From Promicromonospora thailandica (lineage in GTDB: Bacteria; Actinomycetota; Actinomycetes; Actinomycetales; Cellulomonadaceae), in assembly GCF_024171955.1 (NCBI RefSeq), contig NZ_JAMTCS010000002.1, forward strand, positions 62,001-126,000: 64,000 nt of DNA, in the 5' to 3' direction. A model generated the notes under the pieces. It saw nothing but the letters and a program-made list of their open reading frames with translations, did not search any database and was not told the DNA's origin. Positions 1 through 64,000 of the stretch are shown here, piece by piece. The translations under genes were made by a program, and so were the position numbers. Every line of letters begins with the position of its first letter. Position 1 is the stretch's first letter.

Positions 1-935
1 ACGTCGGGGGCGACGTCCGGCGAGAGCCGGGTCTCCGCGGTGCGCGCCATCTGCTCCGAACCATCGACGGCGGCGACGACGGCGCGCAGTCGCAGCGTCG
101 AGCCGGACACCGTGGCGTGCGCGCCCACCGGGGCGGCGCACCCGGCTTCCAGGCGGGCCAGCACGGACCGCTCGGCGAGGACGGCGAGGCGGGTGGGCCG
201 GTCGTCGAGCAGGTGGACGGCCTCGGCGAGGTCGGGTACGCGGGGACCGGCCTCGCCGGACGCGATGTCGGCGGTGCGCACCTCGACGGCGAGCGCACCC
301 TGCCCGGGGGCCGGCGCGACGACGTCGACGTCGAGCACCTCGCTGATCACTTCGGTGCGCCCTAGGCGGGACAGGCCGGCGTACGCGAGGACCACGGCGT
401 CGAGGTCGGCCTCGGGGCCGAGCGCGCGGTCGAGGCGGGTGCCGACGTTGCCGCGGATGTCCACGACGTCGAGGTCGGGGCGGGCCGCGCGGATCTGCGC
501 CGCACGGCGCGGCGACCCCGTACCGACACGTCCGCCGCGCGGCAGCGTCGCGAGCGTGAGGCCGTCACGGGCGCACAGCGCGTCGCGCGGGTCCTCGCGG
601 TCGGGCGTCACGAAGGTGAGGCCCTCGGCGGGCGTGGTGGGCAAATCCTTGAGGGAGTGGACGGCGACGTCGCAGCGGCCGTCCAGCAGCGCCTCGCGCA
701 GGGCCGTGACGAACACGCCGGTGCCGCCCAGGCTCGCGAGGCTCCCCGTCTTCACGTCGCCCTCGGTCCGGATGCGCACCAGCTCGACCGGCCGTCCGGT
801 GAGCTCCTCCAGGCGCCGGGCCACGAGCCCGCTCTGCGTGGTGGCCAGGGCGCTCGCGCGCGTGCCGAGGCGGATCGGCGCGGCGTCGGCCCGGTCGCTT
901 CCGGGGGTGCTGACGGAGAGGGGGGTCGGGGTCAC
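1..935 (-). CDS. hemC: Hydroxymethylbilane synthase (porphobilinogen deaminase), C-terminal end cut by window edge
   Basis: This cytoplasmic enzyme joins four porphobilinogen molecules into hydroxymethylbilane in tetrapyrrole synthesis. The GTG-started frame reads IRLGTRASALATTQ near residue 23, then the family signatures VHSLKDLP and TGSPRR, and later the GCAAPVG segment that carries the cysteine binding the dipyrromethane cofactor. About 311 codons are visible against a usual length of about 310-330, so only a few C-terminal residues should be missing. It lies 62 bp downstream of hemY on the same strand and is probably the third gene of a hemE-hemY-hemC operon. The first 20 residues before IRLGT are not conserved, so the exact start is less certain than the identity. 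Confidence 0.95.
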   Translation of the reverse strand, partial: MTPTPLSVSTPGSDRADAAPIRLGTRASALATTQSGLVARRLEELTGRPVELVRIRTEGDVKTGSLASLGGTGVFVTALREALLDGRCDVAVHSLKDLPTTPAEGLTFVTPDREDPRDALCARDGLTLATLPRGGRVGTGSPRRAAQIRAARPDLDVVDIRGNVGTRLDRALGPEADLDAVVLAYAGLSRLGRTEVISEVLDVDVVAPAPGQGALAVEVRTADIASGEAGPRVPDLAEAVHLLDDRPTRLAVLAERSVLARLEAGCAAPVGAHATVSGSTLRLRAVVAAVDGSEQMARTAETRLSPDVAPD

Positions 936-997
936 CAACCCAGTCTCCACCCGAACCCCCACCGGGAGAAAACCGGGAGGCGCAGCCCGGACGGATC

Positions 998-2602
998 TCA
1001 CAGGGTTGCTGGCGGCCTGTCAGAACGAGGCTCCCCCGGAGCGGTGGGTGGGGGCACCTCGAGGCGTTCGGCGGTGCGCTGCGCGTGCGCGACGACCGCA
1101 GCCAGGCCCGTGCCCGCGACCCAGCCGCCGGTGACGTCAAGGCCCGGTTCGGCCCGGACCGCCTCGGCGTACGCCGTCACGGCGGCACGGTAGGCCGGCG
1201 TGGGCGGGGGCAGAGCGCCGTCCCAACGCTGGTGCAGCACCTCGCGGACCCGGTCGGTCAGGTCCACTCCGAGCAGGGCCGAGGCATCACGTGCGGCCTC
1301 CTCGGCCGTGGGCTGCGCGGTCCGCTCGCCCATGCGGCCGTAGCTGAGCCGGACCACGTGCACCCCCGGCCCGGCAGCGGCACGCACCCGCCGGGCGAGC
1401 CAGGGCCACTTCGCCGTCGCGTGGGTCAGCGCCTTGGCGCGCACGGTGCCCGGCGTGGTGCCGGGCGCGACGAGCATCCCGGAGCCACGCGGCGCCGCGT
1501 CCAGCTCGGGCGCGTCGACCAGCAGGGTCACGAGCCGGATGTCGGCGCCGCGCTCGTCGCGGACCGGCGCCATGACCCCGCCGGCTGCGCCTAGTTCGGT
1601 CGGTTGCTTGGTGGCTGCGTCGAGGTCGGTCCCTTGTCTCGAGATCGGTACATCGTCGGACCGATCTCGAGACAGGGGACCGACCTCGCTGGCGGATCTG
1701 GGCAGGCGACCGATCTCGGCGTCCGGCGCCGCCGCCAGGACCACGCGCGGGGTGCGCAGCACCTGACCGTCGGCGGTGCGGACCAGCCAGTCGGCCCCCG
1801 GCGCCGGGGCGGCCACCCGGGCCAGGCTCGTGACCCGCGCGCCGAGGCGGACGTCCAGGCGGTCCACCAGGGTGTCGACCAGCGCGTGGATGCCGCCGTC
1901 GATCCCGCGCACGGCCGAGCCCGGCGGCGCGGCGGCGCGCAGGGAGGCCACGGCGCGGGACAGCGAACCCGTTCCGGCGTAGGCGGCGGAGAGCCCGGGG
2001 GCCACGGCGTCGACGTCGAGCCGGTCCAGCGGCGCCGAGTGCACACCGGAGGCGACGGGTGTCACCAGCCGGTCCGCGACCCGGGCGCCGAGCCGGGAGC
2101 GCACGAGCGTGCCCAGGTCCGTGGTGTCGACGAGCCGCGCGGGCAGCACCCGGTCCAGCGACGCGCGCAGCACCCCCGGCCAGCCGATCGCCCGGCGCAC
2201 GTCGGCGGCCCACGGGCGCGACGGGATACCCAGCACCCCGGCGGCGGGCAGCGGGAACGCGCGCCCCGCGGCGTAGCCCCAGGCGGTGAGCGCGGCGGGC
2301 GCCTCGACGGTCAGCCCCAGCTCGGCGGCCAGCCGCTCGACGGCGCCGCCCCGCACCGCGAAGGACTCCGCGCCGAGGTCCAGCGGCACGTCCGGCACCG
2401 AGGCGAACGCCCCGCCGCGGACCGGGCCGCCGGCGCGGTCGCCGGCCTCCAGGACGACGACGCGCAGCCCCTGCCCCGCGAGGGTGTGCGCGGCGACCAG
2501 CCCCCCGATCCCGGCGCCGACCACGACGGCGTCGACCGCCCCCGCCCGCGCGTCCGCGGTCCCCGCCGGGGCGCGGTCCGCCGGACCGGGGGCCGGGGTC
2601 AC
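998..2602 (-). CDS. hemY: HemY-type FAD-dependent coproporphyrinogen/protoporphyrinogen oxidase with an in-frame palindromic insertion
   Basis: This FAD enzyme oxidises the porphyrinogen to the porphyrin. In Gram-positive bacteria the substrate of this family is usually coproporphyrinogen III, but I cannot tell the substrate from sequence alone. The dinucleotide-binding motif VVVGAGIGG is at residues 26-34, followed by VVLEAGDRAGG. The C-terminal FAD segment (VTGGWVAGTGLAAVVAHA) is intact. Its GTG start overlaps the hemE stop (GTGA), so the two are translationally coupled. At about residues 306-327 the protein contains a 22-residue stretch (EVGPL...PISRQGTDL) encoded by a 68-bp palindrome, followed by a Thr/Gln-rich tail that the family lacks. 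The reading frame stays open through it. Length is 534 residues against roughly 450-480 for relatives, partly because of this insert and the N-terminal extension. Confidence 0.93.
   Translation of the reverse strand: MTPAPGPADRAPAGTADARAGAVDAVVVGAGIGGLVAAHTLAGQGLRVVVLEAGDRAGGPVRGGAFASVPDVPLDLGAESFAVRGGAVERLAAELGLTVEAPAALTAWGYAAGRAFPLPAAGVLGIPSRPWAADVRRAIGWPGVLRASLDRVLPARLVDTTDLGTLVRSRLGARVADRLVTPVASGVHSAPLDRLDVDAVAPGLSAAYAGTGSLSRAVASLRAAAPPGSAVRGIDGGIHALVDTLVDRLDVRLGARVTSLARVAAPAPGADWLVRTADGQVLRTPRVVLAAAPDAEIGRLPRSASEVGPLSRDRSDDVPISRQGTDLDAATKQPTELGAAGGVMAPVRDERGADIRLVTLLVDAPELDAAPRGSGMLVAPGTTPGTVRAKALTHATAKWPWLARRVRAAAGPGVHVVRLSYGRMGERTAQPTAEEAARDASALLGVDLTDRVREVLHQRWDGALPPPTPAYRAAVTAYAEAVRAEPGLDVTGGWVAGTGLAAVVAHAQRTAERLEVPPPTAPGEPRSDRPPATL
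1621..1688. repeat. 68-bp palindromic element inside hemY, copy 1
   Basis: Two 28-bp arms (1621-1648 and 1661-1688) flank a 12-bp loop. The arms match except at one position. The left arm begins CGAGGTCGGTCCC and ends CTCGAGATCGG. A second copy with the same arm length and loop length lies at 25994-26061 inside another gene. Because the element is palindromic, the same peptide ([18 protein letters not shown] blocks) can be read from either strand. The length is not a multiple of three, so keeping the host frame required extra bases at the junctions. Confidence 0.9.
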
Positions 2603-3690
2603 AGCGAGTGCACCAGCTCGACCACCCGGGTCAGCACGGTCGGGTCCGTCTCGGGCGGCACCCCGTGGCCCAGGTTCACGACGTGGCCGGGCGCCTTGAG
2701 CCCGCGGGAGACGACGTCGCGCACGTGCGCCTCCAGCACGTCCCACGGCGCGCCGAGCAGCGCCGGGTCGATGTTGCCCTGCAGCGGCACGCCGGGCAGC
2801 AGCGCGGCGGCCTCGTCGAGCGGGGTCCGGTAGTCGATGCCCACCGCGTGGTCCGCCATCCCGGCCTGGACCAGCACGTCGCGCAGCGCGGGCAGCAGGT
2901 GGCCCGTCCCGGTGCCGAAGTGGATGGCCGGCACGCCGGCGTCCGCCACGAACGAGAGCGCCCGGGCCGACGACGGCGCGACCCGCGTGGTGTAGTCCGC
3001 GAGCGAGAGCGACCCCGCCCACGAGTCGAAGAGCTGCACCGCGCTGGCGCCCGCCTCGACCTGCGCCCGCAGGAACTCCCCGGTGAGGTCGGCGGTCCAG
3101 GCCACGAGCGCGTCCCACGTCGCGGGATCGGCGTGCATGAGCGTGCGCGCGGCCAGGTGGTCGCGCGAGGGCCGGCCCTCCACGAGGTACGCGGCCAGCG
3201 TGAACGGCGCGCCGCCGAACCCGAGCAGCGGCGTCGACCCGAGCTCGGCGACCGTCAGCGCCACGGCCTGGCGGATCGGCCCGAGCGCGTCGTCGTCCAG
3301 GGTGCGTGCGGTGAGGCGCGCGACGTCCTCCGGCGTCCGGTACGGCTGGTCCATCACCGGCCCGACCCCGGCCACGATGTCGACGCCCACGCCGGCCAGC
3401 TTGAGCGGCACCACGATGTCCGAGAAGAAGACGGCCGCGTCCACGCCGTGCCGGCGCACGGGCTGCAGCGTGATCTCGGCCGCGAGGTCCGGCCGCAGGC
3501 AGGCCTCCAGCATGGCCGTGCCCTGGCGCACCTCGCGGTACTCGGGCAGGGAGCGGCCGGCCTGGCGCATGAACCAGACGGGCGTCCGACCAGGGCGTTC
3601 ACCCCGCAGGGCCTGCACCAGGGGTGCGGCAGAGGTCCGCCCGTCGGTGAGCGGGTGGGCGGGGGCGAGCGTGGTGGACTTCACGCTCAT
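2599..3690 (-). CDS. hemE: Uroporphyrinogen III decarboxylase
   Basis: It removes four carboxyl groups from uroporphyrinogen III to make coproporphyrinogen III, in the cytoplasm, one step before HemY. The frame shows the two family signatures: the N-terminal PVWFMRQAGRSLPEYR with substrate-contacting arginines, and the internal FGGAPFTLAAYLVEG. QGNIDPALL and NLGHGVPPETDP near the C-terminus are also typical. The start chosen is the ATG giving MSVKSTTLAPAH, because upstream codons would run into the hemA promoter and are not conserved. The product is 363 residues, normal for the family. It is first in the minus-strand haem operon and overlaps hemY by four bases. Confidence 0.96.
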   Translation of the reverse strand: MSVKSTTLAPAHPLTDGRTSAAPLVQALRGERPGRTPVWFMRQAGRSLPEYREVRQGTAMLEACLRPDLAAEITLQPVRRHGVDAAVFFSDIVVPLKLAGVGVDIVAGVGPVMDQPYRTPEDVARLTARTLDDDALGPIRQAVALTVAELGSTPLLGFGGAPFTLAAYLVEGRPSRDHLAARTLMHADPATWDALVAWTADLTGEFLRAQVEAGASAVQLFDSWAGSLSLADYTTRVAPSSARALSFVADAGVPAIHFGTGTGHLLPALRDVLVQAGMADHAVGIDYRTPLDEAAALLPGVPLQGNIDPALLGAPWDVLEAHVRDVVSRGLKAPGHVVNLGHGVPPETDPTVLTRVVELVHSL

Positions 3691-3733
3691 TGATTCTGCC
3701 CTGCCCGGCCCGGGTGCATAAAGTTGGAGCACT
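3691..3733. promoter_or_regulatory. Short divergent hemE/hemA intergenic region
   Basis: Only 43 bp separate the start codons of hemE (minus) and hemA (plus), so the two promoters must overlap each other or lie inside the opposite gene. A GGAG ribosome site sits a few bases before the hemA GTG. Such a tight divergent arrangement would allow co-regulation, but I see no clear operator palindrome in it. Confidence 0.55.
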
Positions 3734-5227
3734 GTGGTTCTCCTCTCCCTCACCGCCAGCCACCGCGAGCTCGACCTCGACGCGCTGGAACGCCTGTCCA
3801 CGGGTTCGTCGTCAGTGGGTCGCGTCGTCGTCGGTACGTGCGGCCCGGTCGCGGGCGCCGTCGTGATCTCCACCTGCAACCGCTTCGAGCTCTACCTCGA
3901 CGTGGACGCGCCGCTCAGCGGCGACAGCGTGCGGCACGCGACGCGGCACGTCGCCGAGCTGGTGGCGCACTCCTCGGGCGTGACCGGCGAGGTCGCCGCG
4001 CGCAGCTTCACCGTCCGTACCGGCCCCGAGGTCACCGAGCACCTGTTCGCCGTCGCGTCCGGGCTCGACGCGATGGTCGTGGGTGAGCGTGAGATCGCGG
4101 GCCAGGTCAAGCGGGCGCTCGAGGAGGCCCGCGAGCAGGAGACCACGTCCAAGACGCTCGAGCTGCTCTTCCAGACGGCGTCGCGCACCTCCAAGCGCGT
4201 CGGCACGCAGACCGAGCTGGGCGCCGCCGGACGCTCCGTGGTCGCCCTCGGGCTCGACCTCGCCGAGCGCGAGCTGCCGCCCTGGGACGCCACGCGCGCC
4301 GTGCTCATCGGTACCGGCTCGTACGCCGGGGCGTCCGTCGCGGCCCTGCGGGCCCGCGGCTGCGCCGACATCCGCGTGTACTCGCAGTCGGGCCGCGCCG
4401 CGACGTTCGCGCAGTCGCACGACGTGCAGCCCGTCGACTCCCTCGTCGAGGCGCTCGCCGACGCCGACCTCGTGGTGAGCTGCAGCGGAGCCCGCGGGCG
4501 TGCGCTCGCCGTGCGGACGGACCAACAGGCCGCCGAGCCCCACGACGAGCGGCTCGCCGACCTCGTGGCCGGCAACTACGGCGGTCCCACGACCCTGCCG
4601 CACCTGACGTCGGACGGCGCGCCCGAGGCCAGCCTCGGCCACGTCCTGGACGCCGCCGCGCTGGTCCGCGCGCGCGAGCGGGCCGCCGACCGGGCGGGCG
4701 ACGAGCCGGAGCCGCGCCCGCTGGTGATCCTCGACCTCGCCCTGCACCGTGACGTCGACCCGGGCGTCGCCGACGTCGAGGGCGTGCTGCTCTACGACCT
4801 CGCCACGCTGAAGGCGCACGCGCCTGCCGTGGCCCGCGACGTCGTCGCCCAGGCGCAGGACATCGTGGACGCCGCGGCGCACCGCTTCGAGGAGACCCGG
4901 CTGGGCCGGGAGGCCGACGCCGCCGTGGTCGCCCTGTTCGACGAGGCCGAGGTCCGGGTCCGGGCCGAGGTGGCCGACGTCGTCGCACGCCTCACCGCGG
5001 AGCTCGCCGCGCGCGGGGAGCCCGCGCCGCAGGACGCCGACGTCGACCTCGTGGCCCGGGACGTGCGCAAGCGCGTGCACGCCGAGCTGCACGACCGGAT
5101 CGTCGCCGTCCGGGCCCGCGCCACGGCCGAGGCGCGCGCCGCGGAGGCCGCGCTCGTGCAGGACGCCGAGGCGCTGACGGCCGAGGCGTCCGCCCAGCGA
5201 GACGCCGGTTCCGCCGCTCGCCGATAA
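3734..5227 (+). CDS. hemA: Glutamyl-tRNA reductase
   Basis: It reduces glutamyl-tRNA to glutamate-1-semialdehyde with NADPH, the committed step of C5 haem synthesis. The catalytic cysteine lies in STCNRFELYLD (Cys48). GLDAMVVGEREIAGQVK is the family signature in the catalytic domain, and GTGSYAGASVAALRARG is the NADP-binding part. The long C-terminal helical dimerisation domain is rich in Ala, Glu and Arg. The GTG start is favoured by a GGAG site six bases upstream. At 497 residues it is longer than most relatives (about 420-450), mainly through the extended C-terminal helical tail. It diverges from hemE and completes a haem cluster. Confidence 0.95.
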   Translation: MVLLSLTASHRELDLDALERLSTGSSSVGRVVVGTCGPVAGAVVISTCNRFELYLDVDAPLSGDSVRHATRHVAELVAHSSGVTGEVAARSFTVRTGPEVTEHLFAVASGLDAMVVGEREIAGQVKRALEEAREQETTSKTLELLFQTASRTSKRVGTQTELGAAGRSVVALGLDLAERELPPWDATRAVLIGTGSYAGASVAALRARGCADIRVYSQSGRAATFAQSHDVQPVDSLVEALADADLVVSCSGARGRALAVRTDQQAAEPHDERLADLVAGNYGGPTTLPHLTSDGAPEASLGHVLDAAALVRARERAADRAGDEPEPRPLVILDLALHRDVDPGVADVEGVLLYDLATLKAHAPAVARDVVAQAQDIVDAAAHRFEETRLGREADAAVVALFDEAEVRVRAEVADVVARLTAELAARGEPAPQDADVDLVARDVRKRVHAELHDRIVAVRARATAEARAAEAALVQDAEALTAEASAQRDAGSAARR

Positions 5228-5399
5228 CGCGACCCGCACCAACCCGGGGAACAAGCCGGGCGGACCGGTTTTCGCGGTCCAATCCGGGCATCGTTATGCA
5301 ATCGTGATGAGGGTGATTTTATTCACCCGGAGGTGAGGGCTAAGTTCGGGGGCTCAAGGACCGAACGCGCATATGCGCAACGAGATGCTGGAGCAACTT
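5228..5399 (+). promoter_or_regulatory. Leader of the Val/Gly-repeat exported protein, with direct repeats and hairpins
   Basis: This gene-free stretch holds a direct-repeat pair GTTATG and GTGATG with an 11-bp period (5293-5309), a small hairpin GGGTGA/TCACCC (5311-5328) and a second hairpin GTTCGG/CCGAAC (5344-5366). The same 11-bp-period pair (GTTATC, GTTACC) occurs before the paralogous exported protein at 6904-6920. A GGAG ribosome site is at 5390-5393. Binding by a response regulator is an inference from the one-helical-turn spacing. Confidence 0.5.
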
Positions 5400-6782
5400 T
5401 TGAAGCACGCAGCACCCAAGAAGAAGACCGCATCGGCGGGCGCGCGGACCATCGCGACCGTCGCCATCGCAACCGCGGCCACGAGCATGGCCGCCCCGGC
5501 CATGGCTGCAGAGGCCTCGCCGCTGGACTCCCTTGGTGACCTCGGCACGACGGCCGAGGGTCTCACGCAGGGCCTTCCCGCTCTCTCGTCGACCTCGATC
5601 GACCTCAACGAGCTGACGGCCGCCGTTCCCGTGGTGGACTCGGTGACCAAGGAGCTCCCCGCCTCCATCGCGCCGACCACGGCGCTGGCCCCCAACTACA
5701 AGCCCGCGCAGTTCGTCTCGGGTGCCGTCGGCGGCGTGACGGGCGGCTCGGTCGTGTCCGGCGTGACCGGCACCGCCCAGTCGGCTCTGCAGACCGTGCT
5801 CGGCGGCGGCGTCGTCGACACCGCCTCGGGCGTCGTGAACGGCGTGGCCGGCGGCGTGCTGCAGGGCGACGTCGTGAACGGCGTGGCCGGCGGTGTCGTC
5901 GGCACCGCGACGGGCGCCGTCTCCGGCGTCGTCGGCGGCGTGACCTCGGGTGACGTGGTCTCCGGTGCCACGGGCACCGTGGCCGGCGTGGCCGACACCG
6001 CCACGGATGCCGTGGACGGCGTGCCCGGCACCGTGGCCGACGTGATCCGCAACCTGCCGAACGTGCTGGGCGGCGTGACTGCTCCGGTCGCCGGCCTCAC
6101 CGCCAACCTGCCGGGCGTGCTCGGCGGCGTGGGCGGCGTCGTGAACAGCGTCGTCTCGAACGTCCCGGGCATCGTCGCGAACGTGCCCGGCGTGGTCGCC
6201 AAGGTCACCACCCCGGCCGCCGGTGCGGTCGAGTCCGTGGTGGGCGACGTGGCCGTGGACGGCGTCGTGAAGCCGGCCGTGACCGAGGTCGTGCCGGGCG
6301 CCGTGGGCTCCGTGCAGGGCACCGTGGTGCCGGGCGTCACCTCGACCGTCGGCTCCGTGGCGGGCTCGGTCGTGCCGGGCACCGTCGGCACCGTGACCGG
6401 CAAGGTCGTCCCGGGCGTCGTGAACGACGTCGCGAAGCCCGTCGTCGGGGACGTCGTCCTCGGCAACGTGGTCGGCGGCGTGGTGAAGGACGGCGTCGTC
6501 GACGGCGTCGTGACGCCGGTCGTGAAGGACACCGTCGTGGACAAGGTGGCCAAGCCGCTGGTCCAGGACGTCGTGGTCGACGGCGTGGCCAAGCCCGTCG
6601 TGAAGGACGTCGTCGTGGACGGCGTCGCCAAGCCCGTCGTGGACACCGTGGGCAGCACCGTCAAGGGTGTCGCCGGCGGCGCCGTGGCGGACACCGTCGG
6701 TGGCGTCACCGACACCGTGGACGGCCTGACCGGCGGTGTCGTGGGCGGTCTGACGGGCGGCCTCCTGGGTGGCCTCTCCTGA
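5400..6782 (+). CDS. Exported Val/Gly/Asp-rich repetitive protein, unknown function
   Basis: I do not recognise the family. The preferred TTG start gives a product beginning KHAAPKKKTASAGARTIATV after the initiator. This is a basic stretch, a hydrophobic Ala-rich core and the cleavage site PAMA-AE. The TTG is supported by comparison with the next gene, where the same GGAGCA...TGAAGCACGC context precedes an ATG. An ATG 27 bases upstream would add nine residues. The mature chain has a non-repetitive part of about 90 residues, then roughly 330 residues of Val-Val-Gly/Asp-Gly-Val repeats, including VVVDGVAKPVVKD in tandem. No cysteine and no membrane segment follow the signal peptide. It could be a secreted structural or surface filament protein. 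A strong terminator follows. Confidence 0.82.
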   Translation: MKHAAPKKKTASAGARTIATVAIATAATSMAAPAMAAEASPLDSLGDLGTTAEGLTQGLPALSSTSIDLNELTAAVPVVDSVTKELPASIAPTTALAPNYKPAQFVSGAVGGVTGGSVVSGVTGTAQSALQTVLGGGVVDTASGVVNGVAGGVLQGDVVNGVAGGVVGTATGAVSGVVGGVTSGDVVSGATGTVAGVADTATDAVDGVPGTVADVIRNLPNVLGGVTAPVAGLTANLPGVLGGVGGVVNSVVSNVPGIVANVPGVVAKVTTPAAGAVESVVGDVAVDGVVKPAVTEVVPGAVGSVQGTVVPGVTSTVGSVAGSVVPGTVGTVTGKVVPGVVNDVAKPVVGDVVLGNVVGGVVKDGVVDGVVTPVVKDTVVDKVAKPLVQDVVVDGVAKPVVKDVVVDGVAKPVVDTVGSTVKGVAGGAVADTVGGVTDTVDGLTGGVVGGLTGGLLGGLS

Positions 6783-6827
6783 CCCGCTGAACCCAAGAGG
6801 ACCCCAGCCTCTTCGGTCTTGACGTAG

Positions 6828-6868
6828 CAGGGTGGAGTGCTTCGGCACTCCACCCTGTTTACGTTTTT
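6828..6868 (+). terminator. Rho-independent terminator
   Basis: A perfect 12-bp stem CAGGGTGGAGTG / CACTCCACCCTG closes a CTTCGG loop and is followed by TTTACGTTTTT. It ends transcription of the Val/Gly-repeat protein gene. It is the only terminator in the window with a clear T-rich tail. Confidence 0.93.
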
Positions 6869-6890
6869 CTCCGGGTCGAGAAGGTTCCAC

Positions 6891-6920
6891 CGATAATGCG
6901 CTTGTTATCGAATCGTTACC
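6891..6920 (+). promoter_or_regulatory. Candidate operator before the LAXTG protein gene
   Basis: CGATAA...TTATCG forms an inverted repeat (6891-6910), and GTTATC and GTTACC form a direct-repeat pair with an 11-bp period (6904-6920). The same pairing and spacing occur before the preceding paralog at 5293-5309. The stretch between this site and the start codon (6921-7031) holds an A/T-richer segment likely to contain the promoter. Confidence 0.5.
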
Positions 6921-7031
6921 GTCTGATGTGCTTTTTCTGATGTGCCCCTTTTTCCCGGAACAGAGATCAGGTAGCGTCGTCGCGGCCCTGCCATTCCGGG
7001 CCGTTGTAGCCGACCAGCTGGAGCAGCTCTC

Positions 7032-7889
7032 ATGAAGCACGCCGCCGTCAAGCCTTCGTCCGCCGCCAGGTCCACGGCCTCCCGCGTCGTGGCGACGATC
7101 GCGCTCGCCACCGCCGCGACAGCCGTCGCGACCCCGGCGATGGCGCACGACGGCGGCCACGACGGGTACGGCCACTCGGGCCACGACGGGCACGACGGCC
7201 GCTCCGGGTACGACGGCGGACGCCAGTCCCAGACGCCGCGCTCGTACGAGCCGGCCCGCTACACCGAGCCCAACTACGACGTGCCGCGGTACGGCTCCCA
7301 GGGCGACTGCGACCGCGGGGGCGACCAGGGCGGCACGGAGCGCACCGGACGGCACCAGACCACCCAGCACCGCACCGACCAGACCCAGGGCTGGGACCAG
7401 GGCTGGGACGAGCAGGACCGCGAGAAGGTGCGCGAGGTGATCCGCGAGTACGTCGAGGCCGCCGAGGAGACCGCGCCGACCCCCGAGCCGAAGCCCGAGG
7501 TCGTCAAGCCGGTCCAGCGCAAGCCCGCCACCACGCAGGCGGCCACGACGGGGACCACGGAGCAGACCGCGTCGACGACCGTCACGCAGGCGGCCGCCGT
7601 GACGCCCCTGGCCACGTCCGAACCGCTGGCCGTCCAGGCGCCCGGCCAGCAGTGGGAGGGCCCCACCTCGGCCGACACCGCCGGTGCGGAGCTCACCTCC
7701 TACGTGCCGGAGCGCTCGGAGGCCGCGGGCCAGGACACCGCCGCGCTCGCCGAGGCCACGCTGGACGCCCCGATCCGCCTCGCCCTGACGGGTGCCGAGG
7801 CCGCGACGCTCACGGCGGCCGCGGGCGCGCTGGTGGTCGGTGGCGCGGGGGCGCTCGTCATGGCGCGCCGCGGCCGCGCCCGCGCCTGA
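7032..7889 (+). CDS. Cell-wall-anchored protein with LAXTG sorting signal
   Basis: The N-terminus (MKHAAVKPSSAARSTASRVV) and signal peptide ending PAMA-HDG closely resemble those of the preceding exported protein. The mature part begins with a His/Gly/Asp-rich segment (HDGGHDGYGHSGHDGHDG), which might bind metal, then a Gln/Arg/Thr-rich low-complexity region. The C-terminus has the sorting motif LALTG, a hydrophobic stretch of about 20 residues and an ARRGRARA tail. LAXTG is the known substrate motif of class E sortases in high-GC actinobacteria, so covalent attachment to peptidoglycan is likely. The GGAG site lies eight bases before the ATG. No sortase gene is in the window and the biological role is unknown. 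Confidence 0.85.
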   Translation: MKHAAVKPSSAARSTASRVVATIALATAATAVATPAMAHDGGHDGYGHSGHDGHDGRSGYDGGRQSQTPRSYEPARYTEPNYDVPRYGSQGDCDRGGDQGGTERTGRHQTTQHRTDQTQGWDQGWDEQDREKVREVIREYVEAAEETAPTPEPKPEVVKPVQRKPATTQAATTGTTEQTASTTVTQAAAVTPLATSEPLAVQAPGQQWEGPTSADTAGAELTSYVPERSEAAGQDTAALAEATLDAPIRLALTGAEAATLTAAAGALVVGGAGALVMARRGRARA

Positions 7890-7896
7890 CCCTCTC

Positions 7897-9185
7897 TCAG
7901 CGCCAGACCGGTACGTCCTCGCCCCAGGGCCGGGCCGGGTGCGGGTAGTCGTCGTACCCCGGTAGCGCGGGGCGCGCGGTCGTCACCCGGTCGTGCGTCA
8001 CCGTCCGCGGGTCCGGCCCGCTGCCCGACGGCGCCGCGGCCGGCGGGTGCACCGGGTCCCGTCCCGGGAGGTCCAGGAGCCAGGTGGCGGTCCGGGCCAG
8101 CGACACCGACACGTCCCGTCCTCGGCCGTCCCCCGTGGCGCCCGGCCCTCCGTCCCGCAGCGTGAGCGCGTCGACGAGCCCCGCCGCGAGCAGGTAGCCC
8201 GACGCGTGGTCCAGCGCCTGCGCGGGCAGGGCCCCGGGCGCCCCGTCGTGGCCCTCCAGCAGGGCGATGCCGCACGCCGCCTGCACGATCGAGTCGAAGC
8301 CCCGCCGCCCGGCCCACGGTCCCGCGTCGCCCCAGGCCGACACCCGGCCGGTCACCACGCCGGACGGCGCCCGGAGCCCGAGCGCCTCGACGGCGCCCGG
8401 CCGGTAGCCCGTGACGAGCGCGTCGGCGGCGTCGAGCAGCTCCCGCGCGGTCCGGAGGCCCGGCGCCGTCCGCAGGTCCAGGACCGTGCTGCGCTTGCCC
8501 TGCCCGGTGTCGAGGTGCTGCCACGCGATCTCCGCGGGGTCCGGCGGGTCCACGCGCAGCACGTCCGCCCCGAGGAGCGCTAGCGTGCGTGTGGCGACCG
8601 GCCCGGCGACGACCCGGGTGAGGTCGAGCACGCGGACGCCTGCCAGGGGCCCGGCACCCTCGGACGGCCGCGGGGCCCGCGGGCTGCCGCCCGGCTCACG
8701 CTCCGCGACCCGGACGAGCGGTCCCGCCGCCGCGGCCCGGCCCGGTGCGGACTCCCGCCACTCCTGCTCGGTCCGCACGCGCGCCACGATCGCGCCCGCC
8801 GGGCCGCCCGCTCCTCCAGGTCGTCCGCCGGGAGGTCGGCGAGGCGCCGTGCGAAGGCGTCCCGGCCGACGTCGTCCGGCAGGCCGGCGAGGGCCGTCAG
8901 CCGGCGCCGGTGGTGGGGGTAGTTGGCGTGCGTGCGGACCCAGCCGTCGGCGGTCCGGAAGAACCCGGACAGCGGGGCGAACCCCGGTACGGGCCGGCCG
9001 TCGATCGCGAAGAGCCGGTCGGACCCGAAGGCGGCGGCGACGCGGGCCGGGTCGGGCTCGGCCGCGCCCTGGCCGGCGCCGCGCCCCCGGGCGCGGTCGA
9101 GGCGCGCGACGGCGCTCCCGACCGCCCGGACGGCGGCGCGCGACAGGTCGAGCACGGGCAGGTGAGCGGCGAGCCAGGCATCCAC
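7897..9185 (-). pseudogene. CaiB/BaiF family CoA-transferase split by a frameshift
   Basis: Two overlapping minus-strand frames together make one family III CoA-transferase. The 5' part starts at a GTG giving VDAWLAAHLPVLDLSRA and runs to ADLPADDLEERAA. The 3' part continues IVARVRTEQEWRES, then the typical GPLAGVRVLDLTRVVAGPVATR and RVDPPDP segments. The frames switch between about 8790 and 8815 in a G/C run, which fits one missing base or two extra bases. Without it the product would be about 430 residues. It may be a real disruption or a sequencing error. The substrate cannot be predicted. It lies convergent with the LAXTG gene, 7 bp away. Confidence 0.8.
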
Positions 9186-9286
9186 CGCCCCATCATCGCC
9201 CGGACCTCGCAGGCTGTTCACGGGTCTGCCCGGAAACATCACGGGCCCGTCGGTTCCGGGGCCGGGCTCGTGGATACACTCGCCGC

Positions 9287-10111
9287 ATGGCCAAGAACCC
9301 CTCCTCCGACTTCGTGCTCCGGCCCTTCGAGGGTCTTCCCGGGGAGACCGACTGGGTGGCGATGCGCGAGATCGTCCCGTCGGCGACCGCGACGGCGCGG
9401 ACGACCGCCGAGTACGGCGCCCGCGACGTCACGGTCGTGACGCTGCTGCCGGGCGCCTGGACGGCGCTGCACCGCGCCGACGGCACCGTCCTGCTGGCGG
9501 TGCAGGGCATCGTCGGCTCGGGCGACGTGAGCCGGGACCTGGCCGCCGCGCTGCTGGAGGCGCTCGAGCTGGAGCCGGGCACCGCCGTCGAGTCGGGCGC
9601 CCTGCCGGGCGAGGGGCCCCGCCTGCAGGACGTGCTCGACCTGACCGTGCCGTTCGAGGTCACGGTGCACGACTCGTTCGACTACTGGCTGGACCCGAGC
9701 GCGGACCTGACCCCCGAGCTGAAGCAGAACCTGGAGGACGCCGCCGACGGCGCGATCCCCACGGTCAAGGTGTCGTCGGTCGAGTCGGCGTACTGGTGCA
9801 GCATGTCGCGGGAGTTCCTGCGCTGGGCACGTCCCGAGCCGGAGGACGACGTCATCGATGCCATCTCCCGCCTGCACGCAAAGCGTGAGTCAGGGCTCGC
9901 GGGTGGAAGGTTCGTGGGAGCGTTTCGCGCGTCCGGGCTGGTGGTCCCGGTCTGGGAGCTGCCGAGGGGGACGCAGGCGGAGGACCTGGAGGCGCCGGTG
10001 GCCGAGCTGGGCGAGAAGCTCGCGAAAGCACTTTCCATCAAGGAGCCGCTTGATGCGAACGAGCGACGCGCAAGAGCAGGTATCGTCTCTCGCCAGGTCA
10101 CCCTGCGCTAG
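9287..10111 (+). CDS. DUF5926 family protein
   Basis: A 274-residue cytoplasmic protein of an actinobacterial family without known function. The opening FVLRPFEGLPGETDWVAMREIVPSATA and the central FEVTVHDSFDYWLDP followed by YWCSMSREFLRWARPE are the parts I recognise as DUF5926. There is no signal peptide or membrane helix. The family usually has a longer basic N-terminus, which is missing here. In related genomes it sits before a family 2 glycosyltransferase, as it does here with a 195-bp gap, so a linked role is plausible but unproven. Confidence 0.85.
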   Translation: MAKNPSSDFVLRPFEGLPGETDWVAMREIVPSATATARTTAEYGARDVTVVTLLPGAWTALHRADGTVLLAVQGIVGSGDVSRDLAAALLEALELEPGTAVESGALPGEGPRLQDVLDLTVPFEVTVHDSFDYWLDPSADLTPELKQNLEDAADGAIPTVKVSSVESAYWCSMSREFLRWARPEPEDDVIDAISRLHAKRESGLAGGRFVGAFRASGLVVPVWELPRGTQAEDLEAPVAELGEKLAKALSIKEPLDANERRARAGIVSRQVTLR

Positions 10112-10306
10112 GCCGGACGCCCCGGCCGGTCTGGTGCGAGCGACCCGGAACGCGTCGGCAGTCACCGCGGATCGCCACGAGCGGCCCAGGTTTCGGCAAC
10201 TAGCGGACCAAGGGAGTAGGATTCCAGGGGTAAACCTTTGCACTCACCAAGCAAAGGACTCTCCGAACACCCACCACGGCAAATCGACGCTTCAGGCAGG
10301 ACAGGT
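10112..10306 (+). other. Intergenic leader with a small hairpin before the glycosyltransferase
   Basis: The region holds an inverted repeat CCTTTGC / GCAAAGG (10235-10241 and 10251-10257) about 50 bases before the glycosyltransferase GTG. The weak purine stretch CAGGACAGG precedes that GTG. I see no tRNA or small ORF here. Confidence 0.4.
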
Positions 10307-11104
10307 GTGAACGCTCTCCCGGTCGCGAAGACCACGCGTCCCGGCAATGCACAGGCAGGCAAGAACGTCCAACGGGTGGCGGCGATCATCCCGGCCAAGG
10401 ACGAGGCCGAGCGCATTGCCGCTACCGTGCGCTCCGCGCGTGCGATCCCGCACGTCGACCTCGTGCTCGTGGTCGACGACGGCTCCGAGGACGACACGCA
10501 GCACGTCGCGCGTGCCGCGGGCGCCGTCGTCGTGCGGCACTCCCACAACCGCGGCAAGGCCGCCGCGATGGAGACCGGCGCCGCCGTCGTGGCGATGCGC
10601 GACGCCGACGGGCGCCCGCCGCGCCTCCTCATGTTCATCGACGGCGACCTCGGCGACACGGCCGTCAACACGGCGCCGCTGGTCCGCCCCGTCCGGGAGG
10701 GGGTGGCCGATCTCGCGATCGCGCTGCTGCCCAAGCAGGCGGGGGCGGGCGGCCGCGGGGTCGTCGTGGGCGCGTCCCGCCGCGCGATCGAGGCGATGAC
10801 GGGCTGGAGCCCGTCGCAGCCGCTGTCCGGCATGCGCTGCCTGACCCGCGAGGCGTTCGAGGCGGCCACGCCGCTCGCCCGCGGCTGGGGCGTCGAGACG
10901 GGCATGACCATCGACCTGCTGCGCAAGGGGTACGTGGCGGTCGAGGTGCCGTGCGACCTCAAGCACCGGGCCTCGGCCAACGACCTCAAGGGCCAGATCC
11001 ACCGGGCCGCCCAGTACCGCGACGTGCTGCTCGCCGTGAACGCGCGCAAGATGCGCGGCGCGGTGGACGCGGTGCGCCACGCGGGCTCGAACGTCCGCAG
11101 CTGA
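10307..11104 (+). CDS. Family 2 glycosyltransferase
   Basis: A GT-A fold enzyme that transfers a sugar from a nucleotide donor. RVAAIIPAKDEAERI opens the domain, VLVVDDGSEDDT binds the nucleotide, and MFIDGDLGDT supplies the metal-binding acidic motif. No membrane segment is visible, so it probably acts in the cytoplasm on a soluble or lipid-linked acceptor. The GTG start gives VNALPVAK. A more upstream ATG in the same frame would add 23 low-quality residues. Its 265 residues are short for the family. Position after DUF5926 and before a lipid kinase suggests a role in cell-envelope glycolipid or storage-sugar metabolism, which is inference only. Confidence 0.85.
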   Translation: MNALPVAKTTRPGNAQAGKNVQRVAAIIPAKDEAERIAATVRSARAIPHVDLVLVVDDGSEDDTQHVARAAGAVVVRHSHNRGKAAAMETGAAVVAMRDADGRPPRLLMFIDGDLGDTAVNTAPLVRPVREGVADLAIALLPKQAGAGGRGVVVGASRRAIEAMTGWSPSQPLSGMRCLTREAFEAATPLARGWGVETGMTIDLLRKGYVAVEVPCDLKHRASANDLKGQIHRAAQYRDVLLAVNARKMRGAVDAVRHAGSNVRS

Positions 11105-11173
11105 CGACGGTGCGCCCGGCCGGACGGCAGGCGCCCGGCCGTCGCACCCCCTGCCGCCACGTACGCTGACGCC

Positions 11174-12292
11174 ATGGAGTGGCAGGCCTGGCTCGGGATC
11201 GTCGCGATCGTCCTCGCGGTGCTGGCGCTCTCCGTCGCCGTCGTGGTCTGGACGCAGCAGGCGCGCATGCGCCGGCGCGGCCCGCAGCGGGCGATGGCGG
11301 AGGGGGCGGGGCCGGCGCCGCGGCTCGCCGTCGTCGTCAACCCGTCCAAGCCGGGCGCGGGCGGGCTCCAGGTGCAGGTACGCGCGTACTGCAGCGCCCA
11401 CGGCCTGGCCGAGCCGCTCTGGTACGAGACCACCGTGGACGACCCCGGCCAGGGCCCGGCCCGGCGGGCGCTGGAGGACGGCGCCGACATCGTCGTCGCG
11501 GCGGGCGGCGACGGCACGGTGCGCGCCGTCGCCGAGACCATGGTCGACTCGGGCACCCCCATGGGCGTGGTGCCCGTCGGCACGGGCAACCTCCTGGCGC
11601 GCAACCTCGAGCTCCCCCTCACGGGCGTGGACGAGGCCCTCGACATGATCGTGCACGGGCGGACCCGCGCGATCGACGTCGGCTGGCTGCGCGTGACCGA
11701 GTTCGCCGACGAGCCCCGCAACGGCGACCACCCCAACCAGCCGGACCACGAGCCCGACACCGAGCGCCGGCACATCTTCCTGGTCATCGCCGGGCTGGGG
11801 TTCGACGCGGCCATGGTCGCCACCGCCGACGCCACGCTCAAGAAGCGCGTGGGCTGGGTGGCCTACTTCGTGGCGGGCCTGTCCCACATGCAGGCCCGGC
11901 GCATGCGCGCCACGCTGCAGCTCGACGACAGCGCGCCGGTCGAGGCGCGCGCCCGGTCGATCATGGTCGGCAACTGCGGCATGCTCCCGGGCGGCGTCAC
12001 CCTGCTGCCCGACGCCGTGCTGGACGACGGCGTGCTCGACGTCGCGGCGGTCGACGTCCGCGGGGGCGTGTTCGGCTGGGCGCAGCTCACCCTGGAGATC
12101 GCCATGCAGGGCGTGGGCGTGCGCAACGAGCTGCCCGAGAAGCTGGGGCGCATCGACCACACCAAGGCCCGCCGCGCGCGCATCCGCGTGCCCGGGGGCG
12201 AGGAGGCGCAGGTGGACGGCGACCCGCTCGGGCGCGCCGTCGAGATCGACGTGCACGTGCAGGAAGGCGCCCTGCTCGTCCGGGCACCGTGA
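11174..12292 (+). CDS. Diacylglycerol/lipid kinase (DagK/LCB5 family)
   Basis: It phosphorylates a lipid, most likely diacylglycerol or a related lipid, using ATP. One N-terminal membrane helix (WLGIVAIVLAVLALSVAVVVW) anchors it. The catalytic domain shows RLAVVVNPSKPGAGG, the nucleotide-binding AAGGDGTVRAVAE and VPVGTGNLLARNLELPL. The C-terminal part includes GNCGMLPGGVTLLPDA and the acidic QVDGDPLG. Length is 372 residues, against about 300 for soluble relatives, because of the anchor and an acidic, Asn/His/Pro-rich insert (NGDHPNQPDHEPDTE) in mid-domain. The next gene begins 26 bp downstream, so they are likely co-transcribed. Confidence 0.9.
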   Translation: MEWQAWLGIVAIVLAVLALSVAVVVWTQQARMRRRGPQRAMAEGAGPAPRLAVVVNPSKPGAGGLQVQVRAYCSAHGLAEPLWYETTVDDPGQGPARRALEDGADIVVAAGGDGTVRAVAETMVDSGTPMGVVPVGTGNLLARNLELPLTGVDEALDMIVHGRTRAIDVGWLRVTEFADEPRNGDHPNQPDHEPDTERRHIFLVIAGLGFDAAMVATADATLKKRVGWVAYFVAGLSHMQARRMRATLQLDDSAPVEARARSIMVGNCGMLPGGVTLLPDAVLDDGVLDVAAVDVRGGVFGWAQLTLEIAMQGVGVRNELPEKLGRIDHTKARRARIRVPGGEEAQVDGDPLGRAVEIDVHVQEGALLVRAP

Positions 12293-12318
12293 CCGCCCGC
12301 GCCCCTTACCCTGGGCGG

Positions 12319-15300
12319 GTGAATCCCCGTCCCGCGCGAGCCGTGACCGTACCCGCAGTCCTGGTCCTGCTCGTGTCGGTGCTGCTGGGCCTGGGCGGCC
12401 CGGCGGCGTGGGCCGCGTCCGCCCCGGCCGCGCCGGCCGCCCCGGCCGAGCCCGCGCCCGTCGTGGTGGTCGGTGTGGCAGGACTGCGCTGGACCGACGT
12501 CTCGCGCAGCACCACCCCGAACCTGTGGCACATGATCGGCGGCGGCTCCGTCGCCTCCATCAACGTCCGCACGGCGGCGCCCGCGACCTGCCCCCTGGAC
12601 GCCTGGCTCACGCTGTCGGCGGGCAGCCGCACGGTCTCGGCGGGCAGCGCGGAGCGCGCCGACGCCCCCGACGCGGCCGAGGAGGAGACGCCCGAGGCGC
12701 GCGGGGCGACGTCGTGCACGCCCGTGCCCCGCGCCACCGGTACGGGCGGCGACGGACCGGCGCCCGCCACCGTCGAGGGCTGGGCCGGCCTGCCCGTGCA
12801 GGACGACGACCAGGAGCCCGCCGTCGACGCGGCCAGGACCCCGGCGCCCGGTCTGCTCGGCGAGCTCCTCGACGAGGCCGGCGCCTGCACGACGGCGGTG
12901 GGCCCGGGCGCGGCCGTCATGCTCGCCCGGGAGAACGGCACGGTGGACCGGTACGTCCCGTCGCTCGACGCCTTCATCCGGGCCGCGGCGCCCGAGGAGG
13001 CCGACGACGACGGGCCCACGCGGCCGGCCGTCCCCGGGACGGGCTGGGGTGACGCGCTGACCGAGTGCCCCGTGACCGTCGTCGACGCCGGGAGCCTGCC
13101 CGAGGGGCCGGAGCGCGCAGCGGCCCTGGACGGCCTGGACGACACGCTCAGCACGCTGCGCGGCGGCCTCCCCTCCGGCACCCGCGTCCTGGTGGCCGGC
13201 ATCGCCGACACCCCGCTCACGCAGCAGGGGCTGCAGGTCGTGGTCGACTGGGTGGCCGACGTGCCCCGCGTGCGCTGGCTGACGTCGGAGGCGTCGCGCA
13301 GCACCGGGTTCGTGCAGCTCACCGACCTCACGGCGACCGCGGCCGAGGCGGGCGGCGCGCTCCCCGACCCGGAGGCCGAGGTGCCCGGGCCCGAGCCCGC
13401 CGTCGAGGAACCGGCGATCGACGGCATGCCCGTCGTGGTCGGCGAGCCGCGGCGCACCACGGTGGCCCGCACCGTGGAGAACCGGCAGTACATCAACGTG
13501 CTGGCCGACACGATCCCCGCGCAGGTCCCCGCCTTCGCGGGCGCGATCGTCCTGTTCCTGCTCGTCGCGGTGCTCGTGCTCGTGCTGCCCCGGCGCACCG
13601 GCCGGCCGCGCCGCGAGCCCGGCCCGTACCGGCGGCGGCTCGCGCTGGGGTCCGCGCTGCTCGCGGTCTCCGCCCCCGCGGCGGCCAGCCTGGCCACCCT
13701 CGCCCGGTGGTGGGTCTGGCCCGCCCCGGAGTTCGGGCTGGCGCTGTCCCTGACGGTCGCGACGGTGGTGCTCGCGCTCGCGGTGCGCGGGCTGTCGCGC
13801 CTGCTCCCGCCCGTCCCGTCGCGCACCGCGCTCGCCGCGGCGGCCGTCACGTGGCTCGTGTTCACCGTGGACGGCCTCACGGGGTTCACGCTGCTGCAGG
13901 GCTCGCTGCTCGGGCCCTCGCTGGCCACCGCCGACCGGTTCTACGGCTTCTCCGACGTCGCCTTCGCGCTCTACGCCGGGTCCGGCCTGCTGCTCGCCGC
14001 GGGCCTCGCGGTCGCCGTCGTGCAGCGCCGGCCCGCCGGCCTGCCGGCCGGTGGCGGGCGCCCCGCCCGCGTGCCCTGGGCCGCGCCGCTGGTGGTCGCC
14101 GCCGTCGCGCTCGTCACCGTGGCCGTCGACGCCGCGCCGTTCCTCGGCGACCGGACCCGCGGGCTGCTGCTGCTCGTGCCGTTCGCCCTGGCCGCGCTCC
14201 TGGTGGTGCGTCCAGGACCGCTGGCCCGGTACGCCCGCGTGCGCCGCTGGCTCACGCCGCCCGTGCCCCGGACGGCCCCCGCGCGCATGGCGCGGCCCGT
14301 GCGCGGGGTGCCGTCGGCCGTGCTGGGCCTGTCCGGGGCGCTGCTGCTCAGCCTGCTCTTCGCGGCCGCCCTGCTCCCGGTGCCCGGCGCCGACGCGGCG
14401 GGCGAGGAGTCGGGCTCGCTGTCGGCGGCGTCCCCGATCGTCCCCCCGGGCGGCAGCCTGGTGGTCATCGGCACGCAGGGCCTGCGCTGGACCGACGTCC
14501 AGCCGTCGCTCGACACCGGGCAGGCGCCCGCGCCGACCCTGTACGGCCTCCTGACCGACGGAGCCGACGCCGCGGGCCTCACCCTGCCCAACGGGCGGGC
14601 CGCCCGGTGCCCCGACAGCGGCTGGCTCAGCCTCTCGGCGGGCCGCCTCACCGAGATCGCCGACGAGCGCGACGCCGACCGGCACTGGGTCTGCGACGAC
14701 CTCACGGTGTCGGCGGCGACCGGACCGAGCGACGGGGCGGACGGCGCCGGCGAGGACGCGACGGGTTCCGGCGAGGGCGCCGGGGCTTCCGGCGCGGGCG
14801 GTGCGGACGACGCAGCGGCGGCCGACGGGCCGGTCGCGCCCCGGCCCGGCGGCCCCGCCGTCGTCGACCAGTGGGACCGCCTGCTCGAGCTGCAGCGCGG
14901 GTCGGGCTACGCGGCCCGGCCCGGCACCCTCGGTGAGGCGCTGGGCGACGCGTGCTCCACGGCGGTCGGGCCGGGCGCCGCCGTCGCGCTGGCGGGCCGG
15001 GACGGCGGCGTGGGGCGCTACTTCGACCTGGACGCGGCGGTGGCCGACGGGTCGGGCGCGTGGGACTGCCCGGTCACGTTCGTGGACGCGGGGTCCGCGC
15101 TCCTGGACGTCCGGGAGCGCGCCGAGCTGGAGCGCGAGCCGGACGGCCGCGAGCAGGTCGCGGCACAGCGCGCCGAGCTGGTCTCCGACGTGGACCTCGC
15201 GGTCTGGCGCGTCCTGGAGGCGGCGCCCGCCGACGCGACCGTGCTGGTCATCGACGTGTCCACCGTGCCGGAGCACGCGCTCGAGCTGGGGCTGGCGATG

Positions 15301-16671
15301 ATGCGCCCGTCCGCGGCCGACGAGGGTCTGCCGCGGTACCTGGCGAGCACCGCGACCCGCACCGAAGGCGTGGCCCGGCTCATGGACGTGCCGGCCGCGG
15401 TGCTCGACGCCGTCGGCGTCGACCTGCCCGCCGGCATCGACCCGACGCCGCTCCTGCGCGGCGGGGAGCGCCCCGCGTCCGCCTGGCTCACCGCCGACGA
15501 GCTCGCGGACATGACCGCCCGGGACCACGTGCGCCGCGACGCGTACATCTGGCTCGTGGACGTGCCGTTCTGGCTGGGCCTCGGCCTGGCCGCCGTCTGC
15601 TGGTGGCTGCCCCGGCGCCTGCGCGCGCACGGCCAGGGTGACGTGCGGCCCGGCTGGCAGCGCGCCGCCGAGGTCGCCGCGACGGCCCTGACCGCGCTCC
15701 CGGCCGGCGGGTTCCTGGTGTCGCTGACCGGCTGGTGGCGGTTCGACCTGCCCGCCCTGGCGCTCCTCGGGGCCACCGTGCTCGTGACGGCCGCCGTCGC
15801 GGGGCTGAGCCTGCTCGCACCGCGCCGTCCGCTCTGGGCCGCGCCCGCCGTGGTCGCGGGCATCACGTTCGTGGCGCTCACGGTCGACGCCCTGTTCGGC
15901 ACACCCTTGAACCGGGCGGCGCCGCTGGGTTCGGCGCCCACGTTCGGCGCGCGCTTCTACGGGTTCGGCAACCCCACGTTCTCCGTGTACGCCGTGGCCG
16001 CGATCGTGCTGGCGGCCGCGCTGGCGCAGCTCCTGGTCTCCCGTGGCCGCCGGGTCCTGGCGACGCTCGCCGTGTCGGTGGTCGGCGTCATCGCGATGGC
16101 GGTCGACGTGCTGCCCAACCTCGGTGCCGACCTCGGCGGCGGGCTGGTGCTCGTGCCGGCCTTCGTGGTGGTCGCGACCGCCGCCTCGGGGCTGCGGCTC
16201 ACCTTCTGGCGGTTCACGGGCGTCGCGGCCGCCGGCGTCGGCGTGGTCGCCCTGGTCGGCGTGCTGGACTGGCTGCGGCCGCCCGAGTCGCGGTCGCACC
16301 TCGGGCGGTTCGTGGCCCAGGTGGTCGACGGCGAGGCCGTGTCGACCGTGCTGCGCAAGGCGCTGTACGCGCTGAACTCGATCACGGGCGGCCCGGCCGT
16401 CTGGGTCACGGTGCTGGTGCTCGTGGTGGTCGGGATCGCCCTGTTCGGTCCTGTGGCCTGGCGGCAGCGGTGGAGCCCGGCCTGGTTCGTGGCCGCGCAG
16501 GAGCGCTGGGAGTTCCTCCGGCCGGCCCTGGTGGCGATGTGGGCCATGGCCGTGCTGGGCTCGCTGGTCAACGACTTCGGCCTGCGGATCGCGATGATCG
16601 CGCTCATCCCGGCCGTGCCCCTGGTCACGATGGTCGCGCTGCGCACGAAAACTCTGGCACCGCCCCGATAG
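12319..16671 (+). CDS. Giant tandem-duplicated membrane protein with extracytoplasmic domains
   Basis: I do not recognise a named family. The 1450-residue product starts at a GTG with a signal peptide ([17 protein letters not shown]). It has two homologous halves. Each half has an extracytoplasmic domain beginning [14 protein letters not shown] (about residue 46) or [14 protein letters not shown] (about residue 713), with shared later blocks: [52 protein letters not shown] and an RFYGF segment in a membrane region. Each half ends in about seven hydrophobic helices. The domain outline resembles the alkaline-phosphatase fold, but I see no clear metal-ligand set. A long Gly/Ala/Asp-rich spacer lies in the second half. 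serS starts 10 bp after its stop, so transcription probably continues. Confidence 0.88.
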
Positions 16672-16681
16672 GCTCGACCCC

Positions 16682-17953
16682 GTGATCGATCTCCGACTTC
16701 TGCGCGACAACCCCGACGTCGTCCGCGCGAGCCAGGTGGCCCGCGGTGACGACCCCGACCTCGTGGACGCGGCCCTCGACGCCGACGCGCGCCGCCGCTC
16801 GTCCCTGACCGAGTTCGAGAACCTGCGCGCGGAGCAGAAGTCCCTGGGCAAGCAGGTGGCGCAGGCGCAGGGCGACGAGAAGCAGGCCCTGCTGACGCGC
16901 ACCAAGCAGCTCGCCCAGGACGTCAAGCAGCACCAGGCCACCGCGGCCGAGGCCGAGGCGGAGCTGGACCGGGTGCTGTACTCGATCGCCAACGTGATCG
17001 AGGGCGCGCCCGCCGGCGGCGAGGACGACTACATCGATGTCAAGCAGGTCGGCACGCCGCGCGACTTCGCGGCCGAGGGCTTCGAGCCCAAGGACCACCT
17101 GGAGCTCGGCGAGGGCCTGCGCGCGATCGACACCAAGCGCGGTGCCAAGGTGTCGGGCGCGCGGTTCTACTTCCTCACCGGCATCGGCGCGCGCCTGGAG
17201 CTCGCGCTGCTCAACATGGCCATGGACCAGGCGGTGCAGGAGGGCTTCACGCCCATGATCACGCCCACGCTGGTCAAGCCCGAGACGATGCAGGGCACCG
17301 GCTTCCTCGGCGCGCACGCCGACGAGATCTACCGGCTGGAGAAGGACGACCTGTACCTGGTCGGCACCTCCGAGGTGGCCCTCGCCGGGTACCACAGCGA
17401 CGAGATCGTGGACCTCTCGGACGGGCCGCTGCGCTACGCGGGCTGGAGCGCCTGCTACCGCCGCGAGGCCGGGTCGGCCGGCCGGGACACGCGCGGCATC
17501 ATCCGCGTGCACCAGTTCCACAAGGTCGAGATGTTCAGCTACTGCGCCCCGGAGGACGCGGCGGCCGAGCACCAGCGCCTGCTGGGCTGGGAGGAGGCCA
17601 TGATGGCCAAGGTCGAGCTGCCCTACCGTGTCATCGACACGGCGGCGGGCGACCTGGGCTCGTCGGCGGCCCGCAAGTTCGACTGCGAGGCGTGGCTGCC
17701 CACCCAGGAGCGCTGGCTCGAGCTCACCTCGACCTCGAACTGCACCACGTTCCAGGCGCGCCGTCTGGGCGTGCGCGAGCGCACCGAGGACGGCTCGACG
17801 CGCAACGTCGCCACCCTGAACGGCACGCTGGGCACCACGCGCTGGATCGTGGCCATCCTGGAGAACCACCAGCAGCCGGACGGCTCGGTGCGCGTGCCGG
17901 AGGGGCTGCGGCCCTACCTGGGCGGCCTGGAGGTCCTGGAGCCCGCGAAGTAG
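16682..17953 (+). CDS. serS: Seryl-tRNA synthetase
   Basis: Charges tRNA-Ser. It starts at GTG with [21 protein letters not shown], the usual opening of the N-terminal coiled-coil arm, which runs to about residue 100. Class II motif 2 is in [21 protein letters not shown] and motif 3 in [35 protein letters not shown] and FHKVEMF are typical of serine enzymes. The 423-residue length is normal. It follows the giant membrane protein by 10 bp, which suggests co-transcription. I see no T-box or other leader. Confidence 0.97.
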
Positions 17954-18002
17954 ACCCCTCACGGTCCCCTGCCGTTCACGGGCGGATCGGTAGGGTGCCG
18001 TT

Positions 18003-18803
18003 GTGGCCCACGACTCCCCGAAGCTCATCGCCCTCGACATCGACGGCACGCTCGTCACGTACGACGACGTGCTCTCCGCCGAGGCGCGCGACGCCGTGGC
18101 CGCGGTCCGGGCGGCCGGGCACCACGTGGTGCTGGCCTCGGGCCGGTCGCTCATCGCGATGACGCCGGTCGCGCGCGAGCTCGGCATCGAGGAGTCGTGG
18201 ATCGTGGCGTCCAACGGCGCGGTCACGGCGCGCCTGGACCCCGCGGCCGAGATGGGCTACGTGCTGGAGCGGGTCGAGACGTTCGACCCGGAGCCGGTGC
18301 TGCGCATGCTCAAGGAGGAGCTCCCGCAGGCGCGGTACGCGGTGGAGGACGTGGGCGTGGGCTTCCGCATGAACGAGCTGTTCCCCGAGGGCGAGCTCAA
18401 CGGCGAGCACCAGGTGGTCGACTTCGAGGACCTCTGGGCGGGTCAGGTGACCCGCGTGGTGGTGCGCAGCCCGGGGGAGACCAGCGCGGAGTTCCACGAG
18501 ATCGCCGCGCGGCTCGGCTTCGACGACGTCACCTACGCCGTGGGCTGGTCCGCCTGGATGGACATCGCGCCGCAGGGCGTGACCAAGGCGTCGGGCCTCG
18601 AGATGGTGCGCGCCGCGCTCGGCGTGGACCCGGCGGACACGGTCGCCGTGGGTGACGGCAGCAACGACATCGACATGCTGCGGTGGGCCGGGCGCGGTGT
18701 GGCCATGGGGCACGCCCTGGACGCCGTCCGCGCCGCGGCCGACGAGGTGACCGGCTCCATCGAGGACGACGGCGTGGTCGCCGTGCTCCGTTCGCTGCTC
18801 TGA
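18003..18803 (+). CDS. Cof-type HAD-superfamily hydrolase, copy 1
   Basis: A cytoplasmic phosphatase of the Cof (IIB) type, acting on sugar or nucleotide phosphates that the sequence does not reveal. HAD motif I is ALDIDGTLVTYDD, motif II is VLASGRS, the lysine of motif III is in GVTKASGLEMV, and motif IV is VGDGSNDIDML. The 266-residue length is normal. It starts at GTG, 49 bp after serS. The next gene is a paralog with the same motif set, so this looks like a tandem duplication. Confidence 0.92.
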   Translation: MAHDSPKLIALDIDGTLVTYDDVLSAEARDAVAAVRAAGHHVVLASGRSLIAMTPVARELGIEESWIVASNGAVTARLDPAAEMGYVLERVETFDPEPVLRMLKEELPQARYAVEDVGVGFRMNELFPEGELNGEHQVVDFEDLWAGQVTRVVVRSPGETSAEFHEIAARLGFDDVTYAVGWSAWMDIAPQGVTKASGLEMVRAALGVDPADTVAVGDGSNDIDMLRWAGRGVAMGHALDAVRAAADEVTGSIEDDGVVAVLRSLL

Positions 18804-18828
18804 GGGCCCGCTCCCGCTAGGGTGCCGT

Positions 18829-18845
18829 TGACTGATCATCAGTCA
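18829..18845. promoter_or_regulatory. 17-bp palindrome before the second HAD gene
   Basis: TGACTGAT-C-ATCAGTCA is a perfect palindrome with a single central base. It overlaps a possible TTGACT -35 box and lies about 140 bases before the second HAD gene. It looks like the binding site of a dimeric regulator. It is not repeated before the first HAD gene, so the duplicates may be regulated differently. Confidence 0.55.
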
Positions 18846-18982
18846 GGGCACAAAAAACCGGCGGGTCGTGCACGCGGGTGAATGTTATTCGTGCAAAGGT
18901 ATGGAACCACGGGCGGATGCCTGTACATTTGGGCGCGATCCGTCGAAGGGTGACGGCGCTCACGGTGCCATGGGGGTACGTG

Positions 18983-19801
18983 ATGATCCTGGACGACCAA
19001 CCGGTGTCCATGCGGGTGCGCAACGATGCGCCCCACCTGGTCGCCCTCGACATCGACGGGACCCTGTTGGTCACCGGGCAGCGGGTGCCCGAGCCGACGG
19101 TGCTGGCCGTGCAGCTCGTGCGCGGGCGCCGGCACCACGTGGTCCTCGCGTCGGGACGGTCGTTGACGGGCATCCTGCCCGTCGCCCGGGAGCTGGGCAT
19201 CACCGACGGCTGGGTGGTCGCCTCGAACGGGGCCGTCACGGCCCGGCTGTGCCCCACCTGCACCAACGGCTACATGCTGGAGGACGTGCTGACGTTCGAC
19301 GTCGGCCCGGTGGCCGCCATGGCGCTCAGCCGCTTCCCGGACGTCCAGATCGGTGTCGAGGAGATCGGCGTCGGCTACCGCGTGAACCGGATCTTCGAGC
19401 CGCACGAGGTCAACGGCGAGCAGCGCGTGGTGCCCACCGAGGAGCTGGGCGAGCTGCCCGCCTCGCGGGCGATCCTGCGCGGCCCGGGCGTGCTCGACCT
19501 GCTGGAGCCGCTGCGCCGGCACGGCGTCACCGCCACTCCCGCGGGCCTCGACTGGATCGACGTGACTCCGCGGGACCTGAGCAAGGCCACGTCGCTCGAG
19601 AACGTCCGCTCCGCGCTCGGCGTCCCGGCGCACAACACGCTGGCCGTCGGTGACGGCGTGAACGACATCGAGATGCTCACCTGGGCCGCCCGCTCCGTCG
19701 CGATGGGGCACGCCCCTGACGAGGTGAAGGCGATCGCCGACGAGACGGTCGGCGACATCACCGAGCACGGCGTCATCCAAGCCCTCAAGACCCTGATCTA
19801 A
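18983..19801 (+). CDS. Cof-type HAD-superfamily hydrolase, copy 2
   Basis: A paralog of the preceding gene. It keeps motif I (ALDIDGTLLVTGQ), motif II (VLASGRSLTGILP), the lysine of DLSKATSLENV and motif IV (VGDGVNDIEML). It differs in substrate-cap residues and has a Cys pair in ARLCPTCTNG that copy 1 lacks. The chosen ATG follows a GGGGG stretch by six bases. A GTG one codon earlier is also possible, and the open frame reaches further upstream. Unlike copy 1, it has its own 180-bp upstream region with a palindrome. It converges on map, with a large palindrome between. Confidence 0.88.
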   Translation: MILDDQPVSMRVRNDAPHLVALDIDGTLLVTGQRVPEPTVLAVQLVRGRRHHVVLASGRSLTGILPVARELGITDGWVVASNGAVTARLCPTCTNGYMLEDVLTFDVGPVAAMALSRFPDVQIGVEEIGVGYRVNRIFEPHEVNGEQRVVPTEELGELPASRAILRGPGVLDLLEPLRRHGVTATPAGLDWIDVTPRDLSKATSLENVRSALGVPAHNTLAVGDGVNDIEMLTWAARSVAMGHAPDEVKAIADETVGDITEHGVIQALKTLI

Positions 19802-19951
19802 CCCCACCCCGCCGAAGTAGAACCGCAGCGAAGTAGAACCAGGGCGAAGTAGAACCGCAGCGCTGGAACTTTCTCGCCCTGGTTCTACTTCGCCCTGGTT
19901 CTACTTCGCTGCGGTTCTACCTCGCCCTGGTTCTACTTCGGCGGGGTGGGG
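19802..19951. repeat. 150-bp compound palindrome of 16-bp units between convergent genes
   Basis: Perfect 23-bp end arms (19802-19824 and 19929-19951) begin CCCCACCCCGCC. Inside, 16-bp units start GAAGTAGAACC and end either GCAGC or AGGGC. There are three units at 19814, 19830 and 19846 on the plus strand, and four in the opposite direction on the other half. The structure fills the whole gap between the second HAD gene and map. It could act as a bidirectional terminator, though there is no T-tract. Confidence 0.88.
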
Positions 19952-19952
19952 G

Positions 19953-20729
19953 TCAGCGGGCCGTCAGGATCAGCGGGCCGTCCTCCGTGATCGCGATCGT
20001 GTGCTCCGAGTGGGCGCCGCGCGAGCCGTCCACAGAGCGCAGCGTCCAGCCGTCGGGGTCCGTGAAGATCTCGTCGGTGGTCTCCAGGAACCACGGCTCG
20101 ACGGCGATGACCAGGCCCGGCTTGAGCGGGAACCCGCGGCCCGCGCGCCCGTTGTTCGGCACGTGCGGGTCGCCGTGCATGGTGCGGCCCACGCCGTGGC
20201 CGCCGAAGTCGGTGTTGATCGAGTACCCGGCCGCATGCGCCACCTCGGCGATCGCGGCGGAGATGTCGCCGATCTTGCCGCCCGGCCGGGCGGCGGCGAT
20301 GCCCGCCTCCAGCGCGACCTCCGTGGTGCGGATCAGCGTCGCGTCGGCCTCGGCACGGCCGGGCGCCGGCTCGCCGACGACGAACGACAGCGCCGAGTCG
20401 GCCACCCAGCCGTTGACGGACGCGGCGAAGTCGATCGACAGCAGGTCGCCGCTGCGCAGCGCGTAGTCGTGCGGCAGGCCGTGCAGCACGGCGTCGTTCA
20501 CCGAGGTGCAGATGACCTTGCCGAACGGCATGGCGCCGAAGGACGGGTGGTAGTCGATGTAGCAGGACTCGGCGCCCTGGTCGCGGATCATCTTGTGCGC
20601 GACCTCGTCGAGCTCGAGCAGGTTGACGCCCACCCCGGCTGCCTCCTGGACGGCGAGCAGCACGTCCGCGACGAAGCGTCCCGCCGGGCGCATCTCCTCG
20701 ATCTCGCGCGGAGTCCTCAGCTCGATCAT
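19953..20729 (-). CDS. map: Type I methionine aminopeptidase
   Basis: Removes the initiator methionine from new proteins in the cytoplasm using two metal ions. The metal ligands are seen in SIDFAASVNGWVADSALSF (two Asp), GGHGVGRTMHGDPHVPN (His), VIAVEPWFLE (Glu) and RGAHSEHTIAIT (Glu). The ATG giving MIELRTPREIEEMR is chosen because GGAAGGA lies just upstream and this is the usual start. An upstream in-frame start would add 14 poor residues. The 258-residue length is typical of the short actinobacterial form without a zinc-finger extension. Confidence 0.95.
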   Translation of the reverse strand: MIELRTPREIEEMRPAGRFVADVLLAVQEAAGVGVNLLELDEVAHKMIRDQGAESCYIDYHPSFGAMPFGKVICTSVNDAVLHGLPHDYALRSGDLLSIDFAASVNGWVADSALSFVVGEPAPGRAEADATLIRTTEVALEAGIAAARPGGKIGDISAAIAEVAHAAGYSINTDFGGHGVGRTMHGDPHVPNNGRAGRGFPLKPGLVIAVEPWFLETTDEIFTDPDGWTLRSVDGSRGAHSEHTIAITEDGPLILTAR

Positions 20730-20859
20730 GTCCGTCCTTCCGTTGGGGCGCCGGGATGGTCTGGCAGGCACAAGCCTACGTCCCGGCGCCGCCCGGGCGA
20801 TCGAACCGTTGCACGCGGCCGACCAGGGGATTCACCCACCTTGGGCAGGCCGGGTGATT

Positions 20860-20901
20860 GAAACGGTTTCGTAATGCAAGCCGGTGCTGTATGGGCTTGC
20901 A
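20860..20901 (+). promoter_or_regulatory. Candidate LacI-type operator and inverted repeat upstream of the sugar ABC operon
   Basis: GAAAC-G-GTTTC (20860-20870) resembles the core of LacI-family operators. It is followed by an inverted repeat TGCAAGCC / GGCTTGCA (20875-20882 and 20894-20901). Both lie 110-150 bases upstream of the substrate-binding protein start, in the divergent gap with map. LacI-type control of sugar importers is common in actinobacteria. No lacI gene is adjacent. Confidence 0.6.
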
Positions 20902-21010
20902 TTGGACGATAAACCACGGTTGCGTTGAGGAAGGGCAACCTGGCAGTCTGCCGGGCCGTACCCGCATGTCACAGGGTCATGGAGCCCACGAAGCAGTGGA
21001 GGAGCAAGAG

Positions 21011-22405
21011 ATGACTATCCGGATGGCTTCACGACGCCGAGCAGCCGCCCTCGCGGCGACCGGCGCGAGCCTCGCCCTGATCCTGACGGCCTGTGCCGAC
21101 ACCGGTGACGGCGGGGACGGTGGCGGCGGCGACGGAGGCGGCGAGGCGGCCTCCTTCGAGATCGACTGCGCGCCCTACGAGGAGTTCGGCGACCTGGAGG
21201 GCACGAGCGTCAGCGTCTACACGACGATCGTCGAGCCCGAGTCGGTCACCCAGACGGCGTCGTACGAGCCGTTCGAGGAGTGCACCGGCGTGACGGTCGA
21301 GTACGAGGCGTCGCGCGAGATGGAGGCGCAGCTGCCCGTGCGCGTCCAGGCGGGCAACCCGCCGGACATCGCGATCCTGCCGCAGCCCGGCCTGCTCAAC
21401 ACGCTGGTGACGCAGTACGACGCCGTGCTCCCCGCGCCGGAGCAGGTCGAGGCCAACGTCGACGAGTTCTGGAGCGAGGACTGGAAGGAGTACGGCACCG
21501 TCGACGGCACGTTCTACGCCGCGCCGCTGGGCTCGAACGTCAAGTCCTACGTCTGGTACTCGCCGTCCATGTTCGAGGAGGCCGGCTACGAGGTCCCCGA
21601 GACCTGGGACGACATGATGGCCCTCACCGAGGAGATCGCCGCGAGCGGCGCCATCCCGTGGTGCGCGGGCGTCGAGTCCGGTGACGCGACCGGCTGGCCG
21701 GGCACCGACTGGATCGAGGACGTCGTGCTGCGCACGGCGGGCCCCGAGGTCTACGACCAGTGGTACACCCACGAGATCCCGTTCAACGACCCGCAGATCG
21801 TCGACGCGTTCGACACCGCGGGCGAGATCCTGAAGAACCCGGACTACGTCAACGGTGGCCTCGGCGGCGTCGACTCGATCGCCACGGCGCCCTGGACCGA
21901 CGCGGGCTTCCCGATCCTCGAGGGCTCCTGCTGGATGCACCGTGCCGCGAACTTCTACCAGACGCAGTGGCCCGAGGGCACCGAGGTGGCGCCGGACGGC
22001 GACGTCTACGCGTTCTACCTCCCGTCGCAGAGCACGGACGAGCGCCCGACCCTCGTGGCCGGTGAGTTCATCGGTGCGTTCACCGACCGTCCCGAGGTGC
22101 AGGCGTTCCAGACCTACCTGTCGAGCTCGGACTGGGCCAACGCCAAGGCCGCGGCCACGCCCGCCGGTGGCTGGGTGAGCGCCAACAACGGCCTCGACCC
22201 GGAGCTGCTCGCCACGGAGTTCGACCGCCTCTCGGCCGAGATCCTGGCCGACCCGGCCACGGTCGCCCGCTTCGACGCGTCCGACCTGATGCCGTCCGAG
22301 GTCGGCACGGGGTCCTTCTGGGCCGGCATCACCGAGTGGTTCGCCTCGGACGCCAGCAGCCAGGAGGTCACCGACGACATCGAGAACTCCTGGCCCACGA
22401 ACTGA
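21011..22405 (+). CDS. Sugar ABC transporter substrate-binding lipoprotein
   Basis: Captures a sugar outside the membrane for the two permeases that follow. The ATG with GGAGGAGCAAGAG just upstream gives a signal peptide ending in the lipobox LTAC, so it is lipid-anchored. A Gly/Asp-rich linker precedes the binding domain, with LVTQYDAVLPAPEQ and YYAAPLG-like FYAAPLGSNVKSYVWYSP typical of the family 1 (alpha-glucoside/maltodextrin-like) proteins. Length is 464 residues. Several cysteines in the mature part (DCAPY, ECTG, PWCAG, SCWMH) may form disulphides. A strong hairpin separates it from the permeases. No ATPase gene is nearby, so it probably uses a shared MsmK-type ATPase. Confidence 0.9.
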   Translation: MTIRMASRRRAAALAATGASLALILTACADTGDGGDGGGGDGGGEAASFEIDCAPYEEFGDLEGTSVSVYTTIVEPESVTQTASYEPFEECTGVTVEYEASREMEAQLPVRVQAGNPPDIAILPQPGLLNTLVTQYDAVLPAPEQVEANVDEFWSEDWKEYGTVDGTFYAAPLGSNVKSYVWYSPSMFEEAGYEVPETWDDMMALTEEIAASGAIPWCAGVESGDATGWPGTDWIEDVVLRTAGPEVYDQWYTHEIPFNDPQIVDAFDTAGEILKNPDYVNGGLGGVDSIATAPWTDAGFPILEGSCWMHRAANFYQTQWPEGTEVAPDGDVYAFYLPSQSTDERPTLVAGEFIGAFTDRPEVQAFQTYLSSSDWANAKAAATPAGGWVSANNGLDPELLATEFDRLSAEILADPATVARFDASDLMPSEVGTGSFWAGITEWFASDASSQEVTDDIENSWPTN

Positions 22406-22432
22406 TCTTGGTTCGCGGTCCGAGGTGACGCG

Positions 22433-22465
22433 CGGAGGCGCGGGGCATCAGGCCCCGCGCCTCCG
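22433..22465 (+). terminator. Strong hairpin between binding-protein and permease genes
   Basis: A 14-bp perfect GC stem (22433-22446 with 22452-22465) closes a five-base loop. No T-tract follows. Hairpins here commonly protect or partially terminate the upstream message, so that more binding protein than permease is made. That use is inferred. Confidence 0.7.
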
Positions 22466-22533
22466 TCGGCCCTCGGGCCGAGGCCGGTCCGGGCGGTGAC
22501 GACCGGACGCGACTACCAGGATCTGGAGGATCC

Positions 22534-23526
22534 ATGGACTGGCTGCTGAATGCCGGGGACGACCCGGCGCACAAGTTCTTGCTGATGATCATCGCCATCG
22601 TGCTCTTCGTCGCGGTGATGGCCCTGATCCTCTTCGTCGTGGACAAGCCACGGAACCCGTCGAAGTGGTTCATCGCGGGTGGGTTCGTCGGTCCGGCCCT
22701 GCTGCTGCTCGCGGCAGGTCTGCTGTACCCGGCGATCGGCACCATCGTGAACTCGTTCCAGAGGCGTAACAGCTCCGAGTTCGTGGGCTTCGACAACTAC
22801 GCGCGGGCGTTCAGCGACCCCGCGTTCCTGCTCGTCCTCGGCAACACGGCCCTGTGGGTGCTGGTGGCGCCGGCGCTCGCGACGTTCATCGGCCTGGTCT
22901 ACGCGGTGGTGGTGGACCACAGCCGCTTCGAGAAGTTCGCCAAGGCCCTCGTGTTCCTGCCCATGGCCATCTCGATGGTGGGCGCGAGCATCATCTGGCG
23001 CTTCGTCTACGAGTACAAGCCCGACCAGCCCGGCATCGAGCAGACCGGCCTGCTGAACCAGCTGATCGTCTGGCTGGGCGGCTCGCCCGTGCAGTTCCTG
23101 CTGGAGCGCCCGGGCAACACCTTCCTGCTCATGGTGGTGCTCATCTGGATCCAGACCGGGTTCTCGATGACCCTGCTGTCGGCCTCGATCCGCGCCATCC
23201 CCACCGACATCGTCGAGGCCGCCCGCCTGGACGGCCTGTCGGGCTTCGGCATGTTCTGGCGCATCACGATCCCGAGCATCCGCCCGGCGCTCGTGGTGGT
23301 CCTGACCACCATCGCGATGACCACGCTCAAGGTGTTCGACATCGTCCGCACCATGACGGCCGGCCGGTACGGCACGTCCGTCGTGGCGAACGAGTTCTAC
23401 GAGCAGAGCTTCCGCCAGAACAACGCGGGCCTCGGCGCCGCGCTGGCCGTGCTCCTGTTCATCATCGTGATCCCCGTGATCATCTACAACGTGCGCCAGA
23501 TGCGCCTGGCCGAGGAGGTCCGATGA
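22534..23526 (+). CDS. Sugar ABC transporter permease, MalF type
   Basis: Inner-membrane subunit of a family 1 sugar importer. The N-terminus carries an extra pair of helices (LLMIIAIVLFVAVMALILFVV) before the usual core, as in alpha-glucoside AglF-type permeases. The ATPase-contact EAA loop is seen in DIVEAARLDGLSGFGMFWRI. Six to eight helices are visible. Its ATG follows an AGGATCTGGAGGATCC ribosome region. The 330-residue product overlaps the next permease by four bases (ATGA), which indicates coupling. Substrate is likely a glucoside or maltodextrin, by family resemblance only. Confidence 0.9.
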   Translation: MDWLLNAGDDPAHKFLLMIIAIVLFVAVMALILFVVDKPRNPSKWFIAGGFVGPALLLLAAGLLYPAIGTIVNSFQRRNSSEFVGFDNYARAFSDPAFLLVLGNTALWVLVAPALATFIGLVYAVVVDHSRFEKFAKALVFLPMAISMVGASIIWRFVYEYKPDQPGIEQTGLLNQLIVWLGGSPVQFLLERPGNTFLLMVVLIWIQTGFSMTLLSASIRAIPTDIVEAARLDGLSGFGMFWRITIPSIRPALVVVLTTIAMTTLKVFDIVRTMTAGRYGTSVVANEFYEQSFRQNNAGLGAALAVLLFIIVIPVIIYNVRQMRLAEEVR

Positions 23527-24449
23527 GTACCACACAGCCGGCCGTGGCGCCCAAGGCGGTGCCGGTGCCGTCGTCGGTGGCCGACCGGTCACGCAAGGCG
23601 AAGAAGGCGCTCACGTCGCCGTGGGCCAGCACGCTCGCCGTGGTGATCGCGGTGATCTGGACGGTGCCGACCTTCGGTCTGCTCGTCACGTCGTTCCGGC
23701 CGGAGCTCGACATCCGGCGCAGCGGCTGGTGGACGGTGTTCGGCGACGCGTTCGCGGGCGAGGGCGTGTTCTCGCTGCGCAACTACGAGTCGGCGCTGTT
23801 CGACAGCTCGACCAACCTGATCGACTACTTCGTCAACTCGTTCGTGATCACCCTGCCCGCGGTGTTCATCCCGATCTCCGTGGCGCTCCTGGCGGCCTAC
23901 GCCTTCGCGTGGATCGACTTCAAGGGCCGCGACTTCCTGTTCGTCGCGGTGTTCGCGCTGCAGATCGTGCCCATCCAGATCACCCTGATCCCGCTGCTGT
24001 CCGCCTACGTGGACACGGGGATCAACGGCACCTTCTGGCCCATCTGGCTGTCGCACTCGATGTTCGCGCTCCCGCTCGCGATCTTCCTGCTGCACAACTT
24101 CATGAAGGACATCCCGGCCTCGCTCGTCGAGGCGGCCCGGGTGGACGGCGCGGGCCACGTGAAGATCTTCTTCCAGGTCATGCTGCCGCTGCTCACCCCG
24201 GCGATCGCGGCGTTCGGCATCTTCCAGTTCCTGTGGGTGTGGAACGACCTGCTCGTCGCGCTGGTCATGGGCGGCACCAACACGTTCCCGCTGACGGTCC
24301 GCGTGGCCGAGATGGCGGGCTCGCGCGGTGGTGACTGGCACGTCCTGTCGGCCGGTGCGTTCATCTCGATGATCGTGCCGCTCATCGTGTTCCTGGCGCT
24401 GCAGCGCTACTTCGTCCGCGGCCTCCTGGCAGGCTCGGTCAAGGGCTGA
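23523..24449 (+). CDS. Sugar ABC transporter permease, MalG type
   Basis: Second permease of the importer. The EAA loop is in SLVEAARVDGAGHVKIFFQV. Six helices follow a polar N-terminus with APKAVPVPSSVADRSRKAKK. FGIFQFLWVWNDLLVALV and the closing LAGSVKG are typical of MalG relatives. It is 308 residues long and starts inside the stop codon of the previous gene. The operon ends here without an ATPase gene and runs into a palindrome shared with the convergent ogt gene. Confidence 0.92.
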   Translation: MSTTQPAVAPKAVPVPSSVADRSRKAKKALTSPWASTLAVVIAVIWTVPTFGLLVTSFRPELDIRRSGWWTVFGDAFAGEGVFSLRNYESALFDSSTNLIDYFVNSFVITLPAVFIPISVALLAAYAFAWIDFKGRDFLFVAVFALQIVPIQITLIPLLSAYVDTGINGTFWPIWLSHSMFALPLAIFLLHNFMKDIPASLVEAARVDGAGHVKIFFQVMLPLLTPAIAAFGIFQFLWVWNDLLVALVMGGTNTFPLTVRVAEMAGSRGGDWHVLSAGAFISMIVPLIVFLALQRYFVRGLLAGSVKG

Positions 24450-24465
24450 CCCACCCGCCCGCCCA

Positions 24466-24495
24466 CGCCGAGGTAGTCACCTGACTACCTCGGCG
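24466..24495. repeat. 30-bp near-perfect palindrome overlapping the ogt stop codon
   Basis: CGCCGAGGTAGTCA-CC-TGACTACCTCGGCG has 14-bp perfect arms. It lies between the convergent sugar permease and ogt genes, and the ogt stop codon TAG (24485-24487, read on the minus strand) is part of the right arm. It probably ends transcription of both genes. Its CGAGGTNG core matches that of the palindromes inside hemY and ada-alkA and at 41107. Confidence 0.85.
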
Positions 24496-25006
24496 TCGGC
24501 GTCTCGCGGGTCAGCAGGCTCTCCTTGACCGGCAGGCCGTAGCGGAAGCCGCCCAGCGAGCCGTCGGTGCGCAGGATGCGGTGGCACGGCACGAACAGCG
24601 CCGCGGCGTTCATCGCGCACGCCCCGGCGGCGGCACGCACCGCGGCCGGCCGGCCCGCGCGCGCCGCGTACTGCGTGTACGTCAGGCGCTCCCCCGCCTT
24701 CACCTCGCGCAGCACGTCCCACGCGTGCGTCCGGAACGGCCCGCTCGCCTGCCGTACGGGCACCCGCCCGGGCGCCCCGAGGTCGCCCTCGTAGTAGTCG
24801 CGGACGGCGTCCGCCGCCTCCGCGAGCACCCCGTCCGGGGCCGACGACGCCGCCAGCGGGCCGGTGCCGGCCGGGCCGCGCAGCGTCGGGTGCACGAGGG
24901 CGAGCAGCCCCGCCAGGTCGTCGGTCCAGCCCGACGCGAGCACGGCGTCGTCGTCGGCCAGGATGCTGAAGGGGCCGTCCGGGGTGGTGAGGGTGGTGGC
25001 GTACAT
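24485..25006 (-). CDS. ogt: Methylated-DNA–protein-cysteine methyltransferase
   Basis: Repairs O6-alkylguanine by taking the alkyl group onto its own cysteine, a suicide reaction. The active site is FVPCHRILR, and MNAAALFVPCH and GSLGGFRYGLPVKESLLTRE complete the family C-terminus. The arginine-finger helix is in RAAGACAMNA. It is 173 residues long. It follows ada-alkA by 52 bp on the same strand, so the two repair genes are likely one operon. The stop codon is formed inside a palindrome shared with the neighbouring operon. Confidence 0.95.
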   Translation of the reverse strand: MYATTLTTPDGPFSILADDDAVLASGWTDDLAGLLALVHPTLRGPAGTGPLAASSAPDGVLAEAADAVRDYYEGDLGAPGRVPVRQASGPFRTHAWDVLREVKAGERLTYTQYAARAGRPAAVRAAAGACAMNAAALFVPCHRILRTDGSLGGFRYGLPVKESLLTRETPTPR

Positions 25007-25058
25007 GGTGTGCCTTCCGTCGGAGATGCCGGGCCCGGGCCCGGGAGAGCGCGGTCTG

Positions 25059-26645
25059 TCAGGCGGAGCGCCAGAGGTGCATCGCGGCGTACGAGCGCCA
25101 GGGCGCCCAGACCGCGCCCCGCCGGGCGAGCTCCTTGAACTGGTGGGGTCGGGAGGCCTCCGCGTCGACGAGCCCGAGGTTCCGTGCTCCCGCGAGCAGG
25201 GCGACGTCGCCGTCCATGAGCACGTCCGGGTCGCCGAGCACCCGCAGCGTCACGTACCCGGCGGTCCAGGGCCCGATGCCCGGCCGGGCGACGAGACGAC
25301 GGCGCAGGTCGTCCGGGTCGTCGCCGACGCTGAGGGTCAGGCTGCCGTCCGCGAGGTCGCGGGCCGCGGCCAGCACGGTGCCGAGGATCCGGGCGGGGAG
25401 CCGCAGGTGGGCCTCGGCGGCGCTGCGGGCGGGCGCGTCCGGCGCCGGCCCGGCGATCTGCTGCGCCGTCGGGAACAGCCGGTCGAGGCCCTCGAACGCC
25501 GAGGCGTACGGGCTGCCCGCGCCGTGGGCCAGGCGGGTCAGGTGCGTGCGCGCCGCGGCGACGCTGATCTGCTGGCCCACGACCGCGCGGACCAGCAGCT
25601 CCGCCGGGTCGACGGCGCCGGGCACGCGGATGCCGGGCACCGCCGCGACCGACGGCGCGAGCGCCGGGTCGTGCGCCAGGGCGTGGTCGACGGCGACGGG
25701 GTCGGCGTCGAGGTCCAGCAGCCGCCGCACGCGCGCGACGGCGACCGGGGCGTCCGCCAGGTCGGCGAGCTCCAGGTCGAGCTCCACGCGGCCGGTGCCG
25801 GGCCGCGTGACCCGCACCTCGAACGCCCCAGGCCCGTGCGGCAGCGCCACGGTGCGGGCGTAGCGCAGCACGGTCGGCCCGAGCTCCGCGGACTCGACGC
25901 CGGGGAGCGCCCGGACGGCAAGAAACCGGAGCACCCCTGCCGCGTCGAACGGTTCCCGCACGGGCAGCATGAGTGCGACTCGCACACCCCCGCCGAGGTC
26001 GGTCCCTTGCCTCGAGATCGGCCCATCGATGGACCGATCTCGAGGCAAGGGACCGACCTCGCGGGCCGTCCGGCGGGCGCGCAGCTCCGAGGGCGTCGTG
26101 CCGAACACCTCCGACACGGTGTCGTTGAACTGGCGGATCGAGCCGAACCCGGCCGCGAACGCGACGTCCGCCAGGCGCAGGGACGTGCCGACCAGGAGGG
26201 CCCGGGCGGTCTGCGCGCGCTGCGCCCGGGCGAGGGCCAGCGGCCCGGCGCCGAGCTCGCCCACGAGCAGCCGGTGGAGCTGGCGCTCGGAGTAGCCCAG
26301 GCGGGAGGCCAGGCCGGACACGCCGTCGCGGTCCACGACGCCGTCGGCGACCAGGCGCATCGCGCGGCCGACCAGGTCCCGGCGCAGGTCCCACTCGGGC
26401 GTGCCGGGGGCGGCCTCGGGCAGGCAGCGCTTGCAGGCCCGGTACCCGGCCTCGTGCGCGGCCGCCGACGTGAGGTAGAAGGAGACGTTCTCGGCCTTGG
26501 GCGTGCGGGCGGGGCACGACGGCCGGCAGTAGATGCCGGTGGTGCGCACCGCGGTGTAGAACTGCCCGTCGAAGCGCGGGTCGCGCGCGGCGATGGCGCG
26601 GTAGCGCTCGGCGAACGCGGGATCACGGAGCTCGACGTCGGTCAT
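25059..26645 (-). CDS. Fused Ada regulator / AlkA 3-methyladenine DNA glycosylase with an in-frame palindromic insertion
   Basis: It combines three parts. First is an Ada metal-binding, methyl-accepting domain ([10 protein letters not shown] with Cys40 and Cys44, then CKRC). Second is an AraC-type HTH ([31 protein letters not shown]). Third is an AlkA glycosylase from about residue 218, with the helix-hairpin-helix [18 protein letters not shown] and an Asp in VLMDGDVAL. The protein senses methyl damage, regulates genes, and excises damaged bases. ATG of MTDVELRDP is taken as the start, and three more upstream residues are possible. At about residues 196-217, exactly between the HTH and AlkA domains, sits the peptide encoded by the 68-bp palindrome. 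Length is 528 residues. Confidence 0.93.
25994..26061. repeat. 68-bp palindromic element inside ada-alkA, copy 2
   Basis: Two 28-bp arms (25994-26021 and 26034-26061) are perfect reverse complements around a 12-bp loop whose centre CCATCGATGG is itself palindromic. The arms match those of the hemY copy except for one or two bases. Read on the minus strand it encodes [18 protein letters not shown] blocks in the same reading frame as the hemY copy, between two protein domains. Confidence 0.92.
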
Positions 26646-26708
26646 GACACCCATCCTGCGCCCGCCGCCCCGCCCCGCACTAGCGGGATTCGGACACGGC
26701 AGCGGGGC

Positions 26709-29700
26709 TCAGCGCAGGTCGCGCAGGTACGCCGCCGCCCCGCCGTAGCCCTCGGTGCGGCGCTCGTCCAGCGTCGCGATGATGAGCAGCACGCCGCCGG
26801 CCGCCGCGAGGGTGAGCATCCAGGGCACCGCCGAGATCTCCGTGCCGAGCTGGGACACGAACACGATGAGCACCTCCACCGGCAGCACCCAGACCCCGAG
26901 CAGGAACGGGGACGCGAGCCGGCGCCGGGAGCCCACGAGCACCCCGGCCAGCGCCACGCCCACCACGAGCACCGCCCGCCAGGTCTGCGGGTCCGTGAAC
27001 GTGGCGAGCACCGACGGGCCGAGCAGCGCGAGGATGCCCGGCGCGAGCAGCGCCCACGACCCGGTCCACCCGACCGGCCAGCCCACCAGGGTCGGCCGCG
27101 GCAGGTCGGCGGTGCCCGGCCCCGCGATCCGCAGGCGGGCCTCCCAGGCGCCGAGGGCGAAGGAGCCCGCCACCACGAGCCCCACGCCGAGCGGCAGGGA
27201 GAAGACCTCGACACGCAGCTCGCGCGGGCTCCAGGCGGCGATCGCCGCCGCCAGGGCCGCGCCCCACACCGCCCAGGCCGGGACGCCCGTGGTCAGCCCG
27301 CGCAGCAGCCGGCGCGCGACCAGCACGAGCAGCACCAGCAGGGCCACCTCCAGCGCCCACAGGGTGACGATCGCGCCCCAGTGCGGCTCGGCGTTCGCCA
27401 CCGCCCCGGCAGTGAGGAAGAGCAGCGCGGGCGTGTGGCCCGCCACGTCCAGCAGACGGCGCAGGCGGGCCGACGGCGCACCCGGCCGGGCGCCCGCCGC
27501 CGCGACCAGCGCCGACGCACCCGCCGCGGCGGCCCACGCGAGGCCGGTCGCGAACCGGGCGCCCGGGGCGCCGAGCGCCGACGCCGCGACCTGCAGGGAC
27601 TCGATCGCCAGTCCCGCGCTCGTCAGCAGCACGGTGCCGGCCAGCAGCGCCCGGGCGTGCGCCGCCCAGGACGCCGACACGCGCGGCCGGCGCAGCAGCA
27701 GCACGACCGTGAGCGTCAGCACCACGCCGGCCGCCAGCAGGATCCAGGCGCGAGGGTCGCCGGCCCCGTCGCGGAGGGCCAGCGTGAGGTCGCTCGGCAC
27801 CACCGCGAGCACCAGGCCCGCCGCGGCCAGCCGCCACCCGTGCGCCGGGGCGCGGTCCGCACCGGTCTCCGCCGCCGACCGCAGCGCCGCGCGCCGGGCC
27901 AGGAGCGTCCCCACCAGGACGGCGCCGACCGCGGGCGGGAGCGTGTAGGCCTCGACGAGCCGCACGCCGCCGTCGGCCAGCGCGGTCCACACGGCCGCCG
28001 TGGAGAGGGCGGCGGCGAGCCACCAGGCCCGGGTCCGGTCGGGTTCCCGGGCGACCACGCCCGCCCCGATCGCGAGGAGCAGCAGCACGGCGACGGCGAT
28101 GTCCGGGCCGGCCGACGGCCGCCCGTAGGCCAGCCCGACCGTGATCGCACCCGTGACGACGGCGCTCAGCTCGAGGACGCCGCGGACCAGGCGGGCGGTG
28201 GTCCCGGCGTCGGGCACGCGGCTCGTGAGGAAGCCCGCGACGCGGGGTGCGCCGCCCGCGACCACCGCGACCGCCGTCGCGACGACGGGCAGCAGCACGG
28301 GGGAGCCGCTGCCGGGCAGCAGCACCGCGCCGGCGCTCACGACCGCCACGGCAGCGGTGGGCAGCACGAGGCCCGCCGCGAGCACGCGCACGGCCGGGGC
28401 CAGGCCGGGTCGCCGGGTGAGCAGCAGCACGAGCTCCAGGAGCAGCATCGCGACCGCGGCGCCCGCGGACCACCAGGTGCGTTCCCCCACCACCGTGAGC
28501 ACGCCGAGCGCGAAGGGCACCCCGGTGACGCCGAGCACGGCGAACCACTCGCCGCGCGTGACCCGCGGGCCGACCGTCACCGCCGCGGCCGTCAGCGAGG
28601 CGGCCGCCGACACGGTGCACACGGCCGCGACCCAGTCGAGCCCGAGCCAGCCCAGCCAGACCCCGGCCACCACCAGGCCGTACGCGTACGCCCCGCCGAC
28701 CAGGCCGGGCGCGGCCGCGCGTGGGAGCGCCCCGCGGGAGGCCAGCACGAGCGGCACCACCACCGCGGCGGCCCCGAGCACCGTGGGCCGGTTCTGCCAC
28801 GACCCGGCCGTCAGCAGCACGAGCGCGGTGCACGCGACGACGACGGCGGCCGACCGCCAGACCGGCGTCTCGTCCCCGCCGACGGGCGTGCCGCCGGCGC
28901 GGGTCAGCACCCGCGAGGCCCGGAGCAGCCCGCGGGCCGCGGACCGCACCCCGGAGACGACCGGGCGCAGCATCGGCCAGGCGCGCTCCGGCCGGGTCGC
29001 GGCGGCGAGCAGCACCGCGGCCAGCGCGGCGAGCAGCGCGAGCGACGTCGTGCCGTCGAGGTCCTGGTGCAGCGCCGCGAGCACGGCGAGCAGCAGCGTG
29101 GCCCAGGGCGCGAGGGCGCGCGCCACGCGCACCAGCAGGGACGTGCGGCCCTCGGCCGTGCCCGCCGCCGGGCCCAGCCGCGAGGCGGCCAGGAGCAGCA
29201 GGGTCAGCACGACGAACGCCGACAGGGCGGGCACGGCGAGCCCGACGGCGAGGAACCCGGAGCCCAGCGCGCCGCCGCCGAGCGCCGGCGCGGGCTCGCC
29301 GTCCAGCGGCACGAGCAGCACGCCGGCGAGCCGGGGCCAGGCCAGCGAGACGGCCGGGACCGCCGCGAGCACGGCGACCAGCCAGGATGCGAGCAGCAGG
29401 TCGGCACGGGTGCGCGCACCGGGGAGCAGACGGCGCACGCGCAGCGCCACCAGGACGGTCAGCGTGACTGCGAGGACCGCCCAGGTCAGCCCGGCCGCGG
29501 TGGGCAGCACCCACAGCATCGCCGCACCGTCGCCGGTGGCGAGGAACAGGGCGGGGACGGTGCCCAGCGCGCCGGCGGCGAAGGTCCACCAGCGGCGGTG
29601 CGTCCCCCGGCGGAGCACGGCCGCGACCACGGCCGTGCCGGCGAGCAGCACGGCGGTCTCGCCGTCCCCCGGGAGCGGAGCCAGCGCGGGCAGCGGCGGT

Positions 29701-31100
29701 ACCAGCAGCGCGGCGCCGACGGCGGTCGCGACGGCCAGTCCCTGGACCACCTCGAGCAGCCGCAGCTCGGCGCGCAGCGCGGAGCCCACGCGCGGGCCGG
29801 TGGTGCGTGCGACCCACGGCCCGGCCAGCGTCACCAGGGCGACGAGCAGCGCCCCGGCGCCCACGGCCCAGGCCCGGGGCACCGTCGCGACGGGTAGCGC
29901 GAGCGCCGCCGGGAACGCCGCGAACGGGGCGGCGACCAGGCCGGTCGTGGCCCACGCGCGCACGCGCAGGGCATGGCCGAGAGCGATCGCGCCGGCCGAG
30001 ACGCCGGCCCACCACGCGGCGAACCCGGCGGTGGTGAGCGCGGGGTCGGTCACGGCCAGGTCGCTGACGGCGTAGAGCGCGGCGCCCGGGCCGACGGTCC
30101 GGACCACCCGCAGCACGGACGACTCCCACCGCAGCGCGAGGCCGAGCCGTGCGCCCACCCGCGTCTGGGCGACGGTGCCGGCGTGGGCCAGCAGTGCCAC
30201 TCCCACGGCGGCGGGGATCCAGGCCCAGGTGAGCCCGGCGCCGTCGGTCAGGCCGGCGGCGAGCAGCAGCGGGACGAGCGGCGCGGCGACGGTGCCGGCC
30301 GCGGCCCAGGAGCGGATCCGCAGCCGGGCGCCCAGCAGCACCAGCGCGGGCGCGACCACCGCGAGCAGCGCCGCCCGGCAGAGCTGGGCCGCCGCGCCGT
30401 CGACCGCCCCGGCCTGGAGGCCCAGCTCGGCGCACACCCACGTCAGCGCGACGGCGAGCGTGGCGACCGCCTCGGCGGACGAACGCAGGCCCGCCCGGCG
30501 CATCAGCGCCGCCGCGACGACGGAGGCCGCGGTGACCAGCAGCGTCGCGACGGTACGGAGCACGAGCTGGTCCGCGAGCGTGAAGAACACGAAGACCACG
30601 GCGGAGACGGCCAGGAGCGCGGCCCCGACGCCGGCGAGGATGGGCTGGAGCGCCACGGCGGGGCGGGGCGCGGCGGCCGGGCCGTCCGGCGTCGCGGCGA
30701 CGCCGGGGTGCGGGCCGGCCGGGGCGCCGACGGGCGCGGGTGCGGCGAGGCCCGGGGTGTCGTCCGGCCGGCCGGCGTCCGCGGTCCGGCCGGTGTCCCC
30801 GGCGTCGGCCGCGCCGACGGTCGCCGGGACGGCGGCCGAGGCGCGCGTCCCGCCGTCCGCCGACCGGGCGAACCGCGCCGCGGCGGGCTGTTCGGCGCGC
30901 ATCTCGTCGAGGATCCGCTGCCGGTCCCGGATCGCCCGCTCCACGGCGAGGGACGCCTGGTAGAGCTCGAGCCCGCGGGGGCCGCGGAGGTCCAGCGCGC
31001 AGTGCCCGCACACGCCGTCGTGCAGGGCGGTGCCGCAGGCCGGGCAGGTGCGGGTGTCGGGCAGGCGCCGCAGCGCGTGACTGACCCACGTCTCTTCCAT
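26709..31100 (-). CDS. Giant polytopic membrane protein with N-terminal zinc ribbon (SCO7613 C-terminal-domain type)
   Basis: A 1463-residue membrane protein of unknown function. The N-terminus has a four-cysteine zinc ribbon (Cys19, Cys22, Cys31, Cys34 in CPACG and CGHC), then a charged helical segment of about 50 residues and an Ala/Pro/Asp-rich linker to about residue 150. The remainder is almost entirely hydrophobic and holds dozens of predicted helices separated by short Arg-rich loops. I recognise the layout as the actinobacterial SCO7613 C-terminal-domain membrane proteins. The ATG (MEETWVSHALRRLP) is chosen because the ribbon directly follows. It is separated from the hydrolase gene by 91 bp on the same strand. 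It might sense or transport something, but nothing in the sequence shows what. Confidence 0.88.
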   Translation of the reverse strand: MEETWVSHALRRLPDTRTCPACGTALHDGVCGHCALDLRGPRGLELYQASLAVERAIRDRQRILDEMRAEQPAAARFARSADGGTRASAAVPATVGAADAGDTGRTADAGRPDDTPGLAAPAPVGAPAGPHPGVAATPDGPAAAPRPAVALQPILAGVGAALLAVSAVVFVFFTLADQLVLRTVATLLVTAASVVAAALMRRAGLRSSAEAVATLAVALTWVCAELGLQAGAVDGAAAQLCRAALLAVVAPALVLLGARLRIRSWAAAGTVAAPLVPLLLAAGLTDGAGLTWAWIPAAVGVALLAHAGTVAQTRVGARLGLALRWESSVLRVVRTVGPGAALYAVSDLAVTDPALTTAGFAAWWAGVSAGAIALGHALRVRAWATTGLVAAPFAAFPAALALPVATVPRAWAVGAGALLVALVTLAGPWVARTTGPRVGSALRAELRLLEVVQGLAVATAVGAALLVPPLPALAPLPGDGETAVLLAGTAVVAAVLRRGTHRRWWTFAAGALGTVPALFLATGDGAAMLWVLPTAAGLTWAVLAVTLTVLVALRVRRLLPGARTRADLLLASWLVAVLAAVPAVSLAWPRLAGVLLVPLDGEPAPALGGGALGSGFLAVGLAVPALSAFVVLTLLLLAASRLGPAAGTAEGRTSLLVRVARALAPWATLLLAVLAALHQDLDGTTSLALLAALAAVLLAAATRPERAWPMLRPVVSGVRSAARGLLRASRVLTRAGGTPVGGDETPVWRSAAVVVACTALVLLTAGSWQNRPTVLGAAAVVVPLVLASRGALPRAAAPGLVGGAYAYGLVVAGVWLGWLGLDWVAAVCTVSAAASLTAAAVTVGPRVTRGEWFAVLGVTGVPFALGVLTVVGERTWWSAGAAVAMLLLELVLLLTRRPGLAPAVRVLAAGLVLPTAAVAVVSAGAVLLPGSGSPVLLPVVATAVAVVAGGAPRVAGFLTSRVPDAGTTARLVRGVLELSAVVTGAITVGLAYGRPSAGPDIAVAVLLLLAIGAGVVAREPDRTRAWWLAAALSTAAVWTALADGGVRLVEAYTLPPAVGAVLVGTLLARRAALRSAAETGADRAPAHGWRLAAAGLVLAVVPSDLTLALRDGAGDPRAWILLAAGVVLTLTVVLLLRRPRVSASWAAHARALLAGTVLLTSAGLAIESLQVAASALGAPGARFATGLAWAAAAGASALVAAAGARPGAPSARLRRLLDVAGHTPALLFLTAGAVANAEPHWGAIVTLWALEVALLVLLVLVARRLLRGLTTGVPAWAVWGAALAAAIAAWSPRELRVEVFSLPLGVGLVVAGSFALGAWEARLRIAGPGTADLPRPTLVGWPVGWTGSWALLAPGILALLGPSVLATFTDPQTWRAVLVVGVALAGVLVGSRRRLASPFLLGVWVLPVEVLIVFVSQLGTEISAVPWMLTLAAAGGVLLIIATLDERRTEGYGGAAAYLRDLR

Positions 31101-31191
31101 GACCGAAAGCCTGGCGGAACCACCCGCGGACCGGGGACCACGCCGCGCGTGGACGTGGTCACGGTTTCATGCCGAATGTGCGCTTCGTCGG

Positions 31192-32268
31192 TCAGGTGTG
31201 GGTGTCGAGCCAGTCCAGCACCGTCGTCAGGTACGTCTCGCGGGCCGGGCGCGGGGAGAGCGCCAGGTCGTGGGCCCCGCCCTCGACGACCGCGACGTCC
31301 ACCGGCGCGCCGAGCCGCGAGGCCCGGGCGTGCATGTGCGCGACGTCGAGCACCGCGTCGGTGCTGAGCATCTCGGCGGCCTCGCCGCCGTCGGGCCCGG
31401 TGCGGTCGCTGGTGCACAGGAGCGTCGGGCAGCCGACGGTCAGCCCGCGCCCGATCTCGCGGTGGCCGCGCCGGATCGCGGCCAGCCAGCCCGCCCGGAC
31501 GGGGAACCCCTCGTACGGCTTCCAGCGCAGGTCGTACTCCCACTCGCCGCCCGTGGCGTGGTGCAGGGCTCGGCCGTAGTCCCCGCCCAGGCTGCTCACG
31601 ACGGCGCGCGGCGCGATCCGGCCCAGCACGTACACCGCCTGCGTGGCCACGACGCGGTCGGACCAGCTGCCGCGCAGGTCGAACCACGGGCTGTTCAGCA
31701 CCAGGGCGGTCACACGGCCCGGCCGGGCGTGCGCGTAGCGCGCCGTGACCAGCCCGCCGGTCGAGTGGCCCAGGAGCACGAGCCCGGTGTGGCCGTCGGC
31801 GGCGATCGCGTCCGCGGCGGCGTCGAGGTCCTGCAGGTAGAGGTCCAGGTCGTTCACCATGTTGGGATCGCCGCCCGACGCCGTCCACGCGTCGATCGAG
31901 CGCCCGTGCCCCCGCAGGTCGACGGCGTAGAACGGATAGCCCCGCCCCGCGACGGCCTCGGCGAGGTGGCGCTGGAAGAAGTAGTCGGCGAACCCGTGCA
32001 CGTACAGCACCGGCGACCGCCCCACGCCGGGGCCGTCCTCGGGCACGTAGCGGATCAGGGTCGCCTCGGGAACGGGGTCGGCGGTCGCCCGCCGTCCGCC
32101 CCGCCGGCGCCCCGGGGGTACGGGCAGACGCAGCGTGCGGGCCTCGAAGCCCGCGCCCAGCACGTCCGGGGTCCAGCCGTGGGGCGCTCCGCTGTCGGCC
32201 CCGGTCTTGCTCCCGGTGCTGGGGTCGGTGCTGGGGTCGGTGCTGGGGTCGCTGCGCGTGTCGTCCAT
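31192..32268 (-). CDS. Alpha/beta hydrolase (serine lipase/esterase-like)
   Basis: A serine hydrolase with lipase-like features, substrate unknown. The oxyanion loop is VLYVHGFADYFFQRH, DLRGHGRS follows, the nucleophile elbow is LLGHSTGGLV, and the histidine is in VVEGGAHDLALS. It has no signal peptide, so it should act in the cytoplasm. The N-terminus of about 30 residues is low-complexity with tandem Asp-Pro-Ser-Thr units. The ATG giving MDDTRSDPST is preferred because GGGAG lies just before it. An ATG six codons upstream is also possible. Length is 358 residues. Confidence 0.88.
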   Translation of the reverse strand: MDDTRSDPSTDPSTDPSTGSKTGADSGAPHGWTPDVLGAGFEARTLRLPVPPGRRRGGRRATADPVPEATLIRYVPEDGPGVGRSPVLYVHGFADYFFQRHLAEAVAGRGYPFYAVDLRGHGRSIDAWTASGGDPNMVNDLDLYLQDLDAAADAIAADGHTGLVLLGHSTGGLVTARYAHARPGRVTALVLNSPWFDLRGSWSDRVVATQAVYVLGRIAPRAVVSSLGGDYGRALHHATGGEWEYDLRWKPYEGFPVRAGWLAAIRRGHREIGRGLTVGCPTLLCTSDRTGPDGGEAAEMLSTDAVLDVAHMHARASRLGAPVDVAVVEGGAHDLALSPRPARETYLTTVLDWLDTHT

Positions 32269-32491
32269 GTCGCTCCCGTGCGTCATGCCTGCGGTCGGCG
32301 ACCCGCGGCCGCCGTCGGCCGACCGCGCGGGTGGCCGTGGGCCGACCATAGTAGGCGCGGGGCAGCCAGGCATCGGCACTGCGGCATCGGGCACGGCAGC
32401 ACGGGGCACGGCAGCATCCGGACCGGCTGCGCCCAGCACGGCGGGCCCCGTGTCGCCGGCGGTGTGTGCCCGGCGGTCAGAAGCCGGGCGG
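32269..32491. other. Intergenic region with short tandem repeats
   Basis: I see no gene. It contains irregular repeats of GGCACGGCAGCA (about 32388-32415) and a 15-bp tandem duplication GGCGGTCAGAAGCC at 32472 and 32487. The second copy covers the stop codon of the LppM-like gene. No terminator with a T-tract is visible. Confidence 0.5.
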
Positions 32492-33463
32492 TCAGAAGCC
32501 CGGCGGGAAGCTCGGTGGCCGGTTCGGGTCCGGCGGGGTCGGCTGCTCCTGCGGGTGCCCGGGTGCCGCGCCGTACGCGGCGGGCGTGGCGGGCGTGGCG
32601 CCGTGCGGCGCCGGGGCGGCGCCGTACCCGGGCGTGCCGTATCCGGCCGCGCCGCCGTACCCCGGTGCCCCGTACCCGGGCGCGCCGCCGTACGGCGCCC
32701 CGGGCGCCTGGACGTAGCCCGGCGCGGCGTCCGCCGGGCGCCGGTCCCGGACCCGCAGCATGGCCTGCCACACGATGACCCCGATGAGCAGCAGGATCAC
32801 CAGCCCGCTCAGCCCGAGCACCAGCACCATCCACTCGGGCACCACGGGCAGGGTCACGACCTCCGTGGCCCCGGCCGCCCCCCGGGAAGCCGCGTCCCGG
32901 GGGCCGACGGCGGACCCGCGCGCGTGGATCTCGACCTTCTCGCCGACGGTGGGCTCCCAGCGCACGGTGTTGCCGTCCACGGTGCCGTTCGACGTCTCGA
33001 CCGCGCCCGGGAACGTGATGTCCACGGTGACGCTCAGGTTCTCGATGGCGGCGGCCCCCCGCCCGCCGAGGCCCTGCTCGGTGAGGTCGAGCGTGCCCGA
33101 CACGAGGTAGTCGCTGCCCTCGCGCACCACCTCGATGGGCCAGCCCACCTGGTCGCCCACCGCGCCGATGCCGGTGTCGGCGTACACGTAGCGGGTGCCG
33201 GTGTAGCCGTCCTGCTCGAACTGCTCGGTGCGCACCGCGTCCTGACCGGGGTCCTCCTGGTCGCGGGTCAGGGTGTCGATGACGTCGTCCGGTGACTGGC
33301 CCGTCTGGTCCAGGTACCGGTCCTCGATGGCGAGCACCACGCTGGAACCCGCCGTGTCGTCCGGCTTCAGGTCGAGCTCGACGCCCATCCGCACGCACCC
33401 GGACAGAGCCAGGGTCAGTACGGCGGCGACTGCGACGGTTCCGACGCGGCGGGTGGGGGTCAC
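32492..33463 (-). CDS. LppM-like lipoprotein with C-terminal membrane helix
   Basis: An envelope protein of the LppM family. It starts at GTG (VTPTRRVGTVAVAAVLTLAL) with a lipobox LSGC, so it should be lipid-anchored. The extracytoplasmic domain (VRMGVELDLKPDDTAGSS...RYVYADTG) is typical of LppM. A membrane helix follows (WMVLVLGLSGLVILLLIGVI), then a Gly/Tyr/Pro/Ala-rich tail with repeated YGAPGYG units that should lie inside the cell. It is 323 residues long. Its function in actinobacteria is not settled. In mycobacteria LppM affects phagocytosis, which may not apply here. Confidence 0.85.
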   Translation of the reverse strand: MTPTRRVGTVAVAAVLTLALSGCVRMGVELDLKPDDTAGSSVVLAIEDRYLDQTGQSPDDVIDTLTRDQEDPGQDAVRTEQFEQDGYTGTRYVYADTGIGAVGDQVGWPIEVVREGSDYLVSGTLDLTEQGLGGRGAAAIENLSVTVDITFPGAVETSNGTVDGNTVRWEPTVGEKVEIHARGSAVGPRDAASRGAAGATEVVTLPVVPEWMVLVLGLSGLVILLLIGVIVWQAMLRVRDRRPADAAPGYVQAPGAPYGGAPGYGAPGYGGAAGYGTPGYGAAPAPHGATPATPAAYGAAPGHPQEQPTPPDPNRPPSFPPGF

Positions 33464-33531
33464 GGAGACAGCATGACGGCCGACCCCCGGGATCGAAAAG
33501 TCCGATCACGGGGAGTTGTCCCCATGTACGG

Positions 33532-34833
33532 TCAGGCGGCGAGCGGCACCGGGGTGCGGTCGGCGGCGGCTCGCCGCCGTTCCTGGCGCAGCGCGGGCAG
33601 GAAGCAGGCGGCGCCCAGCGTGCTCAGCCCGCCGGCGATCACCATGGCCGCCTGCGTGGACAGCAGGTCCGCGGTCCAGCCGAGCAGCGGGGCGGCCACC
33701 GAGTAGGCGGCGAACGACAGCATCGACGCCATGGACAGCACGGTGGTCCGGTTGCGCGCCTCGGCCTCGCGGTGCAGCAGCGCCTGGTACGCCGGGCCGC
33801 ACGCGCCGTGCAGCGAGTAGGTGACCAGGTAGGCGCCGATCAGCCCGACGGGACCGAGCGCGAGGCCCATCCAGACCGCCCCCAGCCCGTTGAGCACACG
33901 GGCGAGGATCGCCGTGCGGGCCACGCCGAGCCGCGGCGTGGCGAGCCCGGTCAGTGCGGCACCGCCCGCGAACACGGCCCAGCCGGCGGCCGTCACGGGG
34001 CCGGTCACCGCACCTGCCGCCGCGGTGCCGCCGAGCAGCTCGGCCAGGCGGATCGGCTGGAACGTCTCGAAGACGATCATGCCGAGGCTCCAGAACACCT
34101 CGACCAGCAGCAGCCAGCGGAGCACACGGTTGTCGCGCGCGAGGCGCAGCCCGTCCAGGACCACACGCGGCGCCTGCCGCGCGGAGGCCAGCGCTCGACG
34201 CGCGCCTCCCCGGCCGCCGGACGGCGGGGTGTCCGCCGTGCGCGGCACCTCCCGGACCAGGAGGGTGACCGCGACGAGATGTCCCACGGACAGCACGGTG
34301 TAGAGGGCGTAGGGGAGGGTCAGCGCCGACCAGGCCGTGACCGGGTGCCACCAGACGAGCCCGCCGGACACCAGTGCTCCCGCGGCGATCGACACCCCGA
34401 GCATCGTGCTCTGCGCGGCGAGCGGCCGGTCGACGTCGGCCCCCGGCTCGGTCGCGTGCACCGTGTCCACGAACCAGGCCTCCAGCGGGCCGGAGTCCAG
34501 CGCCCGGAAGATCCCCGTGACGGCCGCGGCGAGGGCGAACGCCCAGAAGCTCTGCGCGGTGAGGAAGAGGGCGGCCGCCGCGACCTGCAGCACCGCGGCG
34601 GTGATCAGCAGCGGGCGCCGTCCGATCGCGTCCGCGACACCGCTGGTGGGCAGCTCGAGCAGGAACACGGTGAGCCCGGTCAGGGACAGCGCCGTGAGCG
34701 CCTCGGTGACCGACAGCCCGCGCTCGAGCGGGAGCAGCGTGGTGACGGTGACGATCAGCCCGACGGGGAGCCACCGGGTGAGCGTGAGCAGCAGGAAGAC
34801 CTGCCGCGCGCGGGTGGGGGACAGCGGGGTCAT
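33532..34833 (-). CDS. MFS transporter
   Basis: A 12-helix major facilitator of 433 residues. Helices are clear from residue 10 on, and ALDSGPLEAWFVDTVHA and PTSGVADAIGRRPLL (motif A-like) are seen in the N-terminal half. Its ATG overlaps the stop of the upstream ArsR-type gene (ATGA), so the two form one operon controlled by that regulator. A drug or metal-complex efflux role would fit, but no substrate can be named. Confidence 0.92.
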   Translation of the reverse strand: MTPLSPTRARQVFLLLTLTRWLPVGLIVTVTTLLPLERGLSVTEALTALSLTGLTVFLLELPTSGVADAIGRRPLLITAAVLQVAAAALFLTAQSFWAFALAAAVTGIFRALDSGPLEAWFVDTVHATEPGADVDRPLAAQSTMLGVSIAAGALVSGGLVWWHPVTAWSALTLPYALYTVLSVGHLVAVTLLVREVPRTADTPPSGGRGGARRALASARQAPRVVLDGLRLARDNRVLRWLLLVEVFWSLGMIVFETFQPIRLAELLGGTAAAGAVTGPVTAAGWAVFAGGAALTGLATPRLGVARTAILARVLNGLGAVWMGLALGPVGLIGAYLVTYSLHGACGPAYQALLHREAEARNRTTVLSMASMLSFAAYSVAAPLLGWTADLLSTQAAMVIAGGLSTLGAACFLPALRQERRRAAADRTPVPLAA

Positions 34834-35435
34834 GGCGCGTCCGTCCCGGGGGCGTCGTCGTCGGCCGGGATCTCGTCGGGCTCGAGGGGGAACGCCGCCT
34901 GCCAGAACGTGACCCGGCGGGCCCCGGGCTGTGGCTCGGCGTCGAGATAGCGGTCGAGCACCTCCTGCAGCTCCCGGCGCAGGGCCTTGAGCTGGTCCGG
35001 CGTCACCGTGACCCAGACGTCGCCCATGCCCGCGGCGTCCTGCCACTCGTCCGGCCAGGACTCCGCGACGTCGAGCCAGTGGCCGAAGTCGGTGCTGAAG
35101 AGCCGCAGGTAGTCCCGCTCCAGCCAGCCGAGGGCGGTGGCGGCATCCTCGTCGTGCGACAGCTCGGTGCGCTCCCAGCTGTGGGAGCTCGTGGCGGCGC
35201 GCCAGAGGCGCTGCTTGCCGGTGCCCTCGCCGGTGTCGGCCACGAGACCCACCGACTCGAGCTTGCGGAGGTGGTAGCTCGTGGCCCCCGAGTTGGTGCT
35301 GAGGGCCGCGGCCAGCGCCGTCGCCGTCGCGGGACCGCCCTTGCGCAGCGTGCCCAGCAGACGCGAACGCAGGGGGTGGGCCAGCACCTTCACGGCCTCG
35401 GGCGTGAGGCGGAAGTCGTCGTGGGAAGCGGTCAT
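34830..35435 (-). CDS. ArsR-type winged-helix transcriptional regulator
   Basis: A 201-residue regulator with an ArsR-type winged helix at the N-terminus (VLAHPLRSRLLGTL, ATALAAALSTNSGATSYHLRKLESVGLVAD). The C-terminal half (about residues 100-200) is unlike metal-binding ArsR proteins and has Trp-rich stretches (LERDYLRLFSTDFGHWLDVAESWPDEWQ), so it may sense an organic ligand. It lies directly upstream of the MFS gene with an ATGA overlap and has its own promoter with five regularly spaced GTGCAC boxes. Repression of itself and the transporter is the likely mode. Confidence 0.9.
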   Translation of the reverse strand: MTASHDDFRLTPEAVKVLAHPLRSRLLGTLRKGGPATATALAAALSTNSGATSYHLRKLESVGLVADTGEGTGKQRLWRAATSSHSWERTELSHDEDAATALGWLERDYLRLFSTDFGHWLDVAESWPDEWQDAAGMGDVWVTVTPDQLKALRRELQEVLDRYLDAEPQPGARRVTFWQAAFPLEPDEIPADDDAPGTDAP

Positions 35436-35437
35436 GC

Positions 35438-35495
35438 GTGCACACTATCTGTGCACAGACCGTGTGCACAAGAGGTGTGCAGAAAAATTGTGCAC
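35438..35495. promoter_or_regulatory. Five GTGCAC boxes at exact 13-bp spacing (ArsR/MFS promoter)
   Basis: GTGCAC starts at 35438, 35451, 35464 and 35490, and GTGCAG at 35477, giving an exact 13-bp period. The middle boxes extend to the 8-bp palindrome TGTGCACA. The array begins just upstream of the ArsR-type start codon. It is probably an autoregulatory operator array, and the period is longer than one helical turn, so neighbouring boxes face different sides of the helix. Confidence 0.88.
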
Positions 35496-35534
35496 GCATC
35501 CGGTGGTGCGACGCCACGAGGGCGCGAGGGGTGG

Positions 35535-36296
35535 TCAGACCAGCATGAGCACGGCGGCGGTCACGCCGACCACCACGACGAGCACGCGGAACACGGTGGG
35601 CGACATCCTGCGCCCCACGCGCGCCCCCACGTACCCGCCCACCAGCGAGCCGGCGGCGAGCAGGCCGATCGCGGCCCAGCTGAGGTCGGCCACGACCACG
35701 AAGATCGCGGTCGCCACCACGTTCGCCGCCATGACGGCGAGGGTCTTGAGCGCGTTGACCACGCGGACGGGCAGGTCGGTGCCGAGGCCGAGCACCGCGG
35801 CCATCATGACGCCCGAGCCGGCCCCGAAGTAGCCCCCGTAGGTGCCGGTGAGCACGGCGAACACCACGGTGGCGGGCGAGAGGTCGTGGCGCAGGCGGGC
35901 GGGCTCGTTCCGGGTGCGCCGCAGCCACCGGCTGATCCACGGCTGCGCGCCGACCAGAAGGCAGGAGAGCAGGATGAGCCACGGCACCACGGCCTCGAAC
36001 ACGCCCGGCGGCAGGGCGAGCAGCAGGGCCGCGCCGCCCACCGACCCGACGGCGCACGTGATCAGCACGACCGCGGTGACGCGTGGGTGCTCCCGCAGCT
36101 CCCTCCGGTACCCGAACGAGCCGCTCAGGGCCCCCGGCACCAGCCCGACCGTGTTGGACGCGTTCGCGACCACCGGCGGCAGCCCCACGGCGAGCAGCAC
36201 GGGGAAGCTGAGCAGCGACGCCACGCCCACGGTCGAGGTGAGGATGCCCGCGCCGAACCCGGCGCCGAGCACGGCGAGCGGTTCCCAGCCGGTCAC
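35535..36296 (-). CDS. TauE/SafE (DUF81) family membrane permease, copy 1
   Basis: A 253-residue protein with about eight helices. Members of this family export sulfite, sulfonates or small organic anions, or import taurine-type compounds. The conserved GAFGAGILTSTVGVASLL-like N-terminus and the repeated TGTYGGYFGAGSGVM in the second half are typical. Its GTG start overlaps the stop of the GntR gene (GTGA), so it is co-translated with that regulator. A second family member lies at 41192 on the far side of the organic-acid cluster. Confidence 0.9.
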   Translation of the reverse strand: MTGWEPLAVLGAGFGAGILTSTVGVASLLSFPVLLAVGLPPVVANASNTVGLVPGALSGSFGYRRELREHPRVTAVVLITCAVGSVGGAALLLALPPGVFEAVVPWLILLSCLLVGAQPWISRWLRRTRNEPARLRHDLSPATVVFAVLTGTYGGYFGAGSGVMMAAVLGLGTDLPVRVVNALKTLAVMAANVVATAIFVVVADLSWAAIGLLAAGSLVGGYVGARVGRRMSPTVFRVLVVVVGVTAAVLMLV

Positions 36297-37009
36297 CGCT
36301 CGTCGCCTCGCAGCAGCGCGACGTCGCTGACCATCTCCACGTGGGCGTGCATGGCCGCCGCGGCGGCGGCCGCGTCGCCGTCCCGGATCGCGGCGGCGAT
36401 GGCGCGATGCCCCGAGAGGGAGTTGCGCGGGCGGCCCGGCTGGGACAGCGACTCGATCCGCGTCTCCCGGATGAGGCTCGAGATCTCCCGCATGGTCTGC
36501 GCCAGCAGGTCGGAGTGGGCCGCTGCCGTCACGGCGGCGTGGAACTGCTCGTCGGCGTCCACGCCGCGCTCCCCGTGCTCGATGGCCGCCGCCATGGCGT
36601 CGAGCGACGCGTCGATGGCCGCGAGGTCCTCCTCCGTGCGGCGCTGTGCGGCGAGCGCCGCGATCTTGGTCTCCAGCGCGTCGCGGATGTCGATGATCTC
36701 GGGGATCCGGTCGGCGTGCGCGCGGATGGCCTCGACGATGCGGCTCTCGCTGTGCCGGCCGGTCAGCACCGTGCCGTCGCCGTGCCGCACCACGACCACG
36801 CCCACGACCTCCAGCGCCACGAGCGCCTGGCTGAGCGTCGCGCGGCTGACCCCGAGGCGGGCGGCCAGCTCGCGCTCGGGCGGCAGCCGGTCCCCGGCCT
36901 GCAGCCCGTTCTGCCGGATCCAGGCGGTGATCTGCTCGGCCACCTGTTCGTAGAGGCGGGTGCGGGCGAGCGGCGTCGGGAGGTCGGCGGATGCCTGTGG
37001 GGTCACCAC
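36293..37009 (-). CDS. GntR-family regulator with FCD ligand domain
   Basis: A 238-residue regulator. The winged helix (YEQVAEQITAWIRQNGL, ERELAARLGVSRATLSQAL) is followed by an all-helical FCD domain with metal/carboxylate ligands in DADEQFHAAVTAAAH and GHRAIAAAI. Two neighbouring GTG codons could start it. It is divergent from the MatC-type carrier, with a long operator-like inverted repeat between, so it most likely controls that operon and its own TauE partner. FCD regulators typically respond to organic acids. Confidence 0.92.
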   Translation of the reverse strand: MVTPQASADLPTPLARTRLYEQVAEQITAWIRQNGLQAGDRLPPERELAARLGVSRATLSQALVALEVVGVVVVRHGDGTVLTGRHSESRIVEAIRAHADRIPEIIDIRDALETKIAALAAQRRTEEDLAAIDASLDAMAAAIEHGERGVDADEQFHAAVTAAAHSDLLAQTMREISSLIRETRIESLSQPGRPRNSLSGHRAIAAAIRDGDAAAAAAAMHAHVEMVSDVALLRGDER

Positions 37010-37026
37010 CCGAGAGTACTTGACAG

Positions 37027-37063
37027 ATGGACCACTGGCCTATTGGCTAGGCCACTGATCCAT
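37027..37063. promoter_or_regulatory. GntR operator in the gntR/matC divergent region
   Basis: TGGCCTA-TTGGC-TAGGCCA is a perfect 7-bp inverted repeat (37036-37054). It extends outward to near-perfect 16-bp arms (ATGGAYCASTGGCCTA) with two mismatches. It sits between the divergent GntR and carrier genes and is a good candidate for the GntR binding site. Confidence 0.8.
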
Positions 37064-37112
37064 CGTGCGTCGTCGGTCAAGGATGTCCGCCGCGATGGGA
37101 AGAGGAGTTGTC

Positions 37113-38435
37113 ATGGGTCCTGAGTGGATCGCGATCATCGCGCTCGTCGCGTTGTTCGTCGCCGGGACGGTGCTGCCGATCAACATGGGCGCGCTCGCCT
37201 ACGTCGCCGCCTGGTTCGTCGGCGTCTTCGCGCTGCAGATGGAGGAGAAGGAGGTGCTGGGCGGCATCAGCGCCGACCTGGTGCTGACCCTCATCGGCGT
37301 CACGTACCTGTTCTCCATAGCCAAGAACAACGGCACGGTCGACCTCATCGTGTCCAAAGCGGTCCAGGCGGTGGGCGGTCGCGTCGCGCTGATCCCCTGG
37401 GTCATGTTCGCCGTGACGGCGCTGCTCACCGCCATCGGCGCGGCCAGCCCCGCGGCCTGCGCCATCATCGGCCCCGTCGCGCTCGGCTTCGCCCGCCGCT
37501 ACAACATCAACCCGCTCATGATGGGCATGTTCGTCGTGCACGGCGCCCAGGGCGGCGGGTTCTCGCCCATCAGCATCTACGGCACGATCACCAACTCGGT
37601 CATGTCCGAGGTCGGCTACGAGGGCACCGAGATGGGCGTCTTCCTCGCCTCGCTCGGCGTCAACATCGCGATGGCCGTGATCCTGTTCCTCGCCCTCGGC
37701 GGCCGCCAGCTCATGCGCGAGCGGGTCGACCCGGCCGAGGCGTCGTCGCACCTCGCCGACGACCTGCACGCGGGCGGCGCATCGGTCACCGTCCGCGGCC
37801 AGGGCGCCGGCGTCTCCACCCAGACGCGCGCCGTCGGGGTGCGCCGCGACCACGTGCTCACGCTCGTCGCCTTCGCCGCCGTCGCGGTCACCGCCCTCGC
37901 GTTCGACCAGAACATCGGCTTCGTCTCCATCACCGCCGCCGTCGCGCTGGCGATGCTGTCGCCGAAGCAGCACAAGGACGCCGTCAAGCAGATCGCCTGG
38001 CCCACCGTGCTGCTCGTGGCCGGGGTCAGCACCTACGCCGCCATCCTCACCGCGGCCGGCGTGCCCGAGTACATCGGCAACTGGGCCGCGGGCCTCGGCC
38101 TCGTCGCGATCGGCGCGCTCGTCCTGTGCTACGTCGGCGGCATCGTCTCCGCGTTCGCGTCCTCCACGGCGCTGCTGCCGGTGATCATCCCGATCGCCGT
38201 GCCGCTCATCGCGGCCGGCGGCGTCAGCCCCTGGGCCATGGCCGCGGCCCTCGCCGTCTCCTCGACGATCGTCGACGTGAGCCCCTTCTCGACGAACGGA
38301 GCCCTCATGCTCGCCAACCGCCCGGACACCATCTCCGAGCAGGCCTACTACAAGCAGATCCTCGGGTACGCCGTCATCGTGACCCTCGCCGGACCGCTGC
38401 TCGTGTGGGCCATCCTCGTGCTGCCGGGCTGGTGA
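37113..38435 (+). CDS. MatC/SLC13-type dicarboxylate carrier
   Basis: A 440-residue inner-membrane carrier of the MatC-N (malonate/dicarboxylate) type. The N-terminal LALVALFVAGTVLPINMGALAY-like region, the loop GAASPAACAIIGPVALGFARRYNINPLMMG and HGAQGGGFSPISIYG are the parts I recognise. The long hydrophilic loop at about residues 220-260 splits the two halves. AGGAG lies eight bases before the ATG. It is the first gene of a three-gene plus-strand operon with a CoA-transferase and a carboxyltransferase. The probable substrate is a small dicarboxylate such as malonate. Confidence 0.88.
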   Translation: MGPEWIAIIALVALFVAGTVLPINMGALAYVAAWFVGVFALQMEEKEVLGGISADLVLTLIGVTYLFSIAKNNGTVDLIVSKAVQAVGGRVALIPWVMFAVTALLTAIGAASPAACAIIGPVALGFARRYNINPLMMGMFVVHGAQGGGFSPISIYGTITNSVMSEVGYEGTEMGVFLASLGVNIAMAVILFLALGGRQLMRERVDPAEASSHLADDLHAGGASVTVRGQGAGVSTQTRAVGVRRDHVLTLVAFAAVAVTALAFDQNIGFVSITAAVALAMLSPKQHKDAVKQIAWPTVLLVAGVSTYAAILTAAGVPEYIGNWAAGLGLVAIGALVLCYVGGIVSAFASSTALLPVIIPIAVPLIAAGGVSPWAMAAALAVSSTIVDVSPFSTNGALMLANRPDTISEQAYYKQILGYAVIVTLAGPLLVWAILVLPGW

Positions 38436-38440
38436 GCACC

Positions 38441-39640
38441 ATGACCGGACCCCTGGACGGCGTCGTCGTCGTCGACCTCTCCCGGGCTCTCGCGGGCCCG
38501 CACGCCACGATGATGCTGGGCGACCTCGGAGCCCGTGTCGTCAAGGTCGAGGCCCCCGGGCGGGGCGACGACACGCGCGGCTGGGGCCCGCCCTTCGTCG
38601 GCGAGGAGGACGCGCGCGAGTCGACCTACTTCCTGTCCGCCAACCGGAACAAGGAGTCGATCGCGCTCGACCTCAAGGCCGACGCCGACCGCGAGACCCT
38701 CCTGGAGCTCGTCGACCGCGCCGACGTGCTCGTCGAGAACTTCCGGCCGGGTGTGCTCGACCGGCTCGGCCTCGGCGTCGAGTCGCTGCTCGAGCGCAAC
38801 CCCCGCCTGGTGGTGCTCTCGATCACGGGGTTCGGGCACGACGGGCCCGAGGGGGGCCGGGCGGGGTACGACCAGATCGCCCAGGGCGAGGCCGGTCTGA
38901 TGTCGCTCACGGGGTCCGGTCCGGACGACCCGCAGCGTGTCGGTGTGCCGATCGGCGACCTGCTCGCCGGCATCTACGGCGCGTACGGCGTGCTCGCGGC
39001 GCTGCACGAGCGGCACACCACCGGTGCCGGCCAGGTGGTGCGCACGTCCCTGCTGGCCGCCGTCACCGGGGTGCACGCCTTCCAGGGCACCCGGTGGACG
39101 GTGGCCGGGGAGGTGGGCCGCGCACAGGGCAACCACCACCCTTCGATCGCGCCGTACGGCCTGTTCCGCTGCCGTGACGGCGCAGTCCAGATCGCCGTCG
39201 GGTCCGAGGCGCTGTGGCAGAAGTTCTGCCTGGCCTTCGACCTCGACGCCGACGCGGAGGGCCTGCGGGACAACGCGGGGCGGGTGGCCCACCGCGACCA
39301 GGTCATCGAGACGGTCGAGGCCGCGTTCGCCGCGTACGACGCCGACGCGCTGCTCACCCGGCTGTCGGACGCCGGCATCCCGGCGGGGCGGGTGCGCTCC
39401 CTCGACGAGGTGTACGGCTGGGAGCAGACCGCGAGCCAGGGCCTGCTCGTCGACGTCGAGCACACGAGCCTCGGCACCGTGACCCTGCCCGGGCCGCCGC
39501 TGCGGTTCTTCGACCCGTCCGGCGCCGAGGTCACGCGCCGGGACCACCAGGCGCCGCCAGTGCTCGACGAGCACGCCGCGCGGATCAGGGAGTGGCTCGA
39601 CGGCGTGGACGGCGCACCCGGACCGGAGGCCGGGCCGTGA
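38441..39640 (+). CDS. CaiB/BaiF family III CoA-transferase
   Basis: Moves CoA between acyl-CoA and a carboxylic acid. The start (MTGPLDGVVVVDLSRALAGP) and VKVEAPGRGDDTRGWGPPF, FLSANRNKESIALDL and ENFRPGVLDRLGL are typical. The catalytic Asp is in the GRAGYDQIAQGEAGLMS block. An earlier GTG three codons upstream overlaps the stop of the carrier. GGTGAG before the ATG favours the later start. It is about 399 residues long. The neighbours suggest that it activates the imported dicarboxylate to its CoA ester. Confidence 0.9.
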   Translation: MTGPLDGVVVVDLSRALAGPHATMMLGDLGARVVKVEAPGRGDDTRGWGPPFVGEEDARESTYFLSANRNKESIALDLKADADRETLLELVDRADVLVENFRPGVLDRLGLGVESLLERNPRLVVLSITGFGHDGPEGGRAGYDQIAQGEAGLMSLTGSGPDDPQRVGVPIGDLLAGIYGAYGVLAALHERHTTGAGQVVRTSLLAAVTGVHAFQGTRWTVAGEVGRAQGNHHPSIAPYGLFRCRDGAVQIAVGSEALWQKFCLAFDLDADAEGLRDNAGRVAHRDQVIETVEAAFAAYDADALLTRLSDAGIPAGRVRSLDEVYGWEQTASQGLLVDVEHTSLGTVTLPGPPLRFFDPSGAEVTRRDHQAPPVLDEHAARIREWLDGVDGAPGPEAGP

Positions 39641-41073
39641 CCCGCCGCTGGACCGCCCGGGAGCTGCTCGACCTGGTGCTGGACGACGGCAGCTTCGAGT
39701 CCTGGGACGAGCCGGTCGACACGTCCGGCCACCCCGAGACATATCGCGAGGTGCTGGCGGCCGCCGCCGCGAAGGCCGGCACCGACGAGTCGGTGCTGAC
39801 CGGGCGGGGCCGCGTCCGGGGCCGGCCCGTGGTCGTCGTCGCCAACGAGTTCCGGTTCCTCGGCGGCTCGATCGGGCGCGCGGCCGCCCGGCGGATCACG
39901 GCCGCCGTCCGCCGTGCGACCGCCGAGCGGCTGCCCGTGCTGGCCACCACCGCCTCGGGCGGTACCCGGATGCAGGAGGGCACGCCCGCCTTCCTCCGCA
40001 TGGTCGAGATCTCCCGGGCCGTCATGGAGCACCGCGACGCCGGGCTGCCGTACCTCGTCTACCTGCGCCACCCCACCACCGGCGGCGTCTACGCCTCGTG
40101 GGGCTCGCTCGCGCACCTCACCGTGGCCGAGCCGGGAGCGCTCATCGGGTTCCTCGGACCGCGCGTGGTCGAGGCCCTCACGGGCCACGCGCTGCCGGAC
40201 GGCGTCCAGTCCGCCGAGAACCTCGCCGCCAAGGGCGTGATCGACGGCGTCGTCGCGCCCGAGAACCTGCCCGCGCTGATCGAGCGGGTGCTCGCCGTGC
40301 TGGTCGACCCGCCGGCGCCGTCCGGCCTGCCACGCCGCACGGGCGAGCCGTCCGGGACGACGTCGGCCTGGGACTCCGTGCTGCGCACGCGGGCCGAAGG
40401 CCGGGTCGGCGTGCGCGACCTGCTGCGCTACGGGGCGTCGGGCACCGTGCGGCTGTCCGGGACGGACGAGGGCGAGCGGGACGAGTCGATGCTGGTCGCG
40501 CTCACGCGTCTGGGCGGGCAGCCGTGCGTGGTGGTGGGCCAGGACCGGTCCCGGCAGTCGGAGACCGCGCCCATGGGGCCGGCCGCCCTCCGGGTGGCGC
40601 GGCGGGCCATGGGGCTGGCCGAGGAGCTGCGGCTCCCGCTCGTCGCCGTGATCGACACCCCGGGCGCCGAGCTCTCGCAGGCCGCCGAGGAGGGCGCGCT
40701 GGCGGGCGAGATCGCGCGCTGCATCGCGGCGCTGACCCGGATGACCGTGCCGACGCTGTCCGTGATCCTGGGCCAGGGCTGCGGCGGGGGTGCGCTGGCG
40801 CTGCTGCCCGCGCGGACCGTGCTCGCGGCCGAGCACGCGTGGCTGTCGCCGCTGCCGCCCGAGGGCGCGAGCGTGATCGTGCACGGCGACACGGTGCACG
40901 CGGCGGAGCTGGCCGAGGCGCAGCACGTGCGGGCCGTCGACCTGCTCGCGGAGGGCGCCGTGCAGCGCGTGGTCCCGGAGCGCGACGGAGACACGGCGCG
41001 CGACGTCGCGGTGGCGGTGGCGGCGGAGTGCGCGGCGGTGCTGTGGGAGCAGGTGGCGGCCCGGCCCGTGTGA
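39637..41073 (+). CDS. Fused AccD/AccA-like acyl-CoA carboxyltransferase (biotin-enzyme carboxyltransferase domain pair)
   Basis: A 478-residue protein joining two crotonase-like carboxyltransferase domains. The first half resembles AccD (VVVVANEFRFLGGSIG, TTASGGTRMQEG) but lacks the AccD zinc finger. The second half resembles AccA (AVIDTPGAELSQAAEEGALAGEIARC, LGQGCGGGALALL, PPEGASVI). It could carboxylate or, in reverse, decarboxylate an acyl-CoA such as malonyl-CoA. No biotin carboxylase or biotin-carrier gene is adjacent. The GTG start overlaps the stop of the CoA-transferase (GTGA). Confidence 0.88.
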   Translation: MTRRWTARELLDLVLDDGSFESWDEPVDTSGHPETYREVLAAAAAKAGTDESVLTGRGRVRGRPVVVVANEFRFLGGSIGRAAARRITAAVRRATAERLPVLATTASGGTRMQEGTPAFLRMVEISRAVMEHRDAGLPYLVYLRHPTTGGVYASWGSLAHLTVAEPGALIGFLGPRVVEALTGHALPDGVQSAENLAAKGVIDGVVAPENLPALIERVLAVLVDPPAPSGLPRRTGEPSGTTSAWDSVLRTRAEGRVGVRDLLRYGASGTVRLSGTDEGERDESMLVALTRLGGQPCVVVGQDRSRQSETAPMGPAALRVARRAMGLAEELRLPLVAVIDTPGAELSQAAEEGALAGEIARCIAALTRMTVPTLSVILGQGCGGGALALLPARTVLAAEHAWLSPLPPEGASVIVHGDTVHAAELAEAQHVRAVDLLAEGAVQRVVPERDGDTARDVAVAVAAECAAVLWEQVAARPV

Positions 41074-41106
41074 GGCCCGAGGGGATCGCGGCACCCGGGG
41101 ATCGTC

Positions 41107-41166
41107 TTCGAGACCGAGGTTGCTTCGCTATGAAGCCCCTCGAAGCGAAGCAACCTCGGTCTCGAA
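41107..41166. repeat. 60-bp palindrome between convergent genes
   Basis: Two perfect 23-bp arms (41107-41129 and 41144-41166) begin TTCGAGACCGAGG and flank a 14-bp loop. It lies between the carboxyltransferase gene and the convergent TauE gene, where it could terminate both. Its arm contains CGAGGTTG, the same core as the other palindromes, but the remaining sequence differs. Confidence 0.88.
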
Positions 41167-41191
41167 AGTGGTCCGGGCCCGGCCCGGACCG

Positions 41192-41992
41192 TCAGCGCGG
41201 GCGCTTCTCCAGGGCCTTGCGGACCTGCTGGGCCAGCGCGAACACGAGGAGCGCCGCGAACGCGACCGACGCGACCCGGTCGGGCAGCACCACCGACAGG
41301 CTCGCACCACCGAACGAGAACACCGATGCCACCAGGCCGATGATCGCCGCCGTGCGCAGGTGCACCAGGCGGTTGCGCGCGTTCACCCAGGTGCCGGAGA
41401 CGGCGGTGGGGATCATCGCCACCAGCGACGTGCCCTTGGCCAGCGCGGGCGCGAAGTCGAACAGTGCGGACAGCCCCGGCACGGCGAGCTGTCCGCCACC
41501 GATGCCCAGCAGGCCCGACGCGATGCCCATGACCAGGCCGAGGCCCACCATCCCGGTGCCGTCGAGCAGGCTGGGCAGACCCTCGGCGCTGTCGACGGAC
41601 GGCGGCTCGCCGAACCCGTCCAGCAGCGACCGGACGATCCCCGCGACCAGCACGCCGACGAACAGCCAGCGCAGCAGGGTCTCCGGCACCCGGGCGAGCA
41701 GGCGGGCACCGACCACGGCGCCCACCACGGAGCCGACGACGAGCAGCCCGGCTGCCACGAGGTCCACGGCCCGGTGCGTCAGGTACGGGATCGAACCGAC
41801 GATCGCGGCGGGCAGGATCGCGGCGAGCGAGTAGGCGCTGGCGCGGCGCTGCGTCAGGCCGCCGAGCGAGGTCAGGAGCGGCACCATCACGATGCCGCCA
41901 CCCAGGCCGAACAGTCCCGAGAAGGCCCCGCCGACGACCCCGACGAGGGCGGCGCGGGGTGGTGTCAGGGAGTCGTCAGTCTGCGCGGTCAC
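41192..41992 (-). CDS. TauE/SafE (DUF81) family membrane permease, copy 2
   Basis: A 266-residue anion permease-type protein with eight helices. The conserved GGAFSGLFGLGGGIVMVPLL and GIASGLLGIGGGQLAVPGL repeats mark the two halves. It is more like the classical family members than copy 1 at 35535. It starts at GTG and overlaps the preceding kinase-like gene on the same strand by 17 bases. It converges on the organic-acid operon. Substrate is unknown. Confidence 0.92.
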   Translation of the reverse strand: MTAQTDDSLTPPRAALVGVVGGAFSGLFGLGGGIVMVPLLTSLGGLTQRRASAYSLAAILPAAIVGSIPYLTHRAVDLVAAGLLVVGSVVGAVVGARLLARVPETLLRWLFVGVLVAGIVRSLLDGFGEPPSVDSAEGLPSLLDGTGMVGLGLVMGIASGLLGIGGGQLAVPGLSALFDFAPALAKGTSLVAMIPTAVSGTWVNARNRLVHLRTAAIIGLVASVFSFGGASLSVVLPDRVASVAFAALLVFALAQQVRKALEKRPR

Positions 41993-42533
41993 CCCGCGAT
42001 GATCTCAGGTGCGCGGCGATGGCCCGCGCGCAGTCCGCCGCCTCGGCGCGCGAGGTGTCGACCTCCAGGTCGTAGGCCACGCCCCGGTGCACGACGTCGG
42101 CCTGCTGCGCGGCCATGCCCGCCACGCGGTCTCCGCGGGCGGCCTCGCGCCGCGCCGCGACGGCGGGGTCGCACCGCACGCCGACCCAGACCGTGGGGAC
42201 GTCACCCAGGGCCGCCAGCCAGCGGTGCTGCGAGGCCCCGCCACCGAGGAACACGTCGTCGACCACGAGGTGCGCGCCCGCGCGGGCCATGGCGACCAGC
42301 CCGGTGATCCAGGCGTCCTGCAGCGCCATGAAGTCGGGCCCGACGTCGACGACGCCGTCGTCCGCGAACCCGATACCGTCGCCGCCCGCGGTCAGCCGGG
42401 CGGGCATCGCGTCGACGAGGGTGTCGACGCTGAGCGAGAGCCACGCCTCCGGGAGCAGCTCCTGCAGAGCCCGGGCGATCGTGGACTTGCCGGAGCTGGA
42501 ACCGCCGTTGAGGACGATGACCTGGGCGTTCAT
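41976..42533 (-). CDS. Chloramphenicol phosphotransferase-like P-loop kinase
   Basis: A 185-residue kinase of the CPT family. Walker A is [16 protein letters not shown] at the start. DTLVDAMP and VDDVFLGGG supply further conserved acids, and the C-terminal helices have the expected [17 protein letters not shown]. Family members in Streptomyces phosphorylate chloramphenicol, but most genomic relatives have no tested substrate, so resistance should not be assumed. It is co-directional and overlapping with the TauE gene and divergent from clpB. Confidence 0.82.
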
Positions 42534-42579
42534 CCGGCCACGGTACGACTGTCAGTGGTGCGCGCTACAGTGGAAATCC

Positions 42580-42604
42580 AAGTTGAGTGGAATAGACTCA
42601 ACTT
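42580..42604 (+). promoter_or_regulatory. HAIR-like operator (HspR site) before clpB
   Basis: AAGTTGAGT-N7-ACTCAACTT is a perfect 9-bp inverted repeat. The known HspR-associated inverted repeat is CTTGAGT-N7-ACTCAAG, so this is a close variant with the same spacing. It ends 58 bases before the clpB ATG, so HspR repression of clpB is very likely. No hspR or dnaK gene is in the window. Confidence 0.9.
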
Positions 42605-42662
42605 TGCGCGGGTTCTCTTCCACGGACCTCTGCCCAACTTCTTTCAGCCCCCGGGAGGCTTC

Positions 42663-45272
<2,610 letters not shown>

Positions 45273-45292
45273 CCCCTGGCCTGTGACCGGTG

Positions 45293-45324
45293 GTCCGGTG
45301 TCCGTCGAACGACGGACACCGGAC
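45293..45324 (+). terminator. Hairpin after clpB
   Basis: Perfect 15-bp arms GTCCGGTGTCCGTCG / CGACGGACACCGGAC are separated by two bases, giving a 13-bp stem with a six-base loop. No T-tract follows. It starts 20 bases after the clpB stop and is likely the transcription end. Confidence 0.8.
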
Positions 45325-45563
45325 TACGCTTCTCGGCCGATGTGCGGACGGGCGCGGCCTGCCATCCTGGACGGACGAGGACGGGTGTGTCGGTCTTGTG
45401 AAGGTGTCGATGCCGACGACCAGAACAGGATTTCCCGCTCGTCCCTCTGTGTGCGGGTGAATCCCCGCGCGGCTCGCCGCGCGGGAGGACCCGCACGGTC
45501 AGGGCACGCGGGGGGCGAGCCGACGGGGGCCACGGGGAGAGGCGGACGGTCAGGGAGGGCCTG
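45325..45563. other. Gene-free stretch between clpB terminator and HTH regulator
   Basis: An open frame of 93 codons crosses this region, but it has no ribosome site, reads as Arg/Gly-rich low-quality protein and overlaps the hairpin, so I do not call it. GGGAGGGCC near 45555 serves as the ribosome site of the next gene. Confidence 0.45.
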
Positions 45564-46610
45564 ATGCTGCGGTTCCACTTCACTGCGGACGATCTAGCCC
45601 GGGTCCGGATAGCACCGGGCCCGGACCCGATGTGGGAGGTGCTGCTCAGCGCGCACGTGGTGAACCAGCGCCCGGGCGTGCCGTTGTTCGCGTCCTGGCG
45701 GGAGCGGGTGCTGACCGACCTGCCCCCGGCGGCCCGGATGCTGCTGCGCCTGGCGCCGCCCCGCGGGTACTCACCCGACTTCCTCACGCCGGTGACCGGT
45801 ACCGACAGCTTCGACTCGGGCCTGGACGCCGTGCTGTCCACGCCGCGGTCGAGGCTCGGCACCGACATGGCGCTGCTCACCCGCGGGTACCGGCCGCACC
45901 TGTGGATGCGCGACCTCGGGGCGGGTTCGGCACCCGCGGTGCGCGGGCTCGGGGTCGCGCTGCGCGCCTACTACGACCACGCGATCGGGCCGTACTGGAG
46001 CGGCATCCGGGCCGCCGTCGACCTCGACCGCGCGGCGCGGACCCGGGCCTGGGTGGAGGGCGGCACGGAGCACGCGCTGCGCACCCTGCACCCCGCGGTG
46101 CGGTGGGAGCACCCGGTCCTGTCGGTGGCCACGGCGGCCGAGCGCGACGTCGACCTGGCCGGCCGCGGCCTGCTGATCGTCCCGTCCTACTTCTGCCTGC
46201 GCGCGCCGATCACGCTCGCCGACCCGGAGCTGCCGCCCGTGCTGATCTACCCGATCGTGCACGAGAACGTCACGCCTGACCGGTCGCTCGAGTCCGCGGC
46301 CGACGGCGGCCGACAGCTCACCGCCCTGCTCGGCCGCACCCGGGCGGCGGTGCTGCGCGCGCTCGGCACCGGCGCGACGACCAGCGAGATCGCGCAGCGG
46401 CTCGCGATCTCGCCCGCGTCGGCGTCGGAGCACGCCACCGTGCTGCGCAACGCGGGACTGGTCGCGTCGGGGCGCGAGCGCAACTCCGTGATCCACGCGC
46501 CGACGCCGCTCGGCCAGACGCTCCTGGACGGCTGCGCCGGGCAGACTCCGGTGGCGCCCGCCCTGTTCACGCCCGCCCGGCAGTCGGTTACTGCAGGAGA
46601 TCCTGCGTGA
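45564..46610 (+). CDS. HTH regulator with C-terminal ArsR-type winged helix
   Basis: A 348-residue regulator. The N-terminal 250 residues (MLRFHFTADDLARVRIAPGPDPMWEVLLS...) form a domain shared by many actinobacterial regulators and of unknown ligand. The winged helix is near the C-terminus (LLGRTRAAVLRALGTGATTSEIAQRLAISPASASEHATVLRNAGLV), which is the reverse of the usual ArsR order. Its last 23 bases overlap the 3' end of the convergent Septum_form gene. No clear target is adjacent. Confidence 0.87.
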   Translation: MLRFHFTADDLARVRIAPGPDPMWEVLLSAHVVNQRPGVPLFASWRERVLTDLPPAARMLLRLAPPRGYSPDFLTPVTGTDSFDSGLDAVLSTPRSRLGTDMALLTRGYRPHLWMRDLGAGSAPAVRGLGVALRAYYDHAIGPYWSGIRAAVDLDRAARTRAWVEGGTEHALRTLHPAVRWEHPVLSVATAAERDVDLAGRGLLIVPSYFCLRAPITLADPELPPVLIYPIVHENVTPDRSLESAADGGRQLTALLGRTRAAVLRALGTGATTSEIAQRLAISPASASEHATVLRNAGLVASGRERNSVIHAPTPLGQTLLDGCAGQTPVAPALFTPARQSVTAGDPA

Positions 46611-48630
46611 TCGGCTCGGCGGTGGCCGCGAGGCACAGACCCACGCGGTCGCCGTCGTCCCACGAGTCCTCGCTCGGGCCCCAGACCACGTAGCGCACGT
46701 TGTTGACGACCGGGCTGGTCCGCGCGACCGGCCCGAGCTGCTTGGTGCCGCACACCTGCGCCACCCGCTTGTCCACCTCGTCCCGGCCCGGCCAGACGGC
46801 GGCGTCCGCGAAGTCGGTGCGCCCCACCACCTGGGCGGTGTGGTCCTCGTTGCAGGGCACGGCTAGCACCTCGGACACCTCGCCGTCCTCCGGGAGGCTC
46901 TCCACGCACGAGCCGAGCACGAGCTGCAGCGGGTGCACCTCACGGGGCTCGGCGATCATCGCCTCGATCGGGTCCCACTGCTGCCGGCTGACCACGTTGA
47001 CGACGACGGCGACCACCGCCACGACGGCGATCACCGCCACCACCGCGCCACCGACGAGCGCATAGCGGCGGCGCCGGGCGGCCTCGTCGGCCGGCGTGGC
47101 GGGCCGCCAGCCCACGTACGTGGCCTCGGGGGCGTAGTCGTGCACCGCCGGGAAGCCGTGCGCGGCGCTGCCGGGAGCCGCCGGGAACGGCGACGGCGGC
47201 TGGGTGACGGCGGGCCGGCCCGCAGCCCCCGGGTGGTGCTGCACGGGCGCGGCGGGCGTCGGGAACGGGCTCGGGGGCGCGGTGGGCGGCGGGGTGTGCG
47301 TGGTGGGCGACGCGAAGAGCTCGGGCGCCTCACCGGCAGCCGGTGCGGCGATCGCCCCGGCGGGGCTGGTCTCGGCCGGGCTGGCCTCGGCCGGGCTGGT
47401 CTCGTTCGGCGAGGCGGTCCCGCCCTCGTCGGGAGTCTGCTCGGCATCCGACGCCTGGGCGTCGTCCGGGGTGGTCTCGCTCACGACGGTGCGCGGACCG
47501 AGCGCCTTCTTGTGCGCCTCGGCGATCGCGGCGAACGACAGCGCCTTGAAGTCGAAGTTCTCGTCGACGACGGGGGCGGCTGGACTGCTCGCCGACGCGG
47601 CGGGGGCGTCGGCCGGGCTCGCGACGGCCCCGTCGGCGGGGGCCGCGGCGGCCGGCGGGACGACGCTGATCTCCTCGGTCGGGGTCTCGTCGCGCCTCGG
47701 TGCGCGGATCGACCCGGCGGTCGCCGTCGGCCCCGGAGCGGCGGTGTCGGTCGTCGTGTCGGTCGTGGTGTCGGCCGTCGTCTCGCCCGTGCTGTCGGCC
47801 GACCCGGTCGGGTCGTCCGCCGTGTCGGCGCCCTCGGCCGGACCGGACGCCTCGTCGGCCGCGCCACCGTCGCCGGTTGCCGGCGCCTCTGCGGGCGCCT
47901 CGGCCGGTGTCCCGGTCTGTGTCTCACCCGCGTCGGCGGCGGTGCGCGCGGCGGCTCCGGCGGGCGCCGGACCTCCCGCGTCGGCGCTGCCCGTGTCTGA
48001 CGTGCCGGTCTCCGGCGCGCCGGTCTCCGACGGGCTCGCGTCCGACGCGCCGGCCCTCGTGTCGTCGGTGTCGGGCGCGGGCGCTGCGGGGCGTGGCTCC
48101 TCGGTGGCACCAGCCGCGGTGTCCGGCTCCGGAGCTGCCTCGCCCGCGCGGCCGGAGTCGGTGTCGGCCGGCTGGGAGGTCCCGTCAGCCGGCCCCTTCC
48201 CGGCCCCGTCGGCGGCGTTCGCGGCCGCATCGTCCGCGGCAACATCCGCGGCACTGTCGCCCGCGGCATCGTCGCCGGCCCCGCCCTGGTCGGCCGCCCC
48301 CTCGTCCGCCCCGCCCTGGTCCGTCGGGCCGCCCTCGGCAGCACCTTCCTCGGCAGCACCGTCCGGGACAGCGCCGCCTGTGGCAGCACCCTCCGCGACA
48401 ACACCGCCCTCGACCGAACCGTCGTCGCCCGTCGGCTCCCCGGACCGCGACTCCTCCGAGCTCGCACCGCGCGTGTCCACGCCGTCGTCCACGCCGGCGA
48501 CGGCATCGTCAGCAGCGGCGCCCTCGGGCGCGGACGCCTGCTCGTCCGCGGACGCCGTCTCGACATGATCCGTGTCAGGGACCCGGGCGTCGTCGGTGGC
48601 TGCCGGGGACTGGTCGGGCGTCGGCGTCAT
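46588..48630 (-). CDS. Septum_form-domain membrane protein with a very long acidic low-complexity N-terminus
   Basis: A 680-residue protein with one membrane helix near residue 525 (VGGAVVAVIAVVAVVAVVVNVV). The C-terminal extracytoplasmic domain (VLGSCVESLPEDGEVSEVLAVPCNEDHTAQVV) is the Septum_form type found in actinobacterial envelope proteins, with four cysteines likely paired. The first 450 or so residues are cytoplasmic, almost all Ala, Asp, Glu, Pro, Thr, Gly and Ser, and contain short repeats (ASPAETSPAE, TTDTTTDT). The ATG giving MTPTPDQSPAATDD is used. A role in septation comes from the domain name and is not shown here. It overlaps the convergent regulator by 23 bases. Confidence 0.85.
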   Translation of the reverse strand: MTPTPDQSPAATDDARVPDTDHVETASADEQASAPEGAAADDAVAGVDDGVDTRGASSEESRSGEPTGDDGSVEGGVVAEGAATGGAVPDGAAEEGAAEGGPTDQGGADEGAADQGGAGDDAAGDSAADVAADDAAANAADGAGKGPADGTSQPADTDSGRAGEAAPEPDTAAGATEEPRPAAPAPDTDDTRAGASDASPSETGAPETGTSDTGSADAGGPAPAGAAARTAADAGETQTGTPAEAPAEAPATGDGGAADEASGPAEGADTADDPTGSADSTGETTADTTTDTTTDTAAPGPTATAGSIRAPRRDETPTEEISVVPPAAAAPADGAVASPADAPAASASSPAAPVVDENFDFKALSFAAIAEAHKKALGPRTVVSETTPDDAQASDAEQTPDEGGTASPNETSPAEASPAETSPAGAIAAPAAGEAPELFASPTTHTPPPTAPPSPFPTPAAPVQHHPGAAGRPAVTQPPSPFPAAPGSAAHGFPAVHDYAPEATYVGWRPATPADEAARRRRYALVGGAVVAVIAVVAVVAVVVNVVSRQQWDPIEAMIAEPREVHPLQLVLGSCVESLPEDGEVSEVLAVPCNEDHTAQVVGRTDFADAAVWPGRDEVDKRVAQVCGTKQLGPVARTSPVVNNVRYVVWGPSEDSWDDGDRVGLCLAATAEPITQDLLQ

Positions 48631-48775
48631 GCAGGTTAACTTACCGACATTCGGCATCGTCCTTGTCACCCGGACGGCACCCGGTCGGGGTGCGTTCCGT
48701 TTACGGACAACTTCACCCGCTGATCTCCCCGTCCCGGAGGGAACCCCGGGCGGTCCTGGCCCGTACGCGGGCGCT

Positions 48776-49600
48776 TCAGTCCGCCAGGTCGACGATCACC
48801 GGCACGTGGTCGGAGGCGCCCTTGCCCTTGCGCTCGTCACGGTCGATGACGGCACCGGTCGCGCGCTCCGCGACCGCGGGCGACGCCCAGCAGAAGTCGA
48901 TCCGCAGGCCCTTGTTCCGCGGGAACGCGAGCTGCTGGTAGTCCCAGTAGGTGTAGGTGTGCTCGGCGGGCAGGAAGGCCCGGGTGAGCTCCGTGTACCC
49001 GGCCTCGCCGAACGCGTCGAAGGCTGCTCGCTCCGGCGGCGAGACGTGGGTCTTGCCGGCGAAGGCCGCGGCGTCGTACACGTCGGTGTCGAGCGGGATG
49101 ACGTTCCAGTCGCCCATGAGCGCGACGGCGTCCTGCGCGTCCGCCCAGGTCTGTGCCGAGGTGCGCAGCGCCTCCAGCCAGGCCAGCTTGTAGGTGTAGT
49201 GCGGGTCGTCGAGCGCGCGGCCGTGCGGCACGTACAGGCTCCACACCCGCACGCCGCCGCACGTGGCGCCGATCGCTCGCGCCTCGATCGGCGGGTCCAC
49301 GTCGAGCAGCGCGTCCGGTGCGTCGTCGGCGACCGTCTTCGCGAAGCCGGGCTGCCCGGGGAACCGCGTGGCGACGTCGTCCAGGCCCACGCGCGACGCG
49401 AGCGCCACGCCGTTCCACTGCGACAGCCCGAAGTGCGCCACCTCGTAGCCCGCGGCCTCGAACGCCGCGGTGGGGAACTGGTCGTCCCGGCACTTGGTCT
49501 CCTGGATCGCCAGCACGTCCGCCTGGGAGCGGTCGAGGAAGGCGAGCACGCGGTCGACACGGGAGCGGATGGAGTTCACGTTCCAGGTCACGAGGCGCAC
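48776..49600 (-). CDS. xth: Exodeoxyribonuclease III
   Basis: A metal-dependent AP endonuclease and 3'-exonuclease in base-excision repair. The catalytic blocks are TWNVNSIRSR, IQETKC (Glu metal ligand), YVPHGRALDDPHY, GDWNVIPLDTDVYD, LRIDFCWAS and the closing ASDHVPVIVDL (catalytic Asp-His pair). The 274-residue length is normal. It is separated by 145 bp from the Septum_form start on the same strand, so it is likely a single-gene unit. Confidence 0.95.
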   Translation of the reverse strand: MRLVTWNVNSIRSRVDRVLAFLDRSQADVLAIQETKCRDDQFPTAAFEAAGYEVAHFGLSQWNGVALASRVGLDDVATRFPGQPGFAKTVADDAPDALLDVDPPIEARAIGATCGGVRVWSLYVPHGRALDDPHYTYKLAWLEALRTSAQTWADAQDAVALMGDWNVIPLDTDVYDAAAFAGKTHVSPPERAAFDAFGEAGYTELTRAFLPAEHTYTYWDYQQLAFPRNKGLRIDFCWASPAVAERATGAVIDRDERKGKGASDHVPVIVDLAD

Positions 49601-49676
49601 CGGGCCAGCGTACGTGCGGCACCGCCTCCTGCCGACCCACGGGCGGGAAGCCGCCCCGCGGGGACGGGTTGCGCAC

Positions 49677-49693
49677 AGTAGACCGTGTCTACT
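49677..49693. promoter_or_regulatory. Palindrome in the xth / peptide-importer divergent gap
   Basis: AGTAGAC-CGT-GTCTACT is a perfect 7-bp inverted repeat, 135 bases before the binding-protein start and 77 bases before the xth start. It is a possible operator for either gene. The rest of the 227-bp gap shows no other element I can name. Confidence 0.5.
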
Positions 49694-49827
49694 CTCCGCG
49701 ACATCTTCGGGAGAGCCGGTCTCTTCCCGGGGCCGTCCGGAGCAGGCACCCGGAGCGCGTGATGTGATCCCCGCCGCACTTCTCGGACCCTGATCGCCGG
49801 AAGGTTCCCCCCGACTACGCTGGTCGC

Positions 49828-51339
49828 GTGCAGATCCTCACCGGGCGTCGTGCCCTCGGCACCGCCGCCGCCCTCCTGTCAGCGGCACTCGTCGCCGGGT
49901 GCTCCGCCGGCAGCTCCACGGGCGGCGAGGACCGGACGGACGTCGTCGTCGGGCTCACCGGCGAGCCGACCAACCTCGACTTCACGACCACGTCCGGGTC
50001 GGCCATCCCGCAGCTGCTCATGAACAACGTGTACGAGGGCCTGGTGACCATCGACCAGGACGGCGAGGTGCAGCCGCAGCTCGCCGAGTCGTGGGAGGTC
50101 AGCGGGGACCGCACGGTCTACACGTTCATGCTGCACGACGGCGTGACGTTCTCCGACGGCTCGGCCTTCACCGCGGACGACGTCGTGTCGTCGATCGCGC
50201 GCGTGCAGGACGACTGGACGCTGAGCCTGAAGTCCAAGATGGACGTCGTGGAGAGCGCCGAGGCCACGAGCGACACCGAGGTCGTCGTGACCCTGCGGCA
50301 TCCGAGCAACGCCTGGCTGTTCGACATGGGCACGTCCGTGGGCGCGATGTTCCCCGACGACCTGTCCGCCGACCTGGCGACCGAGGCGGTCGGCACCGGC
50401 CCCTACACCGTGACCGAGGTGGCCACGGGCGAGCACGTCACGCTCGCCGCCCGCGACGACTACTGGGGCGAGGCCCCGGCGCTCGACGAGATCACCGTGC
50501 GCTACTTCGCCGATGCGAACGCGCAGGCCAACGCCGTTCGCGCCGGCGACGTCGACCTGGCGTACAACCTGCAGGCACCCGACCTGATCGCGGGCCTGGA
50601 GCAGGACGAGCGGCTGCAGGTGATCGACGGGACGTCCACCGGCGAGGTCCTGCTCGCGCTGAACAACGCCGCCCCGCCGTTCGACGACCTCCGGGTGCGC
50701 CGCGCGATCATGTACGCGATCGACCGGCAGGCCGTGCTCGACACCGCGTGGGCCGGCCACGGCCAGCTCATCGGGTCGATGGTGCCGCCCACCGACCCGT
50801 ACTACCAGGACCTGACCGGCGCCTACCCCCACGACCCGGACCGGGCGCGCGAGCTCCTGGCAGAGGCGGGCGCCGAGAACCTCAGCATCACCTTCGACGT
50901 CCCCACGCGCCCCTACGCCGAGGCCGTGGCCCAGGTGGTCGTGTCCCAGCTCAAGGACGTCGGCGTCGACGCGAGGATCGTCCCCGCCGAGTTCCCCGCC
51001 GTCTGGCTCGACAAGGTGTTCACCGAGCACGACTACCAGATGTCCGTGATCCTCCACACCGAGGCCCGGGACATGCTGACCATCTTCGGCGACCCCGACT
51101 ACTACATCGGCTACGACAACCCCCGGCTCGCCGAGGTGGCCGAGCAGGCCGACGAGGGCAGCCCGGACCAGTACGTCGCGGGCATGCAGGAGGTCGCCCG
51201 CATGATCGTGGACGACGCCGCCAGCGACCCCCTGTTCCTCTTCCCGAACACCGTGGTGGCCGACGCGGCGCTGCAGGGCATCGCCGCGAACGCCACCACG
51301 GAGTCCATGGACCTGACCGGCCTGCGCTGGTCCGACTGA
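49828..51339 (+). CDS. Peptide ABC transporter substrate-binding lipoprotein
   Basis: Family 5 (DppA/OppA-type) binding protein, 503 residues. The GTG start gives a short signal peptide with lipobox LVAGC. Characteristic family 5 features include EPTNLDFTTTSG, LAESWEVSGDRTVYTFMLHDGVTFSDGSAFTADDV and VRRAIMYAIDRQAVLDT. It captures peptides or similar compounds for the permeases that follow. Only 25 bp separate it from the first permease, so the operon is compact. Confidence 0.93.
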   Translation: MQILTGRRALGTAAALLSAALVAGCSAGSSTGGEDRTDVVVGLTGEPTNLDFTTTSGSAIPQLLMNNVYEGLVTIDQDGEVQPQLAESWEVSGDRTVYTFMLHDGVTFSDGSAFTADDVVSSIARVQDDWTLSLKSKMDVVESAEATSDTEVVVTLRHPSNAWLFDMGTSVGAMFPDDLSADLATEAVGTGPYTVTEVATGEHVTLAARDDYWGEAPALDEITVRYFADANAQANAVRAGDVDLAYNLQAPDLIAGLEQDERLQVIDGTSTGEVLLALNNAAPPFDDLRVRRAIMYAIDRQAVLDTAWAGHGQLIGSMVPPTDPYYQDLTGAYPHDPDRARELLAEAGAENLSITFDVPTRPYAEAVAQVVVSQLKDVGVDARIVPAEFPAVWLDKVFTEHDYQMSVILHTEARDMLTIFGDPDYYIGYDNPRLAEVAEQADEGSPDQYVAGMQEVARMIVDDAASDPLFLFPNTVVADAALQGIAANATTESMDLTGLRWSD

Positions 51340-51364
51340 CCGGGCCCGCCGCCGCTCACCGCCC

Positions 51365-52312
51365 GTGCTCAGACACCTCGCCTCGCACGTCGCCCAGCTC
51401 GTCGCCACGCTCCTCGTGGCCACGGCGGCCATCTTCGTGCTCCTGCGCGTGCTGCCCGGCGACCCCGCTGTCGTCGCACTCGGGATCGAGGCGTCGCCGG
51501 AGGCGCTCGCGGCCTGGCGCGCCGAGCACGGCACGGACGGGCCGCTGCTCGCGCAGTACCTGAGCTGGGTCGGCGGGCTGTTCACGGGCGACCTGGGCAC
51601 CAGCTACGTGACGGCGCAGGACCTCACGCCGCTGGTCGCGGACCGCGTGCAGGTCACCGGCATCCTGGTGCTCCTCGGCATGCTGATCGCTCTGGTGGTG
51701 GCGGTGCCGGTGGGCACGCTGGCCGCCGTCTGGCACCGGAACGCGGGCGGGGTCGTGCTGTCCGCGGTGAGCCAGGTGGGCGTGGCCGTGCCGAACTTCC
51801 TGGTGGGCGTGCTGCTCGTGGCGCTGTTCGCGGTGCGGCTCGGCTGGCTGCCGTCGGGCGGGTGGACGGCGCCCGTCGAGGGGTGGGGCGAGTTCTGGCG
51901 GCACGTGCTGCTCCCCGCCGTCGCGCTCGGCTCGGTGCAGGCCGCGATCATCACGCGGTACGTGCGCAGCGCCGTGCTGGAGATCATGCGTGAGGACTTC
52001 CTGCGCACGGCCCGGGCCAAGGGGCTCACCTTCACCGGCGCCCTCGTGCGGCACGGGCTGCGCAACGCCGGCGTGCCCGTCGTGACGGTCGTGGGCGTGC
52101 AGATCGCCTCGATGCTGATCGGCGCCGTCGTGATCGAGCGGGTGTTCGCCGTGCCGGGGCTCGGCAGCCTGCTGCTCGACTCCGTGGGCAACCGCGACCT
52201 GCTGGCCGTGCAGTCGGTCGTGGCGGTGCTGGTGGTGCTCGTGGTGCTGCTCAACTTCCTGGTCGACCTGGCCTACACCCTGCTGGACCCGCGCCTGCGG
52301 AGGGCGTCGTGA
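51365..52312 (+). CDS. Peptide ABC transporter permease, DppB type
   Basis: First permease of the importer, 315 residues. It starts at GTG. The DppB signature GDPAVVALGIEASPEALAAWR lies in the first periplasmic loop. The EAA loop is seen in REDFLRTARAKGLTFTGALVRHGLRNAG. Six helices are visible. It overlaps the next gene by four bases. Confidence 0.93.
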   Translation: MLRHLASHVAQLVATLLVATAAIFVLLRVLPGDPAVVALGIEASPEALAAWRAEHGTDGPLLAQYLSWVGGLFTGDLGTSYVTAQDLTPLVADRVQVTGILVLLGMLIALVVAVPVGTLAAVWHRNAGGVVLSAVSQVGVAVPNFLVGVLLVALFAVRLGWLPSGGWTAPVEGWGEFWRHVLLPAVALGSVQAAIITRYVRSAVLEIMREDFLRTARAKGLTFTGALVRHGLRNAGVPVVTVVGVQIASMLIGAVVIERVFAVPGLGSLLLDSVGNRDLLAVQSVVAVLVVLVVLLNFLVDLAYTLLDPRLRRAS

Positions 52313-54867
52313 CGCGCCGCCGCCGCTCCCGCGTGCACCCGCAGCTCGTCATCGGCGCCGTGCTGGTGGGGCTGGTCCTGGTCACGGCCCTCGTGTCCCT
52401 CGTCTGGACCCCGTACGACCCGGAGCACGCCGGCGCCGAGCGGCTGCTGCCGCCCGGCCCGGAGCACTGGCTCGGCACCGACCGGTTCGGCCGCGACGTG
52501 CTCTCCCAGGTCATGGCCGGCGCGCAGATCACGCTCCTGGTGGGCGTGGTGGCCGTCGGCATCGCCGCCGTGGTCGGGGTGCCGGTGGGCGTGCTCGCCG
52601 GCATGCTCCAGGGCACCGGCCACCGGCGGCCCGCCACGGTGCTCATGCGCGGCAGCGACATCCTGCTCGCGTTCCCGGGCCTGCTGCTCGCGATCGTGCT
52701 GGGCGCGGTCTACGGCGCGGGCACGACGACGGCGATGGTCGCGCTCGGCATCGGCTCGATCCCGGCCTTCGCGCGCGTGGCCCGCAGCGGCACCCTCCAG
52801 GTGGTGCGGTCCGACTACGTGCTCGCCGCGCGCGCCGCCAACCGCGGCGAGCTCGCGATCGCCCGCCGGCACGTGCTGCCCAACATCGCGGGCACGGTGC
52901 TCGTGCAGTGCTCGGTCAACTTCGCGATCGCCGTGCTCGCCGAGGCCGGCCTGTCCTTCCTCGGCCTGGGCACGCCGCCCCCGACGCCGTCGTGGGGCCG
53001 CATGCTGCAGGAGTCGCAGCAGTTCCTTGGCGTCGCCGACCACCTCGCGATCGTCCCCGGCATCGCGATCGCCGTGGCCGTGCTGGGCTTCAACCTGCTC
53101 GGCGACGGCCTGCGCGACGTGCTCGACCCACGGCTCGCGGACGTCGCGGCGGACCGCGCCGAGGCCACCGCCGGCGGCGCGGCACCCGACCCAGCACCCG
53201 ACCCAGCATCCGACCCGGCACCCGATCCGGCAGCCGACGCGACCGCGACCGGCACCGCCCCGGCCCTGGAGCTGCGCGACCTCGGCGTACGCACCCGCAG
53301 CGGCCGCGAGCTCCTGTCCGGCGTCTCGCTGGACGTCGCCCCCGGCGAGCGGGTGGGCCTCATCGGCGAGTCCGGGTCCGGCAAGACGATGACGGCCCTC
53401 GCGGCGCTCGGCCTGCTGCCCGACGGCGTCACGGCCACCGGGCACGTCGGCCTCGCCGGGGTGCCCGGCAACCTCCTGGACCGCGGCGAGCGCGACCTGG
53501 CCCGGCTCCGCGGCCGGGACGTGTCGATGGTGTTCCAGGAGCCGATGACGGCGCTGAACCCGCTGGTCCGCGTGGGCCGCCAGGTCGCGGAGACGATGAC
53601 CCTGCACGGCACCGGACGGCGCGCGGCGCGGGCCCGCGCCACCGCGCTGCTGGCCGAGGTGGGCCTGCCCGACGGCGCCGCGCGGCGGTACCCGCACGAG
53701 CTGTCGGGCGGGCAGCGGCAGCGCGTGGTGCTGGCGATGGCGCTGGCCGACGACCCGTCGGTGCTCGTGGCCGACGAGCCGACCACAGCCCTCGACGTCA
53801 CCGTGCAGCGCCAGGTGCTCGACCTGATGCTGCGGCTGGTCCGGGAGCGCGGCGCCGGGCTGCTGTTCATCACGCACGACCTCGCCGTGGTCTCCGAGGT
53901 GTGCGAGCGCGTGGTGGTGCTGCTCGACGGCGTGGTGGTCGAGGAGGGGCCGGTCACGGAGGTGTTCGCGCACCCGCGGCACCCGTACACGCGCCGGCTG
54001 CTGGCGGCGTCGACCCTCGAACCGCTGGCGGCCGCGGTGACCGAGGGCGGCCCGGCCGCGGACGGCGAGCCCGCCGCGCCGCTGATCCGCGTCGAGGACG
54101 TGACCTGCACCTACCCGGGCCGTGGCCAGACCGTGCAGGCCCTGCGGGGCGTGTCGCTGGCGGTGCGGCCGGGGCAGCGGTTCGGGATCGTGGGGGAGTC
54201 CGGGTCGGGCAAGTCGACGCTGCTGCGCATCGTCGCGGGGCTGGACCGCGCGACGTCCGGCCGCGTCGTGAGCGCGGGCGTCGACCTGAGCCCGGACGGC
54301 GTCCCGGGCCGGCGCGACCTCGGCGACCTGCGCTCCGCGCTGCAGCTCGTGCTCCAGGACCCGTACGGCTCGCTCGACCCGCGCATGACCGTCGGCGACA
54401 TCGTGGCGGAGCCGCTCCTGAACCCGGCGAACGTGCGCGAGGGCGGCCCGGCCACGGCGTCCGCCCGCCGGGAGGCGGTGCGCGAGATGCTCGCGGCGGT
54501 GGGCCTGCCGCTCGACGCCGCCGAGCGGTACCCGCACCAGTTCTCGGGCGGACAGCGCCAGCGCATCGCGATCGCCCGCGCCCTGGTGTGCCGGCCGCGC
54601 ATCCTGGTCGCGGACGAGCCGGTCAGCGCGCTCGACGTGTCGGTGCGCCGGCAGGTGCTCGACCTGCTCGCCCGGCTCACCGACGAGTACTCGCTGACCC
54701 TGCTGCTCGTCTCGCACGACCTCGGCGTGGTGCGCCACGTGTGCGACCACGTGGCGGTGATGCACGACGGCCTGGTGGTCGAGCAGGGTCCCACCGGGCA
54801 GGTCTACGACGACCCGCGCCACGCGTACACGCGGCGGCTGCGCGAGGCGACGCCGCAGCTGCGCTGA
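52309..54867 (+). CDS. Fusion of DppC permease and two peptide-ABC ATPases (DppD, DppF) in one polypeptide
   Basis: A single 852-residue frame. Residues 1 to about 285 are a DppC permease (PPGPEHWLGTDRFGRDVLSQV, EAA loop RSDYVLAARAANRGELAIARRHVLPN). A short Ala-Pro-Asp repeat linker follows. Two ATPases come next, each with its own Walker A (GESGSGKT at about 352 and GESGSGKS at about 628), signature (LSGGQRQRVVLAMAL and FSGGQRQRIAIARAL) and Walker B (SVLVADEPTT and RILVADEPVS). These are normally three or four separate genes. The GTG start overlaps the DppB stop. The frame is continuous, so this is a true fusion in the given sequence. Confidence 0.95.
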   Translation: MTRRRRSRVHPQLVIGAVLVGLVLVTALVSLVWTPYDPEHAGAERLLPPGPEHWLGTDRFGRDVLSQVMAGAQITLLVGVVAVGIAAVVGVPVGVLAGMLQGTGHRRPATVLMRGSDILLAFPGLLLAIVLGAVYGAGTTTAMVALGIGSIPAFARVARSGTLQVVRSDYVLAARAANRGELAIARRHVLPNIAGTVLVQCSVNFAIAVLAEAGLSFLGLGTPPPTPSWGRMLQESQQFLGVADHLAIVPGIAIAVAVLGFNLLGDGLRDVLDPRLADVAADRAEATAGGAAPDPAPDPASDPAPDPAADATATGTAPALELRDLGVRTRSGRELLSGVSLDVAPGERVGLIGESGSGKTMTALAALGLLPDGVTATGHVGLAGVPGNLLDRGERDLARLRGRDVSMVFQEPMTALNPLVRVGRQVAETMTLHGTGRRAARARATALLAEVGLPDGAARRYPHELSGGQRQRVVLAMALADDPSVLVADEPTTALDVTVQRQVLDLMLRLVRERGAGLLFITHDLAVVSEVCERVVVLLDGVVVEEGPVTEVFAHPRHPYTRRLLAASTLEPLAAAVTEGGPAADGEPAAPLIRVEDVTCTYPGRGQTVQALRGVSLAVRPGQRFGIVGESGSGKSTLLRIVAGLDRATSGRVVSAGVDLSPDGVPGRRDLGDLRSALQLVLQDPYGSLDPRMTVGDIVAEPLLNPANVREGGPATASARREAVREMLAAVGLPLDAAERYPHQFSGGQRQRIAIARALVCRPRILVADEPVSALDVSVRRQVLDLLARLTDEYSLTLLLVSHDLGVVRHVCDHVAVMHDGLVVEQGPTGQVYDDPRHAYTRRLREATPQLR

Positions 54868-54922
54868 CCTGCACTTCTTCTCACCCCAACGGTTCCCGCG
54901 CACCCGGCGTCAGCCCTTGTGG

Positions 54923-54941
54923 AGGCGGTGCTCGACCGCCT
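54923..54941 (+). terminator. Short hairpin upstream of the subtilase gene
   Basis: AGGCGGT-GCTCG-ACCGCCT is a 7-bp perfect stem 55 bases after the importer stop and about 25 bases before the subtilase ATG. It may weaken read-through from the importer into the protease gene. There is no T-tract. Confidence 0.5.
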
Positions 54942-54965
54942 GCGTCCTCACGAAGGAGACAGCAG

Positions 54966-57900
54966 ATGCGCGCCAGAACGGGTGCAGCGGCAGCGGTGAT
55001 CGCGGTGGCGGTCGCGCTGGGGACAGGGGTACCGGCGTGGTCGTCCGGAGCGGCCGGTGCCGGCGGGGAGGACGACGGCGGTGCGCCGGCGGTCGTCTCG
55101 TCCGCGACCGTCACGCTGATCACGGGCGACCAGGTCGACGTCGGGCGGTACCCCGACGGGCGCCGCTCCGTCACGGTGCGCCCCGCCGCGGGACGCGAGG
55201 GCATCGCCTTCCAGAAGCTCGTCGAGGGCGACACCGTGCGGGTGATCCCGGGCGACGTCGCGCGCCTCGTGCCCGACCGGCTCGACGCGGCGCTCTTCGA
55301 CGTCACGGGCCTGATCGCGGCCGGGTACGACGACGCGCACCGCGACACCGTCCCCGTCATCGTGCAGGACGCCGCGGTGGCGGACGCCGCGGGCGACCCG
55401 GGCGCGGCGTCGTCGCGCCGGGCGACCGCGCAGCCCGACTGGGCCGCGCTCGGCCTCGAACCGGAGCGGGAGCTGCCGTCGGTCGGCGCGGTCTCGGCGG
55501 ACCTGGACCGGGCCGCGGCGGCCGACCTGCTCGCGTCGCTCGACGCCGGCCCGGCGGCCCGCTCGGCGACGCACGCCGTGAAGGTCTGGCTCGACGGGCG
55601 CGTCGAGGCGCTCGACGTCGACTCGTCCCCGCAGATCGGCGCGCCGGCCGCCTGGGCGGCCGGGTTCACCGGCGAGGGCGTGACCGTCGGCGTGCTCGAC
55701 TCCGGCCTCGACACCACCCACCCCGACCTCGACGACGTGCTGGTCGGTGCCCGGGACTTCACCGGGTCGGGCGACACCGTGGACCGGTACGGCCACGGCA
55801 CGCACGTGGCCTCGATCGCGCTCGGCTCGGGCGATGCCGACGCGGTCAACCGCGGCGTGGCCCCGGGCGCCGACCTGCTGGTCGGCAAGGTGCTCGACGA
55901 CTTCGGCGGCGGCGAGTCGTCGTCGATCATCGACGGCATGGAGTGGATCGCGGAGGCTGGCGCCGACGTGGTGAACATGAGCCTCGGCGAGAGCGAGCGC
56001 TACACGGACGGCACGGACCCGTTCTCGATGGCGGTCGACACGCTGAGCGCCCGGCACGGGACGCTGTTCGTCGTGGCCGTCGGCAACGAGGGCCTGCACG
56101 GCGCCGTCGTGCCGCCGGGCGCCGCGAGCTCCGCGCTCACCGTCGGCGCGGTCGACGACGACGACCAGGTCGCCTACTTCTCCAGCCGCGGCCCGCGGGC
56201 GGGTGACTACGCCATCAAGCCCGACGTCACCGCCCCCGGCGTGGAGATCGTCGCGGCGCGCGCCGACGGCACCAACGAGTGGGAGAGCGACGGCCCGTAC
56301 ACGGCCTGGAGCGGAACCTCCATGGCGGCCCCGCACGTGGCGGGCGCGGCGGCGGTGCTCAAGCAGGCCCGCCCCGAGCTGACCGGTCCGGAGCTCAAGG
56401 CCGTCCTCATGGGTTCGGCGCAGCACACGAGCGGCGGAGCGTTCGAGGAGGGCGCGGGCCGCGTCTTCGTGCCCGCGGCGCTCGACCTGCCCGTCACGCC
56501 GTCGCCCGCCTCGCTGTCGTTCGGCGCCTTCGAGTACCCGCAGGAGGGCACCGCGAGGCGCACCCTCACCTACGCGAACCCCGGGGACGCCGCGGTCACG
56601 CTCGACCTCACGGTCGAGGCGTCGGACCAGGACGGCGAGCCGCTGCCCGACGGCGTGGTCACGCTCGGCACCACCACGCTGACCGTCCCCGCCGGGGGCA
56701 CGGCGTCGGTCGAGGTCGGTGTCGACCGCACGGCCGGGGAGCTCGAGCGCCGCTACAGCGGCGCGGTCACGGCCACCGACGCCGAGGGCCACGAGGTGCG
56801 CACGCCGCTCGGTTACTACCGCGAGCCGGACCTCGCCGACCTGGACGTCCGCACCGTCGGGCGCGGCGGCGAGCCGCACACCGGCTCGTCGAGCGTGCGC
56901 ATCGTGAACGTGGACGACCCGATGCTGTTCGACGAGCACCGCGAGATCGGGCCCGAGGGCCTCGACCTGCGGGTGCCGCCGGGCCGGTACTCGGTCACGG
57001 GCTTCCTGTGGACCACGGACGAGAGCTTCGTGGTCTCGGCGGTCTCGGCCGTGCTCCGGCCGGAGGTCACGGTCGCCGACGACACCACCGTCGTCCTCGA
57101 TGCGCGGGAGGCGCGCGAGCTCACCGTGGCGACCCACCGCCCCGCCGAGGTGCGGTGGATCTCGCTCGACGACACCCGGACGACCGCCGTCGGCGACGAC
57201 TTCTACGGGTTCGGTGCCGTGGTCGGGGCCGACGCGAAGGCGTACGCGACCCCCACGGACGCGCCGGTCACGGTCGGCACGTGGGACCTGCAGACCCACT
57301 TCGTCCTGGAGCAGCCGGTGGCGGAGGGCCGCGCGCCGTCCTACACCTACGACCTGCTGTACACGCAGGACGTCGTGGACACGTTCCGCTTCCGCGCGGA
57401 CGCCCGCAGCACCGCGGCCGTGACGACCGGCTACGCGTCCCTCGGCGCCGACCACGTCGCCGAGAGCGCCCGCGTGGGCACCGCACCGGGGCACATCTGG
57501 GGTTCGGCGATCAGCAGCCCCGTGGCCACCCCCGCACGCCGCACCGAGTACCTGAGCGCGAACGGCGTCACCTGGGGCCACCAGGTGTACGCGGGTACGG
57601 CGGAGGACCCCATGCAGGGCTACTTCGACGCCGCGGCGCGCACCTACGCACCGCGCGAGAAGGCGTGGGCCACCGTGGGCGGCGCCGTCCTGGCCCCGCG
57701 GGCCGGGACCGGCGGGTTCACGGTCACGGACGACACCCTCGGGCTCGCCCTCACGCCGTGGAGCGACGGCGACGGGAGCCGCTTCGTGTCCTTCGGCGGG
57801 CAGACCACGCGCCTGCGCGTCTGGCAGGACGGCGACCCCGTGCTCGACCAGACCCGGCCGACGGGCGAGGTGGTGCTCCCGGCGGGCGGAGCGGCCCACC

Positions 57901-58310
57901 GCGTGGCCCTCGACGCCAGCCGCCAGGACTCCTGGTGGGAGCGGTCGACGCGGACGAGCACCGAGTGGACCTTCCGCGCGGCCCCCGGGGCCGCGGCGCC
58001 GGCCGTGCTCGACGTCGGCTACGCCGTCCAGGGCCTCGACCTGCGCCACGCGGCACCTCGCAGCACGCGGGTCACGCTGTCGGCCGGAACCCCGAGCAAG
58101 GACCGGGCCACCTCGGCCCGCCTGTGGTGGTCCGCGGACGACGGCGCCACGTGGCACGCCGCGCCCCTCGCCGGCGGGCGGCCGGGGACGTTCACCGGCA
58201 CGGTGCGCGCGCCGCACGGCACCGCGCACGTCTCGCTCCGCGTCGAGGCGCGGGACGCGTCGGGCGGCACCGTCACGCAGACGGTGATCCGCGCGTACGC
58301 CGTCCGCTGA
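54966..58310 (+). CDS. Large secreted S8 (subtilisin-like) serine protease
   Basis: A 1114-residue secreted protease. The signal peptide ends near VPAWSSG, and a prodomain follows to about residue 215. The catalytic triad is Asp245 (VGVLDSGLDTTHPD), His277 (YGHGTHVASIA) and Ser452 (SGTSMAAPHVAG). After the catalytic domain (to about 490) come roughly 600 residues of beta-rich domains, with no visible anchor or sorting signal, so it is probably released. Serine proteases of this length occur in soil actinobacteria. AAGGAG precedes the ATG. The adjacent peptide importer suggests a joint role in protein scavenging. Confidence 0.94.
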   Translation: MRARTGAAAAVIAVAVALGTGVPAWSSGAAGAGGEDDGGAPAVVSSATVTLITGDQVDVGRYPDGRRSVTVRPAAGREGIAFQKLVEGDTVRVIPGDVARLVPDRLDAALFDVTGLIAAGYDDAHRDTVPVIVQDAAVADAAGDPGAASSRRATAQPDWAALGLEPERELPSVGAVSADLDRAAAADLLASLDAGPAARSATHAVKVWLDGRVEALDVDSSPQIGAPAAWAAGFTGEGVTVGVLDSGLDTTHPDLDDVLVGARDFTGSGDTVDRYGHGTHVASIALGSGDADAVNRGVAPGADLLVGKVLDDFGGGESSSIIDGMEWIAEAGADVVNMSLGESERYTDGTDPFSMAVDTLSARHGTLFVVAVGNEGLHGAVVPPGAASSALTVGAVDDDDQVAYFSSRGPRAGDYAIKPDVTAPGVEIVAARADGTNEWESDGPYTAWSGTSMAAPHVAGAAAVLKQARPELTGPELKAVLMGSAQHTSGGAFEEGAGRVFVPAALDLPVTPSPASLSFGAFEYPQEGTARRTLTYANPGDAAVTLDLTVEASDQDGEPLPDGVVTLGTTTLTVPAGGTASVEVGVDRTAGELERRYSGAVTATDAEGHEVRTPLGYYREPDLADLDVRTVGRGGEPHTGSSSVRIVNVDDPMLFDEHREIGPEGLDLRVPPGRYSVTGFLWTTDESFVVSAVSAVLRPEVTVADDTTVVLDAREARELTVATHRPAEVRWISLDDTRTTAVGDDFYGFGAVVGADAKAYATPTDAPVTVGTWDLQTHFVLEQPVAEGRAPSYTYDLLYTQDVVDTFRFRADARSTAAVTTGYASLGADHVAESARVGTAPGHIWGSAISSPVATPARRTEYLSANGVTWGHQVYAGTAEDPMQGYFDAAARTYAPREKAWATVGGAVLAPRAGTGGFTVTDDTLGLALTPWSDGDGSRFVSFGGQTTRLRVWQDGDPVLDQTRPTGEVVLPAGGAAHRVALDASRQDSWWERSTRTSTEWTFRAAPGAAAPAVLDVGYAVQGLDLRHAAPRSTRVTLSAGTPSKDRATSARLWWSADDGATWHAAPLAGGRPGTFTGTVRAPHGTAHVSLRVEARDASGGTVTQTVIRAYAVR

Positions 58311-58325
58311 CGGGGATCCGCACCA

Positions 58326-58371
58326 CGTGTCAGACGTACGGGTCGCTCGGGGGACCCGTACGTCTGACACG
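58326..58371. repeat. 46-bp palindrome after the subtilase gene
   Basis: Perfect 19-bp arms (58326-58344 and 58353-58371) begin CGTGTCAGACGTACGGGTC and enclose an eight-base loop. It starts 16 bases after the protease stop and has no T-tract. It differs from the other palindromes in core sequence, but shares the near-perfect arm design. Confidence 0.85.
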
Positions 58372-58444
58372 CCCGGCGAGCTGCCGGGCGCGGCGGTGGG
58401 CTCGGCCGGGCGTGTAGCCTCCTGCGCGACATGAGCGAGGCGAC

Positions 58445-59191
58445 ATGAGCGAGCACCCGACCAGCGGCGACGCCGAGTTCGCCGTGCCCGACGACGCCCT
58501 GCGCGCCGGTGCCCTCGACGCCCCGGCGGGCAGCGGGCGCGCGGGGCGCCGCGCCGGCCGGGCGCCCATCCGCGTGATCTTCGTGCCCGGGCTCGGGGAC
58601 CGGCTGCCGCCGCTGGTGCACCTCCAGCGCGAGGCGCTGCGCACCTGGCGCGCGCTGGGCGTGCGGACCACGATGTTCCGCGTGCGCTGGTCCTCGGACG
58701 CCTCGTTCCAGGACCGCCTCGACCGCCTCGACGAGATGGTCGAGCGGTACGAGCAGCGAGGTGAGCGCGTGGCGCTCATGGGGGCGTCCGCCGGGGCGGG
58801 CGCCGTGCTCGCGGCCTACACCCGGCGCCGCTCGATCGTGGCCGTCGTGATCATCGCGGGGAAGTTCCTCGAGCCCGAGGACATCATCAAGCCCGTGCTC
58901 GACCGCAACGCGCCGTTCGCGCAGTCGCTCGCGACCGTGCCGAAGCTCCTGGAGGAGCTCGGGCCCGACGACCGGGCACGGATCCTCAGCCTGCGGTCGG
59001 CCCGGGACGGCGTGGTGGACGACGAGGACACCCTGCTGGAGGGCGCGGTGAACGAGACGATGCGCGTGGTGGGCCACGTGCTCGCCATCGGCTACGCGCT
59101 GATGTTCCAGGCCCGCCGGGTCGTGCGATTCCTGCGCGACGCGGTGACGGACGACGCTGCGCCCGGGCCGGAGCGCGCGGGCACGCTGTAG
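58445..59191 (+). CDS. Alpha/beta-hydrolase-like protein with membrane-proximal C-terminus
   Basis: A 248-residue protein with VIFVPGLGDRLPPLVHLQREALRT near residue 40 and the nucleophile elbow ALMGASAGAGAVLAAY, but I see no convincing catalytic histidine beyond doubt, so activity is uncertain. The C-terminal region (RVVGHVLAIGYALMFQARRVVRF) is amphipathic or weakly hydrophobic. The sequence GCGACATGAGCGAG occurs twice just before the start. The first ATG meets a stop after five codons, so the second is used. The gene stands alone between a palindrome and the rhodanese gene. Confidence 0.78.
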   Translation: MSEHPTSGDAEFAVPDDALRAGALDAPAGSGRAGRRAGRAPIRVIFVPGLGDRLPPLVHLQREALRTWRALGVRTTMFRVRWSSDASFQDRLDRLDEMVERYEQRGERVALMGASAGAGAVLAAYTRRRSIVAVVIIAGKFLEPEDIIKPVLDRNAPFAQSLATVPKLLEELGPDDRARILSLRSARDGVVDDEDTLLEGAVNETMRVVGHVLAIGYALMFQARRVVRFLRDAVTDDAAPGPERAGTL

Positions 59192-59268
59192 CGCGCCTGA
59201 CGCACACTTCAGGAACGGTGCGGCCCCCGGCCCTTGTCGCGGGCGCCCGGGCTCCGCACACTCGGGTC

Positions 59269-59697
59269 ATGACGAGCACCCAGGACACCTCCGCCGCCGT
59301 CGCGCACTTCGCCGGGCGGCTCGCCTTCGAGACCGACGTCGCCGACGTGCACGACGACCTCGCCGCCGGGCGCCGCTTCACGCTGGTCGACGTGCGCCCC
59401 CAGGAGGCGTGGGACCAGGGCCACGTGCCGGGCGCCGTGCACCTGCCGAAGGGCAAGATCAGGCTGCGGGCCGAGCAGACCCTCGACCGCGACGTGCCCG
59501 TGGTCACCTACTGCTGGGGACCGGGCTGCAACGCGGCCACCAAGGCGGCCCTCGAGCTCGCGACGCTCGGCTACGAGGTCAAGGAGATGATCGGCGGCTT
59601 CGAGTACTGGGTGCGCGAGGGCTTCCCCTACGACACGGCGTCCGGCCGGGTCCACCCCGCCCCGGACCCCCTCTCGGCCCCGCTCCACACCCACTGA
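59269..59697 (+). CDS. Rhodanese-like domain protein
   Basis: A 142-residue single rhodanese domain. FTLVDVRPQEAWDQGHVPGAVHLPKG is typical. The active-site loop is TYCWGPGCNAA, with the catalytic Cys at the expected place and a second Cys in the loop. It has no signal peptide. It may transfer sulfur or act as a persulfide carrier in the cytoplasm. The ATG giving MTSTQDTSAAV is used. It converges on the two-component system, with 97 bp between the genes and no clear terminator. Confidence 0.9.
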   Translation: MTSTQDTSAAVAHFAGRLAFETDVADVHDDLAAGRRFTLVDVRPQEAWDQGHVPGAVHLPKGKIRLRAEQTLDRDVPVVTYCWGPGCNAATKAALELATLGYEVKEMIGGFEYWVREGFPYDTASGRVHPAPDPLSAPLHTH

Positions 59698-59794
59698 CGG
59701 CCGCCCGTCGACAGTCCGCCCCGATCAGACGATCAGGCCTGGTTCCGGGGTGGATCGCTGGCGCCACCGCCTGCTCGCGGCGGACCTTCCCGCG

Positions 59795-60508
59795 TCAGGT
59801 GGGGCGGTAGCGGTTCTCCGGGCGGCCCGTCGCGCCGTAGCGGGGCGTCACCTGGGCCAGGCCCTCGCGGACCAGGTGCTCCAGGTAGCGGCGGGCACTG
59901 ACGCGCGACATCCCCACGGCCCCGGCCACCTCCGCCGCGGAGGCGTCCCGCGGCACGGCGGCGCTCCCGGCCTCGCCCGGGGAGCCGCACAGCCGGGCCA
60001 GCGCCTCCTGCACCAGGGCGCGGCTGCGCTCCGACAGGCCCTTGGGCGGCAGCGCCGTCGCCCGTGGGCCCGCCAGGAGCTGGTCGACGGCGTCCTGGTC
60101 GAGCGTGTCCTCGGCGCGGCGCAGGTCCTCGCGCCGCTGCCACACCTCGTCGAGCCGGTCCCGCAGCGCGGCCGAGGTGAACGGCTTGACCAGGTACGCG
60201 ACCACGCCGCCGGCCATCGCCTGGCGCACGCTGTCCAGCTCGCGTGCGGCGGTCGTGGCGACGACGTCGACGGGCGGGCCGGGCAGCAGCCGCAGCCGGC
60301 GCAGCACGTCGAGCCCGCCGATGTCCGGCAGGTGCAGGTCGAGCAGCACCAGGTCGGGCCGCAGCCCGGCGGCGAGCCGCAGCGCGTCCGCGCCGTTCCG
60401 GGCCTCGCCGACGACGACGAACCGCGGGTGGCTCTCCACGAACCCGCGGTGCACGACGGCGACCGCCGGGTCGTCCTCCACCACGAGCGTGCGGGCCCGC
60501 CCGGTCAC
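59795..60508 (-). CDS. CitB/DctR-type response regulator
   Basis: A 237-residue regulator. The receiver domain has the acidic pair Asp12-Asp13 and the phospho-acceptor Asp57 in LVLLDLHLPD, with Lys in VVAYLVKPF. The C-terminal output is a helix-turn-helix of the DpiA/CitB type (AAEVAGAVGMSRVSARRYLEHLVREGLAQV). It starts at GTG, overlapping the end of the sensor gene by four bases (on the minus strand the sensor comes first), so it is translated with it. It likely controls the divergent tctCBA operon. Confidence 0.93.
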   Translation of the reverse strand: MTGRARTLVVEDDPAVAVVHRGFVESHPRFVVVGEARNGADALRLAAGLRPDLVLLDLHLPDIGGLDVLRRLRLLPGPPVDVVATTAARELDSVRQAMAGGVVAYLVKPFTSAALRDRLDEVWQRREDLRRAEDTLDQDAVDQLLAGPRATALPPKGLSERSRALVQEALARLCGSPGEAGSAAVPRDASAAEVAGAVGMSRVSARRYLEHLVREGLAQVTPRYGATGRPENRYRPT

Positions 60509-61875
60509 GACGTCGCCCCGGCGGACCCGGCACCCGCACCCGCACCAGCCGCGGCACCCACGCCCGCGGCGCCCCCGGCACCCGGCAGCACGACCGTGAC
60601 CCGCGCTCCGCCGAGGTCGCCCGTGCCGACCTCGATCTCGCCGTCGCGCCGCTCCACGACCCGCCGCACCAGCGCGAGCCCGATGCCCCGGTTGTGCTCG
60701 CGGCGCCCGGAGCGGTTCGGTCCAGGGCCGCCGGCCCCCGCCTCACCCGTGACCTTCGTCGTGAACCCCGCCTTGAACACCTGGTGCTGCAGCGCGACGG
60801 GGATGCCCGGGCCGTCGTCGTCCACGCGCAGGCGCAGGTGGCCGGCGTCGGTGTGCACGAGCACCCGCACCCGGCCGTCGGTACCCACGGCCTCGACGGC
60901 GTTGTCGATGAGGTTGCCCAGCACCACGAGCGCGTCGGTGTGCACCGCGGACGCCTCGGGCGTCGCGGGGGCGTCCACGACGGAGCCCTCGTCGACGTCG
61001 AGTGTGACGTCACGCTCGCGCGCCGTGATCGTCTTGACCAGCAGGAGCGCGGCGAGCTCGGGCGACCGCACGGCCGGCGCGACCGACGACGCCGTGAGCA
61101 GCCCGCCGTAGCCCGACCGCTCGATGAACGCGACCGCCTCCTGGGTGCGGCCCAGCTCCAGCAGCCCCGAGATCACGTGCACGGTGTTGGCGAACTCGTG
61201 CGACTGGGACCGCAGGGCGTCGGTGAGGCCGCGGGTCTCCAGCAGGCCCGCGATGTCCTCCGGCTCGAGCAGGTAGATGCGCCGCCGCACCAGGCGGGTC
61301 ACCCACGCCGCGCACAGCACGCCCACCACCGCGGCGGCGGCGAGCGCCGCGAGCAGCCACCCGCGGTCGTCGGTGAGGTCGGCGCGCAGCTCGGACTCCA
61401 GGATGCCGACGCTCGCGGTGCCGATCACGGGGGCGGGCGAGGCGTCGTCGGCGGCGTCGCCGTAGACGGGCACCTTGACCCGCCACGACGTGCCGAGCGT
61501 GCCGGTCTGGGTGCCGGTCCAGATCTGGCCCGACAGGGGTACGGAGGGGTCGGTGGAGACGCGGCGGCCGATCTCCTCCGGGTCGGGGTGGGAGTAGCGG
61601 ACGCCGTGGTCGTCGGTGACCACCACGTAGGTGACCTCGGACGCCTCGCGGATCACCTCGGCGATGGGCTGGATGGTCGCGGAGGGGTCGGCGTCGTCGA
61701 ACGCGTCGAGGATGACTGGCAGACGGGCCACGGACTGGGCCACCCCGGTCATGCGGTCGACGTAGGCCTCGCGGAGCTGCCGTTCCTGCAGCGCGGAAGC
61801 GACCACGCCGGTGGTGCAGACGAGCACGAGCACGATGACGACCTGCAGCACCAGCAGCTGCGCCCGGAGCGTCAT
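60505..61875 (-). CDS. CitA/DcuS-type sensor histidine kinase
   Basis: A 456-residue membrane sensor. Helix 1 (LLVLQVVIVLVLVCTTGVVA) and helix 2 (WLLAALAAAAVVGVLCAAWV) bracket an extracytoplasmic PAS-like domain typical of carboxylate sensors (YVVVTDDHGVRYSHPDPEEIG). The phospho-acceptor is His226 in SQSHEFANTVHVISGL. The ATPase part has NLIDNAVEA and GHNRGIGLALVRRV-type motifs. The C-terminal tail is Ala/Gly-rich. MTLRAQ is the chosen start, after AGAAGGG. It is divergent from tctC. Confidence 0.93.
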   Translation of the reverse strand: MTLRAQLLVLQVVIVLVLVCTTGVVASALQERQLREAYVDRMTGVAQSVARLPVILDAFDDADPSATIQPIAEVIREASEVTYVVVTDDHGVRYSHPDPEEIGRRVSTDPSVPLSGQIWTGTQTGTLGTSWRVKVPVYGDAADDASPAPVIGTASVGILESELRADLTDDRGWLLAALAAAAVVGVLCAAWVTRLVRRRIYLLEPEDIAGLLETRGLTDALRSQSHEFANTVHVISGLLELGRTQEAVAFIERSGYGGLLTASSVAPAVRSPELAALLLVKTITARERDVTLDVDEGSVVDAPATPEASAVHTDALVVLGNLIDNAVEAVGTDGRVRVLVHTDAGHLRLRVDDDGPGIPVALQHQVFKAGFTTKVTGEAGAGGPGPNRSGRREHNRGIGLALVRRVVERRDGEIEVGTGDLGGARVTVVLPGAGGAAGVGAAAGAGAGAGSAGATS

Positions 61876-61944
61876 CGCCCTTCTCACGGACGCCAGTGTG
61901 CACCGGCGGGCCGCCGGGGCGGTAGCGCAATGCCGTGACCGAAA

Positions 61945-61972
61945 CGACCACAACGTTCGTTGCGACCACAAC
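61945..61972. promoter_or_regulatory. Direct-repeat operator in the sensor/tctC divergent region
   Basis: CGACCACAAC occurs at 61945 and 61963, an 18-bp period, with the palindromic AACGTTCGTT-like spacer between them. Repeats of this sort commonly bind CitB/DctR-type response regulators. It lies about 100 bases before tctC. Confidence 0.55.
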
Positions 61973-62010
61973 CCGGCCCTCGCCGGCGGGCGCTCCTACG
62001 CTCGCGCCGA

Positions 62011-62054
62011 CCGCACCGCACTGCACCGCACTGCACCGCACTGCACCGCACTGC
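62011..62054 (+). repeat. 10-bp tandem repeat in the tctC leader
   Basis: CTGCACCGCA repeats three times exactly at 62021, 62031 and 62041, preceded by a near copy and followed by CTGC. The array ends just before the AAGGAGGAGA ribosome site of tctC. It may vary in copy number and so change the leader length or structure. Confidence 0.8.
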
Positions 62055-62067
62055 TCAAGGAGGAGAC

Positions 62068-63069
62068 ATGCGTATCGTCCGAACCGGGGTCGTCCCCGCG
62101 GGGGTCGTCCTGGCCCTGGCCCTCACGGGCTGTTCCAGCCTGGAGTCGAACGCCGGGGGTGGTGACGCGGCGATCGACGAGCTGTCCGTGGTGGTCCCGG
62201 CGGCGCCGGGCGGCGGCTGGGACCAGACGGGCCGCGCCCTGCAGGCCGACCTCCAGGAGGAGGGGCTCGTCGGCACCGCCACCGTCACGAACGTCGACGG
62301 CGCCGGCGGCACCGTCGGCCTGGCCAACATCGCCAACGCCACCGACCCGAACACGCTGCTCGTGATGGGCCTGGTGATGGTCGGTGCCGTGGAGACCAAC
62401 CAGTCCCAGGCCCGTATCGAGGACACGACGCCGATCGCGCGCCTGACCGAGGAGCAGGAGGTGATCGTGGTGCCCGCGGAGTCGCCGTACGAGACGGTCG
62501 ACGACCTGGTGGCCGACATCGAGAAGAACGGCAAGGACGTGGCCGTGACGGGCGGCTCGGCGGGCGGCACCGACCACATGCTCGCGGGCATGCTGCTCCA
62601 GGCCGCGGGCCTGCCCGCCGACGAGATCGCGCGGAGCCTCAACTACGTGGCCTACTCGGGCGGCGGGGAGTCCCTGGCGGCGCTGCTGGGCAACAACGTC
62701 GACGCGGGCATCTCGGGCGTCAGCGAGTACGCCGAGCAGGTCGAGGCGGGCGAGCTGCGGGCGCTGGCGGTCTCCGGGGAGGAGCGCGTGGACGCCCTGC
62801 CGGACACGCCGACGCTCACCGAGGCGGGCTACGACGTCGTCTTCACGAACTGGCGCGGTGTGGTCGCCCCGGGCTCCGTCGACGACGCGGAGCGGGAGGC
62901 GCTGACCGACGCGGTCACCGAGCTGGCCGGGTCGGACGCGTGGCAGGCGACGCTCGAGGAGAAGGACTGGGACGACGCGTTCCTCGCGGGCGACGAGTTC
63001 GACGCCTACCTCGAGGAGAACATCGCGGAGACGCAGTCCGTGCTGCGGGACATCGGTCTGCTCCAGTGA
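62068..63069 (+). CDS. tctC: Tripartite tricarboxylate transporter substrate-binding protein
   Basis: A 333-residue binding lipoprotein of the TTT family. The signal peptide ends with lipobox LTGC. VVVPAAPGGGWDQTGRALQ opens the domain, followed by VTNVDGAGGTVGLANI and SGGGESLAALLGNNVDAG, all characteristic. A strong AAGGAGGAGA lies before the ATG. It delivers a carboxylate, probably citrate or another tricarboxylate, to TctA/TctB. The divergent CitA/CitB system is the likely regulator. Confidence 0.94.
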   Translation: MRIVRTGVVPAGVVLALALTGCSSLESNAGGGDAAIDELSVVVPAAPGGGWDQTGRALQADLQEEGLVGTATVTNVDGAGGTVGLANIANATDPNTLLVMGLVMVGAVETNQSQARIEDTTPIARLTEEQEVIVVPAESPYETVDDLVADIEKNGKDVAVTGGSAGGTDHMLAGMLLQAAGLPADEIARSLNYVAYSGGGESLAALLGNNVDAGISGVSEYAEQVEAGELRALAVSGEERVDALPDTPTLTEAGYDVVFTNWRGVVAPGSVDDAEREALTDAVTELAGSDAWQATLEEKDWDDAFLAGDEFDAYLEENIAETQSVLRDIGLLQ

Positions 63070-63605
63070 GCGCGGACGGCAGCGGTCCCGCGGCGGACGT
63101 CGTCGCGCCCCGCCGTCGGTGGGGCGAGCTCGTGCTCGCCGCCGCCACGGCGGCGCTCGGCGGGTACGTGCTGGTGGCCGCCGGCGACATCGTGGTGCCC
63201 GGCTCGACGAACACGCTCGGCCCGCGCGCCTTCCCCTACCTCGTGGGCGCGATGCTCGTCGCGGCGGGCGTGGTGCTGGTGATCCTGGTGCTGACCGGCC
63301 GCGCAGGGCAGGAGGAGGGCGGCGAGGACGTCGACCCGACCGTCCGCACCGACTGGCTCACGGTGGGGCTGCTCGTGGCCGCCCTCGTGGTGCACGTGTT
63401 CACGATCAACGTGCTCGGCTGGCCGTTCGCCGCCGCGCTCCTGTTCGCCGCGGCCGCCGTCGTCCTGGGCGCGCGCCCCTGGTGGCGTGCCGCCCTGGTC
63501 GGCCTGGTGCTCGGCCTGGTGATCCAGGTCGTCTTCGGCGGCCTGCTGGGGCTGTCCCTGCCGCCCGGCCCGCTCCTGGAAGGGGTGCCGTTCCTCCGTG
63601 GATAA
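63066..63605 (+). CDS. tctB: Tripartite tricarboxylate transporter small membrane subunit
   Basis: A 179-residue four-helix membrane protein, the TctB subunit. Helices are seen around residues 20-40, 55-80, 100-125 and 130-165, after a short polar N-terminus. It starts at GTG inside the tctC stop and overlaps tctA by eight bases, a typical compact tct operon. Confidence 0.9.
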
Positions 63606-64000
63606 CCTCGCCGCCCTCCTCGAGGGCTTCACCACCGTGCTGCACCCGGTGTACCTGCTGTACGCGCTGTTCGGCGTGTTCGTCGGCACCGCCGTGGGCG
63701 TGCTGCCGGGCATCGGCCCGGCCATGGCGATCGCGCTGCTCCTGCCGCTCACCTACACCCTGGAGCCGACGGCGGCCATCATCGTCTTCGCGGGCATCTA
63801 CTACGGCGGCATGTACGGCGGGTCGACGACGTCGATCCTGCTCAACACCCCCGGCGAGTCCGCCTCGATCGTGACCGCCATCGAGGGCAACAAGATGGCG
63901 CGTGCCGGCCGTGGGGCGGCGGCGCTCGCCACCGCCGCGATCGGCTCGTTCGTCGCCGGCACGCTCGCCACCGTGGCGCTCACGTTCCTGGCCCCCGTGG
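63598..64000 (+). CDS. tctA: Tripartite tricarboxylate transporter large membrane subunit, cut by the window edge
   Basis: The first 134 residues of TctA are visible. The frame shows [33 protein letters not shown] and [28 protein letters not shown], the highly conserved N-terminal blocks. Full length in the family is about 500 residues. The GTG start lies inside the tctB gene. Confidence 0.94.

Follow-up and report, generated by a model that had tools for sequence, protein, structure and literature searches.

The palindrome that lies in frame inside hemY appears to belong to a family of nested palindromic repeats that is scattered through the genome and confined to its genus, non-autonomous and REP-like at the 3′ ends of genes and, inside genes, like the Rickettsia palindromic elements (RPE), a reading to which we attach a probability of about 0.6. 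The palindrome itself was confirmed at 1621-1688 of the window (the whole 64-kb stretch of DNA that was analysed; Table 1), and HemY reads through it as 22 residues. The original prediction described a 68-bp palindrome with 28-bp arms; such a palindrome is present, but it is imperfect, with a 10-nt spacer and one mismatch between 29-nt arms that are 97% complementary in an inverted-repeat search (1621-1649 and 1660-1688), and in hemY it is longer than proposed, extending over 1592-1717. The covariance model matches the core on both strands (G000:C2:63622-63687), and the 28-nt arm, allowing at most three mismatches, occurs four times in the window versus never in 100 dinucleotide shuffles. The same element had been predicted in a DNA-repair gene elsewhere in the window, and a second 22-residue insert was indeed located at 25994-26061 in an Ada/AlkA-type gene, where the arms (25994-26027 and 26028-26061) are 34 nt long, 97% complementary and separated by 0 nt. 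An artefactual or chance origin of the palindrome was rejected on the basis of the dinucleotide shuffles, the pairing statistics given below and the zero matches returned by reversed-pattern controls.

Table 1. Features of the window and their coordinates.
Feature	Position	Strand	Remarks
Source window	G000:C2:62001-126000		5.38-Mb draft genome, 24 contigs
hemY-like protoporphyrinogen oxidase gene, 534 aa, holding the extended element	998..2602	-	Orthologues in Promicromonosporaceae; Amino_oxidase domain
Outer left arm TAGTTCGGTCGGTTGC of the extended hemY element	1592..1607	.	Sequence reading and folded pairing; motif 26 nt from the core
66-bp palindromic core in hemY (68 bp including the outer C/G), HemY residues 306-327 (22 residues)	1622..1687	.	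Covariance model
Outer right arm GCAGGCGACCGATCTC of the extended hemY element	1702..1717	.	Sequence reading and folded pairing; pairs with 1592-1607 at 12/16 positions; motif 26 nt from the core
Ada_Zn_binding + AraC HTH (HTH_18) + AlkA_N gene, 531 aa, holding the second copy	25059..26654	-	Pfam domains
Second 66-bp core, residues 199-220 of the Ada/AlkA-type protein	25995..26060	.	Linker between HTH_18 (ends 194) and AlkA_N (starts 228)

The arm is dispersed far beyond these two places. A search with the 68-mer gave 80 matches on both strands, and a covariance model built from 42 copies gave at least 138 strand matches among the best 150 of 6657 candidates, corresponding to ~69 sites in the source genome; an independent scan of the fetched stretches likewise yielded 69 sites, 68 of them in common with the covariance-model list. 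Across the 42 copies, 91.6% of the cells in 31 pairs are paired and 19 pairs have changed on both sides, while none of 500 shuffles scored as high on all five pairing measures and slid partners pair at only 25-49%. Because palindromic form was among the criteria by which the aligned copies were picked, more weight falls on the motif blocks that do not vary and on compensatory changes between orthologous sites than on these stem statistics. The 66-bp core follows a constant plan, in which GAGxTCGGTCnnTTGCCyC is followed by GAGATCGGTC, a short centre and the mirror images of both motifs, and 22 of its 66 columns are invariant across unlinked sites. In 27/69 copies the core is flanked, at a distance of 20-45 nt, by at least one extra TCGGTC-type arm (on both sides in 15), and the outer-arm distances cluster at 26-27, 56-58, 86-89 and 117-120 nt, forming a ladder of ~30-31 nt. 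The hemY copy, with its further outward arms, belongs to this extended form; when these arms are included, the insert spans HemY residues ~296-337.

Locus L050 (G000:C6:289546-290045) holds three copies, at 1247, 1464 and 1681, at intervals of 217 nt, where the coding score is low, and similar clusters occur in genomes G006, G111 and G117 (L276, L260 and L265). No Rfam family reached the gathering threshold in L050 or L260. In a separate comparison with known RNA families, the one match was to a microRNA hairpin, scoring 40 bits against a cut-off of 83; it was taken as chance hairpin similarity and set aside.

The covariance model matches all 13 Promicromonospora genomes, with approximately 12 to 69 sites per genome, scoring having been capped. 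The strict core pattern was found in 12 of the 13 genus genomes versus 1/137 genomes from other genera of the family, and at the level of the order in 1/396, which is the source genome itself. The repeat family is restricted to the genus and nearly absent elsewhere. No description of it was found in the literature by title or abstract start, subscription papers being largely outside this scope, and the Promicromonospora family is apparently undescribed.

The sites lie mainly between genes. Of 69 in the source genome, 6 are within genes; the genes on either side of the intergenic ones are tandem in 36 cases, convergent in 20 and divergent in 7. When one duplicate is removed, 50 of the 75 neighbouring 3′ ends fall within 50 nt of a site versus 4 of the 49 neighbouring 5′ ends (68 sites). 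Random wholly intergenic 66-nt windows, drawn as a control from the 64-kb window alone (93% coding by the same gene caller), were 7% convergent and 45% divergent; of the gene ends next to them, 55% (3′) and 36% (5′) fell within 50 nt. The gain in 3′-end proximity is therefore moderate (67% versus 55%); overall, the counts indicate that the element is under-represented within genes and on their 5′ sides and enriched between convergent genes. Genes are thus not the main setting: the sites lie mostly downstream of stop codons and 63/69 are outside genes. The genes were called by a codon-usage caller trained on 33 genes of the window, and in-gene counts are lower bounds because this caller missed at least one in-gene copy (in L269, the orthologue of L044, in frame).

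This placement recalls two known classes of sequence. In the part of PMC12306157 drawn on here, REP of E. coli are given as 14-40 nt long, and REP/BIME as palindromic, repeated, situated near gene ends and rarely overlapping genes. The Promicromonospora repeats are likewise palindromic, extragenic and close to gene ends, but they are at least 66 nt long, sometimes lie in genes and occur in 13 genomes in which no Y1 transposase was detected. Like intrinsic (Rho-independent) terminators, they form a GC-rich hairpin directly after stop codons; unlike these, they have no U-tract on either side, conserve their arm sequence between unlinked sites and have copies inside genes. It is nonetheless a reasonable, though less probable, reading that the repeats are functional 3′-end hairpins, acting as bidirectional transcript-end signals or RNA stabilisers under selection rather than selfishly, with the in-gene copies being accidental. 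The 3′-end bias and convergent excess would be expected of such hairpins, as would sites common to several species and compensatory changes in the arms, and a second palindrome family of this genome (described below) is intergenic at 23/23 examined sites, none of them divergent. Several observations speak against it: T makes up just 61/552 positions in the 8 nt after the core and A 50/552 in the 8 nt before it, no terminator-like match was found at the hemY copy, the transcript-oriented wobble excess is weak (GT 38 versus AC 23 in 65 tandem copies; GT 2 versus AC 7 in 9 in-gene copies), and the invariance of a third of the core columns between unlinked sites is far above what a stem needs.

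Six genes of the source genome carry the insert, encoding HemY, the Ada/AlkA-type protein, a DEAD-box/HRQ1-type helicase, the L044 protein (no Pfam family; ATPase-like by reading of its sequence), a RecD-like helicase and an MpaB/Lcp-type protein. The prediction of an in-frame peptide that leaves the frame unbroken extends to all six, which share one peptide frame, E[VI]GxLxRDRSxxxPISxQxTDL, at codon offset 0, as do three orthologous copies; seven AlkA copies across genomes also read in this frame. The consensus is open in three frames, so stop codons do not force the choice, and the odds of six alike by chance among three frames are ~1 in 243. The proposed placement in loops is supported, as the positions of the insert correspond to linkers or loops: in the Ada/AlkA-type protein and in the DEAD-box helicase it lies between Pfam domains, in the latter DEAD and Helicase_C, and in HemY residues 304-340, which include it, have pLDDT <50 in the predicted structure (structure analysis covering 31 loci and the window), placing the insert in a predicted disordered stretch. 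The in-gene copy of L269 (genome G117), near 1278, is followed by an in-frame tandem repeat of QPTDLASIAG, which would fit the expansion of an arm.

The best-documented palindromic inserts of this in-frame kind come from Rickettsia, obligate intracellular bacteria in which relaxed selection offers an easy explanation for them; the RPE were reportedly described by Ogata in 2000 and are, to our knowledge, confined to Rickettsia or the Rickettsiales. The excerpts used of PMC2229807 and PMC10969869 present RPE as several families of small palindromes of 105-146 or ~150 bp, intergenic or fused in frame to unrelated protein genes with a conserved peptide, with nearly half of the copies in genes and the mover unknown. 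The Promicromonospora repeats are similarly small, are both intergenic and in frame in unrelated genes, and encode one recurrent peptide; they differ in their 66-bp core, in having only 6/69 sites in genes and most after stop codons, and in their actinobacterial host, the comparison being one of descriptions. The proposal of an undescribed actinobacterial counterpart of RPE accordingly stands in outline, given the in-frame copies and the lack of a description in the literature searched, but its main habitat is intergenic.

Occupancy of the hemY site was compared among orthologues in an alignment of 18 of 79 loci and the window, and proved patchy rather than common to all. By these HemY orthologues the host falls close to Promicromonospora and Antribacter. 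The insert occupies the same loop in two P. iranensis genomes, P. sukumoe and P. soli, and Antribacter gilvus carries a variant nested palindrome there; it is absent in MEB111 and AC04, and P. umidemergens has a possible remnant or scar. The two P. iranensis copies (L080 and L081) differ by paired changes. This distribution, including the possible scar, agrees with a single ancestral, non-mobile HemY insert passed on vertically with loss, which falls only a little short of an even chance as an account of hemY; it accounts for hemY alone, however, and leaves aside ~68 other sites and a RecD-like site that is new in its lineage. In AlkA, readable in 12 of the 13 genus genomes (the G128 sequence is cut), the insert is present in 7/12 and absent in G048, G006, G087, G111 and G105, the inserts of G123 and G117 being of a different subtype. 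On the AlkA tree an ancestral copy and four losses suffice for this pattern, and for HemY and AlkA alike losses from an ancestral insert explain the distribution no worse than gains do. Across 10 other genomes, a scan of 40 kb around AlkA (37.6 kb in a single case) gave no further copies, so that this neighbourhood offers no empty intergenic site for comparison. One in-frame TGA occurs within the match in the G111 orthologue (L205).

The RecD-like insert behaves differently. It is occupied in the source genome and absent in 7/7 other readable orthologues, including that of G048, the nearest relative on the AlkA tree. The loop exceeds that of close orthologues by only 14 residues rather than 22. 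The RecD-like copy is the clearest lineage-specific gain, although by its loop length it is not a precise insertion. Among 56 other-species loci, chosen as the best matches to a model built from the source genome's own copies, 26 share at least one flank with a site of that genome and 21 share both; since many sites are common to several species, most are old. The original interpretation is partly supported: the arm is not confined to two places, HemY orthologues do not all share the stretch, HemY and AlkA occupancy is patchy and the RecD-like copy is a gain. The age and sharing of most sites, and the searches for target-site duplications and a Y1 transposase reported below, do not support it.

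Old sites raise the question of how the arms remain complementary. In 14 orthologous neighbourhoods, to which the flank-sharing loci contribute, with one pair taken from each, there are 53 two-sided compensatory versus 27 one-sided changes, and orthologous copies are closer to each other than to paralogues in 9 neighbourhoods but not in 5. Selection on a hairpin, a palindromic protein site or arm-on-arm template switching could each maintain the arms, and the wobble pairs do not decide among them. Taken further, the last of these becomes an explanation of the whole family, in which template switching at the replication fork copies arm onto arm and keeps old palindromes perfect with neither selection nor transposition. 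It draws on the majority of two-sided changes, on the lack of a strong wobble excess and on tandem arm expansion, seen as EVGTSLTSGA three times in the G117 AlkA and as the QPTDLASIAG repeats of L269; we think it unlikely, as it leaves both the motif invariance at unlinked sites and the RecD gain unexplained. Species-wise homogenisation of copies was also considered and is not supported, with similarities of 49.4/66 within genomes and 50.6 between genomes and 480 of 500 permutations as high, in a test that is biased because other genomes were sampled by their best-scoring sites only.

REP are linked to a RAYT (Y1) transposase in the genome. No such transposase (PF01797) was detected in any of the 13 genus genomes at E 0.001, whereas controls were positive in 5/14, including E. 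coli. No clean or consistent target-site duplication was found at the element edges, a check proposed with the original prediction: 8 of 112 offset/length combinations gave z >2.5 (best 3.7, none shorter than 6 nt) when flanks were shuffled between loci, which leaves local composition uncontrolled. A phage or plasmid origin was rejected, as the core pattern had 0 matches in viral contigs and the 68-mer had no match in phages or plasmids at E 0.001. These results bear on the possibility that the family is a classical MITE, derived from a DDE insertion sequence whose terminal inverted repeats it shares (ends like GAGGTCGGTC) and unable to move by itself. In the passages of PMC2229807 used, the bacterial MITEs Correia/NEMIS, ERIC and RUP have a non-autonomous size, inverted repeats and occasional open frames, and the Promicromonospora repeats share all of these; they differ in that no clean target-site duplication was found and no parent transposase is known. 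Terminal inverted repeats, many copies and a lineage-specific gain are what a MITE would leave. We nonetheless consider this quite improbable, as the repeats have no internal non-palindromic DNA, and no clean duplication, no parent element (in a transposase search for PF01797 only) and no match in phage, plasmid and viral-contig collections was found.

For the repeat family as we read it, movement would be in trans: we suggest that the element codes no mover of its own and would be copied by a factor with sequence specificity for the TCGG/GAGATCGG blocks, which are invariant. The main argument for such a factor is that these blocks stay constant even at old sites with no linkage to one another, whereas changes at other positions come in pairs. 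Copies would persist at places where a strong hairpin does no harm or is of use, namely at transcript ends, and rarely in protein linkers, where they may be tolerated because 22 codons with no stop leave the frame intact. The element would then behave like REP/BIME outside genes and like RPE within them, belonging to either only by analogy.

The family, REP-like in its placement and RPE-like within genes, is real. Its hosts are free-living, high-GC soil bacteria with large genomes, and among the proteins that carry inserts are conserved enzymes (HemY, Ada/AlkA, RecD-like and HRQ1-like helicases). Because occupied as well as empty orthologues are available, both spread without a visible transposase and the role of repeats as a regular source of protein linkers become testable. 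More tentatively, the Promicromonospora repeats may be one branch of an undescribed Micrococcales superfamily of nested palindromes, with lineage-specific sequences on a shared plan (motif, ~19-20 nt, same motif, centre, mirror image), a factor that co-evolves with the motif, and leakage into genes that gives rise to new linkers and loops. Isoptericola chiayiensis has 16 sites of its own palindrome on the same nested plan with another sequence (GAGGTCGTACCTTCCGTC - GCGGTCGTAC), and none were found in three other genomes; 10 palindromes with this plan exceed the threshold, in 9 of 15 fetched regions. Two copies of a third type occur in Cellulomonas sp. PhB143 and one palindrome of a fourth in Actinotalea solisilvae. 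The same plan with different sequences between genera hints at a partner protein that might be isolated.

Other palindromes were observed in passing. Isoptericola cucumis L302 carries two copies of another long palindrome with TTCGAGAACGCCCTCGTGGACGAAACC arms, 1.2 kb apart (12012-12085 and 13240-13307). The second dispersed palindrome of the window, at 41107-41166 (60 bp, TTCGAGACCGAGGTTGCTTCG arms), has at least 40 sites in the source genome, 40 of the 61 candidates having been scored, and is matched in 6 other genomes of the genus; its 23 examined sites comprise 12 convergent and 11 tandem positions. A third, at 58326-58371 (46 bp, CGTGTCAGACGTACGGGTC arms), has similar sequences near AlkA in G097 (L227:19535-19578) and G117 (L237:19912-19942) and a look-alike in P. 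sukumoe (L094:6570-6611).
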